Shown: positions 1 to 58,198 of the stretch, one piece after another
Layout: each line of letters starts with the position of its first letter
Numbering within the stretch: position 1 is the first letter of the stretch
From: Chloroflexia bacterium SDU3-3
GTDB lineage: Bacteria; Chloroflexota; Chloroflexia; Chloroflexales; Roseiflexaceae
Direction: 5' to 3'
Length of the DNA stretch: 58,198 nucleotides
Assembly: GCA_009268125.1 (NCBI GenBank)
Contig: WBOU01000015.1
Location: 1-58,198 of the forward strand
Program-made: the position numbers and the translations under genes
Notes under the pieces: generated by a model
Databases searched by the model: none
What the model was told of the DNA's origin: nothing
The model's input: the letters and a program-made list of their open reading frames with translations, nothing else

Positions 1-82
1 GCCCGAAGGCACCGCGTGCGACTTGCATGCATTAGGCACGCCGCCAGCGTTCGTCCTGAGCCAGGATCAAACTCTTCATCGC
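1..82 (-). rRNA. rrs: 16S rRNA gene, 5' end only
   Basis: The reverse strand at 56-75 reads AGAGTTTGATCCTGGCTCAG, the conserved start of bacterial 16S rRNA, followed by the usual GACGAACGCTGGCGGCG block. By analogy with E. coli, where this motif begins at nucleotide 8, the mature 5' end lies near 82. Only about 80 nt are present; the rest runs off the left edge. The sequence after GTGCCTAATGCATGCAAGTCG fits Chloroflexota but is too short to place the organism. Confidence 0.97.
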
Positions 83-183
83 TGGTGTAGCACTGCTGTG
101 CCACCCAGGACGGGCGATAGTTTTGGCTCACCTCATCATCACGATTCAGTTGTACAGGTGCAAGGCGACCGAGTCTTGGCGAT

Positions 184-221
184 AAAAAACCAGGCGATTG
201 AGGGTGAACCTCAACCCCTGG
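184..221 (-). terminator. Terminator-like hairpin in the rRNA leader
   Basis: Read on the minus strand, CCAGG (221-217) pairs with CCTGG (194-190) and TTGAGG (214-209) pairs with CCTCAA (203-198) around a 5-nt loop, followed by six T (189-184). This has the form of an intrinsic terminator. It lies downstream of both rRNA promoters and upstream of 16S, so rRNA transcription would need antitermination to pass, or the structure serves in processing or attenuation. Function is inferred. Confidence 0.6.
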
Positions 222-325
222 CACCCGAGGGTGCAAATTGTCGAGCCAGAAACTCTGTAGCTGTTGGGTCTGCCGCGAGGGCGAGACCTTCAGATGGTCG
301 CGGGTGTTGATTGAGCAACCTGTGT

Positions 326-354
326 ATCGTACCACCGCCGAGCGATTTTGTCAA
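326..354 (-). promoter_or_regulatory. rRNA promoter P2
   Basis: On the minus strand a perfect TTGACA (-35, 354-349) is separated by 17 bp from TACGAT (-10, 331-326). The predicted start is near 319. It is the 16S-proximal member of a tandem pair. Confidence 0.8.
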
Positions 355-430
355 ATCGACTCGCCGGAGCGGTTCGAGACGGTTTCAGTTGTTCGGGTTC
401 CGGGCGGCGGCGCCGCTCGCAACGGGGCGT

Positions 431-459
431 ACTATAGCACCCACCCCGCTTTTTGTCAA
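431..459 (-). promoter_or_regulatory. rRNA promoter P1
   Basis: On the minus strand a perfect TTGACA (-35, 459-454) is separated by 17 bp from TATAGT (-10, 436-431). The predicted start is near 424. It begins 18 bp after the stop codon of the J-domain gene. Confidence 0.85.
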
Positions 460-477
460 ATGGGCGTAAGGCGGGCG

Positions 478-879
478 CTAGGCGGCTTGCTCTAGCGGGT
501 CGAGCAGGCTGTTCCAGAGCTTCATGCGCTCGGGGTCGCCGCCGACATCGGGGTGGTGCAGGCGGGCCATGGCCTTGCGCACCGCGCTGGCCTCCTCGGC
601 GGAGAGGCGGAGGGGCAGATTGCTGATGCTGATGGTGCGGGTGCCGTTTTGGGCCTGGGCCTTCCACTCGTCGCGCTCGCGGGCGATCTTGCTGCTCTCG
701 CGGGTGGCCTCAAGCAGATTTGCCACCGTCAGCTGGTAGGCGCGCTGGGTCTCGGCGTGGCGGGCCTGCTCTTTGCTGAGCTGGCGCAGCAGGGTGCGGA
801 TGGTCTTGTGACATTCGACCAGCTGATCTTGCAGCCAGCTGATATCGGCCCCAGGTGGGATAGGTTGTTCTTCAAGCAT
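478..879 (-). CDS. J-domain-like protein with N-terminal coiled coil
   Basis: This is a 133-residue protein. Residues about 15-80 are rich in E, R, K, Q and L and look like a coiled coil. Residues about 90-130 resemble helices II-III of a DnaJ J domain, with the diagnostic HPD in LHHPDVGGDPERMKLWN. J domains stimulate Hsp70 (DnaK) ATPase; this one lacks the G/F, zinc-finger and substrate-binding parts of true DnaJ, so it would be a specialised co-chaperone or merely a J-like fold. The start has AAGGAG about 10 nt upstream. The gene points toward the 16S gene and ends just before rRNA promoter P1. A possible -10 (TATACT, 924-919 minus) lies upstream without a good -35. Confidence 0.75.
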   Translation of the reverse strand: MLEEQPIPPGADISWLQDQLVECHKTIRTLLRQLSKEQARHAETQRAYQLTVANLLEATRESSKIARERDEWKAQAQNGTRTISISNLPLRLSAEEASAVRKAMARLHHPDVGGDPERMKLWNSLLDPLEQAA

Positions 880-980
880 CCGAGCAGCGCTCCTTATTGA
901 ATCAAAAGGTGTGCAGATAGTATACCTGATAGCGTTGCTGGATGCTAGATCCAGGCTTTTTTCACGATGTCATAAAAGTA

Positions 981-1051
981 GGCGCTGCCAAATGTTTGGC
1001 AGCGCCTAGCGCGACATAAGTGTAGACGCTGCCGTGGATGCGGCAGCGTCT
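981..1051. terminator. Twin palindromes after a minus-strand operon
   Basis: Two strong hairpins lie side by side. At 981-1006 GGCGCTGCCAAA pairs with TTTGGCAGCGCC around TG. At 1024-1051 AGACGCTGCC pairs with GGCAGCGTCT around 8 nt. They share the CGCTGCC core. On the minus strand the distal hairpin is followed by TACTTTTATG, so together they may end transcription of the operon at 1060-2298. They could also be dispersed palindromes. Confidence 0.5.
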
Positions 1052-1059
1052 GCGTATTC

Positions 1060-1191
1060 TTATATGTGACGCTTTGGGTAGCTCGCTGGGTTCTGCGGGA
1101 GCTTCGGCTCCCAGCTATGGAGCAGCCAGAGCGAGAGAATCCCGATCACAAGACCGATAGCGACCGATAGAAGAAAGAGTGCCATGGCCAT
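1060..1191 (-). CDS. 43-residue single-pass membrane peptide
   Basis: A short ORF starts at ATG 1191 with AAGGAG 3-4 nt upstream and ends at TAA 1060. It encodes 43 residues: a hydrophobic segment (residues about 4-24, LFLLSVAIGLVIGILSLWLL) with a polar, proline- and lysine-containing tail (EPKLPQNPASYPKRHI). It lies 33 bp after the zinc-ribbon gene on the same strand and just before the twin hairpins, so it is probably the last gene of that operon. I do not recognise a family. The good ribosome binding site and clean transmembrane segment argue that it is real. Confidence 0.6.
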   Translation of the reverse strand: MAMALFLLSVAIGLVIGILSLWLLHSWEPKLPQNPASYPKRHI

Positions 1192-1224
1192 GTTCTCCTT
1201 GGGTAGTGTGCCGATATGCTGCTC

Positions 1225-1467
1225 TTAGATAGCAGGAACTGTGCCAGCGGCGGGCGCGATCTCGATGACCTCGCTTTCGCTCAGCGGCTTCTCTGGCTGC
1301 TCGAATGTCTGGGGAGCGTAGAGCTCGACGTAGCCGCACGCCGAACAGACCTGCGCGCTGATCGGCTGCGGGTCGGTTCCGATGGTGCCTGCCACGAACA
1401 CATCGCCCATGGCGGTTACGAGCTTGGTGGTGCGGGTTTCGTTGTCGCACTTGGGGCAGCGGATCAT
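1225..1467 (-). CDS. Small zinc-ribbon protein
   Basis: The 80-residue protein begins MIRCPKCDNETRTTK and has a second pair in VCSACGYVELYAP. The two CxxC knuckles (residues 4-7 and about 41-44) make a zinc ribbon of the type seen in small nucleic-acid or regulatory proteins. The C-terminal 30 residues are acidic and probably disordered. AAGGAGCG precedes the ATG at good spacing. It lies 30 bp after the beta-sandwich gene in the same direction and is likely co-transcribed with it. The function is unknown. Confidence 0.7.
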   Translation of the reverse strand: MIRCPKCDNETRTTKLVTAMGDVFVAGTIGTDPQPISAQVCSACGYVELYAPQTFEQPEKPLSESEVIEIAPAAGTVPAI

Positions 1468-1497
1468 GGTTCGCTCCTTCCTTGCCTACCTGGGCGA

Positions 1498-2298
1498 TCA
1501 AGAGCAACTGCTGTGCCATGGCTGCTGGTCGTGGGGCTGAATGCGGATGTGGGCCAGGTCGAGCCACTGCGGCGCGGGAGCATCTAGCAGCCCCCAGCCG
1601 AAGCGCCCCCAGGGCGTGGCGACGGCCCACTGGTTGTCGACCCAGGCCACGAAGCCGAGCGGGCCGCGCGGCGCTTGGTCAGCCTGGTGCAGCAGCTGGC
1701 CATCGCAGAGGAAGCGGGCGCTGCCCAGACCCCACTGGATGCTGTAGGTGCGCCACTGGTCGCTGGGCGCGGCTATAGGGCGCTCGCTGATGGCCAGATC
1801 GCGCTGGATGGGTGGCCAGATGCGCTGGCGCAGGCGCGGCGAGCGGCAGAGCAGCATGGCGGCGGGGGCCAGCGCGGCCCAGCGCATGGCGCGGGCGGTG
1901 GTGGCGTCGAGCGCGGCGCACTTCCAGCCCTGGCCTGCCACGCCCTGGGCCAGCGGCATGTCGGACGGCGGCGAGGCGTGGAAGAACCACAGCGCCGCCG
2001 GGAGCGCGGGCGCGCCGCCCAGCGGCGAGAAGGGGTTGTTCCAGAACCCGAAGCCCGCTGTGCCCAGCAGCGGGCCGCTGGCCCTGGCGCGCAGCGTGAG
2101 CGTGAGCGGCGGACGCCAGGGGAAATCGCGCCGCCGCAGCTGGGCGTAATCGTCGATCTGGGCATCGCTGTAGGCGCGCGGGCTGGCCCCCAAGGTGAGC
2201 AGGCGCAGGCCGTGCGGCAGGATGGCGAGGTGGCCCCCGCCCACGGCGGTGCTGCGCCAGCGGCGCTGCGGCGGCGCGCGAAAATCTTCGAGGAGCAT
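1498..2298 (-). CDS. Concanavalin A-like beta-sandwich protein, function unknown
   Basis: The predicted product has 266 residues from ATG 2298; an upstream in-frame TTG at 2325 would add nine residues but has no ribosome binding site. It is rich in W, F and aromatic/Gly patterns. The stretch WRTYSIQW...ARFLCDGQLL...PLGFVAWVDNQWA resembles the strands that close lectin/GH16-type jelly rolls, where a ligand or laminarinase-like site sits. I do not see the GH16 ExDxE motif, so no enzyme activity is claimed. No signal peptide is evident. It is the first gene of a three-gene minus operon and is divergent from the PHP gene. Confidence 0.55.
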   Translation of the reverse strand: MLLEDFRAPPQRRWRSTAVGGGHLAILPHGLRLLTLGASPRAYSDAQIDDYAQLRRRDFPWRPPLTLTLRARASGPLLGTAGFGFWNNPFSPLGGAPALPAALWFFHASPPSDMPLAQGVAGQGWKCAALDATTARAMRWAALAPAAMLLCRSPRLRQRIWPPIQRDLAISERPIAAPSDQWRTYSIQWGLGSARFLCDGQLLHQADQAPRGPLGFVAWVDNQWAVATPWGRFGWGLLDAPAPQWLDLAHIRIQPHDQQPWHSSCS

Positions 2299-2318
2299 GG
2301 TGACCCCCGGTGTCTCTG

Positions 2319-2347
2319 TTAACAATCGGCCAAAGTGCTGCTATACT
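2319..2347 (+). promoter_or_regulatory. Promoter of the PHP-M20 operon
   Basis: TTAACA (-35, 2319-2324) and TATACT (-10, 2342-2347) are separated by exactly 17 bp; each matches the sigma70 consensus at five of six positions. The predicted start near 2354 leaves a leader of about 35 nt. Confidence 0.75.
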
Positions 2348-2390
2348 AGGGCAACCTGATCAGACGAACTGAAAAGAAGCTCGGGTGCCT

Positions 2391-3428
2391 ATGTACTGCT
2401 ACCCTGGCGCGCTGCACATGCACACCATCCACTCGGATGGCACGGGCACGGTCGCCGATCTGGTGCAGGCGGCCCGCGAGGCAGGCCTGCGCTGGATCAT
2501 CATCACCGACCACGACACGCTGGCTGGGCGGCCCGAGCAGGGCTGGCACCACGAGGTGCTGACCTTGGTCGAGCATGAGATCACGCCGGATCGCAACCAT
2601 TTCCTGGCGCTGAACCTGGATGCGGTGGTGGATAGAACACTTCCGCCGCAGCAGTTTATCGACGTGGTGTACCAGCAGGGTGGCTTCGGTATCATCGCGC
2701 ACCCCGATGAGGTCGTCAAGAGCAAGTTCAAGGATATCTACCGCTGGGATGACTGGCAGATCGATGGGCCGACGCAGCGCGGCGGCAGGCCGTTTGGCAT
2801 CGAGCTGTGGAATGCCATGAGCGACTGGGGCGAGCAGCTGACTGAGTGGAACCAGATCCCCATGGTGCTGATGCCGCGCCTGGGGATCAGCGGGCCAACC
2901 CCAGCCACGCTCGACTGGTGGGATCAGCTGAACCAGAGCGGGAAGCGCACCTTCGGCGTGGCGGGCGTGGATGCCCACGCGTTTAAGCGCCAGGCCCCCT
3001 GGGGCGAGGTGACGGTGCTGCCCTACCGCTGGATCTTCGGCACGCTGACCAACTATGTGGTGCTGCGCGACCCGCTCTCGCCGGATGCGGCGCGGGCCAA
3101 GGCCCAGATCTACCAGGCGATCGGCGAGGGGCGGCTGTACTTCGCCAACCGCCTGCTGGGCGAGTGCCCATCGCTGTCGTTCTACGCCGAGTACGGCGGC
3201 AGGCGCTTTATGATGGGCGATACGGCTACACGGCGCGATCTGCCGCTGACCTTCCACGCCGACATGGGCTGCGACGCCGATGTGCAGCTGATCTACAATG
3301 GCCGAGTGGCGGCGCGCGGCCTGCGCCTGCTGCGCCACACCGTGACGCAGGCGGGCGTGTACCGCCTGGAGGCCTACCGCCGTGGCCGCGCCTGGGTGTA
3401 CACGAATCCGATCTATGTTGAGGTCTAG
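2391..3428 (+). CDS. PHP-domain metal-dependent phosphoesterase-like protein
   Basis: The product has 345 residues from ATG 2391; GTG 2385 is an alternative that would sit closer to the weak AAGAAG. Motif I is HMHTIHSDGTGT and motif II is ITDHDT, the metal-binding signatures of the PHP family, followed by a conserved IAHPDE and a late GVDAHA. PHP proteins hydrolyse phosphoesters (histidinol phosphate, nucleotides) using a tri-metal centre; the substrate here cannot be read. The C-terminal 80 residues (from about 265) look like a beta-sandwich often attached to such enzymes. No signal peptide. It is followed after 33 bp by the M20 peptidase gene, probably as one operon. Confidence 0.8.
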   Translation: MYCYPGALHMHTIHSDGTGTVADLVQAAREAGLRWIIITDHDTLAGRPEQGWHHEVLTLVEHEITPDRNHFLALNLDAVVDRTLPPQQFIDVVYQQGGFGIIAHPDEVVKSKFKDIYRWDDWQIDGPTQRGGRPFGIELWNAMSDWGEQLTEWNQIPMVLMPRLGISGPTPATLDWWDQLNQSGKRTFGVAGVDAHAFKRQAPWGEVTVLPYRWIFGTLTNYVVLRDPLSPDAARAKAQIYQAIGEGRLYFANRLLGECPSLSFYAEYGGRRFMMGDTATRRDLPLTFHADMGCDADVQLIYNGRVAARGLRLLRHTVTQAGVYRLEAYRRGRAWVYTNPIYVEV

Positions 3429-3461
3429 CGGGCCACCGTGGCCCGCCTTCGAGGAGAAGGT

Positions 3462-4547
3462 ATGGCTTCCGAACTACACGATGATCTGGTGCGGCTGACC
3501 TGCGACCTGATGCTGATCCCGTCGGTGGCCGATAGCCCCGAGCAGCTGCGTGCGGCGATCGACTATGCCGAGGAGTACGCCCGCGCCATCCCCGGCGTGT
3601 TTCTGCACCGAGGCGAGTATGGCGGCAAGCCGCACCTGGTAGCCACGCTGCGCGACACCAAGACGCCCGCGCTGTTCCTGAACGCGCACCTCGATGTGGT
3701 GCCCGGGCGCCCGGCGCAGTTCACGCCCGAGCTGCGCGATGGCCGGATCTACGGTCGTGCCAGCCAGGACATGAAGGGCTCGGGCGCGGTGCTGCTGCGG
3801 CTGCTGCGCGACCTGGCGGCGCTGCCCGAGCGCCCCGATGTGGGTTTCCAGTTTGTGAGTGACGAGGAGATCGGCGGGGACTTTGGCACGGGCACGCTGG
3901 CCGCGCAGGGCTGGGACTGCCAGTTTTTCCTGGCCGCCGAGCCGACCGACCTGGAGATCTGCTACGCCCACAAGGGTGTGCTGTGGGTGGAGGTGGAGCT
4001 GCACGGCACACCCGCGCACGGCTCGCGGCCCTGGGCGGGCGCAAATGCCCTGGCCGAGCTGCGCGATGGCCTGGTGGCCATGGAGCGGCGCTACCCCACC
4101 CCCGACGAGGCGGCCTGGCTCACCACCTCGGTGCCAACCCTCATCCAGGGCGGCGAGGCCAGCAACCGCCTGCCCGAGCGCGTGCTGCTGACGCTGGATG
4201 TGCGCCATATCCCCGACGAGACCCCCGAGCAGGTGGTGGCGGCGCTCCAAGAGTGCTTCCCCACCGCCGAGGTGCGGCTGGTGCGCAGCGGCCCGCCGCT
4301 GGATACCGCGCCCGACCACCCGCTGGTGCAGCGGCTGGCGGCGGCGGTGGAGGGTGTCACGGGCAAGCCCGCCGGGTTCTACCGCGAGCACTTCTCGACC
4401 GACGCTCGCTTCTACAGCGCGAAGGGCACGCCCGCCGTGTGCCTGGGGCCGGTGGGCTACGGTCTGCACTCCGATGAGGAGTGGGTGGAGATCGACAGCC
4501 TTGTGCAGCTCTACCACGCGCTGGCTGCCTTCGCCCGCACGTTCTAG
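3462..4547 (+). CDS. M20 family metallopeptidase (ArgE/DapE/CPG2-like)
   Basis: The product has 361 residues. ATG 3462 is chosen because GAGGAGAAGG lies directly upstream; the open frame extends to GTG 3438. Metal ligands are visible in NAHLDVVPG, in the ASQDMKGSG segment and in SDEEIGGD, with EPTD and the C-terminal LHSDEEW supplying further ligands. The dimerisation domain begins near HGTPAHGSRPWAGANA. The family removes N-acyl or N-terminal groups from amino acids or peptides with two zinc ions; the exact substrate is not evident. It is the second gene of the PHP operon and ends in a strong terminator. Confidence 0.85.
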   Translation: MASELHDDLVRLTCDLMLIPSVADSPEQLRAAIDYAEEYARAIPGVFLHRGEYGGKPHLVATLRDTKTPALFLNAHLDVVPGRPAQFTPELRDGRIYGRASQDMKGSGAVLLRLLRDLAALPERPDVGFQFVSDEEIGGDFGTGTLAAQGWDCQFFLAAEPTDLEICYAHKGVLWVEVELHGTPAHGSRPWAGANALAELRDGLVAMERRYPTPDEAAWLTTSVPTLIQGGEASNRLPERVLLTLDVRHIPDETPEQVVAALQECFPTAEVRLVRSGPPLDTAPDHPLVQRLAAAVEGVTGKPAGFYREHFSTDARFYSAKGTPAVCLGPVGYGLHSDEEWVEIDSLVQLYHALAAFARTF

Positions 4548-4556
4548 CAAGGCAGG

Positions 4557-4594
4557 TTTACCACCAAGGCTCCAAGACTCCAAGATTCTTGATT
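4557..4594. repeat. Dispersed CCAAGG-type repeat
   Basis: The sequence TTACCACCAAGGCTCCAAGA and its continuation belong to a family found many times between genes in this window. Here it abuts, and partly supplies, the terminator that follows. Confidence 0.7.
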
Positions 4595-4631
4595 CCAAGG
4601 CTCCACATTTCTGGAGCCTTGGTCTTTTTTT
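4595..4631 (+). terminator. Intrinsic terminator after the M20 gene
   Basis: CCAAGGCTCCA (4595-4605) pairs perfectly with TGGAGCCTTGG (4612-4622) around a 6-nt loop and is followed by TC and seven T. The stem is built from the dispersed CCAAGG repeat. Confidence 0.9.
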
Positions 4632-4713
4632 GAGCAGTATTCCTCACCTCGCTTTTCTCGTGTACAATGGGAGAGCGCGGGCGCTGTGCTCGCCACTAGC
4701 CGAGAGACCACCC

Positions 4714-4761
4714 ATGCCCCCGATGATCCACGGCCCGCTTCCCCCTCCAGCTGTCGCCTAG
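4714..4761 (+). CDS. Proline-rich 15-codon leader peptide
   Basis: ATG 4714 to TAG 4761 encodes MPPMIHGPLPPPAVA: six prolines in 15 residues, including PP and PPP. It lies in the leader of the EamA gene, upstream of several hairpins and an anti-Shine-Dalgarno element. Polyproline codons slow ribosomes, so this may be a regulatory upstream ORF. Its ribosome binding site is weak (GAGAG about 9 nt upstream), so translation is only inferred. Confidence 0.35.
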   Translation: MPPMIHGPLPPPAVA

Positions 4762-4890
4762 CGGCGGCAGGTGCCCCCTGACCTGCGCGGGTTGCTGACC
4801 CGTGCCTCGGCGTGCCCCTGTCTGATGTTCGCTGCTGACATGTGGCCGCGCGTGCTGCGCGGTGTGTTGTGCTACCAACGACAGGGGAGA
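4762..4890 (+). promoter_or_regulatory. Structured leader with sequestered ribosome binding site
   Basis: Successive hairpins can be drawn: GCAGGT/ACCTGC, CGGGT/ACCCG and CCGCGC/GCGCGG. A long-range pairing of CCCCTGTC (4815-4822) with GACAGGGG (4880-4887) would bury the AGGGGAG that precedes the EamA start. This is the architecture of a translational riboswitch or of leader-peptide-controlled translation. It does not match a riboswitch consensus I can recall (SAM, T-box, glycine, cobalamin). Confidence 0.5.
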
Positions 4891-4896
4891 AAACCT

Positions 4897-5847
4897 ATGC
4901 GATCCAATATGCGACCTGCGGCGCGGGCCTCGGTGGGGGCTGGCGTGCTGATGATTGTGCTGGCCTCGGCGATGTGGGGGACGGTGGGCGTGGCGACCCA
5001 GCTGATCTACGGGATGTCGCAGGCCAACGCGCTGACGGTGGGCTTCTTTCGGCTGGCGATCGCCGCGCCGGTGCTGCTGGCGGCTGGCTGGCTGCTGCTG
5101 GGGCGGCGGATGTTCGCGGTGCGGCGGCGCGACTGGTGGCTGTTTGCGGGCATCGGGGCGCTGACGGCGGCCTACCAGGTGTGCCTGTTCTCGGCCATCC
5201 CGTTTGTGGGGGTGTCGATCGCGGTGGTGGTGACGCTGTGCGTCGCGCCGGTGGTGGTGGCGCTGGCTAGCGTGTGGCTGTTCGGCGAGCCGCTGACGCG
5301 CAGGGTGGTGCTGGCGCTGGCCTGCGCGCTGGGCGGCACCGCGCTGCTGGCGGGCGGCGGGGCTGGCCTGCCCAGCGAGCCGGGGGCGGTGCTGCTGGGT
5401 GTGGCGCTGGCGGTCGGCTCGGCGGTCGGCTACGCGGGCATCGCGCTGATCGGGCGGGCGCAGGCGGGGCGCTACCACCCCATCCAGCCGGTGGCGTTCG
5501 GGTTTGGGTTCGGCGCGCTGCTGCTGCTGCCCTGTGCGCTGGCCCAGGGGCTGGTGGTGGATCTGCCGCCGCTGGCCTGGGGGCTGCTGCTGCACCTGGG
5601 GCTGCTGCCGACGGCGCTGGGCTATGTGCTGTTCTTCTTCGGCATACGCGGGGTGCGCGCCACGGCGGCCAGCGTGATCACGCTGATCGAGCCGCTGACG
5701 GCGGCGGCGCTGGCCTGGGCGATGTTCGGCGAGCGCCTGAGCGCGGCGGGCGGCCTGGGGGCGATGCTGCTGCTGGCGGCGATTGGGCTGCTTTCGTGGC
5801 GCGAGGCTGGGCCGCAGCGGGCGGCGCGGTCGGCTTCTGGGGGGTAG
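4897..5847 (+). CDS. EamA (DMT superfamily) transporter
   Basis: The 316-residue protein has ten hydrophobic segments in two homologous halves, the arrangement of the drug/metabolite transporter EamA family. Family signatures include MWGTVGVATQ near the N terminus, AAYQVCLFSAIPFVGVS in the first repeat and ALGYVLFFFGIRGVRATAASVITLIEPLTAA in the second repeat. Members export amino acids, purines or other metabolites across the inner membrane; the substrate is not evident. ATG 4897 follows AGGGGAG. The transcript leader carries a proline-rich mini-ORF and a fold that hides the ribosome binding site, so expression is probably controlled translationally. Confidence 0.85.
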   Translation: MRSNMRPAARASVGAGVLMIVLASAMWGTVGVATQLIYGMSQANALTVGFFRLAIAAPVLLAAGWLLLGRRMFAVRRRDWWLFAGIGALTAAYQVCLFSAIPFVGVSIAVVVTLCVAPVVVALASVWLFGEPLTRRVVLALACALGGTALLAGGGAGLPSEPGAVLLGVALAVGSAVGYAGIALIGRAQAGRYHPIQPVAFGFGFGALLLLPCALAQGLVVDLPPLAWGLLLHLGLLPTALGYVLFFFGIRGVRATAASVITLIEPLTAAALAWAMFGERLSAAGGLGAMLLLAAIGLLSWREAGPQRAARSASGG

Positions 5848-5944
5848 CTTTTTTGCTTTCCTGCGTCGGCCCGACCATAGGCGATGCTTTGTGGGTTGCG
5901 CGGTCGGGCCGACCGGCTGCGGCCTCGATGATGATGGCTGCTTG

Positions 5945-6190
5945 TGTTTGGTGGGTGGATGCCCTGCGCAGGCGGTGCCTAGGGGCCAGCCCTCACATGG
6001 CGTCACGTTTTGACGGGTTTGTCATCAGTGATGGCGGTGGTGCTTGTTTGGTGGGTGGATGCCCTGCGCGGGCGGCGACTAGGGGCCAGCCCTCACATGG
6101 CGTCACGTTTTGACGGGTTTGTCATCAGTGATGGCGGTGGTGCTTGTTTGGTGGGTGGATGCCCTGCGCGGGCGGCGACTAGGGGCCAGC
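5945..6190 (+). repeat. 100-bp direct repeat, about 2.5 copies
   Basis: The blocks starting at 5961, 6061 and 6161 repeat at exactly 100 bp. The unit contains GGTGGGTGGATGCCCTGCGC, AGGGGCCAGCC, a CTCACATGGCGTCACG segment and GTCATCAGTGATGG. It is an amplified 5' part of the composite intergenic element. Confidence 0.9.
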
Positions 6191-6335
6191 CCCTAGTAAC
6201 CCCGCGAGGGGGTGTGACCCCCTTCGAACCCTCAATTTTGAGTGTTCCTGTGCTGAAAGCTGGCTGCTGATGTTCGTGCATATGGCCATCAATACACAAG
6301 CGACATCTTCGCCGCATGGGCTGGGTGGGTGAAGT
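6124..6335 (+). repeat. Composite intergenic element, copy A
   Basis: It starts ATCAGTGATGGCGG, then GGTGGGTGGATGCCCTGCGC, hairpin 1 (CTAGGGG/CCCCTAG, 6179-6196), hairpin 2 (GGGGGT/ACCCCC, 6208-6222), hairpin 3 (CTCAATTTTGAG, 6231-6242), then GTTCGTGCATATGGCCATCA and TCTTCGCCGCATGGGC. The usual 3' end is replaced by the 21-bp array. Other copies: B 33526, C 36840, D 39320, E 39055, F 29203. Confidence 0.85.
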
Positions 6336-6339
6336 GGGC

Positions 6340-6630
6340 GAGCGGTCGACGAAGGCGGGTGAGCGCTTGACGAAGGCGGGTGAGCGGTCGACGAAGGCGG
6401 GTGAGCGGTCGACGAAGGCGGGTGAGCGGTCGACGAAGGCGGGTGAGCGCTTGACGAAGGCGGGTGAGCGGTCGACAAAGGCGGGTGAGCGGTCGACAAA
6501 GGCGGGTGAGCGCTTGACGAAGGTGGGTGAACGCTTGACGAAGGTGGGTGAACGCTTGAGGAAGGCGGGTGAGCGCTTGAGGAAGGCGGGTGAGCGCTTG
6601 AGGAAGGCGGGTGAGCGCTCAACGAGGGCT
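6340..6630. repeat. 21-bp tandem array, 13 units plus a degenerate 14th
   Basis: Units of 21 bp begin at 6340, 6361 and so on to 6592. Two main types alternate irregularly: GAGCGGTCGACGAAGGCGGG and GAGCGCTTGACGAAGGCGGG (plus a final T); the last units carry CTTGAGG. It lies between facing halves of the composite element (6269-6327 and 6634-6690). Confidence 0.95.
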
Positions 6631-6633
6631 TTC

Positions 6634-6690
6634 CATCCACCTAGCCCATCCGGCGAAGGTGCCGCTGGGGTTTTGCTGGCCATGATCACC
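6634..6690 (-). repeat. Inverted half-copy of the composite element
   Basis: On the minus strand this reads TGATCATGGCCAGCAAAACC then AGCGGCACCTTCGCCGGATG, matching the second module of the element in copy A in opposite orientation. It flanks the 21-bp array on its right. Confidence 0.75.
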
Positions 6691-6843
6691 ACCAGGGCGG
6701 TAGTGCGGTGCGCAGGAGGCGGGCTGAAATTTCTTCTTCTGGGGCCGTCAGGCAAGGTGGATTGAGCGCGGGGCCATGGGCAAGATATGGTACACTATCG
6801 GCATCTGAGGCGATGTATAAGGTTTTTAGACAGAAGGTTTCCG

Positions 6844-7287
6844 ATGCGACGTGCGTTTTTTCCGATGCTGTGTGTTGCGCTGGTTCTGACCGCCTGCGGT
6901 GGCGCTGCCGATCTGACGGTGGCGGTGCCGCCGAATAGCAAGGTGGTCGAGACCACGGGCGCATCGACTGTTGACACGCTGATCACATCCTGGCGCAATA
7001 CGGTGCCGGCCTCGATGACCGAGCGCGGCATCAAGGCCGAGTCGCTGGAGCAGAAGGTCTACACCACCACCGATTCGCTGGAGGCGGTGCAGGCGTACTA
7101 TGAGGCGAAGTTCAAGGACCAGAACGGCTGGACGCGCTCGATGCGCTCGCCGGGGCTGGATGCGGCGCAGGGTATCCTGATCGAGGGCTACGAGCATAGC
7201 GGCACCTCGATGGTGGTGGGGGCGATCGATGCCTCGAAGTACGGCGGCAGCGGCGTAGTGATCTACACGGCCACCGGCCACAAGTAG
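6844..7287 (+). CDS. Putative lipoprotein
   Basis: The 147-residue protein starts MRRAFFPMLCVALVLTACGG: a short positive n-region, a hydrophobic core and an LTAC lipobox, so it should be lipidated at Cys18 and anchored outside the membrane. AGAAGG lies 6 nt before ATG 6844. The mature part is about 130 residues with mixed alpha/beta character; I recognise no enzyme motif. Similar small lipoproteins of unknown role are common in Chloroflexota. It converges on nuoN and shares a bidirectional terminator with it. Confidence 0.7.
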   Translation: MRRAFFPMLCVALVLTACGGAADLTVAVPPNSKVVETTGASTVDTLITSWRNTVPASMTERGIKAESLEQKVYTTTDSLEAVQAYYEAKFKDQNGWTRSMRSPGLDAAQGILIEGYEHSGTSMVVGAIDASKYGGSGVVIYTATGHK

Positions 7288-7309
7288 GCCGCCCAACAGA
7301 GGGTATAGC

Positions 7310-7341
7310 AAAACCGCGCGCCCAGCTGGGCGCGCGGTTTT
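7310..7341. terminator. Bidirectional terminator between lipoprotein gene and nuoN
   Basis: A perfect 32-bp palindrome: AAAACCGCGCGCCCAG followed by its exact complement. It has an A tract on one side and a T tract on the other, so it can end transcription from both convergent units. Confidence 0.95.
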
Positions 7342-7363
7342 GCTGTGTGCTGTAGGGTGGGAG

Positions 7364-8863
7364 CTAGAGGCCCAGGGCCACGCCGCCGTGCTGCACAAAG
7401 CTGACCACCAGGCCGGGCAGCACGCCCACCAGCAGGATGCCGACGGCGGCCACCACCAGGGCGACGCGCAGGCCGGTGCCGGTGAAGGTCTGCACCTCGC
7501 GCGATGGCTCGCTGGTGAACATACGCAGGATGACGCGCAGGTAAAAGAAGGCCGAGATCGCCGAGGTGGCCACGCCGATCAGGGTGAGCCAGCCGAGGCC
7601 GCCCGACCAGACCGCCGAGAACACGTAGAGCTTGCCCACGAAGCCTGCGGTGAGCGGCACGCCCGCCAGCGAGAGCATGGCCAGAGTCATGGCCGTGGCC
7701 AGCCAGGGCGAGCGGCCAAACAGGCCCGAGAGGTCATCCAGGCTCCAGGCGGCCTCGCCGCGGCGCTCTAGCGCGATCAGCACGCCGAAGGCGGCCATGT
7801 TGGAGAGCGCGTAGGTGACGAGGTAGAAGACCACGCTCTGCAGGCCCAGCTCGCGGTTGGCGGCGGTCGCGCCAGCGCCGATCACGCCTAGCAGGATGTA
7901 GCCAGCATGGCCCACGCTGGAGTAGGCCAGCATGCGCTTGACGTTGGTCTGCACCACCGCGCCGATGTTGCCCGCCAGCATGGTGAGCGCGGCGGTGATG
8001 GCCAGGATGGGCAGCCACACGGCGGCCTGCGCCCCGAAGGCGAAGACCAGCAGCCGGGCCAGCGCCGCAAACGCGCCCGCCTTGACGGCGACCGACATGA
8101 AGGCGGTGACCGGCGTGGGCGAGCCCTCGTAGACATCGGGCGTCCACATGTGGAAGGGGGCCATGGAGACCTTGTAGCCGAAGCCCACGATCAGCAGGCC
8201 GATGCCGATCAGCAGCAGCAGGTTGTCGCTGGCGGTGAAGGTCGGCAGCGCGCTGGCGGCGGCGATCTCGCCCAGGCTCGATTTGCCGGTCGCGCCGTAG
8301 ATCAGGGCGATGGCGAAGACCAGAAAGCCGGTGGCGAAGCCGCCGAAGATCAGGTACTTGATCGCCGCCTCCTCGGAGGCCACCCGCGCGTGGGCGAAGC
8401 CAGCGAGGATGTAGAGGATGATCGACAGCAGCTCCAGCCCCAGGAACAGCGCGATCAGATCCTGGCCCTGGGCCAGCAGCATGATCGCGCCGGTGGCCAG
8501 CATCACCAGCGGGTAGAACTCGCCGCGCTCGATGCCCTGGCGGGGCAGGTACTCTAGCGCCAGCAGCACGGTGATGATCGCCACGCCCAGCGCCACCAGC
8601 ACGATGCCCTGGGCGAAGGGGTCGAGGCCGATCATGGGCGCTCTGCTCTCGGCGTTGAGGAAGGTGCCCTCGGTGCCAGTGGGCTGGATGATCGCCGCCA
8701 CGGCGGATGCGGCCAGGCCCAGCACGGCCAGCCAGCCGACGGCCCGCTTGTCCGCCACGAACAGGTCGATCACCAGCAGGATGATCGCCCAGCCGAAGGC
8801 GATGGCCATCGGCAGCACCACGCCGATGTTTTCAAACAGGGGAAGTGGGAGTTTTTCTGACAT
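7364..8863 (-). CDS. nuoN: NADH-quinone oxidoreductase subunit N
   Basis: This 499-residue polytopic membrane protein is one of the three antiporter-like proton-pumping subunits of complex I. About 14 hydrophobic segments are visible. The Proton_antipo_M core includes VASEEAAIKYLIFGGFATGF, the lysine-bearing helices (YKVSMAPFHMWTPDVYEG) and TNVKRMLAYSSVGHAGYIL. It is the last gene of the nuo operon, 24 bp after nuoM, and ends at the bidirectional terminator. Length is normal for the family. Confidence 0.97.
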   Translation of the reverse strand: MSEKLPLPLFENIGVVLPMAIAFGWAIILLVIDLFVADKRAVGWLAVLGLAASAVAAIIQPTGTEGTFLNAESRAPMIGLDPFAQGIVLVALGVAIITVLLALEYLPRQGIERGEFYPLVMLATGAIMLLAQGQDLIALFLGLELLSIILYILAGFAHARVASEEAAIKYLIFGGFATGFLVFAIALIYGATGKSSLGEIAAASALPTFTASDNLLLLIGIGLLIVGFGYKVSMAPFHMWTPDVYEGSPTPVTAFMSVAVKAGAFAALARLLVFAFGAQAAVWLPILAITAALTMLAGNIGAVVQTNVKRMLAYSSVGHAGYILLGVIGAGATAANRELGLQSVVFYLVTYALSNMAAFGVLIALERRGEAAWSLDDLSGLFGRSPWLATAMTLAMLSLAGVPLTAGFVGKLYVFSAVWSGGLGWLTLIGVATSAISAFFYLRVILRMFTSEPSREVQTFTGTGLRVALVVAAVGILLVGVLPGLVVSFVQHGGVALGL

Positions 8864-8887
8864 AATGCTTCTCGCTCGCTGGCCGTC

Positions 8888-10411
8888 TTATTTCAATGCT
8901 AGCGCCTGAGAGACGCCAGATGCGATCTGCTGAAGGGTGGCCTGCATCGGCGCGAACACCATGTTGGGGTAGATGCCGATGATCACCACCAGGGCCACCA
9001 GCGCGCCCAGCAGCGCGATCTCGCGCCCGGTGAGGTCGGTGAAGCCCTCGTTGGCGGGGCGAAGCTCGCCCATGAACACGCGGCGGAACATGGTGAGCAG
9101 GTAGGCCGCCGCCAGGATGACGCCGATCACGCCCACGATGATGTAGGCCGGGCCGAGCGCGCTGGATGTCCAGGTGCCCTGCATCACGGTGAACTCGCCC
9201 GCGAAGCCCATCAGGCCGGGCAGGCCGATCGAGCCGAACACCGCTGTGAGCGCCAGCCCGCCGAGGATGGGGGCGGGCAGCCACAGGCCGCCCAGCTGCT
9301 TCACGTCGCGGGTGCCGCGCCGCGCCACGATGGCGGCGCTCACCAGGAAGAGCGCGCCGGTGGCCAGGCCGGATGCCAGCATCATGGTGATCGCGCCGGT
9401 GATGCCCAGGGCGTTCATGGCGAAGATGCCGAGCATGGCGAATCCCATGTGGCTGACGGTGGAGTAGGCCAGCACGCGCTTGATGTCGCGCTGGGCGTAG
9501 GCCGCCACCGCGCCGTAGAGGATGCTGATCACGGCCAGCACGCCCACCGCAGGCGCGGCCCAGGCGGTGGCCGCAGGCAGCAGCTGCACGGCGAAGCGGA
9601 TGAGGCCGTAGCCGCCGGTCTTCTGCAGCAGGCCCAGGATGTCGATCGAGCCGTCGTCGGTGGCCTCGGCGTGGGCCAGCGGCAGCCAGGTGTGGAACGG
9701 CCACAGCGGCATCTTCACCGCGAAGGCGATAAAGAACCCGCCGAACAGCAGCCGCGCCATGGTGGTGTCGAGGCTGAGCTTGCCGGTGGCGACGCTGTCG
9801 ATCAGCACGGCGATGTCGCCGGTGGCCAGGCCTGTCTGGGCGGCGTGCGTCAGGTAGAGGCCGATCATGGCCACCAGCATGAACAGCGACGCGCCGAAGT
9901 TGTAGAGGAAGAACTGGGTGGCGGCCTTCACGCGCTGCTCGCCGCCCCAGCGGCCAATCAGCAGCGCGGTGGGCACCAGCGTCAGCTCAAAGAAGATGTA
10001 GAACAGGAACATGTCCTGGGCCACGAAGGTGCCCAGCACCGAGAACTCCAGCGCCAGCAGCAGGGCCTGGAAGCCGCGCACATCGCGCTGGATGAACGCG
10101 CCGGAGGCCAGCTGCGCCACCGGGGTGAGCAGCGCCGCCAGCAGGAAGAACCAGATGCTCACGCCGTCGAGCGAGACCGCGTAGCGGATGCCGAGGCCTG
10201 GGATCCAGTCGAACGCGTCGATCATCTGGAAGCCGGGGGCGCTCCTGTCGAAGAGCGCGGCGGCCACCACGGCGATCACCAGCGTGACAAAGCCGAAGAC
10301 CAGCGCGACCGTGCGTGCCAGCTGGGGCTGCTCCTTGGGCAGAAACAGCAGCGCGAGCGCGCCGACGAGCGGCAGCCAGAGCGCCAGCGAGATAAGTGGG
10401 AGACCAATCAC
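8888..10411 (-). CDS. nuoM: NADH-quinone oxidoreductase subunit M
   Basis: A 507-residue antiporter-like subunit of the membrane arm of complex I. Family features include FFIFFELTLVPTALLIGRWG-like helices (here FYIFFELTLVPTALLIGRWG), VKMPLWPFHTWLPLAHAEA and DIKRVLAYSTVSHMGF. The start is GTG 10411, supported by AGGAG 6 nt upstream on the minus strand. It is separated from nuoL by a 75-bp gap that holds a 13-bp inverted repeat. Confidence 0.97.
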   Translation of the reverse strand: MIGLPLISLALWLPLVGALALLFLPKEQPQLARTVALVFGFVTLVIAVVAAALFDRSAPGFQMIDAFDWIPGLGIRYAVSLDGVSIWFFLLAALLTPVAQLASGAFIQRDVRGFQALLLALEFSVLGTFVAQDMFLFYIFFELTLVPTALLIGRWGGEQRVKAATQFFLYNFGASLFMLVAMIGLYLTHAAQTGLATGDIAVLIDSVATGKLSLDTTMARLLFGGFFIAFAVKMPLWPFHTWLPLAHAEATDDGSIDILGLLQKTGGYGLIRFAVQLLPAATAWAAPAVGVLAVISILYGAVAAYAQRDIKRVLAYSTVSHMGFAMLGIFAMNALGITGAITMMLASGLATGALFLVSAAIVARRGTRDVKQLGGLWLPAPILGGLALTAVFGSIGLPGLMGFAGEFTVMQGTWTSSALGPAYIIVGVIGVILAAAYLLTMFRRVFMGELRPANEGFTDLTGREIALLGALVALVVIIGIYPNMVFAPMQATLQQIASGVSQALALK

Positions 10412-10423
10412 AACCTACTCCTG

Positions 10424-10483
10424 TTCGGCATGCAGCGCCCAGCGCTGCGCAAAACGGCATGCTGCCGCCTGCTGCATGCCGAA
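10424..10483. other. Intercistronic stem-loop between nuoL and nuoM
   Basis: TTCGGCATGCAGC (10424-10436) pairs perfectly with GCTGCATGCCGAA (10471-10483). The 34-nt interior has its own small palindromes (GCAGCGCCCAGCGCTGC, GGCATGCTGCC). There is no T tract, so it looks like an mRNA processing or stability element rather than a terminator. Confidence 0.75.
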
Positions 10484-10486
10484 TGT

Positions 10487-12472
10487 CTACCGAAGCACAA
10501 AGTACCCCAGCAGCAGCACAACGCCGCCGAAGAACACCAACACATAGTTGCGGATCATACCGCTCTGGAGCGAGCGGAAGCCGCGCGACAGCGCGCCGAC
10601 CAGCTTGCCCAGGCCCTCCACTAGCACGCCCTGGATGCCCTGCTGGTCGAACACCTCGCCCACCCAGGCCGAGAAGCCGTTGTACGGGCGGGCGAAGACA
10701 TAGCTGTAGAGCCAGTCGATCCCGATGCCGTGCTCGGCTGCGGTCCAGATGTCGCCGGTGTAGTGGTACAGCGGGTCGGTCTTGCCCAGGCGGATGCGCG
10801 CGGCCCAGTCGGATCGGGCGTAGAGCCACCAGCCGCCAAACAGTGAGCCAGCCGACAGCAGCAGGGTGACGACGGCCAGGATGCCGTTGCCCAGGGTGTA
10901 CTCCTCGGCGGCCTCGCCCAGCACCGGCTCAAGGTAGTGGTGCAGCGGGGCTAGGCCGGGCATGTTGATCGCGCCGCCCAGCACGGTGAGCACGGCCAGG
11001 ATGATCAGCGGGGTGGTCATCAGGCTGCCGCTCTCGTGCGGGTGGTAGCTGGTGTCGCGCTGGGTGCCCCAGAAGATCAGGGCCAGCTGGCGGCCAACGT
11101 AGAAGGCCGTGAGCATGGCGGCGATGATCAGGAAGACGGCGAGCGTGGGGTTGCCCACATGGCCGGTCTCGGCGGTGCCGAACCAGGCGGCGGCGATGAT
11201 CTCATCCTTCGACCAGAACCCGGCGAAGGGGAAGATACCCGCCAGCGCCAGCCCGCCCACCGCGAAGGCGCGGAAGGTGAGCGGCAGCTTGGTGCGCAGG
11301 CCGCCCATGTGGCGCATGTCCTGGATGTCGTGGGTGGCGTGGATGACCGACCCGGCGGCCAGGAACAGCAGGGCCTTGAAGAAGCCGTGGGTCAGCAGGT
11401 GGAACATGGCCGTGGTGGTCGCGCCCATACCGGCGGCCACCACCATGTAGCCCAGCTGCGAGACGGTGGAGTAGGCCAGCACGCGCTTGATGTCCCACTG
11501 CGCGATCGCGCTGACCGCGCCGATCAGCACGGTGAACAGGCCGAAGGCCACGATCATGCCGGGCACCCAGCTGTCCAGCGTGCCGATGCTGCTGAACAGG
11601 GTGCGGTTGCGGGCCATCAGGTACACGCCGGATGTGACCATGGTGGCCGCGTGGATGAGCGCCGAGACCGGCGTGGGGCCAGCCATAGCGTCGGGCAGCC
11701 AGGTGAACAGTGGCAGCTGGGCCGACTTGCCGGTGACGCCCACGAACAGCAGCAGGCCGATGATGCCCACCACGCTCATGCTGCCGAACGCGCCCATGTC
11801 GATGTTGCCGCCGTAGCTGGCCAGCTTCTCTAGGAAGCCATTGCCGCCGTCGTAGAAGGCCAGCGTGCCAAAGTGCGTGAAGAGCAGCAGCATGGCCAGG
11901 ATGACGCCAGCGTCGCCGACGCGGTTCATCACAAAGGCCTTGATCGCCGCGCCCGCAGGCACGATCCCCGGCTCGACCGACTTGCGCTCGAACCAGAAGC
12001 CGATCAGCAGGAACGAGGCGAGGCCCACGCCCTCCCAGCCGAGGAAGAGCAGCAGCATGTTATTCGCCATGATCAGCACCAGCATCATGAAGATGAACAG
12101 GTTCAGATAGGCGAAGAAGCGGACGGCGCGGCTGTCGCCGTGGATGTAGCCGATCGAGTAGACGTGGATGAGGGTGCCCACGCCGGTGACGAGCAGCGCC
12201 ATCACCACGGTCAGCTGGTCGAACAGCACGCCTACCGAGACGCTGAAATCCCCGATGCTGAACCAGCTGTACAGGTTCACGAGGATGCGCTGGCCCTCGG
12301 GCTGCTGGGCCAGCACAGCGCTGGCCAGCAGGGTGGCGAGGAAGGCCAGCCCGGTCATGGTGCTGGCCAGCAGGCCCGCCGTGCGCTCCTCGCGGATCAC
12401 AAAGGTGTTCAGCAGGAAGCCGAGCAGCGGGAATGCAGGAATCAGTAGAACGATCCAGGTCAGATTAGACAT
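10487..12472 (-). CDS. nuoL: NADH-quinone oxidoreductase subunit L
   Basis: A 661-residue subunit with about 16 transmembrane helices and the long C-terminal lateral helix that ties the antiporter subunits together. Signatures: LFLGWEGVGLASFLLIGFW, GKSAQLPLFTWLPDAMAGPT, SALIHAATMVTSGVYL and DIKRVLAYSTVSQLGYMV. The open frame extends to ATG 12496, but ATG 12472 (MSNLTW) is preferred because GGGGAA lies just upstream and it removes eight non-conserved residues. It follows nuoK by 51 bp. Confidence 0.96.
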   Translation of the reverse strand: MSNLTWIVLLIPAFPLLGFLLNTFVIREERTAGLLASTMTGLAFLATLLASAVLAQQPEGQRILVNLYSWFSIGDFSVSVGVLFDQLTVVMALLVTGVGTLIHVYSIGYIHGDSRAVRFFAYLNLFIFMMLVLIMANNMLLLFLGWEGVGLASFLLIGFWFERKSVEPGIVPAGAAIKAFVMNRVGDAGVILAMLLLFTHFGTLAFYDGGNGFLEKLASYGGNIDMGAFGSMSVVGIIGLLLFVGVTGKSAQLPLFTWLPDAMAGPTPVSALIHAATMVTSGVYLMARNRTLFSSIGTLDSWVPGMIVAFGLFTVLIGAVSAIAQWDIKRVLAYSTVSQLGYMVVAAGMGATTTAMFHLLTHGFFKALLFLAAGSVIHATHDIQDMRHMGGLRTKLPLTFRAFAVGGLALAGIFPFAGFWSKDEIIAAAWFGTAETGHVGNPTLAVFLIIAAMLTAFYVGRQLALIFWGTQRDTSYHPHESGSLMTTPLIILAVLTVLGGAINMPGLAPLHHYLEPVLGEAAEEYTLGNGILAVVTLLLSAGSLFGGWWLYARSDWAARIRLGKTDPLYHYTGDIWTAAEHGIGIDWLYSYVFARPYNGFSAWVGEVFDQQGIQGVLVEGLGKLVGALSRGFRSLQSGMIRNYVLVFFGGVVLLLGYFVLR

Positions 12473-12523
12473 CTGGGTTCCCCAAACAAAATACACATTG
12501 CGAAAGCATGGCGGCCGAGGCGG

Positions 12524-12826
12524 CTAGCCCTTGAGCGAGCGCACCTCGTCGATATCGGTCGTCTTGCGGCTCTGGAAGATAGCGACCAGCAGCGCCAGGC
12601 CGACCGCGACCTCGGCGGCGGCCACCACCATCACAAAGAACACCAGCACCTGCCCGCTGACATCCTGCCGGGCCTGGGCGAAGGCCACCAGCGCCAGGTT
12701 GGCCGCGTTAAGCATCAGCTCGATCGACATAAAGACGATCAGGGTGTTGCGGCGGATCAGCACGCCCAGCGCGCCGATGATGAAGAGCGCCGCAGCCAGC
12801 ATGACCACGTAGTGCGTTGGAATCAT
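12524..12826 (-). CDS. nuoK: NADH-quinone oxidoreductase subunit K
   Basis: A 100-residue protein with three transmembrane helices, the normal NuoK size. The conserved helix contains [20 protein letters not shown] with the membrane glutamate used in proton transfer; a second glutamate lies in [13 protein letters not shown]. It starts 4 nt after the nuoJ stop, and that stop sits in the ribosome binding site (GGTAGGACC-ATG), so the two are translationally coupled. Confidence 0.97.
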
Positions 12827-12830
12827 GGTC

Positions 12831-13388
12831 CTACCGCCTTTCCGGAAGCTGCGTGAGATCCGGCGACTCCTGCGCGATCTCGCGGGCGTGCTCGCGGCTG
12901 ATGCGGCGGCTCAGCACCACCACACCCACCACCGCCGCCAGTAGGATGACCGAGGTGATCTCGAACGGGAACAGGTAATCGGTAAAAAGGGCCTTGGCCA
13001 CATTTTCGGGCGAGGCGAAATCAGGTTTCGCAGCCACCTGGGTCACATTGACGCGGAACAGAAATACCGAGATGGCCTCGACCAGCAGCACCGCCGCCAG
13101 CACCAGCGCCACGGGGCGCTGCCAGGGCGTGCTATCCTTGGCCGGCTCGTCGGTCTCGGCCCCCAGCAGCATCACCACGAACAGGAACAGCACGATGATC
13201 GCGCCGGCGTAGATGATCAGCTGGGTGATGAAGAGGAACGGGGCCTGGAGCAGCAGGTACAGCACGCCGATCGCGCCGAAGTTCAGCAGCAGGAACAGCG
13301 CGCTGTGGACCGCGTTGTGGGCGGTGAGCATGGCGACCGCCCCGATCAGCGCGATGATGGCCGTGATGATAAAAACAGCGATTTCCAT
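12831..13388 (-). CDS. nuoJ: NADH-quinone oxidoreductase subunit J
   Basis: A 185-residue protein with five hydrophobic helices. The conserved region has [20 protein letters not shown] and [20 protein letters not shown], the NuoJ helix with the pi-bulge. ATG 13388 (MEIAVF) is preferred over an in-frame GTG at 13403. The C-terminal 25 residues are charged and cytoplasmic. It lies between nuoI and nuoK in the usual order. Confidence 0.95.
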
Positions 13389-13444
13389 AGTTTCTCGCAG
13401 CACTCAAGAGCCAAGAGCGCGCTCTTGGCTCCTGGCTTCTCCGC

Positions 13445-13942
13445 TTACAAATCGATCTGGGCGGGCGGGCTAGGCCGACGATCCAGCTGCTGAAGGATGG
13501 GCGGGATCTCGCCGTGGCCCTTGTCGGCGGGGATCAGCAGCATGTCCTTGGTGTAGATCGAGCTGCCGCGCTCGAAGAAGGACAGCTCGTACTGGTGCTC
13601 CAGCACAATCGCGTTGGTGGGGCAGGCATCCTCGCAGTAGCCGCAGAAGATGCAGCGCAGCATGTTGATCTCGTACCGCGCCGCGTAGCGCTCGCCGGGC
13701 GAGTTGGGCTTCTGGGGGTCGTTCTCGGCGGGCACCACCAGGATGGCGTCGGCGGGGCAGGCCGCCGCGCAGAGCGCGCAGCCGATGCAGCGCTCCATGC
13801 CGTTCTCGAAGCGCTTCAGCTCGTGCCGCCCGCGAAATCGCTCGCGCACGGGGCGCTTGACCTCGGGGTACTGCACGGTGACGGGCTTGCGGAACAGGTA
13901 TTTGAAGGTGGTGCTCAGCCCTTTGACGAATGCTCCAATCAT
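13445..13942 (-). CDS. nuoI: NADH-quinone oxidoreductase subunit I (2x[4Fe-4S])
   Basis: A 165-residue peripheral-arm subunit. It has two ferredoxin motifs, CIGCALCAAACPADAI and CIFCGYCEDACPTNAI, which bind the N6a and N6b clusters that pass electrons toward the quinone site. The start ATG 13942 (MIGAFV) is preceded by AGAGGG; the open frame runs to ATG 13963. It lies downstream of nuoH across a gap with an inverted repeat. Confidence 0.97.
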   Translation of the reverse strand: MIGAFVKGLSTTFKYLFRKPVTVQYPEVKRPVRERFRGRHELKRFENGMERCIGCALCAAACPADAILVVPAENDPQKPNSPGERYAARYEINMLRCIFCGYCEDACPTNAIVLEHQYELSFFERGSSIYTKDMLLIPADKGHGEIPPILQQLDRRPSPPAQIDL

Positions 13943-13962
13943 CTTTTTCCCTCTGGCAGGCA

Positions 13963-13998
13963 TCGGCCAGGCTCGCCGCGCGGGCAGGGCCTGGCCGA
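13963..13998. other. Intercistronic stem-loop between nuoH and nuoI
   Basis: TCGGCCAGGC (13963-13972) pairs with GCCTGGCCGA (13989-13998) across 16 nt. It covers the region upstream of the nuoI start, so it may affect mRNA stability or nuoI translation. No T tract follows. Confidence 0.65.
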
Positions 13999-14014
13999 CA
14001 CCCGTGATGTGTAA

Positions 14015-15226
14015 CTAGCTCGTCTTCCGCACCAGGGTCACCTGGCTCTTCGGCTTGCTCGACTTGGTCTGCGAGGTGACAACGGCGAGCACGATGATAC
14101 CCGCCACGAAGCCCACCCCGGCCACGGCCAGCGTATTGTCGGGGAAGGCCACGTTGGTCACCGCGATGATCGCGATGTTGACCAGCGCCAGCGGCAGCAG
14201 CACCTTCCAGCCCAGGTCCATCAGCTGGTCGTAGCGGGTGCGCGGGATGGTGGCGCGGATCCACACGGCGAAGAACGAGAGCGCGAAGGTCTTCAGCAGG
14301 AAGACCACCAGGGTGATGATACCGAACACAGCCTGGCCGAACATCTGGCCCAGCGCACCGTTCAGGCCGGTGGCCACCACGCCGCCGATCTCCAGGCCGG
14401 GGAATGTCCAGCCGCCTAGGAACAGCATGGCGCACACCGCGTTCATGGCCACGAGCTTGATATACTCGGTCATGAAGAACAGCGCGAACTTCATTGAGCC
14501 GAACTCGGTGTTGTAGCCGCCCACCAGCTCCTGCTCGGCCTCAACGAGGTCGAAGGGCGAGCGCACCACCTCGGCGGTGGATGCCACCAAGAAGATCACG
14601 AAGCCGAGGATCTGCGGGATGATGTTCCACATGCCCTGCTGCGCCGCCACGATCTCGGAGGTGCGGAAGGACTGCGCCTGCATCACCACGCCCAGCACCG
14701 CTAGGCCCAGCGCCAGCTCGTAGGAGATGACCTGGGCCGAGGCGCGCACGCCACCCAGCATGGAGTACTTGCTATTGGAAGACCAGCCCGCGATGGCCAG
14801 GCCATACACGCCCAGCGAGGTGACCGCCAGGATGTAGAGCACGCCCACGTCGATGTCGGCCACCTGGAGCCAGTTATCCTGCCACGGCCCGGGCCACCAG
14901 CCCAGCGGCAGCGTGGCCCAGATGATGATCGCCGGGATGACGGCGAAGGCCGGGGCCAGGATGTAGACCCACTTGTCGGCCATCAGCGGCACCACATCTT
15001 CTTTGAAGAAGAGCTTGCCGGCCTCGGCCACCGGCTGGAGAAAGCCGTTGAGCAGCTTGCGCCCGCCGGGCAGCGGGATGTAGCCTGCGCGGTTGGGGCC
15101 GATGCGGTTCTGCATCCGCGCGAGCGTCTTGCGCTCGAACAGTGTGAAGTAGGCGAAGATCGTCGTCGCGCCCAGAGTGATGATGATGCACTTGACGATC
15201 AGGACGATAATGTAGATCCAATCCAT
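14015..15226 (-). CDS. nuoH: NADH-quinone oxidoreductase subunit H
   Basis: A 403-residue membrane subunit that forms much of the quinone chamber. Signatures: FERKTLARMQNRIGPNRAGY, WSSNSKYSMLGGVRASAQVI, SYELALGLAVLG, RSPFDLVEAEQELVGGYNTE and RATIPRTRYDQLMDLGWK. The start ATG 15226 (MDWIY) is chosen; the open frame runs 21 residues further upstream through non-conserved sequence. An AGGA lies about 10 nt upstream. The C terminus has an extra helix and a basic tail. Confidence 0.96.
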   Translation of the reverse strand: MDWIYIIVLIVKCIIITLGATTIFAYFTLFERKTLARMQNRIGPNRAGYIPLPGGRKLLNGFLQPVAEAGKLFFKEDVVPLMADKWVYILAPAFAVIPAIIIWATLPLGWWPGPWQDNWLQVADIDVGVLYILAVTSLGVYGLAIAGWSSNSKYSMLGGVRASAQVISYELALGLAVLGVVMQAQSFRTSEIVAAQQGMWNIIPQILGFVIFLVASTAEVVRSPFDLVEAEQELVGGYNTEFGSMKFALFFMTEYIKLVAMNAVCAMLFLGGWTFPGLEIGGVVATGLNGALGQMFGQAVFGIITLVVFLLKTFALSFFAVWIRATIPRTRYDQLMDLGWKVLLPLALVNIAIIAVTNVAFPDNTLAVAGVGFVAGIIVLAVVTSQTKSSKPKSQVTLVRKTS

Positions 15227-15332
15227 AGATTCTATTCCTGCCCTCTGGGGCCTCCCGCTCACGGTGAGGTGTGGGAGGCTGGCCGCCACATATGGCTTCT
15301 GGCGCTAGCCTGTCGGCCAGGCGCGAAAAGAA

Positions 15333-15363
15333 GCGCTTGGGGGCCAAGGCAGGCCCCCAGCGC
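15333..15363 (-). terminator. Terminator-like hairpin between nuoG and nuoH
   Basis: On the minus strand GCGCT-GGGGGCC pairs with GGCCCCC-AAGCGC around TGCCTT, followed by TTCTTTTC. It lies 5 bp after the nuoG stop. It could cause partial termination and so set different levels of the NADH-dehydrogenase arm and the membrane arm. Confidence 0.6.
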
Positions 15364-15368
15364 CATTC

Positions 15369-18074
15369 CTACTCCGCCTTGGCCAGGCTCACCGCCGTGT
15401 GCGCGCCGGTGAGCACCGCGCCCAGGTTTGCGCCCGCCACATCGGGGATGAGCACCGCGCCCGCGTCTAGCCCGGTCTCGATCTGCACCGGCAGCGTCAC
15501 GCTGCCTGCGGCGGATGTGACCGTGACCAGCTCGCCCAGGCCCACGTTCAGGCTGCCGCTGTCGGCGGTGCTGAGGATAACGTGGGCCGGAACCTGGCGG
15601 CTGGCCAGCTTCGAGCCGCGCACCCAGCTGCCGCCGCTGTAGGCGCGCGCCACCGGGATGAGCGTCAGCTTGCCCGCGTCGGCGCTGCCGCCCTGCGGCT
15701 GGGCTAGGCCGATCTGGAAGATGCCCTTGGCCTCTTCGGCGGTGGCGGCCAGCTGGATGCCCACGCCCTCGGTGTTCTCGTAGGAGGTGCCGTCGTAGTA
15801 GAAGGCCTCGTTGGGCTGGCGGCCCCACGAGCCGCGGCTGTTGGAGAGCGCCGTGTAGCTGGTGCCCGCGTAGCTGGGCACGCTGCTGACGATCTGGGCG
15901 TTCACATCGGCGGCGATCAGCGCGCCCCAGCCCTTGGCCGCATCGTAGGACACGGTGCTGGTGGGCTTGCCGCCCTTCTTGGCGGGCGCAGCGGCCCCCA
16001 CGGCCACTGGCGTGCGCTCAAGCACGGCCTGGGCGACCGCCTGGAAGCTCTGCCAGTCGGCGGGCAGGCTGGTGGGGCGGGCCTGGCGGAACCGCTGCAC
16101 GCGGCGCTCGGCGTTGGTGTAGGTGCCATCGCGCTCGATCGGCGCGGCGGCGGGCAGCACCACGTCGGCGTACTGCGCGGTCTCGGTCAGGTACAGGTCT
16201 TGCACCACCAAGAACTGGAGGTTCTGCAGCGCCTGGGCGATCTGCGGGTTGTCGGCGGCGGGGTTGAGCGCGGCGATGTAGGCCGCCTTCACGTTGCCGC
16301 CCGCGTTCTTCCAGACCTCGGCGGCGCTCAGCCCGCCTGCGGCGATGTCGGGGCGGATGCCGAAGTCCAGCGCGCCGCGGAAGTTGCCGCCGGGGCGCAG
16401 GGCGATCAGGCCGCTGTTGGCTTTGCCCACCTTGCCGGTGAGCGCGGCCAGCGCGGCCAGCGCCTGCGGGATGGCCGGGTCGGCGGCGGCGGTGCGCCCG
16501 TAGACGATGATGCCGTTCTCGGCGCTGGCGAAGGCGCGGGCTGTGGCGCGGATGACATCGGCGGCCAGGCCGGTGGCGGCCACCAGGCTCTCGAACGAGT
16601 TCGCGCCCAGCACGCGGCGGTAGTCGTCGTTGGTGCGCAGGCGATTGGTGACAAACTCGGCGTTGGTCAGCTTCTCATCCAGCACGGCGTGGATGAGCGC
16701 CAGGGCCAGCTGGGCCTCGCTGCCGGGCCGCACGCGCACCTTGCGGGTGGCGCTGCGCTCCAGCTTGGTCGGGTAGCCGTTGGCCACCGTCAGGTCGCCG
16801 CCGCGCTGGGCGATGCCGCGCAGCCGCAGCTGGTAGATCGAGGCCTCCTCCTCGGGGTCGGCACCCAGCACCAGCACGGCGGTGCCCTTGCCCAGCTTGC
16901 TCAGGTCGGTGCCCTTGCCCACGCCGAACTGGCGCGGCTGGTCATCGATCGGCAGGTCGGCGGGGCCGCCGCTGCGGTGGTCGAGGTTGCTCGACTGCAG
17001 CACCTCGCGGAACAGGCGGTTGAAGAAGAAGAAGTCCTCGTTCGAGAGCTTGGGGCCAGCCAGGCCAGCCACCTGCGCGCCGCTCAGGCCGCCTAGCTTC
17101 TCGCCGATCAGAGCGTAGGCCTCCTCCCATGTCGCTGCGACGTGCTGGCCATTGCGCTTGATCAGCGGGGTGGTCAGGCGATCCGGCTGCTCGCTGTAGC
17201 GCTGGCCGAAGCGGCCCTTGTCGCACATCCAGATCTCGTTCACCGCATCGTTCTCGCGCGGCATCATGCGCTTCAGCTCGTTGTGGCGCGTGTCGGCGGA
17301 TGTGTTGCAGCCAGCCGGGCAGAGGTTGCAGACCTGCGGGGTGGATTTCAGCTCCCAGACGCGGGATTTGAAGCGGAAGTCGGCGGAGGTGAGCGCGCCC
17401 ACCGGGCAGATGTCGGTGGTGTTGCCCGAGAACTTCGAGTCGAAGCCGGGCTGGCTCTTCGAGATGATCTCCCACTTGCGACCGCGGTTGTCGAAGCCCA
17501 GCACATTGTCGTCGGCGATCTCGTCCTCGAAGCGCACGCAGCGCGAGCAGAGGATGCAGCGCTCGCGGTCGAGGTAGATCACCTCGCTCAGCGGGATGGG
17601 CTTCTGGAAGTGGATCTTGTCGCTGTAGTCGAAGCGCGAGGTCTCGGGGCCCCACTGCATCGTCAGGTTCTGCAGCGGGCACTCGCCGCCCTTATCGCAC
17701 ACCGGGCAGTCCAGCGGGTGGCTTGAGAGCAGGAACTCCAGCACGCCCTTCTGGGCGAACTTCACGCGGTCGGAGACGGTGTTCACCACCATGCCATCGG
17801 AGACGGGGGTTGTGCAGCCAGTCTGGAGCTTGTTCATCATCAGGGCCAGCACCGGCTTGCCATCCTCGCCCATCACAACCTGGCGGGTGGCCGGGTCGAC
17901 CTTGGGGGTGTACACCTCGACGAGGCACATGCGGCACATGCCGACCGGCTTCATCTTCGGGTGGTAGCAGAACACCGGGATCGCCACCCCGCCGAGGCGG
18001 GCCGCATCCACGATATTCGTGCCAGCGGGGACACGGATAGTGGTCCCGTCGATTGTCACGGTTACATCGGGCAT
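15369..18074 (-). CDS. nuoG: NADH-quinone oxidoreductase subunit G
   Basis: A 901-residue iron-sulfur subunit of the peripheral arm. The N terminus has a [2Fe-2S] ferredoxin fold (Cys36, Cys47, Cys50 in FCYHPKMKPVGMCRMC). It is followed by the HPLDCPVCDKGGECPLQN motif, a 4Fe-4S site in RCILCSRCVRFEDE, and CNLCPAGCNTS at the start of the molybdopterin-oxidoreductase-like domain, which fills the remaining 600 residues. An alanine/lysine-rich insert (AAAPAKKGGKPTS) precedes the last 200 residues. It is separated from nuoF by 190 bp without nuoE. Confidence 0.96.
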   Translation of the reverse strand: MPDVTVTIDGTTIRVPAGTNIVDAARLGGVAIPVFCYHPKMKPVGMCRMCLVEVYTPKVDPATRQVVMGEDGKPVLALMMNKLQTGCTTPVSDGMVVNTVSDRVKFAQKGVLEFLLSSHPLDCPVCDKGGECPLQNLTMQWGPETSRFDYSDKIHFQKPIPLSEVIYLDRERCILCSRCVRFEDEIADDNVLGFDNRGRKWEIISKSQPGFDSKFSGNTTDICPVGALTSADFRFKSRVWELKSTPQVCNLCPAGCNTSADTRHNELKRMMPRENDAVNEIWMCDKGRFGQRYSEQPDRLTTPLIKRNGQHVAATWEEAYALIGEKLGGLSGAQVAGLAGPKLSNEDFFFFNRLFREVLQSSNLDHRSGGPADLPIDDQPRQFGVGKGTDLSKLGKGTAVLVLGADPEEEASIYQLRLRGIAQRGGDLTVANGYPTKLERSATRKVRVRPGSEAQLALALIHAVLDEKLTNAEFVTNRLRTNDDYRRVLGANSFESLVAATGLAADVIRATARAFASAENGIIVYGRTAAADPAIPQALAALAALTGKVGKANSGLIALRPGGNFRGALDFGIRPDIAAGGLSAAEVWKNAGGNVKAAYIAALNPAADNPQIAQALQNLQFLVVQDLYLTETAQYADVVLPAAAPIERDGTYTNAERRVQRFRQARPTSLPADWQSFQAVAQAVLERTPVAVGAAAPAKKGGKPTSTVSYDAAKGWGALIAADVNAQIVSSVPSYAGTSYTALSNSRGSWGRQPNEAFYYDGTSYENTEGVGIQLAATAEEAKGIFQIGLAQPQGGSADAGKLTLIPVARAYSGGSWVRGSKLASRQVPAHVILSTADSGSLNVGLGELVTVTSAAGSVTLPVQIETGLDAGAVLIPDVAGANLGAVLTGAHTAVSLAKAE

Positions 18075-18100
18075 GGTGTATCTCGATTTCTAGCACTGAC

Positions 18101-18243
18101 GAAGGACGAGCAACGCACAATGAAGCCCACGGGGCAGGCTTCGCTCTACGTCATTCGTCCTTCTTATCATGATGCTCTCGCCTACGAACGAAGGCGAAGG
18201 ATGGGAGACAGAGGCGGCTGAGCCTGGGTATCACATCCTTCGC
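18101..18243. other. Two large stem-loops between nuoF and nuoG
   Basis: GAAGGACGA (18101-18109) pairs with TCGTCCTTC (18155-18163), with GAAGCC/GGCTTC nested inside. GCGAAGGATG (18194-18203) pairs with CATCCTTCGC (18234-18243). The 190-bp gap has no ORF; it may be a mRNA stability element. Confidence 0.6.
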
Positions 18244-18264
18244 CATGAGCCAAGAGAACGACCC

Positions 18265-19578
18265 CTAGCGGGCGACCACGAGCGGGATGGGCGCGTGGCG
18301 GCTGCTGGAGGCCGGGGTTGCATTTTTGATCGCCGCCTCGAACTCCTCGGGGAAGAGCTTGAGCGCCGAGCGGATGGGGCTGACCGCGCTCTCGCCCAGC
18401 AGGCAGAAGCAGTTGCCCGCCATCTGGTTGTAGAGATCGTGCAGCAGCGGGATGTCGCCAGGGCGACCGTGGCCTTCGGACACGCGGTGCAGCACGCTGG
18501 TGAGGAACCACGTGCCCTCGCGGCAGGGCGTGCACTTGCCGCACGATTCGTGCTTGAAGAACTCGTCCATCTTGTAGGCCAGCTGCACCGCGCTCACCGT
18601 CTCGTCCAGCACGATCACCGCGCCGGAGCCGAGCATGGAGCCAGCCGCCGCCACGCCCTCGTAGTCGAGCGTGATGTCGAGCTTGTCGGCGGTGAGCCAG
18701 GGGGCCGAAGCGCCGCCCGGGATGACGATCTTCACGTTGTTGCCGTTGCGGATGCCGCCGCCGTAGTCGGGCGAGTAGATCAGCTCGCGCAGCGACACGC
18801 CGAAGGGGATCTCGTAGTTGCCGGGCCGGTTCACGTGGCCCGACAGCGAGAAGGCCTTGGTGCCAGGGCTTTTCTCGGTGCCAAACTGCCGGTACCAAGC
18901 CACGCCCTTGCCGATGATCATCGGCACGTTGGCCAGCGTCTCCACGTTGTTGATGATCGTGGGCTTGGCGTACAGGCCGGCCACCGCCGGGAAGGGCGGC
19001 TTGAGCCGGGGCTGGCCGATCTTGCCTTCGAGCGACTCCATCAGCGCGGTCTCTTCGCCGCAGATGTACGCGCCCGCGCCGCGGTGGACGTAGATGTCCA
19101 GGTCGTAGCCCTTGCCGAAGATGTTCTTCCCGAGGAAGCCCTTCTCGTAGGCGCTGGCGATGGCCTGGTCAAGCCGCCGGGCGGCGGCGGCGAACTCGCC
19201 GCGGATGTAGATGAACGCCGTGTGGCACTCGATCGCGTAGGCCGAGAGCGCGATGCCCTCGATCAGCTGGTGGGGGTTGCGGTCGATGATCTGGTGGTTG
19301 TTGAAGGTGCCCGGCTCGCTCTCGTCGCAGTTGCAGAGCAGGTAGCGTGGGAACACATCCTTGGGGAGGAAGCTCCACTTCACGCCGGTGGGGAAGCCCG
19401 CGCCGCCACGACCGCGCAGCCCGGCGTCCTTCACCATCGTCATGATATCGGCGGGTGTCTTCTCAGTCACCGCCATACGGTACGCTTCATACCCCCCATG
19501 CTGGAGGTAGACATCGAAATCGGCGATGTTCGGGATGTCCAGATCGCGTAGTACAATATGCTCAGTCAGCGGGGGCAT
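18265..19578 (-). CDS. nuoF: NADH-quinone oxidoreductase subunit F (NADH/FMN binding)
   Basis: A 437-residue subunit that oxidises NADH with FMN and passes electrons to cluster N3. Signatures: GLRGRGGAGFPTGVKWSF (FMN/NADH), LCNCDESEPGTFNN, YICGEETALMESLEG, and CGKCTPCREGT with a later cysteine for the 4Fe-4S cluster. ATG 19578 is given; an in-frame TTG at 19584 sits at a better distance from AAAGGTG and may be the real start. It is the first gene of the operon here. No nuoA-E lies in the window, so NuoE and the other subunits must be encoded elsewhere. Confidence 0.95.
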   Translation of the reverse strand: MPPLTEHIVLRDLDIPNIADFDVYLQHGGYEAYRMAVTEKTPADIMTMVKDAGLRGRGGAGFPTGVKWSFLPKDVFPRYLLCNCDESEPGTFNNHQIIDRNPHQLIEGIALSAYAIECHTAFIYIRGEFAAAARRLDQAIASAYEKGFLGKNIFGKGYDLDIYVHRGAGAYICGEETALMESLEGKIGQPRLKPPFPAVAGLYAKPTIINNVETLANVPMIIGKGVAWYRQFGTEKSPGTKAFSLSGHVNRPGNYEIPFGVSLRELIYSPDYGGGIRNGNNVKIVIPGGASAPWLTADKLDITLDYEGVAAAGSMLGSGAVIVLDETVSAVQLAYKMDEFFKHESCGKCTPCREGTWFLTSVLHRVSEGHGRPGDIPLLHDLYNQMAGNCFCLLGESAVSPIRSALKLFPEEFEAAIKNATPASSSRHAPIPLVVAR

Positions 19579-19650
19579 GGCCAATTTGCACCTTTCCAGT
19601 ATCTGGTAGCAGATGCACAGATTTGCTAAGGAGGCTGTATTTCGGGGCTT

Positions 19651-19679
19651 ACTGTACCATTATAACAGCTTCGTGTCAA
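19651..19679 (-). promoter_or_regulatory. Promoter of the nuoF-N operon
   Basis: On the minus strand TTGACA (19679-19674) is separated by 17 bp from TACAGT (19656-19651). A perfect TATAAT overlaps the spacer but is too close to the -35. The predicted leader is about 60 nt. Confidence 0.65.
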
Positions 19680-19699
19680 ATAGTACAAAGGCGAGAGTT

Positions 19700-20197
19700 G
19701 TGCATACCACCGCTTTTTTTTCGCTTCGCCCGCTGCTTCCCAGCGAGCAGGAATGCCTTACGACGTTCTGGCAAGAACACTGGGGCGCACCGCTGATGGT
19801 GACCCGTGGGGTCATCCACCACGCCCGCGATCTGAGCGCGTTTGTGGCCGAAGATCCGGCGGGCGCGTGGGTCGGGCTGCTGAGCTACCGGGTGGAGGGC
19901 GGCGCGTGCGAGGTGATGTCGCTCGATGCGCTGCGCGAGGGCCAGGGCATCGGCACCGCGCTGCTGGGTGCGATCGTTGGGCTGGCCCGCGCCCAGGGGC
20001 TCGCGCGGCTGTGGCTGATCACTACCAACGACAACACGCGCGCGCTGCGCTTCTACCAGCGGCGCGGCTGGCGGCTGGCCGCGCTCTACCCTGGCGCGGT
20101 GGAGGCGGCCCGCGCGCTCAAGCCCTCCATCCCACTGTCCGGCGACGACGGCATCCCCATCCGCGATGAGATCGAACTGGAGTACCCGCTGGGCTAG
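19700..20197 (+). CDS. GNAT family N-acetyltransferase
   Basis: The predicted 165-residue protein is taken from GTG 19700, which has AAAGGCGAGAG just upstream; the open frame extends to ATG 19613 without family similarity and overlaps the nuoF promoter. Motif A for acetyl-CoA appears as [19 protein letters not shown] and motif B as [20 protein letters not shown]. The substrate is unknown. The last four bases overlap, tail to tail, with the stop of the convergent LuxR-type gene. Confidence 0.85.
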
Positions 20198-22302
20198 ACC
20201 AGGCCCTGCTCCACCGCCAGCCGGGTCATGGCGCTGCGGGTGGAGACGCCCAGTTTGCCGTAGATCGAGCGCAGGTGGGCGTGCACTGTGCGCGGGCTGA
20301 CCACCAGGGTGGCGGCCACCTGTGCGTCGGTCATGCCGGTGGAGACAAAGCGCAGCACCTCTAGCTCGCGCGGGGTCAGCGCGTCGGGGGCGATGGCCTG
20401 GGCGGCGGCGTGGGCTAGGCGCGGCGACTCGATCTGCTCAAGGCGGGCGCGCACATCCTCGCTGCTCTCGCGGTCGCCCATGGTGTCGAAGGCGGCCAGG
20501 GCGCGCTGGTAGTGGCCTGCGGCCTCGGCGGCGGCACCCTCGGCGCGGGCGGCGTCGCCCAGGTAGGCTGTGGCCCATGTCTCGCCCCAGGCGAACCCGG
20601 CGTGGGCAAACAGCCCTTGGCTCTCGGCGAAGCGGGCGCGGGCGGCTGCGGCATCGCCGCGCTCCAGCGCGATGATCCCCAGGCGGATGAAGGTCCACGC
20701 CACCTCCTCCTGCGCGCCGCTGGCCTCCAGCAGCACCAGGCTCTGCTCGTAGAGTGCGCTGGCCTCGGCGGCGTCGCCGCGCATGTGGGCCATGCGCCCC
20801 AGCCCGCTGAGCGCCAGCCCCACCCCGGCCTGGTCGCCGAGCGCGCGGTGGATCTGCAGGCTCTCGGCGAAGTAGCGCTCGGCCAGGCCGAAGGCCGACT
20901 GCACGTTGGCCAGCCAGCCCGCGCCGATCAGCGCCCGTGCCCGCACGGCGGGGGCCAGATCGGCGCTCTGCAGCGCCAGATCGAGCCAGGCGCGGCCCTC
21001 GCTGACATGCCCGTGGATGTGCCAGAAGCGCCAGATCGCCCCGCCGATGCGGGCGATGCTGGCGGCGTCGCCGTCGGCGCGGGCCTTGGCCAGCGCCGCG
21101 CGGATGTTGCTGTGGGCCTGCTCCAGCTGGTCGAGCAGGCGGCGCTGCGCCGGGCCGACCAGCAGGGCACCGGCCTGCTCGGCCAGCTGGGTGTAGTAGC
21201 GGTGGTGGCGGGCGGCGGCGCCGGGCAGGTCGTCGTGGGCCAGCTGCTCCAGCGCGAACTCGCGGATGGTGTCGAGCATGGTGAAGCGCGGCTGGCCATC
21301 GGGGCCGTCAAGCCGGATGAGCATGGATTTGTCGAGCAGCGACGAGAGCGTGTCGAGCATGGGGGTGGGCGGCGCATCGGGCGGCAGCAGCGCCACGGCC
21401 TCGGCGGCCTCGATCGACCAGCCGCCGACGAACACGCCCAGCTGGGCGAAGATCGCCTGCTCCTCGGGCGAGAGCAGATCGTAGCTCCACGCGATCGTCT
21501 TGCGCAGAGTCTGCTGGTGGGCCGGAAGGTCGCGCGGGCCGCTGGTCAGCAGGTCGAGCCGACTTTCCAGCCGCTCGTAGAGCGCGTGGATCGACAGCAG
21601 GTTCAGGCGCGAGGCGGCCAGCTCGATCGCCAGAGGCAGCCCCTCCAGCCGCTGGCAGATCGCGGCGATGGTGGCCGAGGTCTCGGTGGAGACCACGAAC
21701 TCGGGGCGCACCGCGCGGGCGCGCTCGATGAACAGGCTGGCGGCGGCGTTCTGGGCCAGCTGGTCGACATCCAGCAGCGGCGCGGGCACATCCAGCGGCG
21801 GCACGGCGTAGCGGCGCTCGCCCGCCAGGTTCAGCACCACGCGGCTGGTGATCAGGATGGTGAGCGTGGGGCACTGGCCCAGCAGCTCGGCCACCAGCGG
21901 CGCGGCGTCGAGGATCTGCTCGAAGTTGTCGAGCAGCAGCAGGGTGCGGGCGGGGGCCAGCTCATCCAGCACGCGCTGGCGCGCGGCGCGCTCGTCGGGC
22001 TCGCGCAGGCCCATGGCGCGGGCGATGGCGGTGACCACCTGGCCTGGGTCGGCGATGCTGGCCAGCGGCGCGTAGATCACGCCGTTGGAGAAGCTGGGCG
22101 CGAGCCGCTGGGCGGCGTGCAGCGCCAGGCGCGATTTGCCGATCCCGCCCGGCCCGGTGAGGGTCAGCAGGCGCGTCTGCGGGTCGCCGAGGATGGCGCA
22201 GATCGCCTCTAGCTCGGCGGCGCGCCCGATCAGCGCGGTGATGGGTATGGGCAGCGGCGTTGGCGCTGGATGGGTGGAGAAGGGAATTGACATAGTTAGC
22301 AT
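20194..22302 (-). CDS. ATPase-TPR-LuxR transcriptional regulator
   Basis: A 702-residue regulator. Residues about 15-300 form an NB-ARC/STAND-like ATPase with a Walker A ([14 protein letters not shown]), Walker B ([12 protein letters not shown]) and [13 protein letters not shown]. The middle (about 350-610) is a TPR-like helical array. The C terminus is a LuxR/GerE helix-turn-helix ([20 protein letters not shown]... [15 protein letters not shown]). Such proteins bind a ligand or partner, hydrolyse ATP and activate target promoters. ATG 22302 is preferred because the predicted transcription start is near 22322, downstream of the longest frame's ATG (22344). The target genes are unknown. Confidence 0.9.
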
Positions 22303-22328
22303 CGCACTGCGGACAAGGGATATAGCGT

Positions 22329-22358
22329 ATTGTAGCCCCGACATGCGGCGGTTGTCCA
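22329..22358 (-). promoter_or_regulatory. Promoter of the LuxR-type regulator
   Basis: On the minus strand TGGACA (22358-22353) and TACAAT (22334-22329) are 18 bp apart. The start would be near 22322, leaving a leader of about 20 nt. Confidence 0.6.
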
Positions 22359-22505
22359 GTTGTGGTGCTCGTTCGTTGGGCTGCGCTGCCCGTTCTCGTT
22401 TTTTGCCAGTGGTGTGCGCTGCCTTACGATTAGCCAGGTGTGTGGGGAGAGGGTGGCGGGGATGATACTTCTATCACAGATAGCTTGTGACGGGATGAAC
22501 GAATG

Positions 22506-22537
22506 CCGCTCCGCCCGACAGCTGCCGGGCGGAGCGG
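22506..22537. terminator. Hairpin after the chitinase gene
   Basis: CCGCTCCGCCCG (22506-22517) pairs perfectly with CGGGCGGAGCGG (22526-22537). It lies 8 bp beyond the chitinase stop. The following T tract is weak, so termination may be Rho-assisted. Confidence 0.6.
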
Positions 22538-22545
22538 GTGGACTT

Positions 22546-24075
<1,530 letters not shown>

Positions 24076-24228
24076 ACGTGTTGCTCCATTCGTGTTTGAC
24101 TAAGACGATATGTGAGTCACGCGAGTAGGGGCGAAGTCTGCGCAGGCGGAAGCCGCCCGCGGCGGTGTGCATGAACCACCCAGTCTTCCCACGCTCCTTT
24201 CTTTAACAGCTGCTTTTGGCCTAGCGCC

Positions 24229-25041
24229 CTACTGCGGTACCCGATAGGTTTGAGGCGCAGGAGACCCGCGCCAGATACGCTCGGCGGCACCGTGGGCGCC
24301 TGCGATCCGTGTGTGGTAGGCCCGGACGGCCTGGGGCATCGGCTCGGTGCGGAAGAGCTCGTCGATCTGGCTGCTGTAGGCGGCGATCGCCTCGATCTTC
24401 GGCGCGAGCGTGGTATCTATCGCCACGACATGCGGCTGAAACGGCGTGGTCAGCGCGCTCTGGCGGGTCTCAACCGCGCCAGCGTACATGGCGTAGGGGA
24501 AATCTTCGTAGAGGGTGAGCGCATCGCCCGCGATGGCTAGGGCGGCGCTGTGGGTGATCTGGTGGTCGACATGGAAGCCGACGCCGAGCGGCGCGTAGAG
24601 CGCGGCGCGCGGGGCGCGGCGGCGCACCTCGGCGATGTAGCCCTCCAGCGCGGGCCGCAGCGGGTCGTCGGCCACGGGCGTGCCGAAGAGCGACTCGCGG
24701 GTGGTGTAGGCGTCGGGGCGGCGGTAGATCGCGTCGAGGAAGCCCGCCCAGATGTAGTCGGCACCGATCCGCGCCATGGCGGCGGCGTCCTCATCCAGCC
24801 GCGCGGCCACCACCTGCTCGGGCGGCAGCGCCCAGAACCGATGGAACTCCTGCGCCAGCTCGCTGAACGGCCCCTCGGGCGGCGGCGCGGCGGTGCAGAG
24901 CGTGATCACCAGCACGCGCTCGCCGCGGCTGCGCTGGTTGATGATCGATCCGCCGCACGAGAGCACCGCGTCATCCAGATGGGGCGAGAGGTAGATATGA
25001 TCGTAGGCATCTGTTAGGTCTGCGAGCTGTGTCTGTTGCAT
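24229..25041 (-). CDS. PIG-L (LmbE) family deacetylase
   Basis: A 270-residue zinc hydrolase of the PIG-L fold. Zinc ligands lie in SPHLDDAVLSCGG (family PHPDDE/AHPDD motif) and in the HVDHQ motif. The family removes acetyl groups from N-acetylglucosamine derivatives, including GlcNAc-PI, GlcNAc-Ins and, in archaeal chitin catabolism, diacetylchitobiose. The neighbours (chitinase, GH3, SIS enzyme) favour a chito-oligosaccharide or GlcNAc deacetylase, which is inference. No signal peptide, so it is cytoplasmic. ATG 25041 is given; GTG 25062 is an alternative. Confidence 0.85.
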   Translation of the reverse strand: MQQTQLADLTDAYDHIYLSPHLDDAVLSCGGSIINQRSRGERVLVITLCTAAPPPEGPFSELAQEFHRFWALPPEQVVAARLDEDAAAMARIGADYIWAGFLDAIYRRPDAYTTRESLFGTPVADDPLRPALEGYIAEVRRRAPRAALYAPLGVGFHVDHQITHSAALAIAGDALTLYEDFPYAMYAGAVETRQSALTTPFQPHVVAIDTTLAPKIEAIAAYSSQIDELFRTEPMPQAVRAYHTRIAGAHGAAERIWRGSPAPQTYRVPQ

Positions 25042-25137
25042 AGTTTCGCCGGATCTCCACACAAGAAGGCTTCACCACCGACGGCGGGCAGCGCCGGGGC
25101 GCAGGCGGGGCGCGTGGCCCCGCCGCGCTGGGGTGCG

Positions 25138-26172
25138 CTAGGTCGTGCGCGTGACCTTGTTGAGGCCGCGCGGCATGTTGGGGTCGTTGCCCTTGGCCAC
25201 CGTTAGGTGGTAGCAGAAGATCTGCGCCGGGATGATCGCGGTCAGCGGGCTGAGCCAGCTGGGCAGCGCGGGCAGCCGGATGGAATCCTGCGTGAGGCTG
25301 AGCGCGCGCTCGTCATCCGAGAGCACCACCAGCTGGGCCTGCTGGGCCACCAGCCGCTCAAGCAGGCCCAGCACATCCTCGTACACCGCATCCTGGGGGG
25401 CGGTGGCGAACACCGGCAGGCCAGGGGTGACGAGCGCGGCGGGGCCGTGCTGGAACTCGGCGCTGGAGTAGGGGTCGGCGGCCACGTAGGCCATCTCTTT
25501 CATCTTCAGGCCCCACTCGAGCGTGGTGGCGAAGTTGTAGCCGCGCCCCAGGATGAGGCAGCGCTCCATGTGGCGGAACTTGGCCGCGATCTCCTGCAGC
25601 ACGGCCTCGTGGGCCAGCACGGCGGCGGCGGCCTCGGGCACGCGGCCCAGCTGGGCGCGGCGCTCGCCGCTGGGGTCATCTAGCGCCACCGAGAGCATGG
25701 CGATGGTGAGCAGCTGGGCGGTGTAGCTCTTGGTGGCGGCCACGGCCTTCTCGGCCCCGGCGCGCACATCCAGCGTGAAGTCGGCGGCCTGGGCCAGCGG
25801 CGAGCCGGGCGCGTTGGTGATCGCCATGGTTAGCGCGCCCTGGCGCGCGCCCTCGGCCACCACCTCGACGATGTCGGGCGACTCGCCCGACTGCGAGATG
25901 CCCAGCACCAGCGCGCGGCTCAGGTCGGGCGCGGCCTGGTAGCGGGTGAACATGGACGGCGAGGCCGACGCGACCACCAGCCGGTTATACATGCCCCAGA
26001 GGTACTGGGCGTAGAACCCGGCGTGGGCCGAGGTGCCGCGCGCCGAGAGGAAGACATAGGCGATATCGCGCGAGCGGATGGCCTTGGCGGCCTCCTGGAC
26101 GGCGGGCCACTGCTCGCGCAGCAGCGCGGCCAGAACCTCGGGCTGCTCGCAGATCTCGGTGTAGACGCTCAT
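25138..26172 (-). CDS. Double-SIS sugar-phosphate isomerase/deaminase (GlmS C-domain-like)
   Basis: A 344-residue protein with two SIS domains. Motifs: LSARGTSAHAG, GISQSGESPDIVEV, ATKSYTAQLL and GRGYNFATTLEWGLKMKE. It matches the isomerase half of glucosamine-6-phosphate synthase and has no N-terminal glutaminase, so it cannot use glutamine. In such gene clusters it typically deaminates glucosamine-6-phosphate to fructose-6-phosphate, feeding GlcNAc carbon to glycolysis. The start at 26172 has AAAGGA upstream; the open frame continues far into the GH3 gene and is not used. It lies 11 bp after the GH3 gene. Confidence 0.88.
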   Translation of the reverse strand: MSVYTEICEQPEVLAALLREQWPAVQEAAKAIRSRDIAYVFLSARGTSAHAGFYAQYLWGMYNRLVVASASPSMFTRYQAAPDLSRALVLGISQSGESPDIVEVVAEGARQGALTMAITNAPGSPLAQAADFTLDVRAGAEKAVAATKSYTAQLLTIAMLSVALDDPSGERRAQLGRVPEAAAAVLAHEAVLQEIAAKFRHMERCLILGRGYNFATTLEWGLKMKEMAYVAADPYSSAEFQHGPAALVTPGLPVFATAPQDAVYEDVLGLLERLVAQQAQLVVLSDDERALSLTQDSIRLPALPSWLSPLTAIIPAQIFCYHLTVAKGNDPNMPRGLNKVTRTT

Positions 26173-26183
26173 AGTGTATTCCT

Positions 26184-27782
26184 TTACCCCGCGATGCCGT
26201 GGCCGCGATCGTAGAGGCCGTGGATCGATACGGGGAGATGTCCTTTCCAAGGGATGGTGCCAAACAGCGCGGCGGCCAGCGCATGGAGCGATGGCTCCTG
26301 CACGCCGTAGCTGCACGCGAACACGGGCGCGGTCGGGAACTCGGCCAGGTCGTAGGGCAGGCGCAGGGCAACCACCGCCACGGGCTTGCCGCTGGCCAGC
26401 AGGGCCTTGACCAGGGCGGCCTGTCCGGGCTGCATAAAGGCGTTGATGGTGGCCACCACCACGATGTCGGCCTGGGCCACCTGGGCGCACAGCGCGGCGA
26501 TCTCGACCTCGCTCGGGTCGGCGGGGGCCTGCACCTCGGCGGTGTTGGCGTGGTGGCGGCGCACCGCGTCGGCTAGGCTGCACGACTCGTAGGAGGATGT
26601 GTCGGCAGGCGTCAGGTCGCGCATGGCGGGCACCACCACGGCGATCTGCTGCTCGGGGGCGGGCCGCAGCGGCAGCAGCCTGCTGTCGTTGCGCACCAGC
26701 GTCACCGACTGCTCGGCGATCTCGCGGGCCAGGGCTAGGTGCTCATCGCTGCGCAGCACGCCCAGCGACGGCTGGCTCTGCTGCTGCACCCAGCGCTTCA
26801 GCGCCAGCACGCGCTCCGCCGAGGCGGCTAGGTCGGCCAGATCGAGCAGCTGGCGCTGGGCGGCGTGCACCAGCGAGCGGTATATCATGTCGACCGTCGC
26901 CTCGTCCTCCATCAGCAGCAGCAGATCCTGGCCTGCGGCCACGGCGGCGATCATGTCCACCTGCTTGTTGCCGCCCTGGGCGATCGCGCCCATGTTCATG
27001 GCGTCGCTGATCACCACGCCGCCGAAGCCCAGCTTTTCGCGCAGCAAGTCGCGGATGATCGGGCGCGAGAGCGTGGCGGGCAGGGCGGCCTCGTCGTAGG
27101 CGGGCACGCCCAGGTGGGCCGTCATGATCAGCTTGGCCCCGCCCTCGATGGCGGCGGCGAAGGGCGGCAGCTCGACCTGATCGAGCCGCTGGCGGTCGTG
27201 GGGCACCAGCACCGCGCCGTGGTGGGTGTCGCTGGCGACATCGCCGTGGCCGGGGAAGTGCTTGGCGGTGGCGGCCACGCCTGCGGCCTGCATGCCGCGC
27301 ACCATGGCTCTGGTGAGCCGCGCGACGGCTGCCGGATCTTCGCCAAATGAGCGCACGCCGATCACCGGGTTGGCCGGGTTCACGTTCACATCGCAGGATG
27401 GCGCGTAGTTTACATTTACGCCCACCGCCGCCAGCTCTAGCCCCATAGCGTGGCCAGCCCGCTCGGCCAGGTCGGCGCTGTCGGTCGCGCCCAGCGCCAT
27501 GTTGCCGGGGAAGGGCGTGGTGCCGCCGATCGCCACCAGCTGCCCGCCCTCTTGGTCGGCGGCGATCAGCAGCGGCGGCTGGCCTGCCGCAGCGGCGGCC
27601 TGCTGGATGGCCTCGGTGAGCGCGCGCACCTGCGCGGGGCTGCCCGCATTCCAGTGGCGGAACAGGGTGACACCGCCCACATGCTGCTGGCTTAGCCGCT
27701 CGATCAGCTCTGGGGGCGGCGTGATGCCGTCAAAGCTGATCATGAGCTTCTGGCCGATGGTCTGTTCGATGTTGAGAGGCAT
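26184..27782 (-). CDS. GH3 beta-N-acetylhexosaminidase
   Basis: A 532-residue cytoplasmic GH3 enzyme. The N-terminal TIM barrel has the NagZ-type signature KHFPGHGDVASDTHHG (catalytic His/Asp dyad loop) and the nucleophile region VVISDAMNMGAIAQ. A C-terminal alpha/beta domain (residues about 350-530) is present, as in two-domain GH3 N-acetylglucosaminidases. It would release GlcNAc from chito-oligosaccharides or muropeptides. The start ATG 27782 follows GAGGAG. It lies 28 bp after the ROK regulator and 11 bp before the SIS gene, in one operon. Confidence 0.92.
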   Translation of the reverse strand: MPLNIEQTIGQKLMISFDGITPPPELIERLSQQHVGGVTLFRHWNAGSPAQVRALTEAIQQAAAAAGQPPLLIAADQEGGQLVAIGGTTPFPGNMALGATDSADLAERAGHAMGLELAAVGVNVNYAPSCDVNVNPANPVIGVRSFGEDPAAVARLTRAMVRGMQAAGVAATAKHFPGHGDVASDTHHGAVLVPHDRQRLDQVELPPFAAAIEGGAKLIMTAHLGVPAYDEAALPATLSRPIIRDLLREKLGFGGVVISDAMNMGAIAQGGNKQVDMIAAVAAGQDLLLLMEDEATVDMIYRSLVHAAQRQLLDLADLAASAERVLALKRWVQQQSQPSLGVLRSDEHLALAREIAEQSVTLVRNDSRLLPLRPAPEQQIAVVVPAMRDLTPADTSSYESCSLADAVRRHHANTAEVQAPADPSEVEIAALCAQVAQADIVVVATINAFMQPGQAALVKALLASGKPVAVVALRLPYDLAEFPTAPVFACSYGVQEPSLHALAAALFGTIPWKGHLPVSIHGLYDRGHGIAG

Positions 27783-27810
27783 AGGCGGCTCCTCGTGTGG
27801 TCGTCGGTGA

Positions 27811-28983
27811 CTAGGGGCGGCGCAGCAGCGGCAGCCCCAGCTCGGAAGAAAGCACCAGTGCGCTCGCGCCCAGCAGCACCGCGTCGGGGCCGATGCCGCC
27901 GATGCTGATGCGCACATCCTTGGCCAGCGCGCCGATCAGGCGGGTGGTGAGCGATGTCGTGATGGCGTCGCGCAGGCCGTCGCCCAGCGCGGCGACCGGG
28001 CCAGCCACCACTACGCGGCGGATGTTCAGCAGTCCCACGATCTGCGCCACCGCGATGCCGAGCGCGCTGCCCGCCTCGTGGATGGCGCGGCGGGCGGCGG
28101 GGTTTTCTGCAGCGCTGGCCTGGGCCACATCCTGCAGGCTCTGGAAGGTCTGCCCGGCCAGCTGGCTGGCACGGCGGGTGATCGCGCGGCTGCTGGCCAC
28201 GGCCTCTAGGCAGCCATCGTTGCCACAGCGGCAGCGCGGGCCGTCCTCCCTCACCACGATATGGCCGATCTCGCCCGCGTTGCCGGTGTCGCCCGAGAAG
28301 AGCCTGCCGCCCAGCACGATGCCTGCGCCGATGCCGCGCCCCACCTGCAGCACCACCAGATTCTCGCCCAGCTCGTGCCCGCCAAACGATTGCTCGGCCA
28401 GCGCCGCAAGGTGGCTGTCGTTGGCCAGGTAGACCGGCAGGTCGTAGCGCTGGCGCAGCACGGCGCGCAGCGGCAGGTTCTGCCAGCCCAGGTTGACGGC
28501 GCGCAGCACCTCGCCGCTGGGGTCGATCAGGCCGGGGGTGCCCAGCCCGATGCCCAGCAGCGGGCGGTCGGTGCGGGCAATCAGCGCATCGATCAGCGCG
28601 TAGAGCGACTGGAGCGCGGCCTCGCCGCCGGCCTCGGGCAGCGGGGCGGCCTGCTCGTAGCGCAGCTCGCCGCGCAGGTTCACCAGCGCGCCGCGCAGCT
28701 CGCCGCCCGCCGCGTCCAGCCCGATCATGTGGCGGGCGTCGGCGTCGATGTCGAGCATCACCGGCGTGCGCCCCACGTTGCTGGGGCCGTGGCCGGTCTC
28801 GACCACCAGGCCGCGCTCGATCAGCTCGCCCACGACCTCGGAGACCGTGGCGCGGGTTAGGCTGGTCATGCGGGCGATCTCGGCGCGGCTGATGCCGCCC
28901 TGCTCGTAGATCGCGCGCAGCACCAGGGTGCTGTTATGGGTTTTAGTGTGTTGGCGAGTCGCCTTTTCGATGAGTACCGACAT
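27811..28983 (-). CDS. ROK family transcriptional repressor (NagC/XylR-like)
   Basis: A 390-residue protein. Residues about 15-75 form a winged helix (GGISRAEIARMTSLTRATVSEVV). The rest is a ROK sugar-kinase-like domain with GIGAGIVLGG and the zinc motif in CRCGNDGCLEAVASS. ROK repressors bind sugar or sugar phosphate and leave the operator. It is the first gene of the chitin/GlcNAc operon, so it most likely controls the GH3, SIS, PIG-L and chitinase genes and itself. An operator-like dyad lies immediately upstream. Confidence 0.92.
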   Translation of the reverse strand: MSVLIEKATRQHTKTHNSTLVLRAIYEQGGISRAEIARMTSLTRATVSEVVGELIERGLVVETGHGPSNVGRTPVMLDIDADARHMIGLDAAGGELRGALVNLRGELRYEQAAPLPEAGGEAALQSLYALIDALIARTDRPLLGIGLGTPGLIDPSGEVLRAVNLGWQNLPLRAVLRQRYDLPVYLANDSHLAALAEQSFGGHELGENLVVLQVGRGIGAGIVLGGRLFSGDTGNAGEIGHIVVREDGPRCRCGNDGCLEAVASSRAITRRASQLAGQTFQSLQDVAQASAAENPAARRAIHEAGSALGIAVAQIVGLLNIRRVVVAGPVAALGDGLRDAITTSLTTRLIGALAKDVRISIGGIGPDAVLLGASALVLSSELGLPLLRRP

Positions 28984-28993
28984 CGGCCTGTTG

Positions 28994-29014
28994 AGTTTGT
29001 CTGTTCACTAAACT
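28994..29014. promoter_or_regulatory. xylO-like operator upstream of the ROK gene
   Basis: AGTTTGTCTGTTCACTAAAC with a final T is an imperfect dyad with AGTTT/AAACT ends. It resembles the operators of ROK repressors such as Bacillus XylR (AGTTTGTTTG...AAACT type). It lies 11-31 bp upstream of the ROK start codon. Confidence 0.6.
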
Positions 29015-29140
29015 TATTTTTGTGGATTACGACGAGTGTATATGCTGGCTGTGGTGCGGCATACGGCAATCTTGCCTATCTTGCCCTTGGGGCCTATGCC
29101 TAGGCAATGGCGGCATGGCCTCTAGATGCGGCATACCCGA

Positions 29141-29196
29141 TTTTCACCACCAAGGGGATACATACCACGAGGGCGCGAAGACGCGAAGAGAAGAAA
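29141..29196. repeat. Dispersed CCAAGG/CGAAGG repeats
   Basis: TTTTCACCACCAAGG is followed by ACCACGAGGGCGCGAAGACG and CGAAGAG. It is the same family as at 38898, 50354 and 54017. Confidence 0.75.
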
Positions 29197-29202
29197 GAAC
29201 CG

Positions 29203-29428
29203 CTTCACCACCAAGGCTCCAAGAGAATAAACGGTGATAGAAAATGGCGAGAATCCGGCCTTACCTACCCGGCCCATGCGGCGAAGGTGCCGCTCGTGTT
29301 TTGATGGCCATATGCACGAACACTAGCCGCCAGCAATCGGCATCAGAACGCTCAAGATTGAGGGTTCCAAGGGGGCGATGCCGCCTGGTGGGGTTCCTAG
29401 GGGCTGGCCCTTATATGGTGTCACGTTG
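29203..29428 (-). repeat. Composite intergenic element, copy F
   Basis: On the minus strand it reads GTGACACCATATAAGGGCCAGCCCCTAGG, an imperfect hairpin 2, CTCAATCTTGAG (hairpin 3), GTTCGTGCATATGGCCATCA, GAGCGGCACCTTCGCCGC and then TCTCGCCATTTTCTATC with the tail CTTGGAGCCTTGGTGGTGAA. Long runs are abbreviated here; the 5' arm of hairpin 1 is partly lost. Confidence 0.85.
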
Positions 29429-29484
29429 TACCACGTCGTAAGGTTTTTTTGGCACCCATGCCCGATCGATGGCCGATGCACGGC

Positions 29485-29519
29485 ATTGCGATCATCGTAT
29501 CCGACCCGATGATCGCAAT
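29485..29519. repeat. Perfect 13-bp stem palindrome
   Basis: ATTGCGATCATCG (29485-29497) pairs with CGATGATCGCAAT (29507-29519) across a 9-nt loop. It is next to the nested palindrome at 29538-29702. Confidence 0.8.
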
Positions 29520-29537
29520 GATTCACCACGGGTGTAG

Positions 29538-29702
29538 GGGGCGGACCTGGTGTCCGCCCCATCGCGATGCGCCGCGTTCATCGGAACGCGACCCGATGCT
29601 CACGGTGCGTTCCAATGAACGCGGCGCCGCTTCATCGGCATCATCGAACGACCCTCCGATGGGCACGATGACCACGGCGTGGGCAGACACCAGGTCCGCC
29701 CC
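29538..29702. repeat. Nested inverted-repeat element with 17-bp ends
   Basis: The outer arms GGGGCGGACCTGGTGTC (29538-29554) and GACACCAGGTCCGCCCC (29686-29702) are perfect inverted repeats 131 bp apart. Inside, GCCGCGTTCAT-C-GGAACGC (29571-29589) pairs with its near-complement at 29607-29625. Shorter GGGCGGAC/GTCCGCCC palindromes recur at 37549. Confidence 0.8.
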
Positions 29703-29790
29703 TACGGCCATAATTCCATCATGCGCATGCCTAACCATTACCCGTAATGGCCACCGATCATCCTCGCCATGCGGTCTTGCCGCGCATCCC

Positions 29791-29872
29791 GCATCCCAAT
29801 GCCCCGCTCATGAAAGTGACACCTGTTGAGGGGGCTAGCCCCTGCGCGCCGCCTGCGCAGATCAGCCTGCTT
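29791..29872 (-). repeat. Partial copy of the element, variant H
   Basis: It shares CATGAAAGTGACACCTG and the preceding CCCGCATCC...GCCCC...CTCATG context with the copy at 39747, and continues GAGGGGGCTAGCCCCTGCGC and GCCGCCTGCGCAG. Confidence 0.65.
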
Positions 29873-29894
29873 CCCTGATGGACGCGGCTGGCTC

Positions 29895-29923
29895 TTGCAT
29901 TGCTTCGTGATGCGTGCTATCAT
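29895..29923 (+). promoter_or_regulatory. Promoter of the LacI-GH4-kinase operon
   Basis: TTGCAT (-35, 29895-29900) and TATCAT (-10, 29918-29923) are 17 bp apart. The predicted start near 29930 falls inside the operator. Confidence 0.75.
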
Positions 29924-29950
29924 GCAAGCGCTTTCTGAAAGCGCTTGCAT
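29922..29950. promoter_or_regulatory. Perfect 29-bp LacI-family operator
   Basis: ATGCAAGCGCTTTC, a central T, then GAAAGCGCTTGCAT: a perfect palindrome with 14-bp arms. Each arm contains AAGCGCTT, itself the CG-centred core typical of LacI-family operators, with centres 13 bp apart. It overlaps the -10 box and transcription start, so binding would block initiation and give autorepression. Confidence 0.9.
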
Positions 29951-29970
29951 TTACCCGTGAAGGAGCGGCT

Positions 29971-30990
29971 ATGTCCGACCCACAGCCAGCCACGATCGAC
30001 ATGGTCGCCCAGCGCGCCGGGGTCTCGATCTCCACCGTCAGCCGCGTGCTCAACCGCAGCGTGCCGGTGGCCGAGCCCACCGCCGCCCGCGTGCTGGCCG
30101 CCGTGGCCGAGCTTGGCTATGTGCCCCAGATGGCGGCCAAGAGCCTGGCGCGCGGGCGCACCCGCGCCCTGGGCCTGCTGCTGCCCGACATCAACAACGA
30201 CTTCTTCTGGCCGCTGCTACGCAGCATCACGGTGAGCGCTGGGCGGGCAGGCTACACCGTGGTGGTCTCGGTGCGCGACTCGCCCGATGCGCCGCCGCAG
30301 GTGGGGCGACATAACGCCGACGGCCTGATCATCTTCAACACCAGCGCCAGCCCTGCCGAGCTGCGCAGCATCCGCGCCACCGGCATCCCGATGGTGCTGC
30401 TATACCAGAACGGCGGGCCGGATCTCTCGATCCCGCTGATCACGATCGAGAACAAGCGCGGCGCGCACCTGGTGGTCAGCCACCTGATCGAGGCCCACGG
30501 CCACCGCCGGATCGCCATGCTGACCGGCCCCCAGGGCAGCGAGGACTCGTACTGGCGCGAGCAGGGCTACCACGCCGCGCTGGCCGAGCACCGCATCGCC
30601 GCCGACCCGGCGCTGGTGGGGCCGGGCCTGTTCGACGAGGCCGCCTCCTGCGCCACCGTGGCGGCCTGGCTAGAAGCGGGGCTGGATTTCACCGCCGTGT
30701 TCGCCTGCGACGACGACTCGGCGCGCGGCGCGCTGCGGGCTTTGGCCCAGGCGGGCAGGCGCGTGCCCGAGGATGTGGCCGTGGTCGGCTTCGACGACTC
30801 GCCGCTCTCGCCCTACACTCAGCCGCCGCTCACCACCGTGCACGCCCCCACCGAGCAGGTGGGCCAGCGCGCGGTGGCCCAGATCATCCACGGCATCGAG
30901 CACGGCCAGATGCTGCCGCTGACCCTGCTTCCCACCGAGCTTATCCTTCGCCGATCCTGCGGCTGCGGTGCCGCAGGCGGCATGCAATGA
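29971..30990 (+). CDS. LacI family transcriptional regulator
   Basis: A 339-residue repressor. The N-terminal helix-turn-helix and hinge are textbook (IDMVAQRAGVSISTVSRVLN ... VAELGYVPQMAAKSLARG). The periplasmic-binding-protein-like core carries the DNNDFFWPLL-type start of the sugar-binding domain (here DINNDFFWP), HRRIAMLTGP and VAVVGFDDSPLS. ATG 29971 has GAAGGAG upstream; the longer frame begins before the transcription start and is rejected. It is followed by GH4 after 13 bp and should regulate GH4 and the kinase in response to a glycoside. Confidence 0.93.
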   Translation: MSDPQPATIDMVAQRAGVSISTVSRVLNRSVPVAEPTAARVLAAVAELGYVPQMAAKSLARGRTRALGLLLPDINNDFFWPLLRSITVSAGRAGYTVVVSVRDSPDAPPQVGRHNADGLIIFNTSASPAELRSIRATGIPMVLLYQNGGPDLSIPLITIENKRGAHLVVSHLIEAHGHRRIAMLTGPQGSEDSYWREQGYHAALAEHRIAADPALVGPGLFDEAASCATVAAWLEAGLDFTAVFACDDDSARGALRALAQAGRRVPEDVAVVGFDDSPLSPYTQPPLTTVHAPTEQVGQRAVAQIIHGIEHGQMLPLTLLPTELILRRSCGCGAAGGMQ

Positions 30991-31003
30991 AAGGCATAGA
31001 CCC

Positions 31004-32293
31004 ATGAAAGTTGCTGTGATCGGGGGCGGCTCGACCTACACCCCCGAGCTGCTGAAGGGCTTTTTGGAGCGCAGCGAGAGCCTGCCCATCCGCGAGCTGT
31101 GGCTGATGGATGTGGACGCCGAGCGGCTGGCGGTGGTGGGCGGCTTCGCCCAGCGCATGGCCGAGGCCCACGGCGCGCCCTTCCGCGTGGTGCTGACCGA
31201 CAGCCAGCGCGAGGCGGTGCGCGGCGCGACGTATGTGACCACCCAGCTGCGCGTGGGCCACATGCCCGCCCGCCGCGAGGATGAGTACCTGGGCATGCGC
31301 CACGGCCTGATCGGCCAGGAGACCACCGGCGTGGGCGGCATGGCCAAGGCGCTGCGCACCATCCCGGTCATCCTCTCGATCGCCCGCGACATGCGCGAGC
31401 TGGCCCCCGGCGGCCTGCTGGTGAACTTCACCAACCCGGCTGGCCTTGTGACCGAGGCGCTGGCCACCTACGCGCCGGATGTGCCCGCCGTGGGCCTGTG
31501 CAACATCCCGATCAATATGAAGATGACGCTGCTGCGGCTGCTGAATCTGGGCGAACAGATCGCACCCGAGCGCGCCAGCCTGAAGACCCTGGGCCTCAAC
31601 CACCTGTCGTGGCACTACGGCTTCACGGTCGATGGCGAGGATGTGTGGCCGCAGGCCTTCCAGGCCTACATGGCCGAGCAGCGCGCCCAGAACGACCCCC
31701 ACGCCGACCTGCGCACCATGGAGGTGCAGCAGATGATCCCCAGCTACTACATGTCCTACTTCCACCAGACCAGCACGCGCCTGGCCGAGCAGCAGAGCTG
31801 GCCGCCCTCGCGCGCCGAGGCGGTGATGAAGATCGAGGACGAGCTGCTGCGCCAGTACGCCGAGCCAGACCGCCACGAGCCGCCCGAGGGCCTGATGCAG
31901 CGCGGCGGAGCCTACTACTCCACCGCCGCCACCCAGCTGCTGAACGCCCACTACAACGATCTGGGCGAGATCCACGTGGTGAACACGCGCCAGGGCGGCG
32001 CGGTGCCCGGCTACCCCGCCGACTGGGTGATGGAGCTGCCCTGCGTGGTGCGCCGCTCGGGTATCACGCCGCTGGCCGCCGAGCCGCTGCCGCCCGCGAG
32101 CTTCGGCCTGGTGGCCCAGGTGAAATCGTACGAGCAGCTGACCGCCAAGGCCGCTGTCTACGGCGACCGCAAGGCTGCCTACGAGGCGCTGCTGGCCCAC
32201 CCGCTCGGCCCCGAGTCGGATAAGGTGCAGGCGGTGCTGGACGATATGCTGACGGTGAACCGCCGCTACCTGCCCGCATTCTTCGCGTCATGA
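31004..32293 (+). CDS. GH4 family 6-phospho-beta-glucosidase-like enzyme
   Basis: A 429-residue NAD- and metal-dependent glycosidase. The Rossmann start MKVAVIGGGSTYTPELL binds NAD+. The metal ligands typical of the family are in GLCNIPINMK (Cys) and LGLNHLSWHY (His). GH4 works by oxidation at C3, elimination and addition, usually on 6-phosphoglycosides. No PTS gene is visible, but a sugar kinase follows with a 4-bp ATGA overlap. Whether the substrate is phosphorylated is unclear. The start ATG 31004 is used; the open frame begins 36 bp earlier inside the LacI gene. Confidence 0.9.
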   Translation: MKVAVIGGGSTYTPELLKGFLERSESLPIRELWLMDVDAERLAVVGGFAQRMAEAHGAPFRVVLTDSQREAVRGATYVTTQLRVGHMPARREDEYLGMRHGLIGQETTGVGGMAKALRTIPVILSIARDMRELAPGGLLVNFTNPAGLVTEALATYAPDVPAVGLCNIPINMKMTLLRLLNLGEQIAPERASLKTLGLNHLSWHYGFTVDGEDVWPQAFQAYMAEQRAQNDPHADLRTMEVQQMIPSYYMSYFHQTSTRLAEQQSWPPSRAEAVMKIEDELLRQYAEPDRHEPPEGLMQRGGAYYSTAATQLLNAHYNDLGEIHVVNTRQGGAVPGYPADWVMELPCVVRRSGITPLAAEPLPPASFGLVAQVKSYEQLTAKAAVYGDRKAAYEALLAHPLGPESDKVQAVLDDMLTVNRRYLPAFFAS

Positions 32294-33288
32294 GCGGCTA
32301 CTTTCTGGGCGTAGACATCGGCGGCACCAAGAGCCACGCCATGATCGCCGATGCCGCTGGCCGCGTGCTGGGCTTCGGCCACGCGGGCGCGGGCAACCAC
32401 GAGTCGGTGGGGTTGGAGGGGCTGGATCTGGCGCTGCGCGGCGCGGTGGGCCAGGCTCTGGCCGAGGCCCGCCTGTCGATCGGGCAGATCGCGAGCGTGG
32501 GCGTGGGCATGGGCGGCTACGACTGGCCCAGCCAGCACCAGCCGCTGTGCGAGCGCATGCGCCGCGCGCTGGGCCTGGATGCCCCGCTGGATCTGGTGAA
32601 CGACGCGGTGATCGGCCTGGTGGCCGGGGCCAGCGAGCCGTGGGGCGTGGCGGTGGTGGCTGGCACCAGCAACAACTGCCGCGGGCGCGACCGCCATGGC
32701 CGCGAGGGCCGCGTCACCGGCGAGGGGCCGCGCTTCGACGAGTACGGCGGCGCGGGCGAGCTGGTGGCCAAGGCGGTGCAGGCCGTCTCGCGGGCCTGGT
32801 CGCGGCGCGGGCCGTCCACGGCGCTGACCGAGGCGCTGGTGGGCTACGCGGGCGCTGGCGACGTGTTCGACCTGCTGGAGGGCCTGGCGGTGGGCCGCCT
32901 GCACGTGGGGCCAGGGGCCGCGCCGCTGGTGTTTGCGGCGGCGCGCGGCGGCGACGCCGTGGCCCAGGCCGTGATCGCGTGGGCGGGCCAGCAGCTGGCC
33001 GACCTGGCCTGCGGGGTGATCCGCCAGCTGGACATGCAGCGGGATGCCTTCGATGTGGTGATGGTGGGCAGCCTGTTTAACGGCGGCGAGCTGCTGATCG
33101 ACCCGATGCGCCAGGACATCCTGGCGCTGGCCCCGCGCGCGCGGCTGGTGCGGCTCGACGCGCCGCCGGTGATCGGCGGGGTGCTGCTGGGCATGATGCA
33201 GGCCGGGGCCGACCCCGCCCTGGCCCACGCGGCGCTGGCCAAGGGGGCGATCGCGCGGGTGCGCTCGGCCACGCAGGCGCTGGCCTAG
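32290..33288 (+). CDS. BadF/BadG/BcrA/BcrD-type sugar kinase (N-acetylglucosamine kinase-like)
   Basis: A 332-residue actin-fold kinase. The phosphate-1 motif is FLGVDIGGTKSHAMIAD, followed by DLVNDAVIGLVAG (catalytic Asp), VVAGTSNNCRG and EGPRFDEYGGAGELV. This family includes N-acetylglucosamine and glucosamine kinases. The ATG overlaps the GH4 stop (ATGA), implying translational coupling. The pair probably releases and phosphorylates a sugar taken up as glycoside. It ends in a strong terminator. Confidence 0.88.
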   Translation: MSGYFLGVDIGGTKSHAMIADAAGRVLGFGHAGAGNHESVGLEGLDLALRGAVGQALAEARLSIGQIASVGVGMGGYDWPSQHQPLCERMRRALGLDAPLDLVNDAVIGLVAGASEPWGVAVVAGTSNNCRGRDRHGREGRVTGEGPRFDEYGGAGELVAKAVQAVSRAWSRRGPSTALTEALVGYAGAGDVFDLLEGLAVGRLHVGPGAAPLVFAAARGGDAVAQAVIAWAGQQLADLACGVIRQLDMQRDAFDVVMVGSLFNGGELLIDPMRQDILALAPRARLVRLDAPPVIGGVLLGMMQAGADPALAHAALAKGAIARVRSATQALA

Positions 33289-33293
33289 CGCGG

Positions 33294-33329
33294 GCGCGGC
33301 GTGGCCTGCGGGCTGCGCCGCGCTTTTTT
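33294..33329 (+). terminator. Terminator of the LacI-GH4-kinase operon
   Basis: GCGCGGCG (33294-33301) pairs with CGCCGCGC (33316-33323) around 14 nt that can pair further, followed by six T. Confidence 0.9.
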
Positions 33330-33410
33330 GTGCAGGGCGGGTGCTTCGGGCTGCAGGGCGAGTGCTTCGGGCTGCAGAGATGAAGTTGTTCTGCGTTGAT
33401 GTGTCTCTCT

Positions 33411-33467
33411 GGCTCTCTTGGACTATTGGAGCCTTGGCGGTGAATAGGTTCGTGCCTTCGAGGTGAG
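33411..33467. repeat. Dispersed CTTGG/CTTCG repeats
   Basis: TTGGAGCCTTGGCGGTGAAT and TTCGTGCCTTCGAGGTGAG are minus-oriented members of the dispersed family. Confidence 0.65.
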
Positions 33468-33525
33468 TTTGGTTCCGTTCGTTTGCTAGATGGATGTCCC
33501 CTCGCGGGGTTCACCGCTGGCGTGC

Positions 33526-33797
33526 TATAAGCGATGGTGGTCGTTGTTGGTTGGTGGGTGGATGCCCTGCGCGGGCGGCGACTAGGGGCCAGCCCCTAGT
33601 GACCCCGCGATGGGGCTACGCCCCCTTCGAACCCCCAATGTTGAGCGTTCCCGTAACGTCCCCTGGCAGCTATTGTTCGTGCATATGGCCATCAAACCAT
33701 GAGCGACACCTTCGCCGCATGGGCCGGGTGGGTAAAGCTGGCGACTCGCCATTTCTATTTTTCTTTCCTTGGGGTCTTGGAGTCTTGGTGGTAAAAA
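33526..33797 (+). repeat. Composite intergenic element, copy B (full length)
   Basis: The order is ATAAGCGATGG, GGTGGGTGGATGCCCTGCGC, hairpin 1 (CTAGGGG/CCCCTAG), hairpin 2 (GGGGC TAC GCCCC), CAATGTTG, GTTCGTGCATATGGCCATCA, GCGACACCTTCGCCGCATGG, GCTGGCGACTCGCC followed by ATTTCTATTTTTC, and the tail CTTGGAGTCTTGGTGGTAAA. This is one of the most complete copies. Confidence 0.88.
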
Positions 33798-33819
33798 CCT
33801 TCGCGTCTTCGTGGTAAAG
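33798..33819. repeat. CTTCG-type repeat at the end of copy B
   Basis: CCTTCGCGTCTTCGTGGTAA follows directly on the tail of copy B. Confidence 0.65.
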
Positions 33820-33860
33820 AGTCTTTTGGAAATAGGCTTGTTGTCAGCAGAAAGCCAGCC

Positions 33861-35018
33861 ATGATCAACCCGCGCCTGCTTGCGCCCAAGGCGTTCTACT
33901 TCTTCTGGTTTGCCTCAATCGGGGCGCTTACGCCCTTCACCGGCCTCTACTACCGCACCATCGGCTTCGACCTAGCCCAGATCGGCCTGATCGCTGCGGT
34001 CTCGGGTGTGGTGCAGCTGTTCGCCGGGCCGCTGTGGGCCATGCTGGCCGACGCGTTCCGGCTGCGCCGCGCGCTGCTGCCGATCACGCTGGTGCTCTCC
34101 ATCCCACCGGTGGTGCTGCTGGCCTACGCCCAGGGCTTCGCGCTGCTGCTCCTGCTCTCGCTGCTGGTGGCCCTATTCAGCGCGCCGATCGTAGCCCTGG
34201 CCGACAGCGCCACCATGGCGCTGCTGGGCGCGGACCGCGACGCCTACGGCGCGCAGCGGCTGTGGGGCGCGGTCGGCTGGTCGGTCAACACGTCGCTGTT
34301 CGGCTGGCTGGTCGAGCGCTATGGCTACTGGGTGATCTTCCCCGGCTACGCCGCCTTCGCGCTGGCCACGGCGGTGGTGGCGCTGGCCCTGCCCCGCGCC
34401 GAGCTGGTGCCGGTGAACATGCGCGGCGCGCTGCGCTCGCTGGCCCGCGACGGTCGCTGGCGGCGCTTCTTGGGCTGCGTGTTTCTGGTGGGCTGCTGCA
34501 GCTCGGTGATCATCAGCTTCCTGCCGCTGTACCTGAGCGACCGCGGCGCAACCGGTGGCCAGATCGGCATGTCCCTCACTATCGCCAGCGTGAGCGAGCT
34601 GGTGGTGATGGCGGTCTCGCCCATGGTGCTGCGGCGCTGGGGCGCGAGGCCGCTGCTGGTGGTGGGCGGGCTGCTCTACGCGCTGCGCATGCTGATCTAC
34701 ATCGCCGCGCCCAGCCCCGAGTGGGTGCTGACCGCGCAGGTGCTACACGGCATCTCGTTCGGCGGCTTCTGGATCGCCTGCGTGGTGGAGGCCCAGCGGC
34801 TCGCGCCCAAGGGCTTCGAGGCTACGGCCCAGAGCCTGCTGGGCATGGCCATGGGCGGGGTGGCCAGCGCCCTGGCCAGCGCGGCGGGCGGGGCGATCTA
34901 CCGCGACTACGGCTCGTCCACGCTGTTCGCGATCGTGGGGGTGATGGCGCTGGCCGGGGCCGTGGGCATGCTGGGCGGCGAGCGCCACCATGTGCGGGAG
35001 GATTCGGCGGCGGCGTGA
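33861..35018 (+). CDS. MFS transporter
   Basis: A 385-residue protein with 12 predicted transmembrane helices in two halves. The loop 2-3 motif (WAMLADAFRLRR) corresponds to the MFS G-x-x-x-D-R-x-G-R-R motif. The second half has the related RRWGARPLLVVGG. The N terminus (KAFYFFWFASIGALTPFTGL) is typical of LacY/nucleoside-transporter-like (MFS_1-like) members. Substrate unknown; the LacI-GH4-kinase operon upstream makes a glycoside possible, but the genes are separated by a terminator and 530 bp. The ribosome binding site is weak. Confidence 0.88.
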   Translation: MINPRLLAPKAFYFFWFASIGALTPFTGLYYRTIGFDLAQIGLIAAVSGVVQLFAGPLWAMLADAFRLRRALLPITLVLSIPPVVLLAYAQGFALLLLLSLLVALFSAPIVALADSATMALLGADRDAYGAQRLWGAVGWSVNTSLFGWLVERYGYWVIFPGYAAFALATAVVALALPRAELVPVNMRGALRSLARDGRWRRFLGCVFLVGCCSSVIISFLPLYLSDRGATGGQIGMSLTIASVSELVVMAVSPMVLRRWGARPLLVVGGLLYALRMLIYIAAPSPEWVLTAQVLHGISFGGFWIACVVEAQRLAPKGFEATAQSLLGMAMGGVASALASAAGGAIYRDYGSSTLFAIVGVMALAGAVGMLGGERHHVREDSAAA

Positions 35019-35062
35019 TGTGGGCCGCTGAGTCGGCGCTACGATGCGGGTGATGTTTTCGA

Positions 35063-35091
35063 TGGGGCGGATACGCGGCCCGCCCCTATGC
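35063..35091. repeat. GGGGCGG/CGCCCC palindrome
   Basis: GATGGGGCGGATACGCGGCC and CGCCCCTAT form a hairpin just after the MFS gene; it belongs with the GGGCGGAC palindromes at 29538 and 37549 and may act as a terminator. Confidence 0.5.
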
Positions 35092-35124
35092 ATGCTTTCG
35101 TACTGCCCTGCTTGAAAAGACACG

Positions 35125-35562
35125 TTAGAGATCAATAGCGCGTTTTCCACCAACCATATTTGAGATCATCTCATCATACTCATCGGCTGTCATAGCTATG
35201 GCTACAATAGCGCTGATGAACTCTTCAGGATCGATATAGTCACCGAGCAGCGCATGCTCGAACCATATCGTTTTGTTGTTTGTATCAAGTGAGAATTTTC
35301 CAAACAGCAGCTTATAGTTTTCTTCTAATATTCTCTGGCCGATCTCACTAGAAAACCTGGTTATTTGTAGGCTAATGGGTGAAAATAGCCTTACCACAGT
35401 TTGAGATTCACTCCAGTCGACGGCCCTTACAAAAACTTGCGTGCTTCCTTGCTGTAGTACGATATCGCCATCTTTGTCAATAGTATAATCAACATTCTTT
35501 TGCTGTAGATATCGTTCTAATTTGTTGTGAAGGTGAAAAGCTGCCTGTGATCGGGATATCAT
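35125..35562 (-). CDS. YbjN/CesT-like small chaperone-fold protein
   Basis: A 145-residue protein. The pattern of an N-terminal helix (HNKLERYLQQKNVDYTID), a strand-rich middle (GDIVLQQGSTQVFVRAVDW, VVRLFSPI) and a C-terminal pair of helices resembles the YbjN/type III secretion chaperone fold used for peptide binding. The gene and flanks are much more AT-rich than all neighbours and use codons such as ATA, AGA and TTA freely, which suggests recent acquisition. AAGGGAGAT precedes ATG 35562. A TTGACA (35624-35619, minus) lies upstream with no clear -10. Function is tentative. Confidence 0.6.
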   Translation of the reverse strand: MISRSQAAFHLHNKLERYLQQKNVDYTIDKDGDIVLQQGSTQVFVRAVDWSESQTVVRLFSPISLQITRFSSEIGQRILEENYKLLFGKFSLDTNNKTIWFEHALLGDYIDPEEFISAIVAIAMTADEYDEMISNMVGGKRAIDL

Positions 35563-35826
35563 GGAACATCTCCCTTCATCATATGTGAGCTATATAATCA
35601 TCTAAAGCGTATCATTATTGTCAAGCGATAGTTTTAGCGTAGTATGATTTTGTGAGTAATAATTTTTCTGCCTGCATCTATCTTGCGATGAGTTGTCCTC
35701 GATTGGCTTAATCGCTATGGCGTGAAGGGCCTGGCTCTACGCTACCAGTCGCATCAACACGTTACCCTTCTGAAACTTGGCGTCTTGGAGCCTTGGCGGT
35801 AAAACGGTCCTACTCCCCGTCGGCGG
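35563..35826. other. AT-rich spacer with a CCTTGG repeat
   Basis: The first 140 bp share the low GC of the adjacent YbjN-like gene. A TTGGCGTCTTGGAGCCTTGG repeat (35776-35806) with GCGGTAAAACGG lies at the right, just before the stop of the GNAT fusion gene. No ORF. Confidence 0.6.
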
Positions 35827-36753
35827 TTACTCCCCTGAGGCGGGATTTGCGAACTTCTGCCAGTACCCCTCGGCGATCTTCGCCAGCTCGTCGAATGTGT
35901 AGCAGCGCCCGGCCTCGTCGCGCACGCGGGCGGGCGTGGGCGGGATGAGCAGGTAGCAGCCGTCATCGGGCGGGCCGTCGTAGCGCAGCAGGATGGCGTC
36001 TATGCCTTCGATCTGAGTGGCGCTGAGGATGTCGGGCTGGTCATCTAGGGTTGGGCCGAGGTCGGCTGTGGGCACTGGCGCGGGGTTGCCGGGCCTGGCC
36101 CAGGGCAGCAGCCGCACGCCGCTGGCGTCGAGCAGCGTGACGGCGAGCGCGGTGTAGCCGGGGGCGATCCGCTCGGCCAGGTAGGGGATCGCCACGGTGA
36201 GCGTGAGCGCGCCGCCCGTATGGGCGCGGTGCGCGGCGATGTAGCCGTCGTGGAGGAGGTTGAACAGCGCGGCGACCTGCCCCGGCTCGATGGTGGCGGG
36301 CAGCTTCTCCATGTGCACCAGGGTTAGCGCCGCATCCACCTGCTGCTCGCGGGCGATGCGGTAGCCGCAGCGCTGGTACATGCGGATGTTGGCCTGGCTG
36401 CGCTGCCCAGTGAACAGCGCGTAGCGCCGCGCGTGGGGGAACTGGGCCTCGATGGCGGCCAGCAGCCGCGTGCCGATGCCGCGCCCCTGCGCCCCCGGCT
36501 CCACCATCAGCCGCGCGATGGCCACCACACCGCCCCGCTGGCTGGCGCGCACCGCGCCGAGGATCGGCCCGCCCTCCACATCGCGGGCGACCAGCGCAAC
36601 GCACGTGGCCAGCTCGGCCTCTAGCTCGGGCAGGCTCTGGGTGAGCGGCGGGATGTCGGCGCTGCCGTACAGCTCGGCCTCGCGCTGGAAGGCGCGGCGC
36701 TGGAGCGCCAGGATGGCCGGGGCGTCTTCGATTTGTGCGGGTGTGATGTGCAT
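35827..36753 (-). CDS. GNAT acetyltransferase fused to an unknown C-terminal domain
   Basis: A 308-residue protein. Residues 1-155 are a GNAT domain: the acetyl-CoA loop is VEPGAQGRGIGTRLLAAIEA and the later motif is NIRMYQRCGYRIAREQ. Residues about 160-308 form a separate domain (LFNLLHDGYIAAHRAH, LTLTVAIPYLAERIAPGYTA, IDAILLRYDGPPDDGCYLLI). I do not recognise it; it reads like a small stand-alone ligand-binding or immunity-type domain. The fusion suggests that the second domain supplies or regulates the substrate. It is isolated between repeat-rich regions. Confidence 0.8.
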   Translation of the reverse strand: MHITPAQIEDAPAILALQRRAFQREAELYGSADIPPLTQSLPELEAELATCVALVARDVEGGPILGAVRASQRGGVVAIARLMVEPGAQGRGIGTRLLAAIEAQFPHARRYALFTGQRSQANIRMYQRCGYRIAREQQVDAALTLVHMEKLPATIEPGQVAALFNLLHDGYIAAHRAHTGGALTLTVAIPYLAERIAPGYTALAVTLLDASGVRLLPWARPGNPAPVPTADLGPTLDDQPDILSATQIEGIDAILLRYDGPPDDGCYLLIPPTPARVRDEAGRCYTFDELAKIAEGYWQKFANPASGE

Positions 36754-36839
36754 GGGCGTGCTCAGGTGGTGGCTAATGCGGCGATCATAGAGATTTTTCG
36801 TTTGGGCCTTTGCGCCTTTGTGGTGAATGAAGCGGCTTG

Positions 36840-37092
36840 ATTGGTTGGTGCGTGCCCTGCGCGGGCGGCGGCTAGGGGCCAGCCCCTAGCAACCCCGCCA
36901 TGGGGCTACGCCCCCTTGGAACCCCCAATTTGAGGCATTCCGATGCTGTTCTCCTGGCTGCTGGTGTTCGTGCATATGGCCATCAGAACCGTAGCGGCAC
37001 CTTCGCCGCATGGGCCGGGGGGGTAGGGCTGGCGATTCGCCAGTTTTTCTTGCTTCTTGTTCCCTGGGTGCCTTGGAGCCTTGGTGGTAAAA
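36840..37092 (+). repeat. Composite intergenic element, copy C
   Basis: GGTTGGTGCGTGCCCTGCGC, hairpin 1 (CTAGGGG/CCCCTAG), hairpin 2 (ATGGGGCTACGCCCC), CAATTTGAGGC, GTTCGTGCATATGGCCATCA, GCGGCACCTTCGCCGCATGG, then CTGGCGATTCGCCAG followed by TTTTTCTTGC and the tail CTTGGAGCCTTGGTGGTAAA. The 3' palindrome plus T run looks like an intrinsic terminator. Confidence 0.88.
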
Positions 37093-37163
37093 CGGTTCCC
37101 CTTCGCGCCTTTGTGTCTTCGTGGTATTCGTACCCTTTCATTTCCCTTGGCGGTAAAACGGTT
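37093..37163. repeat. Dispersed CTTCG/CTTGG repeats
   Basis: TTCGCGCCTTTGTGTCTTCG, GTGGTATTCG and CCCTTGGCGGTAAAACGG, continuing from the tail of copy C. Confidence 0.7.
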
Positions 37164-37182
37164 TTCCTGCTGCCGTGAGTAT

Positions 37183-37464
37183 TTACCCGAACAACCCCCG
37201 CAGCCAGTCGGTGCTCTCGCGGTCCTCGCGGCGCTGGCGCTCGGCCTGGAGCGAGCTGACCAGCCAGAGAATGGCGGCGGATACCGCCTCCTCGCGGGTG
37301 GGGAAGGCGGCGGTCTGGTGGTGCATCACGCAGGCCACCCACTGCTCGGGATGGGCGAAGTCGGGGCGGGTCCGCACACCGGCGTTGGCGATGCGCACCC
37401 AGATGGCCTCGGGGTCATCGAGGCGGATAGTGTCACTGGTGGCGGGCTGGGGCTGCGAGTCCAT
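37183..37464 (-). CDS. Small protein of unknown function
   Basis: A 93-residue protein with an AGGAG ribosome binding site 8 nt before ATG 37464. It contains PEAIWVRIANAGVRTRPDFA and a helical C terminus (AVSAAILWLVSSLQAERQRR). It has no signal peptide; the short hydrophobic stretch is amphipathic. I recognise no family. It lies 123 bp upstream (in transcription order, downstream) of the amidohydrolase gene, from which it is separated by a GGGCGGAC palindrome. Confidence 0.6.
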   Translation of the reverse strand: MDSQPQPATSDTIRLDDPEAIWVRIANAGVRTRPDFAHPEQWVACVMHHQTAAFPTREEAVSAAILWLVSSLQAERQRREDRESTDWLRGLFG

Positions 37465-37548
37465 GGCGTGTGCTCCTGCGATATGCGTGGCTTCTTGCAG
37501 GTAGTACGGCCAGCGGGCGCTGCGGGTTGCGCGTAGCGCGGGGGATGT

Positions 37549-37572
37549 AGGGCGGACCTCATGTCCGCCCCT
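37549..37572. terminator. GGGCGGAC/GTCCGCCC palindrome
   Basis: TAGGGCGGAC, CTCAT, GTCCGCCCCTA: a 10-bp stem hairpin 16 bp after the stop of the amidohydrolase gene. It may act as its terminator; the same sequence family occurs at 29538-29560. Confidence 0.5.
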
Positions 37573-37587
37573 ACGCTTCGGCCTGCG

Positions 37588-38775
37588 CTAGAGCTTGACC
37601 TCACCCGTTAGGAAGCGGCGCGTGGTCTCGGCCAGGATGGCCGCGCCGTGGCTGAGGGCGCGCTCGTCGATATTGAAGATCGCGGTGTGGTGGGCGCGCA
37701 GCACGCCGTCGGGCAGGGCCGCGCCCAGCATGAACATCGCGCCGGGGGCGGCCTGGGTCATGTAGGCGAAGTCCTCGGCCCCCATGCCCAGGCGCGTGGT
37801 GTCCACGCTGTCCGGCCCCAGGGTGTCGCGGGCCACCTGCGCGATCCACTCGCTCACGCGCGGGTCGTTCGCGCCCGCCGGGTAGCCGCGCTCGACCTCG
37901 ATGCGGTAGTCGCAGCCCAGCGCGCGCGCCACGCCCAGCGCGCGCTCGACCTCGGCCAGCAGCTGCTCGCGCACCTGGGCGTCGAAGCTGCGCAGCGTGC
38001 CGTGGATGTAGACCTCGCCGGGGATGACGTTGGATGCCGAGCCGCCGTGGATCTCGCCCAGGCTCATCACGGCGGGCTGCATGGGGTTGATGCGCCGCGC
38101 CACGATGCCGTGCAGCGCCATCATCACCGGCCCCAGCGTCCACAGCGGGTCGGTGGTCTCGTGGGGGTACGCGCCGTGCCCGCCCGAGCCGGTGATCCAG
38201 GCCTTAAAGCTATCTACGGCGGCGCTGGCGTACTGGCCGCGCAGCGAGATCTCGCCTAGCGGCGCGGTCGAGTCGACGTGCAGGGCGATCACGGCGTCCA
38301 GCCCCTCCAGCGCGCCGTCGCGGATCATCATGGGCGCGCCGCTCATCTCCTCGCCGCCCAAGTCTTCCTCGGCGGGCTGGAACAGGAACTTGACGGTGCC
38401 CTTCAGGCCCTGCTCGGCCATCTGCTGCTTGAGCAGGTGGGCGGTGCCCAGCAGGATGGCGGTGTGGGCGTCGTGGCCGCAGGCGTGCATCTTGCCCGCC
38501 TCCTGCGAGCTGTACTCGGCCCCGCTGGCCTCTAGGATGGGCAGCGCGTCCATGTCGGCGCGGATGCCGATTACCGGGCCGCTGCCGCTGGAGAGCGTGC
38601 CCACCACGCCGGTCTTGCCCACGCCCGTCCGCACGTCGATCCCGCCGATCTCGCGCAGCGTGTCGGCCACCAGCTGGGCGGTGCGCACCTCCTGGAAGGC
38701 CAGCTCGGGGTGGCGGTGGATCTCGCGGCGCAGGCGTACCATCTCGTCCTGAAGGCTCTGTGCTTGGCGAAGCAT
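37588..38775 (-). CDS. M20 family amidohydrolase (hippurate/IAA-amino acid hydrolase type)
   Basis: A 395-residue enzyme of the M20D branch. Motifs: IHRHPELAFQE, IRADMDALPI, HACGHDAHTAILLGTA, LFQPAEED and the late GMGAEDFAYM. Two metal ions bound by these Cys/His/Glu residues hydrolyse an amide between an acyl group and an amino acid. The dimerisation domain contains GGHGAYPHETTDP. AAAGGAG precedes the ATG at good spacing. No signal peptide; cytoplasmic. No metabolic partner is adjacent. Confidence 0.93.
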   Translation of the reverse strand: MLRQAQSLQDEMVRLRREIHRHPELAFQEVRTAQLVADTLREIGGIDVRTGVGKTGVVGTLSSGSGPVIGIRADMDALPILEASGAEYSSQEAGKMHACGHDAHTAILLGTAHLLKQQMAEQGLKGTVKFLFQPAEEDLGGEEMSGAPMMIRDGALEGLDAVIALHVDSTAPLGEISLRGQYASAAVDSFKAWITGSGGHGAYPHETTDPLWTLGPVMMALHGIVARRINPMQPAVMSLGEIHGGSASNVIPGEVYIHGTLRSFDAQVREQLLAEVERALGVARALGCDYRIEVERGYPAGANDPRVSEWIAQVARDTLGPDSVDTTRLGMGAEDFAYMTQAAPGAMFMLGAALPDGVLRAHHTAIFNIDERALSHGAAILAETTRRFLTGEVKL

Positions 38776-38897
38776 GGGTGTTCTCCTTTAATGCCCTGGG
38801 GTATGTGCCAGCGGCCAGCGCGGCGGCTGGCTGCGGTGGCGGTCGTACGGGTGGCTCTATCATACCCAAACTCGGGCGGGGTGGCAAAGAGGACTGA

Positions 38898-39054
38898 TTC
38901 ACCACGGAGATTTTCACCACGAAGACGCGAAGGCACGAAGATTTTTACCACCAAGACTCTAAGACACCAAGGGGACCGTTTTACCACGAAGATGCGAAGG
39001 CACGAAGATTTTTACCACCAAAACTCCAAGACGCCAAGAGAACAGGAGGACCGA
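38898..39054. repeat. Block of CGAAGG and CCAAGG repeats
   Basis: TTCACCACGAAGACGCGAAG, GCACGAAGATTTTTACCACC, AAGACTCTAAGACACCAAGG and two further cycles. The two subtypes alternate here, showing that they form one superfamily with 8-9 bp internal periodicity. Confidence 0.85.
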
Positions 39055-39250
39055 TTTACCACCAAGACGCCAAGGGGCAAAAAGGCCATAGAAACTGGCG
39101 AATTGCCAGCCCTACCCACCTGTCCCATGCGGCGAAGGTGTCGCGAGAGTCTTGATGGCCATATGCACGAACATCAGCCGCCTGTTTTCCAGCACAGAAA
39201 CGCCCAAAATTGGGCTTCCAAGGGGCATCGCCCTCACATGGTGTCACTTT
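39055..39250 (-). repeat. Composite intergenic element, copy E
   Basis: On the minus strand: AAAGTGACACCATGTGAGGG, hairpin 2 (GGGCGATGCCCC), hairpin 3 (GCCCAATTTTGGGC), GTTCGTGCATATGGCCATCA, GCGACACCTTCGCCGCATGG, CTGGCAATTCGCCAG followed by TTTCTATGG, and the tail CTTGGCGTCTTGGTGGTAAA. The 5' end differs from copies A-D. Confidence 0.85.
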
Positions 39251-39319
39251 CTCTGGCGGAGCATTCGGATGCGGCACATGACGAGAGAACGCGTGCCCAT
39301 GCACCGCATGTAAGATTCT

Positions 39320-39535
39320 CGATCTCGCCCACCCGGCCCATGCGGCGAAGGTGCCGCTCGTGCACACTGGCCATATGCACGAACACCAGATGCCTGATTT
39401 CAGCATAGGAATGCTACAAATTGGGGGTTTCGAAGGGGGCAACGCCCCCTCGCGGGGTTCCTAGGGGCTGGCCCCTAGGCGCTGCCCGCGCAGGGCATCC
39501 ACCCACCAAACATTGACCAATGCCATCGCTGATGG
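39320..39535 (-). repeat. Composite intergenic element, copy D
   Basis: On the minus strand: CATCAGCGATGGCATTGG, GGTGGGTGGATGCCCTGCGC, hairpin 1 (CCTAGGGGCCAGCCCCTAGG), hairpin 2 (GGGGGCGTTGCCCCC), CCCAATTTG, GTTCGTGCATATGGCC, GCGGCACCTTCGCCGCATGG. The tail repeat is absent. Confidence 0.85.
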
Positions 39536-39558
39536 AAAAAACGCCCAGCGCCGACGGG

Positions 39559-39606
39559 AAAAGTGACACCATATGAGGGCGATGCCCCTCACATGGTGTC
39601 ACTTTT
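39559..39606. repeat. 48-bp hairpin with 21-bp arms
   Basis: AAAAGTGACACCATATGAGGG (39559-39579; last base omitted from the run limit) pairs with CCCTCACATGGTGTCACTTT plus T (39586-39606); 20 of 21 positions match. It represents two facing copies of the GTGACACCATRTGAGGG end found in elements E and F and in the 100-bp repeat. Confidence 0.85.
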
Positions 39607-39746
39607 CAGGGCGTTCCCATGCCTTTTTGGCAAAGATGCCCGTTCGGTGGCATGAGAGCCGCATTCCAATGCGCTGGATGTACGCCAAGGTCGTGCAAGC
39701 CCCGGCACGCGGTTTTGTACCATGTGCCGCATCCAGAGGCCCCACT

Positions 39747-39841
39747 CATGAAAGTGACACCTGCTGAGGGGCATCGCCCCTGGCGGGGTTCCAAGGGCGC
39801 GGAGCCCTTGGTGCCGCCCGCACAGGGCAGTCACCAAGCAA
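39747..39841 (-). repeat. Variant copy of the element, copy G
   Basis: It contains CATGAAAGTGACACCTGCTG, GGGGCATCGCCCC and GGCGGGGTTCC, and in place of CTAGGGG/CCCCTAG it has the different stem CCAAGGGC/GCGCCCTTGG, then GGTGCCGCCCGCACAGGGCA. The replacement of one stem by another supports a conserved structure. Confidence 0.7.
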
Positions 39842-39991
39842 CAACGAGGAACCATCATGTCGAGGCCGCAAGCGGTCGGGTCGACACGGAACCATCCCCC
39901 AAGCGACACCTCGTGAAGGGCCTGCCCCGAGCCGCCGCCTGCGCAGGGCACGTGCCCGCCAACCACTCCATCATCAAGAAATCACATTTGT

Positions 39992-40020
39992 CCCTTGGGG
40001 CCTTGGATCCTTGGTGGTAA
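39992..40020. repeat. Dispersed CCTTGG repeat
   Basis: CCCTTGGGGCCTTGGATCCT followed by TGGTGGTAA, about 120 bp before GH130. Confidence 0.7.
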
Positions 40021-40139
40021 CCATTCCCCCTCCATCCCCCGCGTTGCGAAACGCACACGCCGCAGGCGGCTGCGCGGGCGGCAAGTTCTGGTACACTAGC
40101 CCTGGCCTGAACGTATTCGGCGCAGAAGGAACACGAACT

Positions 40140-41339
40140 ATGCCAAACACACACTTCAGCGAGCGCTACGCCAAGCTGCTGGCTGCGCACCATAGCCTGA
40201 TCGAGCGACCCAACGCGGTCGACGAGACCTGGGACAACGGCATCTATACCCGCTATGTCCACCCGGTGCTCACCGGGGCGCACGCGCCGCTGTTCTGGCG
40301 CTACGACCTGGACCCGGCCACCAACCCCTTCCTGATGGAGCGCATGGGCATCAACGCCGCCTTCAACGCTGGCGCGATCGAGCTGGGCGGCACGATCTAC
40401 CTGGTGGCCCGCGTGGAGGGCTACGACCGCAAGTCATTCTTCGCCGTGGCCGAGAGCAAGACCGGCGTCGACGGCTTCCGGTTCTGGGATGAGCCGGTGG
40501 TGATGCCCGAGACCGCCGATCCCGATGTGAATGTCTACGACATGCGCCTCACCAAGCACGAGGATGGCTGGATCTACGGCGTGTTCTGCACCGAGCGCAA
40601 AGACCCCAGCGCTGCCCCCGGCGACCTCTCCAGCGCGGTGGCCCAGGCAGGCATCGCCCGCACCAAGGATCTGAAGACCTGGGAGCGCCTGCCCGACCTG
40701 AAGACGCCCTCGGCGCAGCAGCGCAACGTGGTGCTGCACCCCAGCTTTGTGGATGGCAAGTACGCCTTCTACACCCGCCCGCAGGATGGCTTCATCGACG
40801 CCGGGTCGGGCGGCGGCATCGGCTGGGGCCTCTCGGCATCCATGGACCCGGCGGTGATCGAGCGCGAGATTATTGTCGACTCGCGGGCCTACCACACGAT
40901 CAAGGAGAGCAAAAACGGCCAGGGGCCTGCTCCCATCCGCACCGAGCGGGGCTGGCTGCACCTGGCCCACGGCGTGCGCAGCTGCGCGGCGGGACTGCGC
41001 TATGTGCTCTACATGTTCATGACCGATCTGGATGAGCCGTGGCGCGTGACCCATGCGCCGGGCGGCTACTTCATCGCCCCCGAGGGCATCGAGCGCGTGG
41101 GCGACGTGTCGAACGTGGTGTTCTCCAACGGCTGGGTCGAGCGCGAGAATGGCGATGTGCTGATCTACTACGCCTCGTCCGATACGCGCACCCACGTGGC
41201 CACATCCACCGTCGAGCGGCTGGTGGACTATGTGACCAACACGCCGCCGGACACCTACCGCTCGGCGTCGGTCGTCCAGCAGCGCATCGAGCTGATCCGC
41301 CGCAACCTGGCGCTCGACCCCTCGCTGGCCAAGCGCTAG
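40140..41339 (+). CDS. GH130 4-O-beta-D-mannosyl-D-glucose phosphorylase
   Basis: A 399-residue five-bladed propeller enzyme. It matches GH130 subfamily 1 closely from memory: GVITRYRYPVLTAAH-like start (here [17 protein letters not shown]), [78 protein letters not shown] and YYHTIKE-like [16 protein letters not shown]. It phosphorolyses mannosyl-glucose to mannose-1-phosphate and glucose in beta-mannan breakdown. ATG 40140 is chosen since the upstream open part is repeat and TACACT (40092-40097) may be a -10. It is followed by a terminator-like hairpin and an esterase gene. Confidence 0.93.
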
Positions 41340-41349
41340 CTTCCCCCGC

Positions 41350-41385
41350 CCTCGCCCTGGCCGAGCAGCCGGGGCGAGGTTTTTT
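41350..41385 (+). terminator. Terminator-like hairpin between GH130 and the esterase
   Basis: CCTCGCCC (41350-41357) pairs with GGGCGAGG (41372-41379), with an inner GGC/GCC, followed by six T. The next gene's GGAGG starts 2 nt later, so it may attenuate the downstream pair. Confidence 0.8.
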
Positions 41386-41400
41386 CTGGAGGTTTTTCCT

Positions 41401-43308
41401 ATGCTCCGCCTTCCTTCGATCTTCTCACGGCATATGGTGCTCCAGCGTGGTCGTTCTAATGCGATCTGGGGCACCGATGCCCCCGGCCAGCTGGTGACGC
41501 TGGCGGTGGATGGGGCCGATGTGCCCACGGCCCAGGCCCGCGCCGCTGCCGATGGCCGCTTTCTGCTGCGCTGCCCCGAGCTTCCGGCGGGTGGCCCCTA
41601 CGTGCTGCGCATCCATGGCAGCCAGCTGGTGGTGCTGGACGACGTGCTGGTCGGCGAGGTCTGGCTGGCCTCGGGCCAGTCGAACATGGAGTTCCCGCTG
41701 AACCGCGCCGAGGGTGCGCCCCAGGCCCTGGCCGAGGCCGACCGCCCGCGCCTGCGCCTGCTGCACATCCCCAACCGCGCCAGCCACGAGCCGCAGGCCG
41801 ACGTGCAGGCCGAGTGGCGCGTGTGCGACGCCAGCAGCGCCTCGGGCTTCTCGGCGGTGGCCTACTTCTTCGGGGTCGAGATCTTGGCGACCCAGGGCGT
41901 GCCGGTGGGCCTGATCGGCACATCCTGGGGCGGCACCATGGTCGAGCCGTGGACGAGCGCCGAGGCCCTGGCACCGCTGCTCGATCTGGATGCGGCCACC
42001 GCGCCCTTTCGCATTGCGCCCGACGAGCTGGAGCAGCTGCGGCTGGCCCACGGCCAGGCGGCGCTGGCGTGGGAGCGCGAGGCGCTGCCCGCCGACCCCG
42101 GCAACGCCGCCTACGGCCTGGGGTGGTCGGCCCCGGCCTACGACGACAGCGGCTGGCCCGCCATGCCGCTGCCCGCGCTGTGGCAGAGCCACGGCCTGCG
42201 CCATAACGGCGTGGTCTGGTTCCGCCGCTCGCTCACCATCCCCCCAGCGTGGCGCGGCCAGGATCTCACCCTCTCGCTGGGCGTGATCGACGACTTCGAC
42301 CACACCTACGTGAACGATGTGGAGGTGGGCGCGCACCCCAAGGGCACGCCCGAGGCCTACCAGATCGCGCGTCGCTACCAGGTGCCCGCGCTGCTCACCC
42401 ACAGCGGGCGGCTGACTGTGGCCGTGCGGGTGTTCGACCACTTTGGCGAGGGCGGATTCCACGGCCCGACCAGCGACATGTGGCTAGCGCCCAGCGCTGC
42501 GCCGGACGAGCGGCTTCCGCTGGCGGGCGACTGGCGCTACCAGGTCGAGCACGAGATCGCGCAGGTGCCCACCTCGGTGTTTGCGACCTACCCGGACATG
42601 CCCGCGCCGCTGCGCCAGCAGGATTGCCCGGCGGCGCTATTCAACGGCATGATCGCGCCGCTTGTGCCCTATGGCGTGCGGGGTGCGCTGTGGTACCAGG
42701 GCGAGTCGAACACGGGCAGCCACGCGACCTACCGCGAGCACCTGACGGCCATGATCCGCGACTGGCGGGCGCGCTGGGATGATGCGTTCCCCTTCCTGCT
42801 GGTGCAGCTGGCGGGCTACCGCGGCGGCGCGGGCTGGCCCGAGCTGCGCGAGGCCCAGCGCCAGACCCTGGCCGAGCCGGAGACCGGCATGGCCGTGGCG
42901 CTCGACATCGGCGATGCCGAAGACATCCACCCCCTGAACAAGCGCGAGGTTGGCCGCCGCCTGGCCCTCCAGTCCCGCGCCAAGGCCTACGGCGAGAACA
43001 TTGTCTGCGACGGCCCGACCGTGTTGGATGGGCGTTCCAGCGGCGCGCTGGCCACCGTGCGCTTCGCCAGCGCCCAGGGGCTGGCCACCAGCGACGGCGC
43101 TGCGCCGCAGGGCTTCGAGCTGGCGGGCGCGGATGGCGTGTTCGCCCCGGCCCAGGCCAGCATCGCGGGCGACGCGGTGGAGCTGCGCAGCCCCGCCGTG
43201 GCCGCGCCGGTGGCCGCCCGCTACGCCTGGGCCGATATCTGCACCGGCAACCTGATCAACGGCGCTGGGCTTCCGGCGTCGCCCTTTTCCCTTTCCCTGA
43301 CTCGATGA
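41401..43308 (+). CDS. Sialate O-acetylesterase-like carbohydrate esterase (SASA/CE20)
   Basis: A 635-residue SGNH-type esterase. The block GEVWLASGQSNMEFPLNRAE holds the catalytic Ser, followed by VGLIGTSWGGTMVEPW, RGALWYQGESNTGSH and the Asp/His region EDIHPLNKREVGRRLA. A beta-sandwich domain (residues about 235-370) is inserted, as in bacterial SASA proteins and CE20 acetylesterases, which deacetylate xylan or mannan-type oligosaccharides. There is no signal peptide, so it acts inside the cell on imported oligosaccharides. GGAGG precedes the start. It lies between GH130 and an aldo/keto reductase. Confidence 0.87.
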   Translation: MLRLPSIFSRHMVLQRGRSNAIWGTDAPGQLVTLAVDGADVPTAQARAAADGRFLLRCPELPAGGPYVLRIHGSQLVVLDDVLVGEVWLASGQSNMEFPLNRAEGAPQALAEADRPRLRLLHIPNRASHEPQADVQAEWRVCDASSASGFSAVAYFFGVEILATQGVPVGLIGTSWGGTMVEPWTSAEALAPLLDLDAATAPFRIAPDELEQLRLAHGQAALAWEREALPADPGNAAYGLGWSAPAYDDSGWPAMPLPALWQSHGLRHNGVVWFRRSLTIPPAWRGQDLTLSLGVIDDFDHTYVNDVEVGAHPKGTPEAYQIARRYQVPALLTHSGRLTVAVRVFDHFGEGGFHGPTSDMWLAPSAAPDERLPLAGDWRYQVEHEIAQVPTSVFATYPDMPAPLRQQDCPAALFNGMIAPLVPYGVRGALWYQGESNTGSHATYREHLTAMIRDWRARWDDAFPFLLVQLAGYRGGAGWPELREAQRQTLAEPETGMAVALDIGDAEDIHPLNKREVGRRLALQSRAKAYGENIVCDGPTVLDGRSSGALATVRFASAQGLATSDGAAPQGFELAGADGVFAPAQASIAGDAVELRSPAVAAPVAARYAWADICTGNLINGAGLPASPFSLSLTR

Positions 43309-43324
43309 CGAGGAGCAAACCCCA

Positions 43325-44323
43325 ATGAGCGACTACACACCCGCCGCCGACCGCTACGACTCGATGCCCTACCGCCGCTGCGGCAGGACTGGCCTGCTGC
43401 TCTCGGCGATCTCGCTGGGCGCGTGGGAGACCTTCGGCGGCTACCGTGGCGAGGAGGTGGCGCGCGCCTGCATTCTGCGCGCCTTCGACTTGGGTATCAC
43501 CCACTTCGATCTGGCCAACAACTACGGCACGCCGCCCGGCAACGCCGAGATTGTGTGCGGCAAGGTTTTTAGGGAGATGCCGCGCGACGAGCTGATCATC
43601 TCCTCCAAGGCGGGTTATCTGATGTGGCCTGGGCCGTATGGCAACTGGGGCAGCCGCAAGTACATGATCGCCTCGTGCGACCAGTCGCTCAAGCGCACCG
43701 GGCTGGAGTACTTCGACATCTTCTACTCGCACCGGCCCGACCCCGAGACGCCGGTGGAGGAGACGCTGGGCGCGCTTCAGCAGCTGGTGCAGCAGGGCAA
43801 GGCGCTGTACGTGGGCCTCTCGAACTACAGCGGCGCGCAGTTCGCCGAGGCGGTGCGCGTGGCCGACAAGCTGAACCTGAAGATCACCATCCACCAGCCC
43901 TACTACAACATGCTGGGCCGCCGGATCGAGAAGGATCTGGTGCCGCACGCCGAGCGCGTGGGCACCGGCATCATCCCGTTCTCGCCGCTGGCCTCGGGCA
44001 TGCTCAGCGATAAGTACCTGGGCGACAGTATCCCCGCGCTCAGCCGCGCCGCCGAGCGCTGGGGCAAGGAGTGGGTGGCCAAGAACCTGAGCGAGGAGCG
44101 CCGCGCGGCCCTGGGTGCGCTGAACGAGCTGGCCAAGCAGCGCGGCCAGACCCTGGCCCAGATGGCGCTGGCCTGGATCCTGCGCCTGCCCGCCGTCACC
44201 AGCGTGCTGATCGGCGCGTCGAGCGTGCAGCAGGTGGAGGAGAACGTGGCGGCGCTGGCCAATCTGTCCTTCTCGGATGAGGAGCTGCGGCAGATCGACG
44301 AGCTGGTGCCAGCGCAGATCTAG
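43325..44323 (+). CDS. Aldo/keto reductase (YghZ/AKR14-like)
   Basis: A 332-residue NADPH-dependent TIM-barrel oxidoreductase. Catalytic tetrad residues are visible in HFDLANNYGTPPGNAE (Asp, Tyr), IISSKAGY (Lys) and FYSHRPDPETP (His). NADPH-binding sequences are in PFSPLASGML and VLIGASSVQQVEEN. It resembles L-glyceraldehyde-3-phosphate reductase YghZ; the sugar-processing context fits an aldose-type substrate, which is inference. GAGGAG precedes ATG 43325; it is 16 bp after the esterase gene and probably co-transcribed. Confidence 0.9.
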   Translation: MSDYTPAADRYDSMPYRRCGRTGLLLSAISLGAWETFGGYRGEEVARACILRAFDLGITHFDLANNYGTPPGNAEIVCGKVFREMPRDELIISSKAGYLMWPGPYGNWGSRKYMIASCDQSLKRTGLEYFDIFYSHRPDPETPVEETLGALQQLVQQGKALYVGLSNYSGAQFAEAVRVADKLNLKITIHQPYYNMLGRRIEKDLVPHAERVGTGIIPFSPLASGMLSDKYLGDSIPALSRAAERWGKEWVAKNLSEERRAALGALNELAKQRGQTLAQMALAWILRLPAVTSVLIGASSVQQVEENVAALANLSFSDEELRQIDELVPAQI

Positions 44324-44343
44324 GTTTTCGTTTGGGCGGTTTT

Positions 44344-44381
44344 CTGGCCCCGTCGGCGCGTGCGCGCTGGCGGGGCCATTT
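44344..44381 (+). terminator. Terminator after the aldo/keto reductase gene
   Basis: TGGCCCCG (44344-44351) pairs with CGGGGCCA (44370-44377); the interior GGCGCG/CGCGCT can extend it. Four T follow. Confidence 0.8.
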
Positions 44382-44394
44382 TGTGTGGTGGTGC

Positions 44395-45303
44395 TCAGCC
44401 CGCCGCAGGCTGGCCTGCCGCTGCGGGGTGCCGCTGGGCGCGCTGCCGGAGCCACTGATCGAGGGTTGTGGTCGCCGCGCCCAGCAGCGCGCGGGCCTGC
44501 TGGGGGTCGCCCGTCTCGCCGTGCTGGCTGGTGAGGCGCATAAGCGCGGTGGTGGCTCGCAGCTCGTCGCTTCTGCCGATGCTGGCCAGCGCCGCGCCGA
44601 GCCACAGGGGGATGCCCACTGTCCGCACCTTGGGCGCGAGCGCGGCGGTGTAGCGGCCCAGCGCCTCGCGCATGGTCAGTGCCTCGGGGCCGTAGATATA
44701 CAGCTCCTTGCCCAGCGCCTCGGCGGTGCGGTAGCTCTGCACCACCATGCGGGCGTAGTCCTCGGCGGCCAGCCAGCGCAGCCGGTGCGGCTGGCGACCG
44801 ATCAGGATGGCCGCGCCGCCCTGGATGAACAGCGGCAGGCTTTCCATAAACCATGTGGGGCGGAAGATGGTGTAGGGCACGCCGCTAGCGCGGATGGCCT
44901 GCTCGGCCTGCCACTTGGCCCGCGCGTCGGGCGTGCTGGTGGTGCCTGGCCCGGTGGTGTAGGACGAGATCGCGGTGAGCTGCCGCAGCCCTGCCGCCCG
45001 CGCTGCGAGGGCAATGGCCCTGGTGCCCTGGTGCTCGACCCGCTCATAGCTGGCCTCGTCGGGGCCGCCCTGCAGGTTGATGTGCACGCCCGCGCAGCCC
45101 TCCATGGCGCGGCGGATCGAGTCGGCGTCTGTCACATCGCCGGGGGCGATCTCGACCCCGTGGGGCAGCAGGCCGCTCGCTCGCTCGGGCGAGCGGGCCA
45201 GGGCGCGCACGGCGAATCCCTCCGCCAGCAGCCGCTCGGCCACAGGGCGGCCCAGCATGCCGGTCGCGCCGATCACAAGGATGCGCTCAGGTGGTGTGCT
45301 CAT
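44395..45303 (-). CDS. NmrA-like NAD(P)-binding SDR protein
   Basis: A 302-residue atypical short-chain dehydrogenase. The Rossmann motif is RILVIGATGMLGRPVAERLL, followed by RALARSPERA (cofactor specificity), GDVTDADSIRRAMEGC and FRPTWFMESLPLF. It lacks a convincing YxxxK, like NmrA/HSCARG-type sensors or some quinone reductases. AGGAG lies about 10 nt before the ATG. The upstream gap shares an operator-like sequence with the adjacent arsR gene, so the two may form a regulon sensing a redox or metal signal. Confidence 0.85.
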   Translation of the reverse strand: MSTPPERILVIGATGMLGRPVAERLLAEGFAVRALARSPERASGLLPHGVEIAPGDVTDADSIRRAMEGCAGVHINLQGGPDEASYERVEHQGTRAIALAARAAGLRQLTAISSYTTGPGTTSTPDARAKWQAEQAIRASGVPYTIFRPTWFMESLPLFIQGGAAILIGRQPHRLRWLAAEDYARMVVQSYRTAEALGKELYIYGPEALTMREALGRYTAALAPKVRTVGIPLWLGAALASIGRSDELRATTALMRLTSQHGETGDPQQARALLGAATTTLDQWLRQRAQRHPAAAGQPAAG

Positions 45304-45328
45304 AACAAAAGGTGCTCCTTTTTACAAT

Positions 45329-45352
45329 ATATCGGAAAATCGCAATATGACG
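45329..45352. promoter_or_regulatory. Candidate ArsR operator upstream of the NmrA-like gene
   Basis: ATATCGGAAAATCGCAATAT followed by GACG matches 17 of 24 positions in the site at 45695-45718 (shared ATATC, AAATCG and GACG). It lies 26-49 bp upstream of the NmrA-like start. Confidence 0.5.
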
Positions 45353-45394
45353 ATATGTTTTCTAAAGCCGACCCCATTGCGCTGCGGGCGCGGC

Positions 45395-45688
45395 CTAGCC
45401 GCTGGCGCAGGATCGCAGGTAGGCCAGCAGGGTCTCGGTGGCGCGGATCATCTGGGCGTAGTCGGCCCGATAGTAGACCTCTTTGCCGCTGCGGGTGGAT
45501 GTCAGCACGCCCGCCCGCCGCAGGATGGCCAGGTGCTCGGATGCGGTGGACTGGCCGATGCCGACCGCCTCGGCGATCTGGTTGACCGAGAGCGACTCGC
45601 TGGTGTCGAACAGCATCAGGATGGACTGGCGGGTCTCGCTGGCCAGCGCCTTCAGAAAGGTTTGGAGATCGGGTTCGTGGAGTGTCAT
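45395..45688 (-). CDS. ArsR family transcriptional repressor
   Basis: A 97-residue winged-helix protein: ALASETRQSILMLFDTSESL (helices 1-2), VNQIAEAVGIGQSTASEHLAIL (recognition helix) and the wing RSGKEVYYRADYA. It lacks the ELCVCDL metal motif of ArsR, so the inducer may not be a metal; the few cysteines are at the C terminus (SCASG). Transcription starts from a near-perfect promoter, with a candidate operator exactly at the start point, indicating autorepression. The next gene downstream is the NmrA-like reductase. Confidence 0.92.
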   Translation of the reverse strand: MTLHEPDLQTFLKALASETRQSILMLFDTSESLSVNQIAEAVGIGQSTASEHLAILRRAGVLTSTRSGKEVYYRADYAQMIRATETLLAYLRSCASG

Positions 45689-45694
45689 GGTTTC

Positions 45695-45718
45695 ATATCT
45701 ACAAATCGGGAAAAGACG
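45695..45718. promoter_or_regulatory. Candidate ArsR operator at the arsR start site
   Basis: ATATCTACAAATCGGGAAAA followed by GACG lies at about +1 to +23 of the arsR transcript, 7 bp before the start codon. It shares 17 of 24 positions with 45329-45352 in the same orientation. Confidence 0.55.
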
Positions 45719-45723
45719 AAATG

Positions 45724-45751
45724 ATTATAGCAGCTTGCCGCCGATTGTCAA
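45724..45751 (-). promoter_or_regulatory. arsR promoter, perfect consensus boxes
   Basis: On the minus strand TTGACA (45751-45746) and TATAAT (45729-45724) are 16 bp apart. The start is near 45717, inside the candidate operator. Confidence 0.88.
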
Positions 45752-46125
45752 TCTGCGCTGGGGTGGCGTCCCGGTCCTGTGCGTTCTTCCGTCACCGAAG
45801 ATTCTTTACCACGAGGACGCGAAGGTTTTATCGCTTTTTTTCGCCCCGCCTTCGTGGGTCGTGGCTCCCTTTTTTTCTTGGGGTCTTGGTGGTAAAAGAG
45901 TCGGTGCTGTGTTTGCAACGATTGGGCCCGCGAACAATGCATGCGGCGCATAGCAATGGGTCAGGCTCTATGCCCGCCCCGTGGTCTGGCGCTCGCAATG
46001 CGGAGACTGCTCTTCCCTGATCGATCTTCCTTCCCTTAGAGTCTTGGCGTTTTGGTGGTAAGCTGGCTCTTTTGCCCCCTCGTGCCTTCGCGTCTTCGGG
46101 GTGAATCTGTCTCTTCGCGTCTACC
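45752..46125. other. Intergenic region with CGAAGG/CCTTGG repeats
   Basis: No gene. Two repeat blocks (45805-45899 and 46034-46107) include TTTACCACGAGGACGCGAAG, GGGGTCTTGGTGGTAAAAGA and CCTTCGCGTCTTCGGGGTGA. The promoter of the TPR/SpoIIE gene starts just after the second block. Confidence 0.7.
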
Positions 46126-46154
46126 TTGACCCTTCCGAATCAGCATCGTACAAT
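46126..46154 (+). promoter_or_regulatory. Promoter of the TPR/SpoIIE gene
   Basis: TTGACC (46126-46131) and TACAAT (46149-46154) are 17 bp apart. The start codon begins at 46164, so the predicted transcript has a leader of 0-3 nt. Confidence 0.8.
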
Positions 46155-46163
46155 AGCCCCACT

Positions 46164-48263
46164 ATGACGGCAAAACAACACACACAACTAAGCCATGCCG
46201 CAAGTGAGGCCGTGCGCGCGCGGCGCTACCCGCCTGAGCTGCTGGTGCAGATCGACCAGAGCGAGCCCGAGCATTGCGAGTCCGACGCCTGGCTGGCGCT
46301 GTTTCAGGGGCGGCGGCTGTGTCGCTTGCATAGCCGCTTCCGCGAGGCCAGCGAGCTGATCGACCGCGCGGTGCGCCTGTTCCGCGACGCGGATGATGGC
46401 GAGGGCGAGCTGTGGGCGCTGGCCGAGCACGTGGTGCTGTGCTACCACAGCCGCGATGCCGAGATCGGGCTGGAGGTGGCGCAGCAGGCGCTGGCCCGCG
46501 CCATGCGGCCCTATCTGCGCGCCGAGTTCGAGTTTGGCCGCTTCCTCTGCCTGATCGCCACCGAGCAGGTGGCCGAGAGCATCGCTGCGGGCGAGGCCGC
46601 GCTGGCCGCGCTCGATCTGGAGGAAGACCCCTGGCTCCAGCTGAGCGGTCGCGCGCAGATGCTGCGCAACATCGCGGCGGGCTACCACTACGTCGGGCAG
46701 ATCCGGCGCTCCACCGCCGCCGCCGAGCAGGCTGTGGCGCTAGCCCAGCAGGATGAGGATCTGGCCTCGGCTCGGCCGTGGTGCTGGTACGAGCTGGCGC
46801 TGGCCTTCTGGCGGCAGGGCCGCCTGTCCGAGGCCCGCGATGCGGTTGAGTCGGCGCGGCGGCTGGCCGAGGCCTGGCACCACCAGGAGCTGTGGCGCTG
46901 GGCGGTGGGGCTGCAGGCCCAGATCCTGCGCGACCAGAACGACCTCGACCAGGCGATGGCGGCCTACCAGCTGGCGGGCAGCTGGGGCGAGGTGCTGGAA
47001 GGCCCGGCGCTGCTGCAGATCCGGCAGGATCGGCTGGCCGAGGCCCGCTGGAGCTGCGAGATGCTGGCCAAGGTGAGCGACGACCTGTGGCGCTCGACCG
47101 ACGCGCCCACGCTCCTAGCCATTGTGGAGCTGAAGAGCGGCAACCCGCAGGCCGCGCTGGAGCTGCTAGCCCCGGTGAGCGCCATCCACGAGGCCAATAG
47201 CTTCTTCTACCACGCCGCCACCAGCCGCCTGTACTACGCCGCCGCCTGCCTGGCGCTGGGCGACCACGATCAGGCGGCGGCCCATGTGGGCGAGTACCTG
47301 CGCTTCGCGGCCCGCGAGGATCTGCTGACCTGCCGCTGGTGGGTGCCCGACCTGATCGAGCCGCTGCTGCTGTTTGCGCTGCATCGCGGCATCGAGGTGG
47401 CGCACGCCCAGCGCATCCTTGAGCAGCGCTTCCTAGGCGGGTCTGCCGCCGATCACGGCCCGCGCCCGAGCGCGCACGCCTACGACACCGCCGAGCTGGT
47501 GATCGCCCGGCAGATGCAGCTGGCGCTGCTGCCCGACGCGCCGCCGCACATGCCCGGCTTGGATGTGGCCGCCACCGTGCTGCCCGCATCCGAGGTGGGC
47601 GGCGATTTCGTGGGCTACTTCCCCTTCGGCGCGGCGCTGGATGCGGCGGACGCGCGGGCTTTGGGCATCGCGGTGGGCGATATCTCGGGCAAGGGGCTGG
47701 CGGCGGCGCTGCTGCTCAGCGGCGCGGTGGTGGCGCTGAACACCGTGGCGGCGGGCGCGGCCCCGCCGGTGGCAGTGGCCCAGGCGCTGCACGCGGCCAT
47801 CCAGCCCTACACCACGCGCAGCCGCATGAACATCGCGCTGTGCTACACCATGCTCACCGAGACGCCCAGGGGCTGGAGTGTGTGCGCGGTGGGCTGCGGC
47901 TCGGTGCCGCCGCTCATCCGCCGCGCCAGCGGCGAGGTGCTGTGGCTGGACACCGCCGGGCTTCCGCTGGGCACGGTGGCCACCGCGCAGTACGCCGACT
48001 GCACCGAGGTGCTGCGCCCCGGCGACACCATGCTGCTGCTGAGCGACGGCGTGATCGAGGCGCTGGACGGCAGGCGGCGCATGTTTGGCTTCGAGCGGCT
48101 GGAGCGCACGCTGGCCCAGGTGCCGCCCGACGCCGACGCCACCACCACGCGCGATCTGGTGATGCAGGCGGTGGCCGGGCACAGCGGCAGCCACGAGCAG
48201 CACGACGATATCACGCTGGTGGTGGTGCGCGCGATGGTTGCGGGGTGCGCCGACGCCGCCTAG
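46164..48263 (+). CDS. TPR-PP2C (SpoIIE-type) serine phosphatase
   Basis: A 699-residue cytoplasmic protein. Residues about 20-440 are a helical TPR-like array. Residues about 465-695 form a SpoIIE/RsbU-type PP2C domain: VLPASEVGGDFVGYF and AVGDISGKGLAAALLLSG (metal Asp residues), LLLSDGVIEAL and HDDITLVVVR. Such phosphatases act on anti-anti-sigma proteins in partner-switching pathways; no anti-sigma gene is adjacent. ATG 46164 lies about 10 nt after the -10 box and has no Shine-Dalgarno, so it is probably translated from a leaderless mRNA. Confidence 0.9.
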   Translation: MTAKQHTQLSHAASEAVRARRYPPELLVQIDQSEPEHCESDAWLALFQGRRLCRLHSRFREASELIDRAVRLFRDADDGEGELWALAEHVVLCYHSRDAEIGLEVAQQALARAMRPYLRAEFEFGRFLCLIATEQVAESIAAGEAALAALDLEEDPWLQLSGRAQMLRNIAAGYHYVGQIRRSTAAAEQAVALAQQDEDLASARPWCWYELALAFWRQGRLSEARDAVESARRLAEAWHHQELWRWAVGLQAQILRDQNDLDQAMAAYQLAGSWGEVLEGPALLQIRQDRLAEARWSCEMLAKVSDDLWRSTDAPTLLAIVELKSGNPQAALELLAPVSAIHEANSFFYHAATSRLYYAAACLALGDHDQAAAHVGEYLRFAAREDLLTCRWWVPDLIEPLLLFALHRGIEVAHAQRILEQRFLGGSAADHGPRPSAHAYDTAELVIARQMQLALLPDAPPHMPGLDVAATVLPASEVGGDFVGYFPFGAALDAADARALGIAVGDISGKGLAAALLLSGAVVALNTVAAGAAPPVAVAQALHAAIQPYTTRSRMNIALCYTMLTETPRGWSVCAVGCGSVPPLIRRASGEVLWLDTAGLPLGTVATAQYADCTEVLRPGDTMLLLSDGVIEALDGRRRMFGFERLERTLAQVPPDADATTTRDLVMQAVAGHSGSHEQHDDITLVVVRAMVAGCADAA

Positions 48264-48360
48264 CTGCGGCGGAGGCGCGGGTCAACGGGTTGGTTTGGAC
48301 GGTCATTTTCAGCAGTACAATGATGCAGAGGCCGTAGAGTCGGCATTTTGGAGGATTGCT

Positions 48361-48732
48361 ATGACGCAGGGTGCGCCGGCCCAAGGCCAAGGTCAGGAAA
48401 AGGGGAAGGAGGCTGCCAAACCGCGCCGCAAGGGGCCGAACGGGATGCTGCTGATGCTCGTGCTAGTGCTGCTCGCGGTGATCGCGGTGCTGGTGCTCGG
48501 GCTGCTCTCGCCGCTGCAGCTGGCCTTCCCGCAGCAGCAGCTCCTGGGCCTGATCCACGGCGGGATCGCCGATGTGGAGGACAAGACGATTGTAGAGTGC
48601 AACCCGCAGGGCGGTGAGGCTGGCCCCACCTCGCGGCAGGTGCGCACCATCGTGTTCAACGATAGCACGTCGCTGGTGATCACGTTCGCCTCCAGCCCCA
48701 CGGGCAATGCGCTGCAGTGCGGCGGGTCGTGA
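48361..48732 (+). CDS. Single-pass membrane protein of unknown function
   Basis: A 123-residue protein starting at ATG 48361 with GGAGG 6-7 nt upstream. Residues 1-28 are glycine, glutamine and lysine rich; residues about 29-50 are one transmembrane helix (LLMLVLVLLAVIAVLVLGLL). The remaining 70 residues, presumably outside, include IADVEDKTIVECNP and a strand-like TIVFNDSTSLVITFAS with two cysteines. I recognise no family. TACAAT (48318-48323) may be the -10. It ends at a strong terminator shared with the convergent DraG-like gene. Confidence 0.65.
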   Translation: MTQGAPAQGQGQEKGKEAAKPRRKGPNGMLLMLVLVLLAVIAVLVLGLLSPLQLAFPQQQLLGLIHGGIADVEDKTIVECNPQGGEAGPTSRQVRTIVFNDSTSLVITFASSPTGNALQCGGS

Positions 48733-48757
48733 TCGTCCGGCTGGCTGCGTCTCTGAC

Positions 48758-48786
48758 GAGGGGGGCTTCGGCCCTCCTCTTTTTTT
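48758..48786 (+). terminator. Intrinsic terminator after the small membrane protein
   Basis: GAGGGGGGC (48758-48766) pairs with GCCCTCCTC (48771-48779) with one mismatch around a TTCG tetraloop, followed by seven T. Confidence 0.92.
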
Positions 48787-48792
48787 GCGCGG

Positions 48793-49605
48793 CTAGAGCG
48801 GGAAGCGCTGGGCGAAGAGGTCGATCACCTGGCGGAATCCGCTATCGAGCCGCAGGCGCACGGTTTCTACCCAAGGCTGCGGTAGGCTGCGGTAGAAGGC
48901 CTGCGCCACCGCGCCCGCGATGCATGCCTGGGTGTCGCTGTCGCCGCCCAGCGAGATGGCATTGCGGATGGCGTCCTCATAGTCCTCGGACTCGAAAAAG
49001 GCGATCATGGCCTGGGGGACTGAGCCTTGGGCCGAGCTGTCGAAGCGATAGTCCGGGCGGATGCGCTCCAGCGGCGTGTCGAGGCGGTAGCCGAAGCGGC
49101 GGGCGATCTGGGCGCGGATGCTGGCCTTGCTCTCGCCGCTGCGGGCCAGGAACACCGCCGCCGCCACCGCCTGCGCGCCGCGCACGCCCTGCGGGTGGCT
49201 ATGCGTTACCTCGGCGCTCCAGCGGGCCTCGCGCATAGCCCACTCTAGGCTGGGGGCTGCCAGCCCGATCGGGCTGGCGCGCATGGCCGCGCCATTGCCG
49301 TAGCTGCCGTAGCCGCGCGTCGCGTCGCTGGCGAGCCATACTTGGAATTGTTGCCCGTAGCCTGCGTGTGGGAAGCGTCGCCCATAGGCGCGGATGTGCT
49401 GGGCGTAGCTGGCGTGTGCACTTTTTCCCTCCATGATGTGCCAGCGCGCCGGGGTGCGGTGCAGTAGGGCATCGGCCACCGCCACCGTTAGCACGGTGTC
49501 GTCGGTGAAGTGGGCATCGCGCCCCAGCAGCGGTGCGCGATTGTCCTTGGTGGCGCGGGCCTCGTACTCCGACCCGGCTATGTCGCCGATTATCGCGCCC
49601 AGCAC
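48793..49605 (-). CDS. ADP-ribosylglycohydrolase (DraG family)
   Basis: A 270-residue all-alpha hydrolase. The di-magnesium ligands are in GAIIGDIAGSEYE, FTDDTVLTVAVADAL and the C-terminal SLGGDSDTQACIAGAVA, all diagnostic of the DraG/ARH family. It removes ADP-ribose from proteins or small molecules. The start is GTG 49605, only 2 nt after the TetR stop, with a GGGGGG ribosome binding site inside the TetR gene end. Coupling to a TetR regulator suggests control by the same signal as the glycosidase opposite, but the link is unproven. Confidence 0.92.
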   Translation of the reverse strand: MLGAIIGDIAGSEYEARATKDNRAPLLGRDAHFTDDTVLTVAVADALLHRTPARWHIMEGKSAHASYAQHIRAYGRRFPHAGYGQQFQVWLASDATRGYGSYGNGAAMRASPIGLAAPSLEWAMREARWSAEVTHSHPQGVRGAQAVAAAVFLARSGESKASIRAQIARRFGYRLDTPLERIRPDYRFDSSAQGSVPQAMIAFFESEDYEDAIRNAISLGGDSDTQACIAGAVAQAFYRSLPQPWVETVRLRLDSGFRQVIDLFAQRFPL

Positions 49606-49607
49606 GG

Positions 49608-50327
49608 CTAGCCCCCCAGCTGCGGGCAGCGGGCGGCGATACCCGCCAGCACGCAGTCTAGCCCGAAGGCGAAGCTCTGCTCGGGGTCGGGCTGCACCTG
49701 CGCGGCGAAGAAGCGGGCGAAGTTCGGCAGCTGGCCGCCCGCGACCACCCGCTGCACATAGGGCGTTGCGGCGGCGCGCTTGGCCTCCTCGCTCATGTCC
49801 AGCCTGCGGCTATGCTCGGCCTCGGCCACCTCGTAGGCCACCACGCCGCCCACATAGGCCTGCACCACGCCCACCAGCTGCATGGCCGTGGCGATGTCGA
49901 GGCCCTGGTCGGCGAAGCTGGCCAGCCAGCACTCGAACCAGCGCAGGTAGCTCGGGCCGATGGTGGGGCGGCTGATGGTGAGCACGGTGAGCCAGGGGTG
50001 GCGCAGGTAGACCGCCCTGGTGGCGGTGGCCAGCTGGCGGCTGCGCTCGCGCCAGTCGGCGGGCGGCAGGTCGGGCAGGCCGATCTCGCCAAATGCCGCG
50101 TCGAGCATCAGGTCGAGCAGATCTTCCTTGCTGTCGATGTGGCGGTAGAGCGACATGGTGCCGCTGCCCAGGTCGGTGGCGATCCGCCGGATGCTGATGG
50201 CATCCAGCCCTTCGGTGTCGCCGATCAGCATGGCGGCGCGCACGATCTGGTCGCGGCTGAGGCCGCTGCGACCGGCGCGGCTGGGTCGTTCCCAGATCAG
50301 GTTGGGTGGTGTCTCATCGTGTGGCAT
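49608..50327 (-). CDS. TetR family transcriptional regulator
   Basis: A 239-residue repressor. Helix-turn-helix: SRDQIVRAAMLIGDTEGLDA then ISIRRIATDLGSGTMSLYRH. The C-terminal ligand domain is of the TetR_C type. A TATAAT lies 7-12 bp before the ATG and is embedded in a perfect palindrome (50329-50343), suggesting autorepression and a leaderless or near-leaderless mRNA. It is followed by the DraG gene and is divergent from a glycosidase gene whose promoter has palindromic operators. Confidence 0.92.
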   Translation of the reverse strand: MPHDETPPNLIWERPSRAGRSGLSRDQIVRAAMLIGDTEGLDAISIRRIATDLGSGTMSLYRHIDSKEDLLDLMLDAAFGEIGLPDLPPADWRERSRQLATATRAVYLRHPWLTVLTISRPTIGPSYLRWFECWLASFADQGLDIATAMQLVGVVQAYVGGVVAYEVAEAEHSRRLDMSEEAKRAAATPYVQRVVAGGQLPNFARFFAAQVQPDPEQSFAFGLDCVLAGIAARCPQLGG

Positions 50328-50328
50328 G

Positions 50329-50343
50329 GCGCTATTATAGCGC
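50329..50343. promoter_or_regulatory. Palindrome over the tetR -10 box
   Basis: GCGCTATTATAGCGC is a perfect 15-bp palindrome (odd centre). On the minus strand it contains TATAAT (50339-50334) just upstream of the tetR ATG at 50327. It is a good candidate for an autoregulatory operator. Confidence 0.6.
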
Positions 50344-50353
50344 TTCCCGAGGA

Positions 50354-50489
50354 TTTTTTACCACCAAGACGCCAAGGCACCAAGGAACAAAAGAGCGCTT
50401 TTACCACGAAGACACGAAGGCGCGAGGGAAAAACGGTAAGAAATCTCGCGTCTTCGTGTTTTCGCGTCTTCGCGTCTTCGTGGTGAAGA
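50354..50489. repeat. Inverted pair of CCAAGG/CGAAGG repeats
   Basis: TTTTACCACCAAGACGCCAA and TTTTACCACGAAGACACGAA on the left face TCGCGTCTTCGTGTTTTCGC and CGTCTTCGTGGTGAAG on the right. The block lies between tetR and the glycosidase promoter and can form a long imperfect hairpin. Confidence 0.75.
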
Positions 50490-50534
50490 ATCTCCGGTGT
50501 ATCAAGAATGCATGAGATCTGCTGGATAGATGTC

Positions 50535-50563
50535 TTGACAGGCGTACAGTGTACGCGTATACT
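50535..50563 (+). promoter_or_regulatory. Glycosidase promoter with operator in the spacer
   Basis: A perfect TTGACA (50535-50540) and TATACT (50558-50563) are 17 bp apart. The spacer GGCGTACAGTGTACGCG contains the perfect palindrome GCGTACAGTGTACGC (50542-50556). Confidence 0.9.
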
Positions 50564-50572
50564 TCATTTTGC

Positions 50573-50589
50573 TGCGTACATCGTACGCA
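50573..50589. promoter_or_regulatory. Second operator in the glycosidase leader
   Basis: TGCGTACATCGTACGCA is a palindrome with 7-bp arms that repeats the GCGTAC/GTACGC half sites of the spacer operator. It lies about +3 to +19. Confidence 0.8.
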
Positions 50590-50611
50590 TTTTACAGACA
50601 GGAGGTTCTCC

Positions 50612-51661
50612 ATGAGCGACACACCGTTTATTTTCGGCATCTACCCCGGCGGTGCGACCGGCAGCGACACCGGCGCAGTGGCCCAGGGCGCGCCCGAGTC
50701 CGTCGAGCAGATCGAGGCGGCGCTGGCGGCGCTTCAGGGCGATGCGCCGCTGTTTGTGCTGCGCGCCTACCAGGCCTTTCACGATGCGGATGAGGAGAAG
50801 CCTATTATCGCCACGCCCGCCCAGCCCGAGCTGCTGGTGCGCCCTGGGCGCGCGCTTGATCTGGTCCTGCAGTTCCAGTCGCGCAGCGGCGATGTGGATG
50901 GCTTCATGCAATTTGTGCGGCGCAAGGTGCGCGAGCTGGGGCCGCTGTGCCGCACCGTGCAGGTCTGCGAGGAGCCGAATCTGAACCTGCCGATGCTGGA
51001 TGGCTCGACGCCGCGCGTGCGCGAGGCAGTGGTGCGCGGCGTGCTGGCGGCCAAGGATGAGGCGCGCGCGGCGGGTCTGGGCCGCCTGCTGATCGGCTTC
51101 AACGCCGTGCCCACCTTCCAGCCCGAGGACACCTTCTGGGCCGAGCTCGGCCAGCTGGGCGGGGCGGCCTTCGCCGATGCGGTGGACTATGTGGGGCTGG
51201 ACTGCTTCCCCGACGTGTTCCACCCCGTCGCGCCCGATGGCGAGCCAGGCGATATGCGCCAGATGCTGCCTATGCTGCTGCACGCCCTGCGCGAGCAGTG
51301 GATGCCCCGCGCCGGGCTGGGGGCGCACGTGCCCATCCACATCGCCGAGAACGGCTGGCCGACCAGCCCCACCCGCTCGTACGAGCGCCAGGCCCAGGTG
51401 CTGGAGCAGATCATCCGCATCGTCTACGAGCACCGCTCGGCGCTCAACATCGCGCAGTACGAGCTGTTCGACCTGCGCGACGCCGACAGCAGCAACCCCG
51501 ACATCTTCTACCAGTTTGGCCTGATGCGCGACGACTACACGCCCAAGCCGGCCTTCCACACCTACCAGCGCCTGATCGCCGAGCTGAGCGCATCGCCCCA
51601 GGGTTATTCGTTCCCCAAAAAGCATGAGATGGGGGCAAACGAACAACGTAGGGATCAGTAG
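50612..51661 (+). CDS. Clan-A-like TIM-barrel glycoside hydrolase
   Basis: A 349-residue cytoplasmic protein. It looks like a (beta/alpha)8 clan GH-A enzyme. The putative acid/base is the second Glu in VQVCEEPNLNLP (strand 4 NEP-like motif) and the nucleophile Glu is in IHIAENGWPTSP (strand 7). ENGWPT also occurs in GH17-like enzymes, but overall identity to a named family is not clear to me. AGGAGG lies 5-6 nt before ATG 50612. Expression is probably repressed by the adjacent TetR through two palindromes, so a sugar or glycoside ligand is likely. Confidence 0.75.
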   Translation: MSDTPFIFGIYPGGATGSDTGAVAQGAPESVEQIEAALAALQGDAPLFVLRAYQAFHDADEEKPIIATPAQPELLVRPGRALDLVLQFQSRSGDVDGFMQFVRRKVRELGPLCRTVQVCEEPNLNLPMLDGSTPRVREAVVRGVLAAKDEARAAGLGRLLIGFNAVPTFQPEDTFWAELGQLGGAAFADAVDYVGLDCFPDVFHPVAPDGEPGDMRQMLPMLLHALREQWMPRAGLGAHVPIHIAENGWPTSPTRSYERQAQVLEQIIRIVYEHRSALNIAQYELFDLRDADSSNPDIFYQFGLMRDDYTPKPAFHTYQRLIAELSASPQGYSFPKKHEMGANEQRRDQ

Positions 51662-51687
51662 CCTCGTCGTCCATGGGGCTTTCTTTT

Positions 51688-51719
51688 CCTTGGTGTCTTG
51701 GAGCCTTGGCGGTAAAAAC
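51688..51719. repeat. Dispersed CCTTGG repeat
   Basis: CCTTGGTGTCTTGGAGCCTT followed by GGCGGTAAAAACG, just before the next promoter. Confidence 0.7.
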
Positions 51720-51767
51720 GTTCTGCCGAGTGAGAACGTCAAGGCTCTGCGGGTTGTCCGCCGCGAT

Positions 51768-51796
51768 TTGACATCGCGCATCGCCCCGCCTACACT
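51768..51796 (+). promoter_or_regulatory. Promoter of the secreted GH5-like gene
   Basis: TTGACA (51768-51773) and TACACT (51791-51796) are 17 bp apart. The start is near 51803, leaving about 14 nt with a GGAGG. Confidence 0.82.
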
Positions 51797-51816
51797 CCCA
51801 GGCGGAGGTTTAAGCG

Positions 51817-53985
51817 ATGAAACGGTTTTTTCTTGTCCTCATGGCGGCGGCGCTCGGCACCCCAGCCCCGGCCCAGCCCGCCCAGACCACACCCCAGCAG
51901 CGCATCCTAACATCCCAGCTTGTCGGCCACCCCGCCGTGACCGACGCGGGAATCTTCTTCCTTGAGCGGCGCGGCGACCAGTACGCGGCGGCGCGCTACC
52001 GCGCGGGCGCGGGCAGCCAGACTCTGGCGCTCTCGCCCGCGCCGCTGGAGAGCCTGGCCGCCGATGCCGCCACGGCGGTGTGGGCCGAGGCCAACGGCGA
52101 GCAGCGCCGCCTGGTGGGCTACGACATTGCCAGCGGGCGCACTTGGCAGGTGGCCACGCTAGCTGGCCGCGCCGACCTAGCGGTGGATGGTGACACGCTG
52201 TATATCGCCGATGCCGACGGGCTGCGGGCGCGCAGTCTGGCGGATGGCGGCGAGGTGCTGGTGAGCGCGTCGGGACGCCGCCCCGTGGCGGCGGGCGGCG
52301 CGCTGCTGTGGAGCGAGGAGCAGCCCGGCGACCCTGGCCAGCGCTCGGTGTGGCGGCTGGTGCTGCGCGCGGTCGGGCGCGATGCCGAGCTGGCGCGCGG
52401 CGCGGCGGGCTACGGCGGCTTTGTCTCATATGCGCTGGTCGGTGGCGGCGCGCTGTGGGCCTTTGCGCCCGGCGGCCCGCAGGGCGTGTTTCGCTATGCT
52501 CTGGCCAGCGGCGCGACCGAGCGGCTGGCGGAGGCCCAGCCCGACAGCCTGGCGCTGTGGGGTGGTGCGGCGGCCTGGGTGCGCGCCGAGGGCGATGGCT
52601 GGCTGATCGAGCGCGGCGGCGTGGCGGCGGCGCTGCCCGTGCGGCTGGCCGTGGAGGGCGGCTACGGCGGCGAGCTGCTGGCCAGCTGGGAGGAGGCCGG
52701 GGCGCACACCCTGGCCCTGGGCGATGAGGCCGCGCTCGGCGCGCGTGCGGCGACCCGCGCTGCCCCCAGCGCCGCGTGCGCCAGCGCCGACCCCCGCGCG
52801 TGCGGCCAGGTCCGCGCCAGCGGCGGCGCGCTGGCCGATGGCGTGGGGCCGTGGGCCATGCGCGGCGTGCAGTTCTTCCTGCCAGCCTACGGCATCAACG
52901 ACAAGACCTTCTACGATGGCAACTACGCCGCAGCTGTGGCCGACGGCAGCCTCGACTTCTGGCTCGACCGCGCCCAGAGCGGCCTGCGCGCCAACGCGCT
53001 GCGCATCTTCATCTCGCTGCCCTACCGCTCGGATGGCGCGACCGTGACGCCCACCAGCCACCAGACGCTCTACGACTTCGCCCAGCGCGCGGCCTCGCGC
53101 GGCATGCGGCTGGGCATCTCCATCCACAACAGCGCCGACTGGGCCATGACGCCCGAGCGCGCGGCCTGGCTGGCGGGCCTGCTCGACTACTTCGCGGCGC
53201 GCTCGGCTCTGCCGCTGATCGCCTACCTCAACAGCGACAACGAGATCAACAACCACTGCGGCGACGGGCGCGACTGCTTCGACAACTTTAGCGGGCACGA
53301 GGCGCGGCCCTATATCGATGGCGCGGTGGGCTGGACTGCGCAGGTGGCCGCGATCGCGCGGGCCAGGGGCGTGCTGGTGGTGGCGGGCATATCGAGCGAG
53401 GTGCAGGATTTTGACGGCACCCGCGCCGCCTTCGACTACTTCCGCCCCGCCAGCGACGGGCGCAGCCTGGCCGCGCTGGTGGATGCGCTGGCCCCGCACA
53501 ACTATAGCGGCGGCGCGGCGGGCGTGATCGACGATCTGCGCTACAACGGCTACCAGGGCCCGGTGCTGCTGGAGGAGTACGGCTTCCCCACCGACCCGCA
53601 GCCCCAGGACCCGGCCTGGACCGAAGGGCCGCCAAGCTGTCGGCTCGCGCCGCTGGCGGCGGGCTGCCAGGGCACCGCGCCCTACTTTGTGGAGGTGAAC
53701 CTGCAGGCCATGCGCACCCGCAGCTACAGCGGCGGCGCGGCCTGGATGCTGGCCGACATGGACGAGCGCAACAGCGGCAGCGCCTGCGCCAAGAAGCCGT
53801 TCGCGCTGTGGACCGGCCTGTTCACCACCAGCGGCACCTACTGCGCGGGCACCGCCACGCGCGGCCTGGGCACGCCCAAGGCCACGGGCGTGCGCGTCTG
53901 CCTGTTCTACGGCGGCGAGCTGTTCGCCTGCGACACCACGCTGGAGCTGCGCACCCGCATGTACCTGCCGATCGTCGGGCGCTAG
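51817..53985 (+). CDS. Secreted GH5-like glycosidase with N-terminal propeller-like domain
   Basis: A 722-residue exported protein. The signal peptide is residues 1-20 (MKRFFLVLMAAALGTPAPAQ). Residues about 30-320 show repeats of short strands with W and Y (LVGYDIASGRTWQVATLAGR, WAFAPGG) like a beta-propeller. Residues about 340-660 are a cellulase-like TIM barrel (MRGVQFFLPAYGIND, NALRIFISLPYRSDG, LGISIHNSADW), with possible catalytic Glu in NSDNEINNH and LLEEYGFPTDP. Paired cysteines suggest disulfides. The C terminus ends RMYLPIVGR, a form common at the ends of exported Chloroflexota proteins as I recall. GGAGG precedes the start. Confidence 0.78.
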   Translation: MKRFFLVLMAAALGTPAPAQPAQTTPQQRILTSQLVGHPAVTDAGIFFLERRGDQYAAARYRAGAGSQTLALSPAPLESLAADAATAVWAEANGEQRRLVGYDIASGRTWQVATLAGRADLAVDGDTLYIADADGLRARSLADGGEVLVSASGRRPVAAGGALLWSEEQPGDPGQRSVWRLVLRAVGRDAELARGAAGYGGFVSYALVGGGALWAFAPGGPQGVFRYALASGATERLAEAQPDSLALWGGAAAWVRAEGDGWLIERGGVAAALPVRLAVEGGYGGELLASWEEAGAHTLALGDEAALGARAATRAAPSAACASADPRACGQVRASGGALADGVGPWAMRGVQFFLPAYGINDKTFYDGNYAAAVADGSLDFWLDRAQSGLRANALRIFISLPYRSDGATVTPTSHQTLYDFAQRAASRGMRLGISIHNSADWAMTPERAAWLAGLLDYFAARSALPLIAYLNSDNEINNHCGDGRDCFDNFSGHEARPYIDGAVGWTAQVAAIARARGVLVVAGISSEVQDFDGTRAAFDYFRPASDGRSLAALVDALAPHNYSGGAAGVIDDLRYNGYQGPVLLEEYGFPTDPQPQDPAWTEGPPSCRLAPLAAGCQGTAPYFVEVNLQAMRTRSYSGGAAWMLADMDERNSGSACAKKPFALWTGLFTTSGTYCAGTATRGLGTPKATGVRVCLFYGGELFACDTTLELRTRMYLPIVGR

Positions 53986-54016
53986 AGTCTACGCCTTCTC
54001 GACAGAGCGCCGGTTC

Positions 54017-54127
54017 GTTTACCACCAAGGCTCTAGGGCACCAAAGGAAAAGACAATCAATACCCACCGAAGGCGCGAAGATTCGAAAAAAGTGAACCCT
54101 TCGCGCCTTCGTGTCTTCGTGCTAGAG
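54017..54127. repeat. Dispersed CCAAGG and CGAAGG/CTTCG repeats
   Basis: TTTACCACCAAGGCTCTAGG, CACCAAAGG, then CCACCGAAGGCGCGAAGATT and the inverted TTCGCGCCTTCGTGTCTTCG. Confidence 0.75.
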
Positions 54128-54245
54128 AATCTTCGGTGAATCAAGAACGCGTAGGCCCTGCGTCGGGCGCTAGCTAGGGCATGGGCGGCGAGAGAACCTG
54201 ATACAATGGGAGGAAGGAATCACAAACAGATAGACCGAGCAACAT

Positions 54246-55190
54246 ATGACCGAACACCACATCCCCGAGCTCATCCGCGACGACCTCGCGCAGGTCGATG
54301 CGCTCATCCGCCAGCACATCGAGTCGCAGCCGGTGGTGGCGCGCGCGCTAGAAGCCCATATCGGCCCCCGGCGCGGCCAGCCCATCCTGGCCGCGCTCAC
54401 GCTGCTGGCCGCGCGGCTTGGCCAGCCCCAGGGCGACCACGCCCTGCACGCCGCCGCCACCATCGAGCTGCTGCGGCTGGTGCAGCAGGTGCACATGGCC
54501 ATGCTCGACGGCGCGGCGCGGCGGCGCGGCACCCTGCACGAGCAGCCGCGCTGGGATGGCGGCCTGCCCCTGATGATGGGCGATTTCCTGCTGGCGCTGG
54601 CCGCCACCGAGATGGCGCAGTCGCCCGACCCCCAGATCATCGAGTTCTTCTCGCAGAGCGTGATGGCCACGAGCGAGGCCGAGCTGGCCCCGGTGATGGC
54701 GGCGGCCCCGGCGGATGTGGCGGTGGCGCAGTACATGGATCTGATCGAGCGCAGGACAGCCTCGCTGTTCGAGGCGGCGGCCAAGTCGGGGGCGGTGTGC
54801 GGCGGCCTCGGCCCGCAGGAGGTGGGGCTGGCGGGCCGCTTCGGGCGCGAGCTGGGGCTGGCCTACCAGGTGGCGCAGGATGTGGCGGATGTGGCGGGCG
54901 GCGCGGGCGCGGCCCTGCGGGCGGGTGTGATCACGCTGCCGTTGATCTATGCCGTGGATGCCGGGGCCGACGCGGCGCTGCTCGACCTGCTGGATACCCA
55001 GCAGCCTAGCGCCGAGCAGATCGCCTGGGGCCTGGCCGAGCAGGCCCGCACTGGCGGCACCGCCCGCGCCGCCCAGGATGCGGCCCAGGCGCTGGGGCGC
55101 GCGACCGCGCTGCTGGGCCAGCTGCCGGGCGGCTCGGCCCGCCAGGCCCTGCTGGCCATGGCCGAGCCGCTGGGCCGCGCTGGCAGCTAG
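54246..55190 (+). CDS. Degenerate polyprenyl synthetase-like protein
   Basis: A 314-residue all-helical protein of the trans-isoprenyl diphosphate synthase fold. Residues VVARALEAHI...RRGQPILAALTLLAARL match the start. The first aspartate-rich motif, normally DDxxD before RRG, is HMAMLDGAARRRG. The second, normally DDxxD, is QDVADVAGGAG. GDFLLALAATEMAQ and VITLPLIYA are conserved. Without both DDxxD motifs it should not bind the magnesium-diphosphate normally, so it is probably a non-catalytic partner or has a new role. Translation start ATG 54246 lacks a strong ribosome binding site. It ends 2 bp from the convergent lipoprotein gene. Confidence 0.8.
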   Translation: MTEHHIPELIRDDLAQVDALIRQHIESQPVVARALEAHIGPRRGQPILAALTLLAARLGQPQGDHALHAAATIELLRLVQQVHMAMLDGAARRRGTLHEQPRWDGGLPLMMGDFLLALAATEMAQSPDPQIIEFFSQSVMATSEAELAPVMAAAPADVAVAQYMDLIERRTASLFEAAAKSGAVCGGLGPQEVGLAGRFGRELGLAYQVAQDVADVAGGAGAALRAGVITLPLIYAVDAGADAALLDLLDTQQPSAEQIAWGLAEQARTGGTARAAQDAAQALGRATALLGQLPGGSARQALLAMAEPLGRAGS

Positions 55191-55192
55191 GG

Positions 55193-55528
55193 CTACACCC
55201 GCAGGTCGGGCGGGATCTGCAGCTCATCGTAGGTCTCGCGGTCGAACGCGGTGCCCAGCGTCAGCACCTGCCAGACCCCGTTCTGCTGCTTCAGGAACAC
55301 CGTTGCCGACTCAGCGTCGTCGTCGGTGGGGTCCACCAGCACGCGCGCGTAGGTGTCCTCCACCTTCTGCACCTTGATCGACACATCGCCCACCTGGGCA
55401 TTACTCGCAAGGTACGATCGCGTCGCCTCGATGATCGCGGCCTGGGTCGCGTCGGTGGTGCCGCCGCACGCGCCCAGCAGCAGCGCGACCATCACCCAGA
55501 GCGCAAGGCTCGCCGTAAGACGCCTCAT
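55193..55528 (-). CDS. Small lipoprotein
   Basis: A 111-residue protein with signal MRRLTASLALWVMVALLLGAC: lipobox LGAC, lipidation at Cys21. The mature part, about 90 residues, has IIEATRSYLASNAQVGDVSI, VQKVEDTYARVLVDP and a strand-rich GVWQVLTLGTAFD, resembling small NTF2-like or DUF-type exported domains. Function unknown. It converges on the prenyl-synthase-like gene and is divergent from the GH13-like gene. AGGAGAGA precedes the ATG on the minus strand. Confidence 0.72.
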   Translation of the reverse strand: MRRLTASLALWVMVALLLGACGGTTDATQAAIIEATRSYLASNAQVGDVSIKVQKVEDTYARVLVDPTDDDAESATVFLKQQNGVWQVLTLGTAFDRETYDELQIPPDLRV

Positions 55529-55555
55529 AGGTCTCTCCTAGGATTCTGCAAAAAG

Positions 55556-55575
55556 GCGGTATGATACAATACCGC
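55556..55575. promoter_or_regulatory. Operator-like palindrome in a divergent promoter region
   Basis: GCGGTAT, GATACA, ATACCGC: a 7-bp inverted repeat containing TACAAT (55565-55570). It lies between the divergent lipoprotein and GH13-like genes and could be an operator over a -10 box. Confidence 0.45.
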
Positions 55576-55628
55576 ATAGGCAATATTCTACGATACAGTG
55601 CCATAGGAAGAAAAGACGCAGGTCGCGT

Positions 55629-57920
55629 ATGCCAAACGTTAGCGTCGCGCAGGATCGGCAGCATATCACCTTCCGCACCGACGAGGTGGAGCTGGTGTTC
55701 TCCCTGGATGATGGTGGGCTGCGGGTGCTGCGGCGGGTGGGCGGGCCAAACGTGGTGGGCTACGGGCCGCCCCAGCCCGCCATCGATGTGCAGGTGGGGA
55801 TCGATGGCGCGTGGCTGGCCGAGCGCGTCTTCGTGCGCTATCTGCGCCACCACGTGCGCCAGAGCGGCAACGCGCTCGATATCGAGATCGTGATCGGCAT
55901 CGGCCCGCTGATGATCGCCGACCGCTACCACGTGACCGGCACCCTGATCGCGCGCTCGGCCACCATCCACAATGTGAGCGAGGATGAGATCTGGCTGCGC
56001 GGCCTGCGCCTGATCGTGCCGTGGGTGCGCATCGGCGAGGTCGAGACATGCCGCTTCGAGGCCCCTGGCAACAGCGTGCGCCCGCGCCTGCCGCTCTCGG
56101 TGGCCGCCGCCCAGCGCCGCAGCGTGGTGCCGCGCCGCTTCTTCTCGCCCGGCTTCCACATGAACCGCACCATCGAGTTCGCCCCCATGGGCGGGCCGGG
56201 GCTGCTGGCGATCTACGACATGCAGAGCCTGGAGACCCTGATGTGCTGGTTCGACAGCCATCGCCAGCTGGCCGACCCGCAGATCGAGGGCAGCAGCGGC
56301 GCGGTCACGTTCGTGCACGAGATCACAGTGCCCGAGCGGCTGGGCGCGGATGCCCAGGTGGAGCTGGGCACCCAGTACCTGCTGCTGCTCCGCGAGTCGT
56401 GGCAGTCGGCCCTGGCCTCGTACCGGCGCACTGTGGCGCTGTTCGGCGGCGCGCCGCAGGTGCGCCAGCCCGCCTGGCTGCGCGAGGCCGCGTGCTACGA
56501 GGTCTACGCCGGGCAGTGCGGCGGCTTCCTAGGCCTGCGCGCCCGCCTGGGCGAGATCCGGGCCATGGGCATCACCACCCTGGTGCTGCTGCCGATCTGG
56601 GCCTTCGCCCGCCCCGACGACGGCGGCGCGTGGGATGAGAACTGGCAGAACGGCGGCAACCCCTACATCATCCGCGACTTCGCGCGCATCGACGCCGCGC
56701 TGGGCAGCGCCGAGGATTTGCGCGCGCTCACCGATGCGGCCCACCGCCTGGGCATGCGCGTGGTGCTCGACCTGCCCCTGATCGGCTGCTCGCCCGACTC
56801 GCCCTATGTGCGCGACCACCCCGACTGGTTCTGGCGCGAGGAGGACGCGGCCTCGCTGCAGCTGCTGGAGGGCGGCGAGGGCTACCGGCTCGACTGGGCC
56901 AACCCCGAGCTGCAGGCCTACTGGTTCGAGCAGTCGCTGGCCCAGGCCGAGGCCTACCAGGTGGATGGCTTCCGCGCCATCGTCACCTACCTGCCCCGCT
57001 CGGGCGAGGCCTGGGTGGCCCCCCAGCTCTCCGACGCCAGCGCAGGCTCGATGGCGCTGGTGCAGTTCATCGGGCGGCTGCACGCGGCCCTGCAGGCCCG
57101 CAGCCCCGATGCGGCTCTGCTCACCACCATGGGCGGGCCATCCGGCGAGGCCACCACCGACATGGTGGTGGATGACTTGGTTCACCACCAGTTTATGCAC
57201 GCCGCGCTCAACCGCGTGCCGCCCGAGGAGCTGGGCCGCTGGCTGGAGGATGCGGCGCTCATCCAGCCGCTGGGCGTGGCCCGCGCCGCCTTTGTGGAGA
57301 GCTACCGCACCTGGCTGCTCAACCCGCTGGCCGATGGCCTGCGCGGCTCGCTGCTCAGCCGGATCGCGCTGGCCGGGCTGGTGTTCTGCGGCTTCGTGCC
57401 GATCATCCGCTGCGGCCAGGAGGACTGCGACCGCGACTTCATCCAGATGCTGCTGAATGCCCGCGTCAGGCACCCGCTGCTGTGCCACGGCAGCACGGCC
57501 TACAACGCGGTGCCCTGCGACGACCCCCAGGTGTTCGCGGTGCTGCGCAGCTACGGCGGCGCGCATATGCTGGGCCTGCTGAAGATCGGCGCGCGCAAGC
57601 GCACGGCCACCTTCAGCCTGCCGGTCGATCTGCTGGGGCTAGAGGAGGGGAGCTACACGCTCTACGATGTGCTGCGCGGCCAGCCGCTCTCCGAGCACGG
57701 CCAGCAGCAGTGGCAGCGCGACGAGCTGCTGTCGTTCCAGCTGACGCTGGAGCCGTTCGAGGCCTACGGGCTGCTGCTTGAGCGGGTGGTGCAGCCGACC
57801 CACACGGTGCCGCTCGCGCCCGCGCCGCGCACGCTGGCCCGCCCGCGCGCCAACGGGCGCAAGGTGCTGGCGGCCCGCCTCGACCCCGATGGCGACCGCG
57901 ATATCGAGGAGGGGCCGTAG
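55629..57920 (+). CDS. GH13-like protein lacking recognisable catalytic residues
   Basis: A 763-residue protein. Residues 1-270 form beta-sheet domains typical of the N terminus of some amylase-like proteins. Residues about 280-620 resemble an alpha-amylase barrel: YEVYAGQCGGFLGLRARLGE, GITTLVLLPIW, NPYIIRDFARIDAALGSAED and GMRVVLDLPLIGCSPDSPYV. The region II equivalent reads YQVDGFRAIVTYLP where active enzymes have GFRxDxA, and regions III and IV (LLTTMGGPSGE; AAFVESYRTW) lack a clear Glu and HD. A C-terminal beta domain follows. It may be a glycan-binding or regulatory pseudo-enzyme. No signal peptide. Confidence 0.75.
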   Translation: MPNVSVAQDRQHITFRTDEVELVFSLDDGGLRVLRRVGGPNVVGYGPPQPAIDVQVGIDGAWLAERVFVRYLRHHVRQSGNALDIEIVIGIGPLMIADRYHVTGTLIARSATIHNVSEDEIWLRGLRLIVPWVRIGEVETCRFEAPGNSVRPRLPLSVAAAQRRSVVPRRFFSPGFHMNRTIEFAPMGGPGLLAIYDMQSLETLMCWFDSHRQLADPQIEGSSGAVTFVHEITVPERLGADAQVELGTQYLLLLRESWQSALASYRRTVALFGGAPQVRQPAWLREAACYEVYAGQCGGFLGLRARLGEIRAMGITTLVLLPIWAFARPDDGGAWDENWQNGGNPYIIRDFARIDAALGSAEDLRALTDAAHRLGMRVVLDLPLIGCSPDSPYVRDHPDWFWREEDAASLQLLEGGEGYRLDWANPELQAYWFEQSLAQAEAYQVDGFRAIVTYLPRSGEAWVAPQLSDASAGSMALVQFIGRLHAALQARSPDAALLTTMGGPSGEATTDMVVDDLVHHQFMHAALNRVPPEELGRWLEDAALIQPLGVARAAFVESYRTWLLNPLADGLRGSLLSRIALAGLVFCGFVPIIRCGQEDCDRDFIQMLLNARVRHPLLCHGSTAYNAVPCDDPQVFAVLRSYGGAHMLGLLKIGARKRTATFSLPVDLLGLEEGSYTLYDVLRGQPLSEHGQQQWQRDELLSFQLTLEPFEAYGLLLERVVQPTHTVPLAPAPRTLARPRANGRKVLAARLDPDGDRDIEEGP

Positions 57921-57936
57921 CGCTGGATGCTGCATG

Positions 57937-57973
57937 CGGGCGTCGGGGGTATCTTCCCCGCGCCCGTTTTTTT
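57937..57973 (+). terminator. Terminator after the GH13-like gene
   Basis: CGGGCG and CGGGG (57937-57948) pair with CCCCG and CGCCCG (57956-57966), followed by seven T. Confidence 0.9.
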
Positions 57974-58024
57974 GTGCGCTGGTACGATGCTTTTGTGGGG
58001 AATATGTGCGATTTTGGCTAAAAA

Positions 58025-58198
58025 ATGGTGATTAAGCGTTCGGCGATGGTGATTAAGCGTTCGGCGATGGTGATTAAGCGTTCGGCGATGGTGATTAAGC
58101 GTTCGGCGATGGTGATTAAGCGTTCGGCGATGGTGATTAAGCGTTCGGCGATGGTGATTAAGCGTTCGGCGATGGTGATTAAGCGTTCGGCGATGGTG
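58025..58198. repeat. Perfect 21-bp tandem array, at least 8 units
   Basis: The unit ATGGTGATTAAGCGTTCGGC plus G repeats from 58025 without a single change, 8 full copies and 6 nt of a ninth, and runs off the window. Read in frame it spells MVIKRSA seven-residue units, but there is no ribosome binding site. It shares the 21-bp period and an AAGCGYTC core with the array at 6340 (minus strand). Confidence 0.97.

Follow-up and report, generated by a model that had tools for sequence, protein, structure and literature searches.

The repeat and its surroundings

The window, by which is meant the whole 58,198-nt stretch of DNA analysed here, starts inside a 16S rRNA gene (positions 1-82, minus strand; Rfam SSU_rRNA_bacteria, 59 bits) and holds several complete and partial copies of a dispersed, non-coding, intergenic repeat of about 205 nt. 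The genome is that of a member of the Chloroflexales (6.76 Mb in 51 contigs, the window being on contig C15), placed by its kinship in genome searches in the order of Candidatus Chloroploca, and the repeat abounds in it: a covariance model built from 40 copies and then run on the whole genome finds at least 150 of full length. (A technical note: most of the family statistics below were computed on 150 scored copies, and the genomic total is larger; the exact hairpin-2 pattern has 115 matches genome-wide and is present in 84 of the 150 scored copies, numbers that together suggest a total of about 205 elements.) The features of the window that bear on what follows are these:

6130..6336 (+): copy A, about 205 nt, edges approximate (genome search; model search, C15:6149-6325; boundary decay in 150 copies)
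6161..6173 (+): hairpin 0 (H0), GCCC-TGCGC-GGGC, a 4-bp stem that hardly varies (columns 43-55; each pair Watson-Crick in at least 146 of 149-150 copies)
6178..6197 (+): hairpin 1 (H1), 8 bp, loop CCAG, outer pair 6178-6197 (covarying pairs 60-79 and 62-77, E at most 0.02)
6205..6226 (+): hairpin 2 (H2), CGAGGGGGT-GTG-ACCCCCT(T)CG, bulged T at 6224, outer pair 6206-6225 (covarying pairs 88-107, E 0.02, and 95-99, E 0.18)
6231..6242 (+): claimed hairpin 3, CTCAA-TT-TTGAG, in copy A but not conserved in the family (pairing and covariation against shuffles)
6272..6320 (+): sequence-conserved 3' half, GTTCGTGCATATGGCCA ... CTTCGCCGCATGGG (conservation per column, 150 copies)
5945..6129 (+): two truncated 5' units (hairpin 0 and half of hairpin 1), a 100-nt tandem repeat before copy A
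33530..33740 (+): copy B
36838..37030 (+): copy C, with outer pair G-C in hairpin 1 and C-G in hairpin 2
39326..39530 (-): copy D
29255..29420 (-): partial copy F, starting midway through hairpin 1
39105..39235 (-): partial copy E, 3' part
39791..39811 (-): variant G of hairpin 1, CCAAGGGC-TCC-GCGCCCTTGG
6179-6196 (+), 33582-33599 (+), 36872-36889 (+) and 39461-39478 (-): hairpin 1 as CTAGGGGCCAGCCCCTAG in four copies
6208-6222 (A), 33612-33624 and 36902-36914 (B and C), 39435-39449 (D, minus strand): hairpin 2 sites
6231-6242 (A), 29351-29362 (-) (F), 39202-39215 (-) (E): hairpin 3 sites

The hairpin strings that the initial annotation had quoted from copies A to G are all present, at or near where it placed them. 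The consensus, about 205 nt long, was delimited by boundary decay in the alignment of 150 copies. Its 5' part is the chain of hairpins H0, H1 and H2, with ACCCC-type linkers between them, and the bulged T of H2 is kept in 140 of the 150 copies. The 3' part, about 90 nt (GTTCGTGCATATGGCCA ... CACCTTCGCCGCATGGG), is conserved in sequence; within it no covarying pair reached significance in a tree-aware test on the 150 copies.

All scored copies but one (149/150) lie outside predicted genes, in gaps with a median length of 858 nt, as against 145 for all gaps. Their flanking genes are tandem, divergent and convergent in approximately the proportions of other long gaps, with no orientation bias, and the distances from copies to gene starts and to gene ends are alike. 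A role as terminator or cis-regulator was considered and rejected, orientation bias and 3'-end bias both being absent in this genome.

The flanks of the copies are a mosaic of other palindromic modules. One of these, a 5'-flank module AAAGTGACACCATGTGAGGGGC...GCCCCTCACATGGTGTCACTTTT (loci L037, L043 and L040, for example), itself varies in matched fashion: ATG/CAT, TGT/ACA, AAG/CTT. Two families of repeats of about 30 nt, ACCACCAAGACTCCAAGACACCAAGG and CCTTCGCGTCTTCGTGGTA, are often found 3' of the element (window 38903-39083, 33765-33825 and 50355-50494). In the 100-nt tandem repeat of truncated elements (window 5945-6192), H0 and half of H1 are joined to TCACATGGCGTCAC, ahead of a complete copy; chimeras joined inside hairpins likewise precede many other copies. 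Minisatellites with an exact 21-nt period, built on more than 20 unrelated unit sequences, occupy 6336-6629 and 58025-58198 of the window and many other loci (L168, L107, L012). Of the 55 intergenic tandem arrays within the 670 kb that were read, 40 have period 21 and often lie less than 200 nt from a copy of the element, a closeness that is biased, these 670 kb having been picked around element copies.

Covariation in the hairpins

The initial annotation held that three hairpins of the element had undergone compensatory changes, loops varying while pairing was kept, and that this is the signature of selection on structure. For H1 and H2 the pairing claim is borne out by the family: the edge pairs of H1 are Watson-Crick in a fraction 0.940 of the 150 copies (0.691 +/- 0.011 when columns are shuffled), and the pairs of H2 in a fraction 0.921 (0.757 +/- 0.008). 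A separate count in the 40-copy alignment gives 41 double-changed cells as against 9.3 in shuffled columns, a level that 0 of 500 shuffles attain; two mistyped hairpin-0 pairs enter into the whole-structure totals of this count and leave its rows for H1 and H2 unaffected.

Covariation over an alignment of genomic copies had been set beforehand as the check on the claim. The test used imitates R-scape without being that program: for the 150 copies, an average-product-corrected G statistic is set against a phylogenetic null made by redistributing substitutions over a FastTree tree. The four highest-ranking column pairs are:

60-79 (hairpin 1): C-G 98, G-C 34, A-T 13, T-A 2; E<0.02
88-107 (hairpin 2): G-C 95, C-G 40, A-T 2; E 0.02
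62-77 (hairpin 1): T-A 106, G-C 20, C-G 8, A-T 7; E 0.02
95-99 (hairpin 2): C-G 119, T-A 28; E=0.18, above 0.05

Three stem pairs (60-79, 62-77 and 88-107) thus pass E<0.05, and all four Watson-Crick types are seen at 60-79 and at 62-77. Pairs 60-79 and 88-107 fall just outside the hairpins as they were first drawn; the latter, second strongest, extends H2 around its conserved bulged T. Recombination between blocks, named in advance as what could undo the claim, is real around the element, as the mosaic flanks attest, but it does not account for the covariation: the top four among 743 variable column pairs no more than 30 nt apart are stem pairs of H1 and H2, so that general recombination linkage is no explanation, and the signal in paired columns is well above that in other variable columns a similar distance apart.

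Hairpin 3 fares differently. A copy satisfies, on average, 3.353 of the hairpin's five pairs, as against 3.346 +/- 0.014 in shuffled columns (150 copies); its covariation is no better than that of shuffles (354/500); and all five pairs can form in only 29 of 150 copies. The concordant hairpins of copies A, E and F are picked examples, and selection on structure, as originally proposed for all three hairpins, stands for H1 and H2 (on tree-aware covariation, on the mutually exclusive double changes and kept bulge described below, and on the coupled outer pair of H2 in other phyla) and falls for the third.

Change is also unevenly distributed over the element. Of 175 core columns, 38 are without a single change on terminal branches of the copy tree; under even change about 0.1 such columns would be expected. 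Variation is thus constrained, whether copy by copy or by way of active source copies. The copy tree is poorly resolved and nearly star-like, and copies recombine; counts of independent events are consequently rough.

Two further observations concern the loops. A base in the loop of H1 and a base in the linker before H2 (columns 69 and 86; window 6187 and 6204) tend to change together (C-G 113, T-A 27; not significant, E 0.33), and this is possibly a lone tertiary pair. The loops of H2 (columns 96-98; window 6214-6216) include reverse-complementary sets: ATC 28 and GAT 26, GTA 19 and TAC 14. Inversion of the hairpin as the general source of its loops was rejected: inverse partners of GTT (23), GTC (20) and GTG (6) are almost absent.

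Selection, copying or founders?

Must matched changes in the two arms of a stem reflect selection? Template switching can restore hairpins without it, as has been argued for RNA genes (PMC8794818), and template switching or gene conversion inside palindromes, by rewriting one arm from the other, would let complementarity persist in the present repeat with nothing selected. Apparent double changes, events on single branches that lead from one Watson-Crick pair to another, number 78, as against 25 that lead to a mismatch (pairs 60-79, 62-77, 88-107, 95-99 and 61-78), intermediates are few, and the flanking hairpin modules show matched variation too, all of which such copying would accommodate. 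It also predicts changes in blocks and loss of the bulge; instead, one pair changes at a time. Double changes at 60-79 and at 62-77 are mutually exclusive (one copy has both; Fisher 8.5e-7), the bulged T between columns 105 and 107 is kept in 40 of the 40 copies that are flipped at 88-107, 22 copies retain a T.C mismatch at 90-104, and the G-tract pairs are invariant in sequence, beyond mere complementarity. The single-pair double changes and the kept bulge argue against template-switch copying, which we regard as distinctly unlikely to be what maintains the stems.

Alternatively, covariation might be a record of subfamilies: a few master copies with matched hairpin types, shuffled by recombination. 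The outer pair of H2 does flip almost exclusively from G-C to C-G, recurrently across the copy tree, as recombination among subfamilies would give. Several pairs, on the other hand, exist in three or four Watson-Crick types, so that at least about ten origins would be needed; unpaired variable columns at similar distances are far more weakly associated; and the same pair varies among G-C, C-G and A-T in other genomes. A founder effect of this kind is very improbable.

DNA or RNA

Compensatory changes are usually taken as proof of a functional RNA; in this family the details point to DNA hairpins. Selection on an RNA of the plus strand is expected to spare G.U and not A.C, and selection on an RNA of the other strand to do the reverse. 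Over the stems of H1 and H2 there are 17 G.U and 18 A.C cells, which is no RNA wobble signature on either strand; the four covarying pairs have 154 double-changed cells, 2 G.U, 3 A.C and 14 other mismatches. That G.U is as rare as A.C, taken together with the lack of orientation bias, would favour pairing that is Watson-Crick only, as in DNA hairpins, rather than RNA, the absence of wobble being indirect evidence. The initial annotation had left the choice at "RNA or single-stranded DNA"; the balance tips to DNA.

The case for RNA is that the copies encode a structured transcript (an sRNA or a 3'-UTR element) and that the pairs are selected in it. The covariation in H1 and H2 is real, the loops and the 3' half are strongly conserved in sequence, the folding energy is below that of shuffles on both strands (z -2.0 and -3.1) and, in several other genomes, the hairpin chain seems by eye to begin right after stop codons. 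Set against these are the 17 G.U to 18 A.C, where the functional strand should spare G.U, the absence of orientation bias to flanking genes and of any preference for gene 3' ends, and the lack of an Rfam match at gathering threshold. (The best weak match, on the minus strand, is of the Clostridiales-2 RNA model, RF02937, to the hairpin chain: it scores 20.6 bits, far under the 58.6 needed. Eighteen loci in Clostridia that carry the core of H2, discussed below, likewise have no Rfam match at gathering threshold.) We consider it unlikely that the pairs are selected in RNA.

Relatives and the hairpin-2 core in other phyla

A search of 25 genomes of the same family did not turn up the whole element, and the exact pattern of the element has no match in GTDB contigs; the 3' half (6272..6320) has no exact pattern match elsewhere in the GTDB genome contigs, and viral contigs yielded no matches. 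Diverged relatives, with the same H0-H1-H2 order but other stem sequences, exist in another family of the order. The core of H2, searched over GTDB contigs with both ends of its outer pair free to be G or C, occurs at no fewer than 80 loci in at least 32 genomes, among them Chloroflexota, Acetobacteraceae, Rhodobacterales, Clostridia, Deltaproteobacteria and others. In 93 cases found with a related expression, among the matches listed, the outer pair is C-G 49 times and G-C 44 times, and never mismatched. When it is left fully free, a third type, A-T, appears in one Acetobacteraceae genome, along with one C-A (Acetobacteraceae) and one A-G (Chloroflexota). The core is patchily distributed, being present in 7 of 400 Chloroflexota genomes and 8 of 299 Acetobacteraceae genomes, and this patchiness fits a mobile or repeatedly amplified element. 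In these genome searches a reversed control pattern has zero matches everywhere. The hairpin-core sequence appears in no paper of the literature searched, a body of text from which most subscription papers are absent.

Might the fold be something other than a plain hairpin? The repeat could be a DNA structural element, kept by the host or acting for itself, composed of C-/G-/C-tract units (CCCC-GCGA-GGGG-nnn-CCCC-TTCGAA-CCCC) that adopt alternative hairpins or an intrastrand triplex. It would then be comparable to the BoxC, PIT and TM repeats, which also are G/C-tract palindromes, intergenic, without strand bias, present in many genomes and with no mobile gene nearby; TM repeats, moreover, lie at unstable loci (PMC4666352), and chimeric joints inside hairpins are common in this genome. 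The length of the stem G-run tracks that of the 3' flanking C-run (Spearman 0.73 over 93 matches and 0.64 over 32 genome means, p=8e-5, among the matches listed), a relation that hints at a third strand or at alternative pairing, and for which shared ancestry and species-wide tract length are confounders (the 5' flank also correlates). The TM, BoxC and PIT consensus is another one, each unit here would provide 3-6 triads as against about nine in TM, and a duplex suffices to explain the changes at stem-edge pairs. The covarying pairs speak for plain hairpins; the only hint of a triplex comes from tract lengths. As the main explanation, a structural element of this sort is highly unlikely. A broader proposal, speculative and on the whole unlikely, is that hairpin-chain repeats form a class that crosses phyla and spreads without RAYT, in whose C-/G-/C-tract unit the stem pair and the third tract would co-vary, selection acting on an alternative DNA fold (switching hairpins or intrastrand triplex) in replication and not on RNA.

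Probable mobility and the proposed role of the hairpins

From copy number, patchiness and placement we infer that the element is mobile. What might move it? The genome has two Y1 transposases, both of the ordinary IS200/IS605 kind and one with a TnpB neighbour; neither is near an element. RAYT was rejected as mobiliser, there being no RAYT-like neighbour and a Y1 gene being absent from 15 of the 25 H2-core carrier genomes examined. Terminal inverted repeats, as in a MITE, are absent: the two ends, compared in inverted orientation, match no better than shuffled sequence does. The edges of the element are mosaic, and a search by joined flanks turned up one candidate empty site, on contig C1 (373357-373452; L082), where the modules found elsewhere on the 5' and 3' sides of the element abut each other; it could also be a deletion.

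The explanation that we prefer, and consider on balance probable, is that of a non-autonomous, structured, intergenic mobile repeat in which the pairing of H1 and H2 is kept as DNA hairpins for copying or moving by some factor. The element would consist of the G/C-tract hairpins H0-H1-H2 in a chain and, 3' of them, the sequence-conserved stretch of about 90 nt. During copying or movement of the element, H1 and H2 would have to form Watson-Crick-paired DNA, in single strands exposed in replication or as a cruciform, and pair-wise compensatory changes would keep them paired. The selected step, we infer, would be recognition of the DNA hairpins.

With some 150 copies in one genome, and others in unrelated genomes, the family offers a clean case in which to separate selection on RNA, selection on DNA hairpins and template-switch copying. 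The same hairpin core recurs across phyla, often in genomes that lack the transposase thought to move such repeats.

Comparison with known dispersed repeats

The element resembles REP/REPIN, SDR and bcr1 repeats but is not a REP by the tests set out below. The small dispersed repeats (SDR) of cyanobacteria and bcr1 of Bacillus cereus are non-autonomous, structured, intergenic repeats, and bcr1 is of similar length (147-167 nt). What sets the present family apart from both, to go by their descriptions, is the chain of three hairpins with a sequence-conserved 3' half, and an H2 core found across phyla. Bcr1 is listed in PMC2267715.

With REPs and REPINs the element shares an intergenic location, high copy number, palindromic character and occurrence in mosaic clusters (PMC3116915, PMC3733652), and compensatory changes across a hairpin have already been reported for REPINs (PMC3116915). 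It differs in being about 205 nt long, as against 20-40 nt for REP, in the absence of a RAYT from this genome, and in having, in the consensus, no GTAG or CGTC tag abutting the stems of H0 to H2: CGTC arises only through the loop of H2, and GTAG only at the 3' border. In some copies the GTAG of the 3' border adjoins a degenerate hairpin, which may be a separate REP of the GTAG type.

Follow-up and report, generated by a model that had tools for sequence, protein, structure and literature searches.

Arrays of 21-bp tandem repeats at the inward ends of a dispersed intergenic module in Chloroflexia bacterium SDU3-3

Tandem arrays with a 21-bp period occur at the ends of a dispersed repeat module, most of all between two facing modules, far beyond chance expectation and only on that side and in that orientation of the module. 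The same arrays constitute a genome-wide class of their own, which is enriched at module ends. The case that drew attention lies in a stretch of 58,198 nucleotides of contig WBOU01000015.1 (the window). It is tentatively read as a bacterial minisatellite, seeded by slippage in the loop between facing modules and adjoining the inward (3') end of a MITE-like repeat that is specific to this species; we place this account a little short of probable. Bacterial minisatellites are usually thought to be born by chance, with a unit length that differs by locus. That about 16 unrelated sequences here have one unit length in common suggests that the birth of tandem repeats follows a rule, and facing-module junctions offer a concrete, clonable substrate on which such a rule can be tested.

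The window locus and its repeat elements

The features of the window are the following (coordinates, strand, description and basis):

5945..6192, +, left part of element A in 2.5 tandem copies with a 100-bp period (TRF; repeat family D2)
6125..6335, +, left boundary approximate, element A, about 200 bp and hairpin-rich (78-copy consensus, alignment, covarying hairpins)
6282..6331, +, left module, the 3' end of element A, directed at the array (alignment; genome-wide family)
6336..6629, +, tandem array of family F1, 14 units of 21 bp, consensus GGGTGAGCGCTCGACGAAGGC (TRF, unit count)
6634..6683, -, right module, inverted and directed at the array, a B-like or divergent relative of the A end (alignment)
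33331..33377, +, minimal 21-bp array of 2.2 units (TRF)
58025..58198, +, second 21-bp array, family F2, ATGGTGATTAAGCGTTCGGCG, continuing to contig position 58335

The F1 array is intergenic, between a gene ending at 5847 and a gene starting near 6864 (a longer frame starts from 6787), and no promoter-like site was seen near it. TRF reports a period of 21, 14.0 copies, 0% indels and a score of 413. A unit-by-unit count likewise gave 14 units in 294 bp, with 9 different sequences, where the preliminary description had counted 13. That description also held that facing, inverted module copies flank the array, which alignment bore out: the two modules share 41 of 50 bases, ungapped, with a score of 55 that was reached by none of 1000 shuffles of the right flank (best shuffle 25). 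The pair is absent from the repeat-finder listing of inverted arms, which leaves the alignment as the evidence for the inverted match.

The flanks had further been taken for halves of one element, with the array at its palindromic 3' end. Neither idea was supported. The left flank, which agrees with the A consensus at 56 of 60 bases, is an ordinary A end, the right flank is a B-like copy in its own right, and isolated A copies occur without an inverted half. The right module matches the A consensus at 41 of 47 bases, is neither A nor B under a strict motif and is A under a looser one; by its sequence it appears intermediate between the two classes. The proposed loop held by long inverted repeats is physically reasonable. 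Folded as single-stranded DNA, 6269-6690 is predicted to form a long stem of both modules, about 45 bp, around a loop that contains the array, at -84.2 kcal/mol (z = -2.89; none of 100 shuffles was as stable). An assembly artefact is an unlikely source of the array, because its units vary internally and unrelated loci repeat the layout.

The other two arrays of the window both lie upstream of A elements, the minimal one upstream of the copy at 33520-33744. This minimal array has 18 of 21 bases in common with the array unit at C5:387127. The F2 array (C15:58025-58335) runs past the right edge of the window and contains a 10-N scaffold gap, just before which the window stops, so that its true length may differ from the one given. 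Variants of a third dispersed repeat, CTTGGTGTCTTGGTGGTAAA / CTTCGTGTCTTCGTGGTA, are present at 38903-39038 and at many other intergenic sites, often directly after element A. At gathering thresholds, the sole Rfam match in the window is a truncated 16S rRNA at 1-82, at the contig start.

The module is essentially confined to this genome. Across its 6.76 Mb, 377 matches were found at no more than two mismatches, against 3 for the reversed control. At no more than one mismatch there are 340; the 81 other genomes of the order each have between 0 and 3, which look like chance. The element core was recovered in 2 of 26 genomes of the family, the second being a 26-bp match, and in a collection of 85,000 species, from which this genome's own records were possibly omitted, a 23-base pattern was matched just once, by a Streptomyces contig. 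In the sampled part of the genome (1.667 Mb, defined below), 111 of 112 module matches fall outside called genes. From the same sample, 78 full-length copies yielded the consensus of element A, of about 200 bp; class B is shorter and shares with A the end ATGGCCAGC...CACCTTCGC(T/C)GGATGGGCGAGGCC. An alignment of 24 A copies, hand-picked among the better matches, revealed compensating two-sided changes in 4 of 44 predicted hairpin pairs, one of them in 13 of the 24 sequences, and no terminal inverted repeat obvious by eye. Flank-to-flank direct repeats of the 78 full copies were at the level of shuffled pairs, that is, no target-site duplication, of 21 bp or any other length, was detected at A ends. 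The modules have no linked transposase: the genome has two Y1_Tnp (IS200/IS605-type) loci, L155 (C1:263293) and L156 (C4:181851), one with an adjoining TnpB-like gene, and neither has a clear module in its flanks of about 1.5 kb. Elsewhere in the genome (L015, G000:C3:166113-166898), element A is present as four tandem copies spaced by about 218 bp.

Genome-wide arrays and their position relative to modules

The distribution of 21-bp arrays was assessed in 1.667 Mb of the same genome (the first 400 kb of contigs C2, C3, C4 and C5, plus C15:1-67000), picked by contig and not by content, the window itself excepted. TRF gave 39 merged arrays with a period of 21, 42 or 63, of which 6 in called genes were dropped and 33 kept. 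Gene calls came from a codon model built for this analysis rather than from a standard gene finder; by these calls the window array and 31 others of the 33 are outside genes, and C5:262372, which overlaps a weak 321-bp call, was retained. Extrapolated from 33 in 1.667 Mb, the whole genome would hold about 130-134 intergenic arrays.

The 21-bp step is a property of intergenic arrays. It is the period of 23 of the 25 that have at least 8 units and of 27 of the 49 with at least 3.5 units, among which 42 (four arrays), 63 (one), 20 (two) and 22 (one) also occur; only 5 of 47 coding arrays of at least 3.5 units share it, and periods of 12 and 18 are commoner there. Exact intergenic duplications outside arrays also have 21 as their commonest period (6 of 19). 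Five of these six were tested and four resemble no array family; the one at window 33341 belongs to the family of C5:387127, and that at C3:167108 was assigned to F2 by eye. Duplications in coding sequence show no excess at 21 bp (11, against 23 at 18 and 17 at 15). Units follow one another head to tail with no spacer between them, arrays commonly end in partial units, and higher-order patterns of 42 bp and longer are present in C2:62819 and C4:5972.

The units themselves are largely unrelated. Single linkage at 15 of 21 matches grouped 34 period-21 units (32 of them from intergenic arrays) into 16 families, a figure that varies from 14 to 19 over thresholds of 14 to 17; at 13 of 21, where chance matches are frequent, 7 families remain and 17 of the 32 units are joined. 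Descent of all families from one ancestor by divergence was considered and found no support, since similarity between families is at the level of shuffled units, although a very old kinship is possible. Family F2 has 69 double-unit matches in its own genome and none in 81 other genomes of the order. Eight F2 arrays that were compared share no flank of at least 20 bases at no more than two mismatches. Arrays of F1, F3, F8 and F14 do have matching flanks of that length, which might suggest the spread of composites of module and array; this is only a suggestion, because the matched flanks are mostly A/B sequence itself and 28 of 275 array pairs of different families match as well. In F1 and F14 the orientation of the unit relative to the module is constant. 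On its upstream side, a cas1 gene at L159 (G000:C12, about 42 kb) has both an F2 array and a module.

Association with modules was evaluated by placing the same array lengths at random in intergenic DNA (400 rounds). Around the 33 arrays, 14 module ends aimed at an array lie within 100 bp, against a null mean of 0.94 (maximum 5), and no module end aimed away from an array does so, against a null mean of 1.56. Four arrays lie between facing modules (null mean 0.06, maximum 1), a count reached in none of the 400 placements. The window array, which is one of the four, is what drew attention, and the choice-free count is 3 of 32. The search for other copies with an array at the same junction, proposed at the outset, thus returned three in the sample (C2:62819, C4:5972 and C4:41061) and two more (L024 and L039) among 27 loci of this genome outside it; these loci hold 14 arrays in all, and the set is biased, 26 of the 27 having been fetched for holding the element.

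At the closest junctions the distance to the module is short. Arrays start 5-10 bp past the ATGGG core of a B module, with differing units, at C2:150484, C3:15278, C4:5972 and L024, and 8-21 bp past that of an A module at C3:60646, L043, L044, C4:41061, C2:62819 and in the window; other gaps between array and module are longer.

The suspected tie between arrays and module ends is therefore correct as an enrichment, but it does not extend to most arrays. A module lies within 100 bp of 10 of the 33 arrays and within 400 bp of 17, leaving 23 and 16, respectively, with none, so that an array can persist without a module. Conversely, 4 of the 12 facing module pairs within 700 bp hold an array and 8 are empty. 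Because of the 23 arrays with no module nearby, the arrays are considered a class of their own. A k-mer enrichment of the flanks, including those of arrays that have no module, recovered no further shared motif beside the A and B sequence.

In the sampled stretches of three genomes of the same family this intergenic class was absent: G009 (200 kb) and G001 (245 kb) have no period-21 array of at least 3.5 units, and G005 (131 kb) has a single one, at a contig end and apparently in coding sequence. With one array expected in every 50 kb, these samples are small.

Possible origins of the arrays

Slippage in the loop between facing modules is our working model. Facing modules would pair in single-stranded DNA during replication, looping out the DNA between them, and the paired modules, or the end of a single module, would make the polymerase stall and copy a short segment again. 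Once two units are present, ordinary slippage or unequal recombination would enlarge the array; the patterns of 42 bp and longer at C2:62819 and C4:5972 are of the kind usually left when multi-unit slippage or unequal recombination makes an array grow. Some composites of module and array would then travel as one piece, and bare arrays such as those of F2 would disperse as well. Since 21 bp corresponds to two turns of B-DNA, seeding dependent on helical phase would fit the period, although the units lack a 10-bp sub-period. The fixed step is evident in the data, yet ordinary slippage does not predict it, and the model does not account for F2 arrays that share no flanks. Neither target duplication of 21 bp nor coding constraint accounts for the step: flank-to-flank repeats around the 78 full A copies are no different from those of shuffled pairs, which sets aside a target-site duplication made on insertion, and coding heptad repeats are discounted by the intergenic position of the arrays and the lack of a 21-bp excess among coding duplications. 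A CRISPR array was also rejected, the units being head to tail with no spacers.

It is conceivable that the arrays are the older partner and that A/B elements land at or beside existing 21-bp intergenic minisatellites. Such an order of events would fit the 23 of 33 arrays that are more than 100 bp from any module, as well as the locus C2:62819-63548, in which one element has a different array on each side. It is nonetheless unlikely, given that modules within 100 bp are always directed at the array (14 against 0), that F1 and F14 units hold their orientation relative to the module, and that the same unit, expected on both sides of an element, was seen in none of the flanks inspected. Selection on spacing, by a protein or nucleoid that needs sites two helical turns apart in any sequence, would agree with strictly intergenic arrays of constant step and free sequence. 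This is very unlikely, as the arrays share no motif, no promoter-like site accompanies the window array, and units have no sub-period of about 10 bp (self-match at lag 10 of 0.278, against 0.23-0.31 at other lags).

The constancy of the step could also reflect a tandem duplication process of fixed length, independent of sequence, that acts in intergenic DNA and for which modules merely mark favoured sites, for example fill-in after a nuclease has cut 21 bp apart, or the action of a reverse transcriptase that makes repeats. The same step in about 16 unrelated unit families, the period-21 duplications outside arrays (6 of 19, with 4 of 5 tested unlike any family) and the lack of a 21-bp excess in coding sequence are in line with it. 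So is the presence of a full-length UG37 reverse transcriptase, given that DRT10, also of the UG group, makes tandem-repeat cDNA (PMC12632851). The UG37 enzyme (800 bits, G000:C23:54060-56399; L157, L186) is of defence type and the sole RVT_1 match in the genome; of 158 genomes of the class, full-length UG37 scores came from this one, from G075 and from six that belong to a single other genus. Against such a process, no enzyme is linked to the arrays, A elements are not flanked by 21-bp direct repeats, and the common partial end units are not predicted by blunt fill-in. The UG37 locus, moreover, contains no array unit except for low-complexity or 4-mismatch matches, and the available text of the DRT10 paper does not mention UG37 (PMC12632851). 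In this form the process is improbable, and UG37 as the array maker is a real but unlinked possibility. A lineage process that makes such two-turn duplications in intergenic DNA, again length-fixed and sequence-independent, and favoured at the inward ends of A and B, is rather doubtful; if true, bacterial minisatellites would here form in a new, enzyme-driven way, with the UG37 reverse transcriptase or a staggered nuclease as possible agents. For the window array, slippage between facing modules is retained as the preferred account.

Comparison with known systems

REPIN/BIME repeats, which go with a RAYT transposase, occur as hundreds of short intergenic hairpin repeats, some as facing pairs with a loop. 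The modules described here resemble them in number, intergenic position, facing pairs and conserved hairpins (4 of 44 covarying pairs in A), but no RAYT is linked to them and their loops can carry 21-bp arrays. Assignment to REPIN/RAYT was rejected on the grounds that there are only two IS200/IS605-type loci, neither beside a clear module. Non-autonomous Helentron-type elements of the Pacific oyster reportedly have internal satellite-like arrays that spread with the element; arrays carried by an element are the point of likeness, although those elements are eukaryotic.

DRT10 (UG17) is a bacterial reverse transcriptase that produces tandem-repeat cDNA from a short RNA template (PMC12632851). 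The enzyme found here belongs to another UG group, UG37. In the available portion of that paper the product is not described as chromosomal arrays, and no link to the present arrays is shown.

The closest known system is the BrickBuilt MITE of Porphyromonas gingivalis, in which a spacer-less 23-nt minisatellite, in 19 copies, lies between leader and tail flanks with inverted-repeat ends (PMC4596501). BrickBuilt is intergenic, is confined to one species and near relatives, has assembly gaps at its loci and is predicted to form long stem-loops (PMC4596501). Both systems comprise a short-unit minisatellite between inverted ends, intergenic and narrowly distributed, with an assembly gap and a predicted stem-loop. 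The module has further traits of a MITE, being high-copy (377 matches), short, non-coding and intergenic; it is not filed as one, because the test for target-site duplication was negative and it has no known parent element. BrickBuilt, as described, has one 23-nt unit, whereas about 16 unrelated 21-bp units occur in the 1.667-Mb sample; most arrays here, unlike BrickBuilt, have no flanking modules, and no target duplication was found. The arrangement with inverted ends is limited to 4 of the 33 sampled arrays (the window and three other loci), together with L024 and L039. The open-access literature yielded no description of bacterial genomes in which many unrelated arrays share one fixed period, which is weak evidence of absence. 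Within that literature, the sequence-independent 21-bp step is without analogue and the local structure has one: where modules face each other, the present case works like BrickBuilt.
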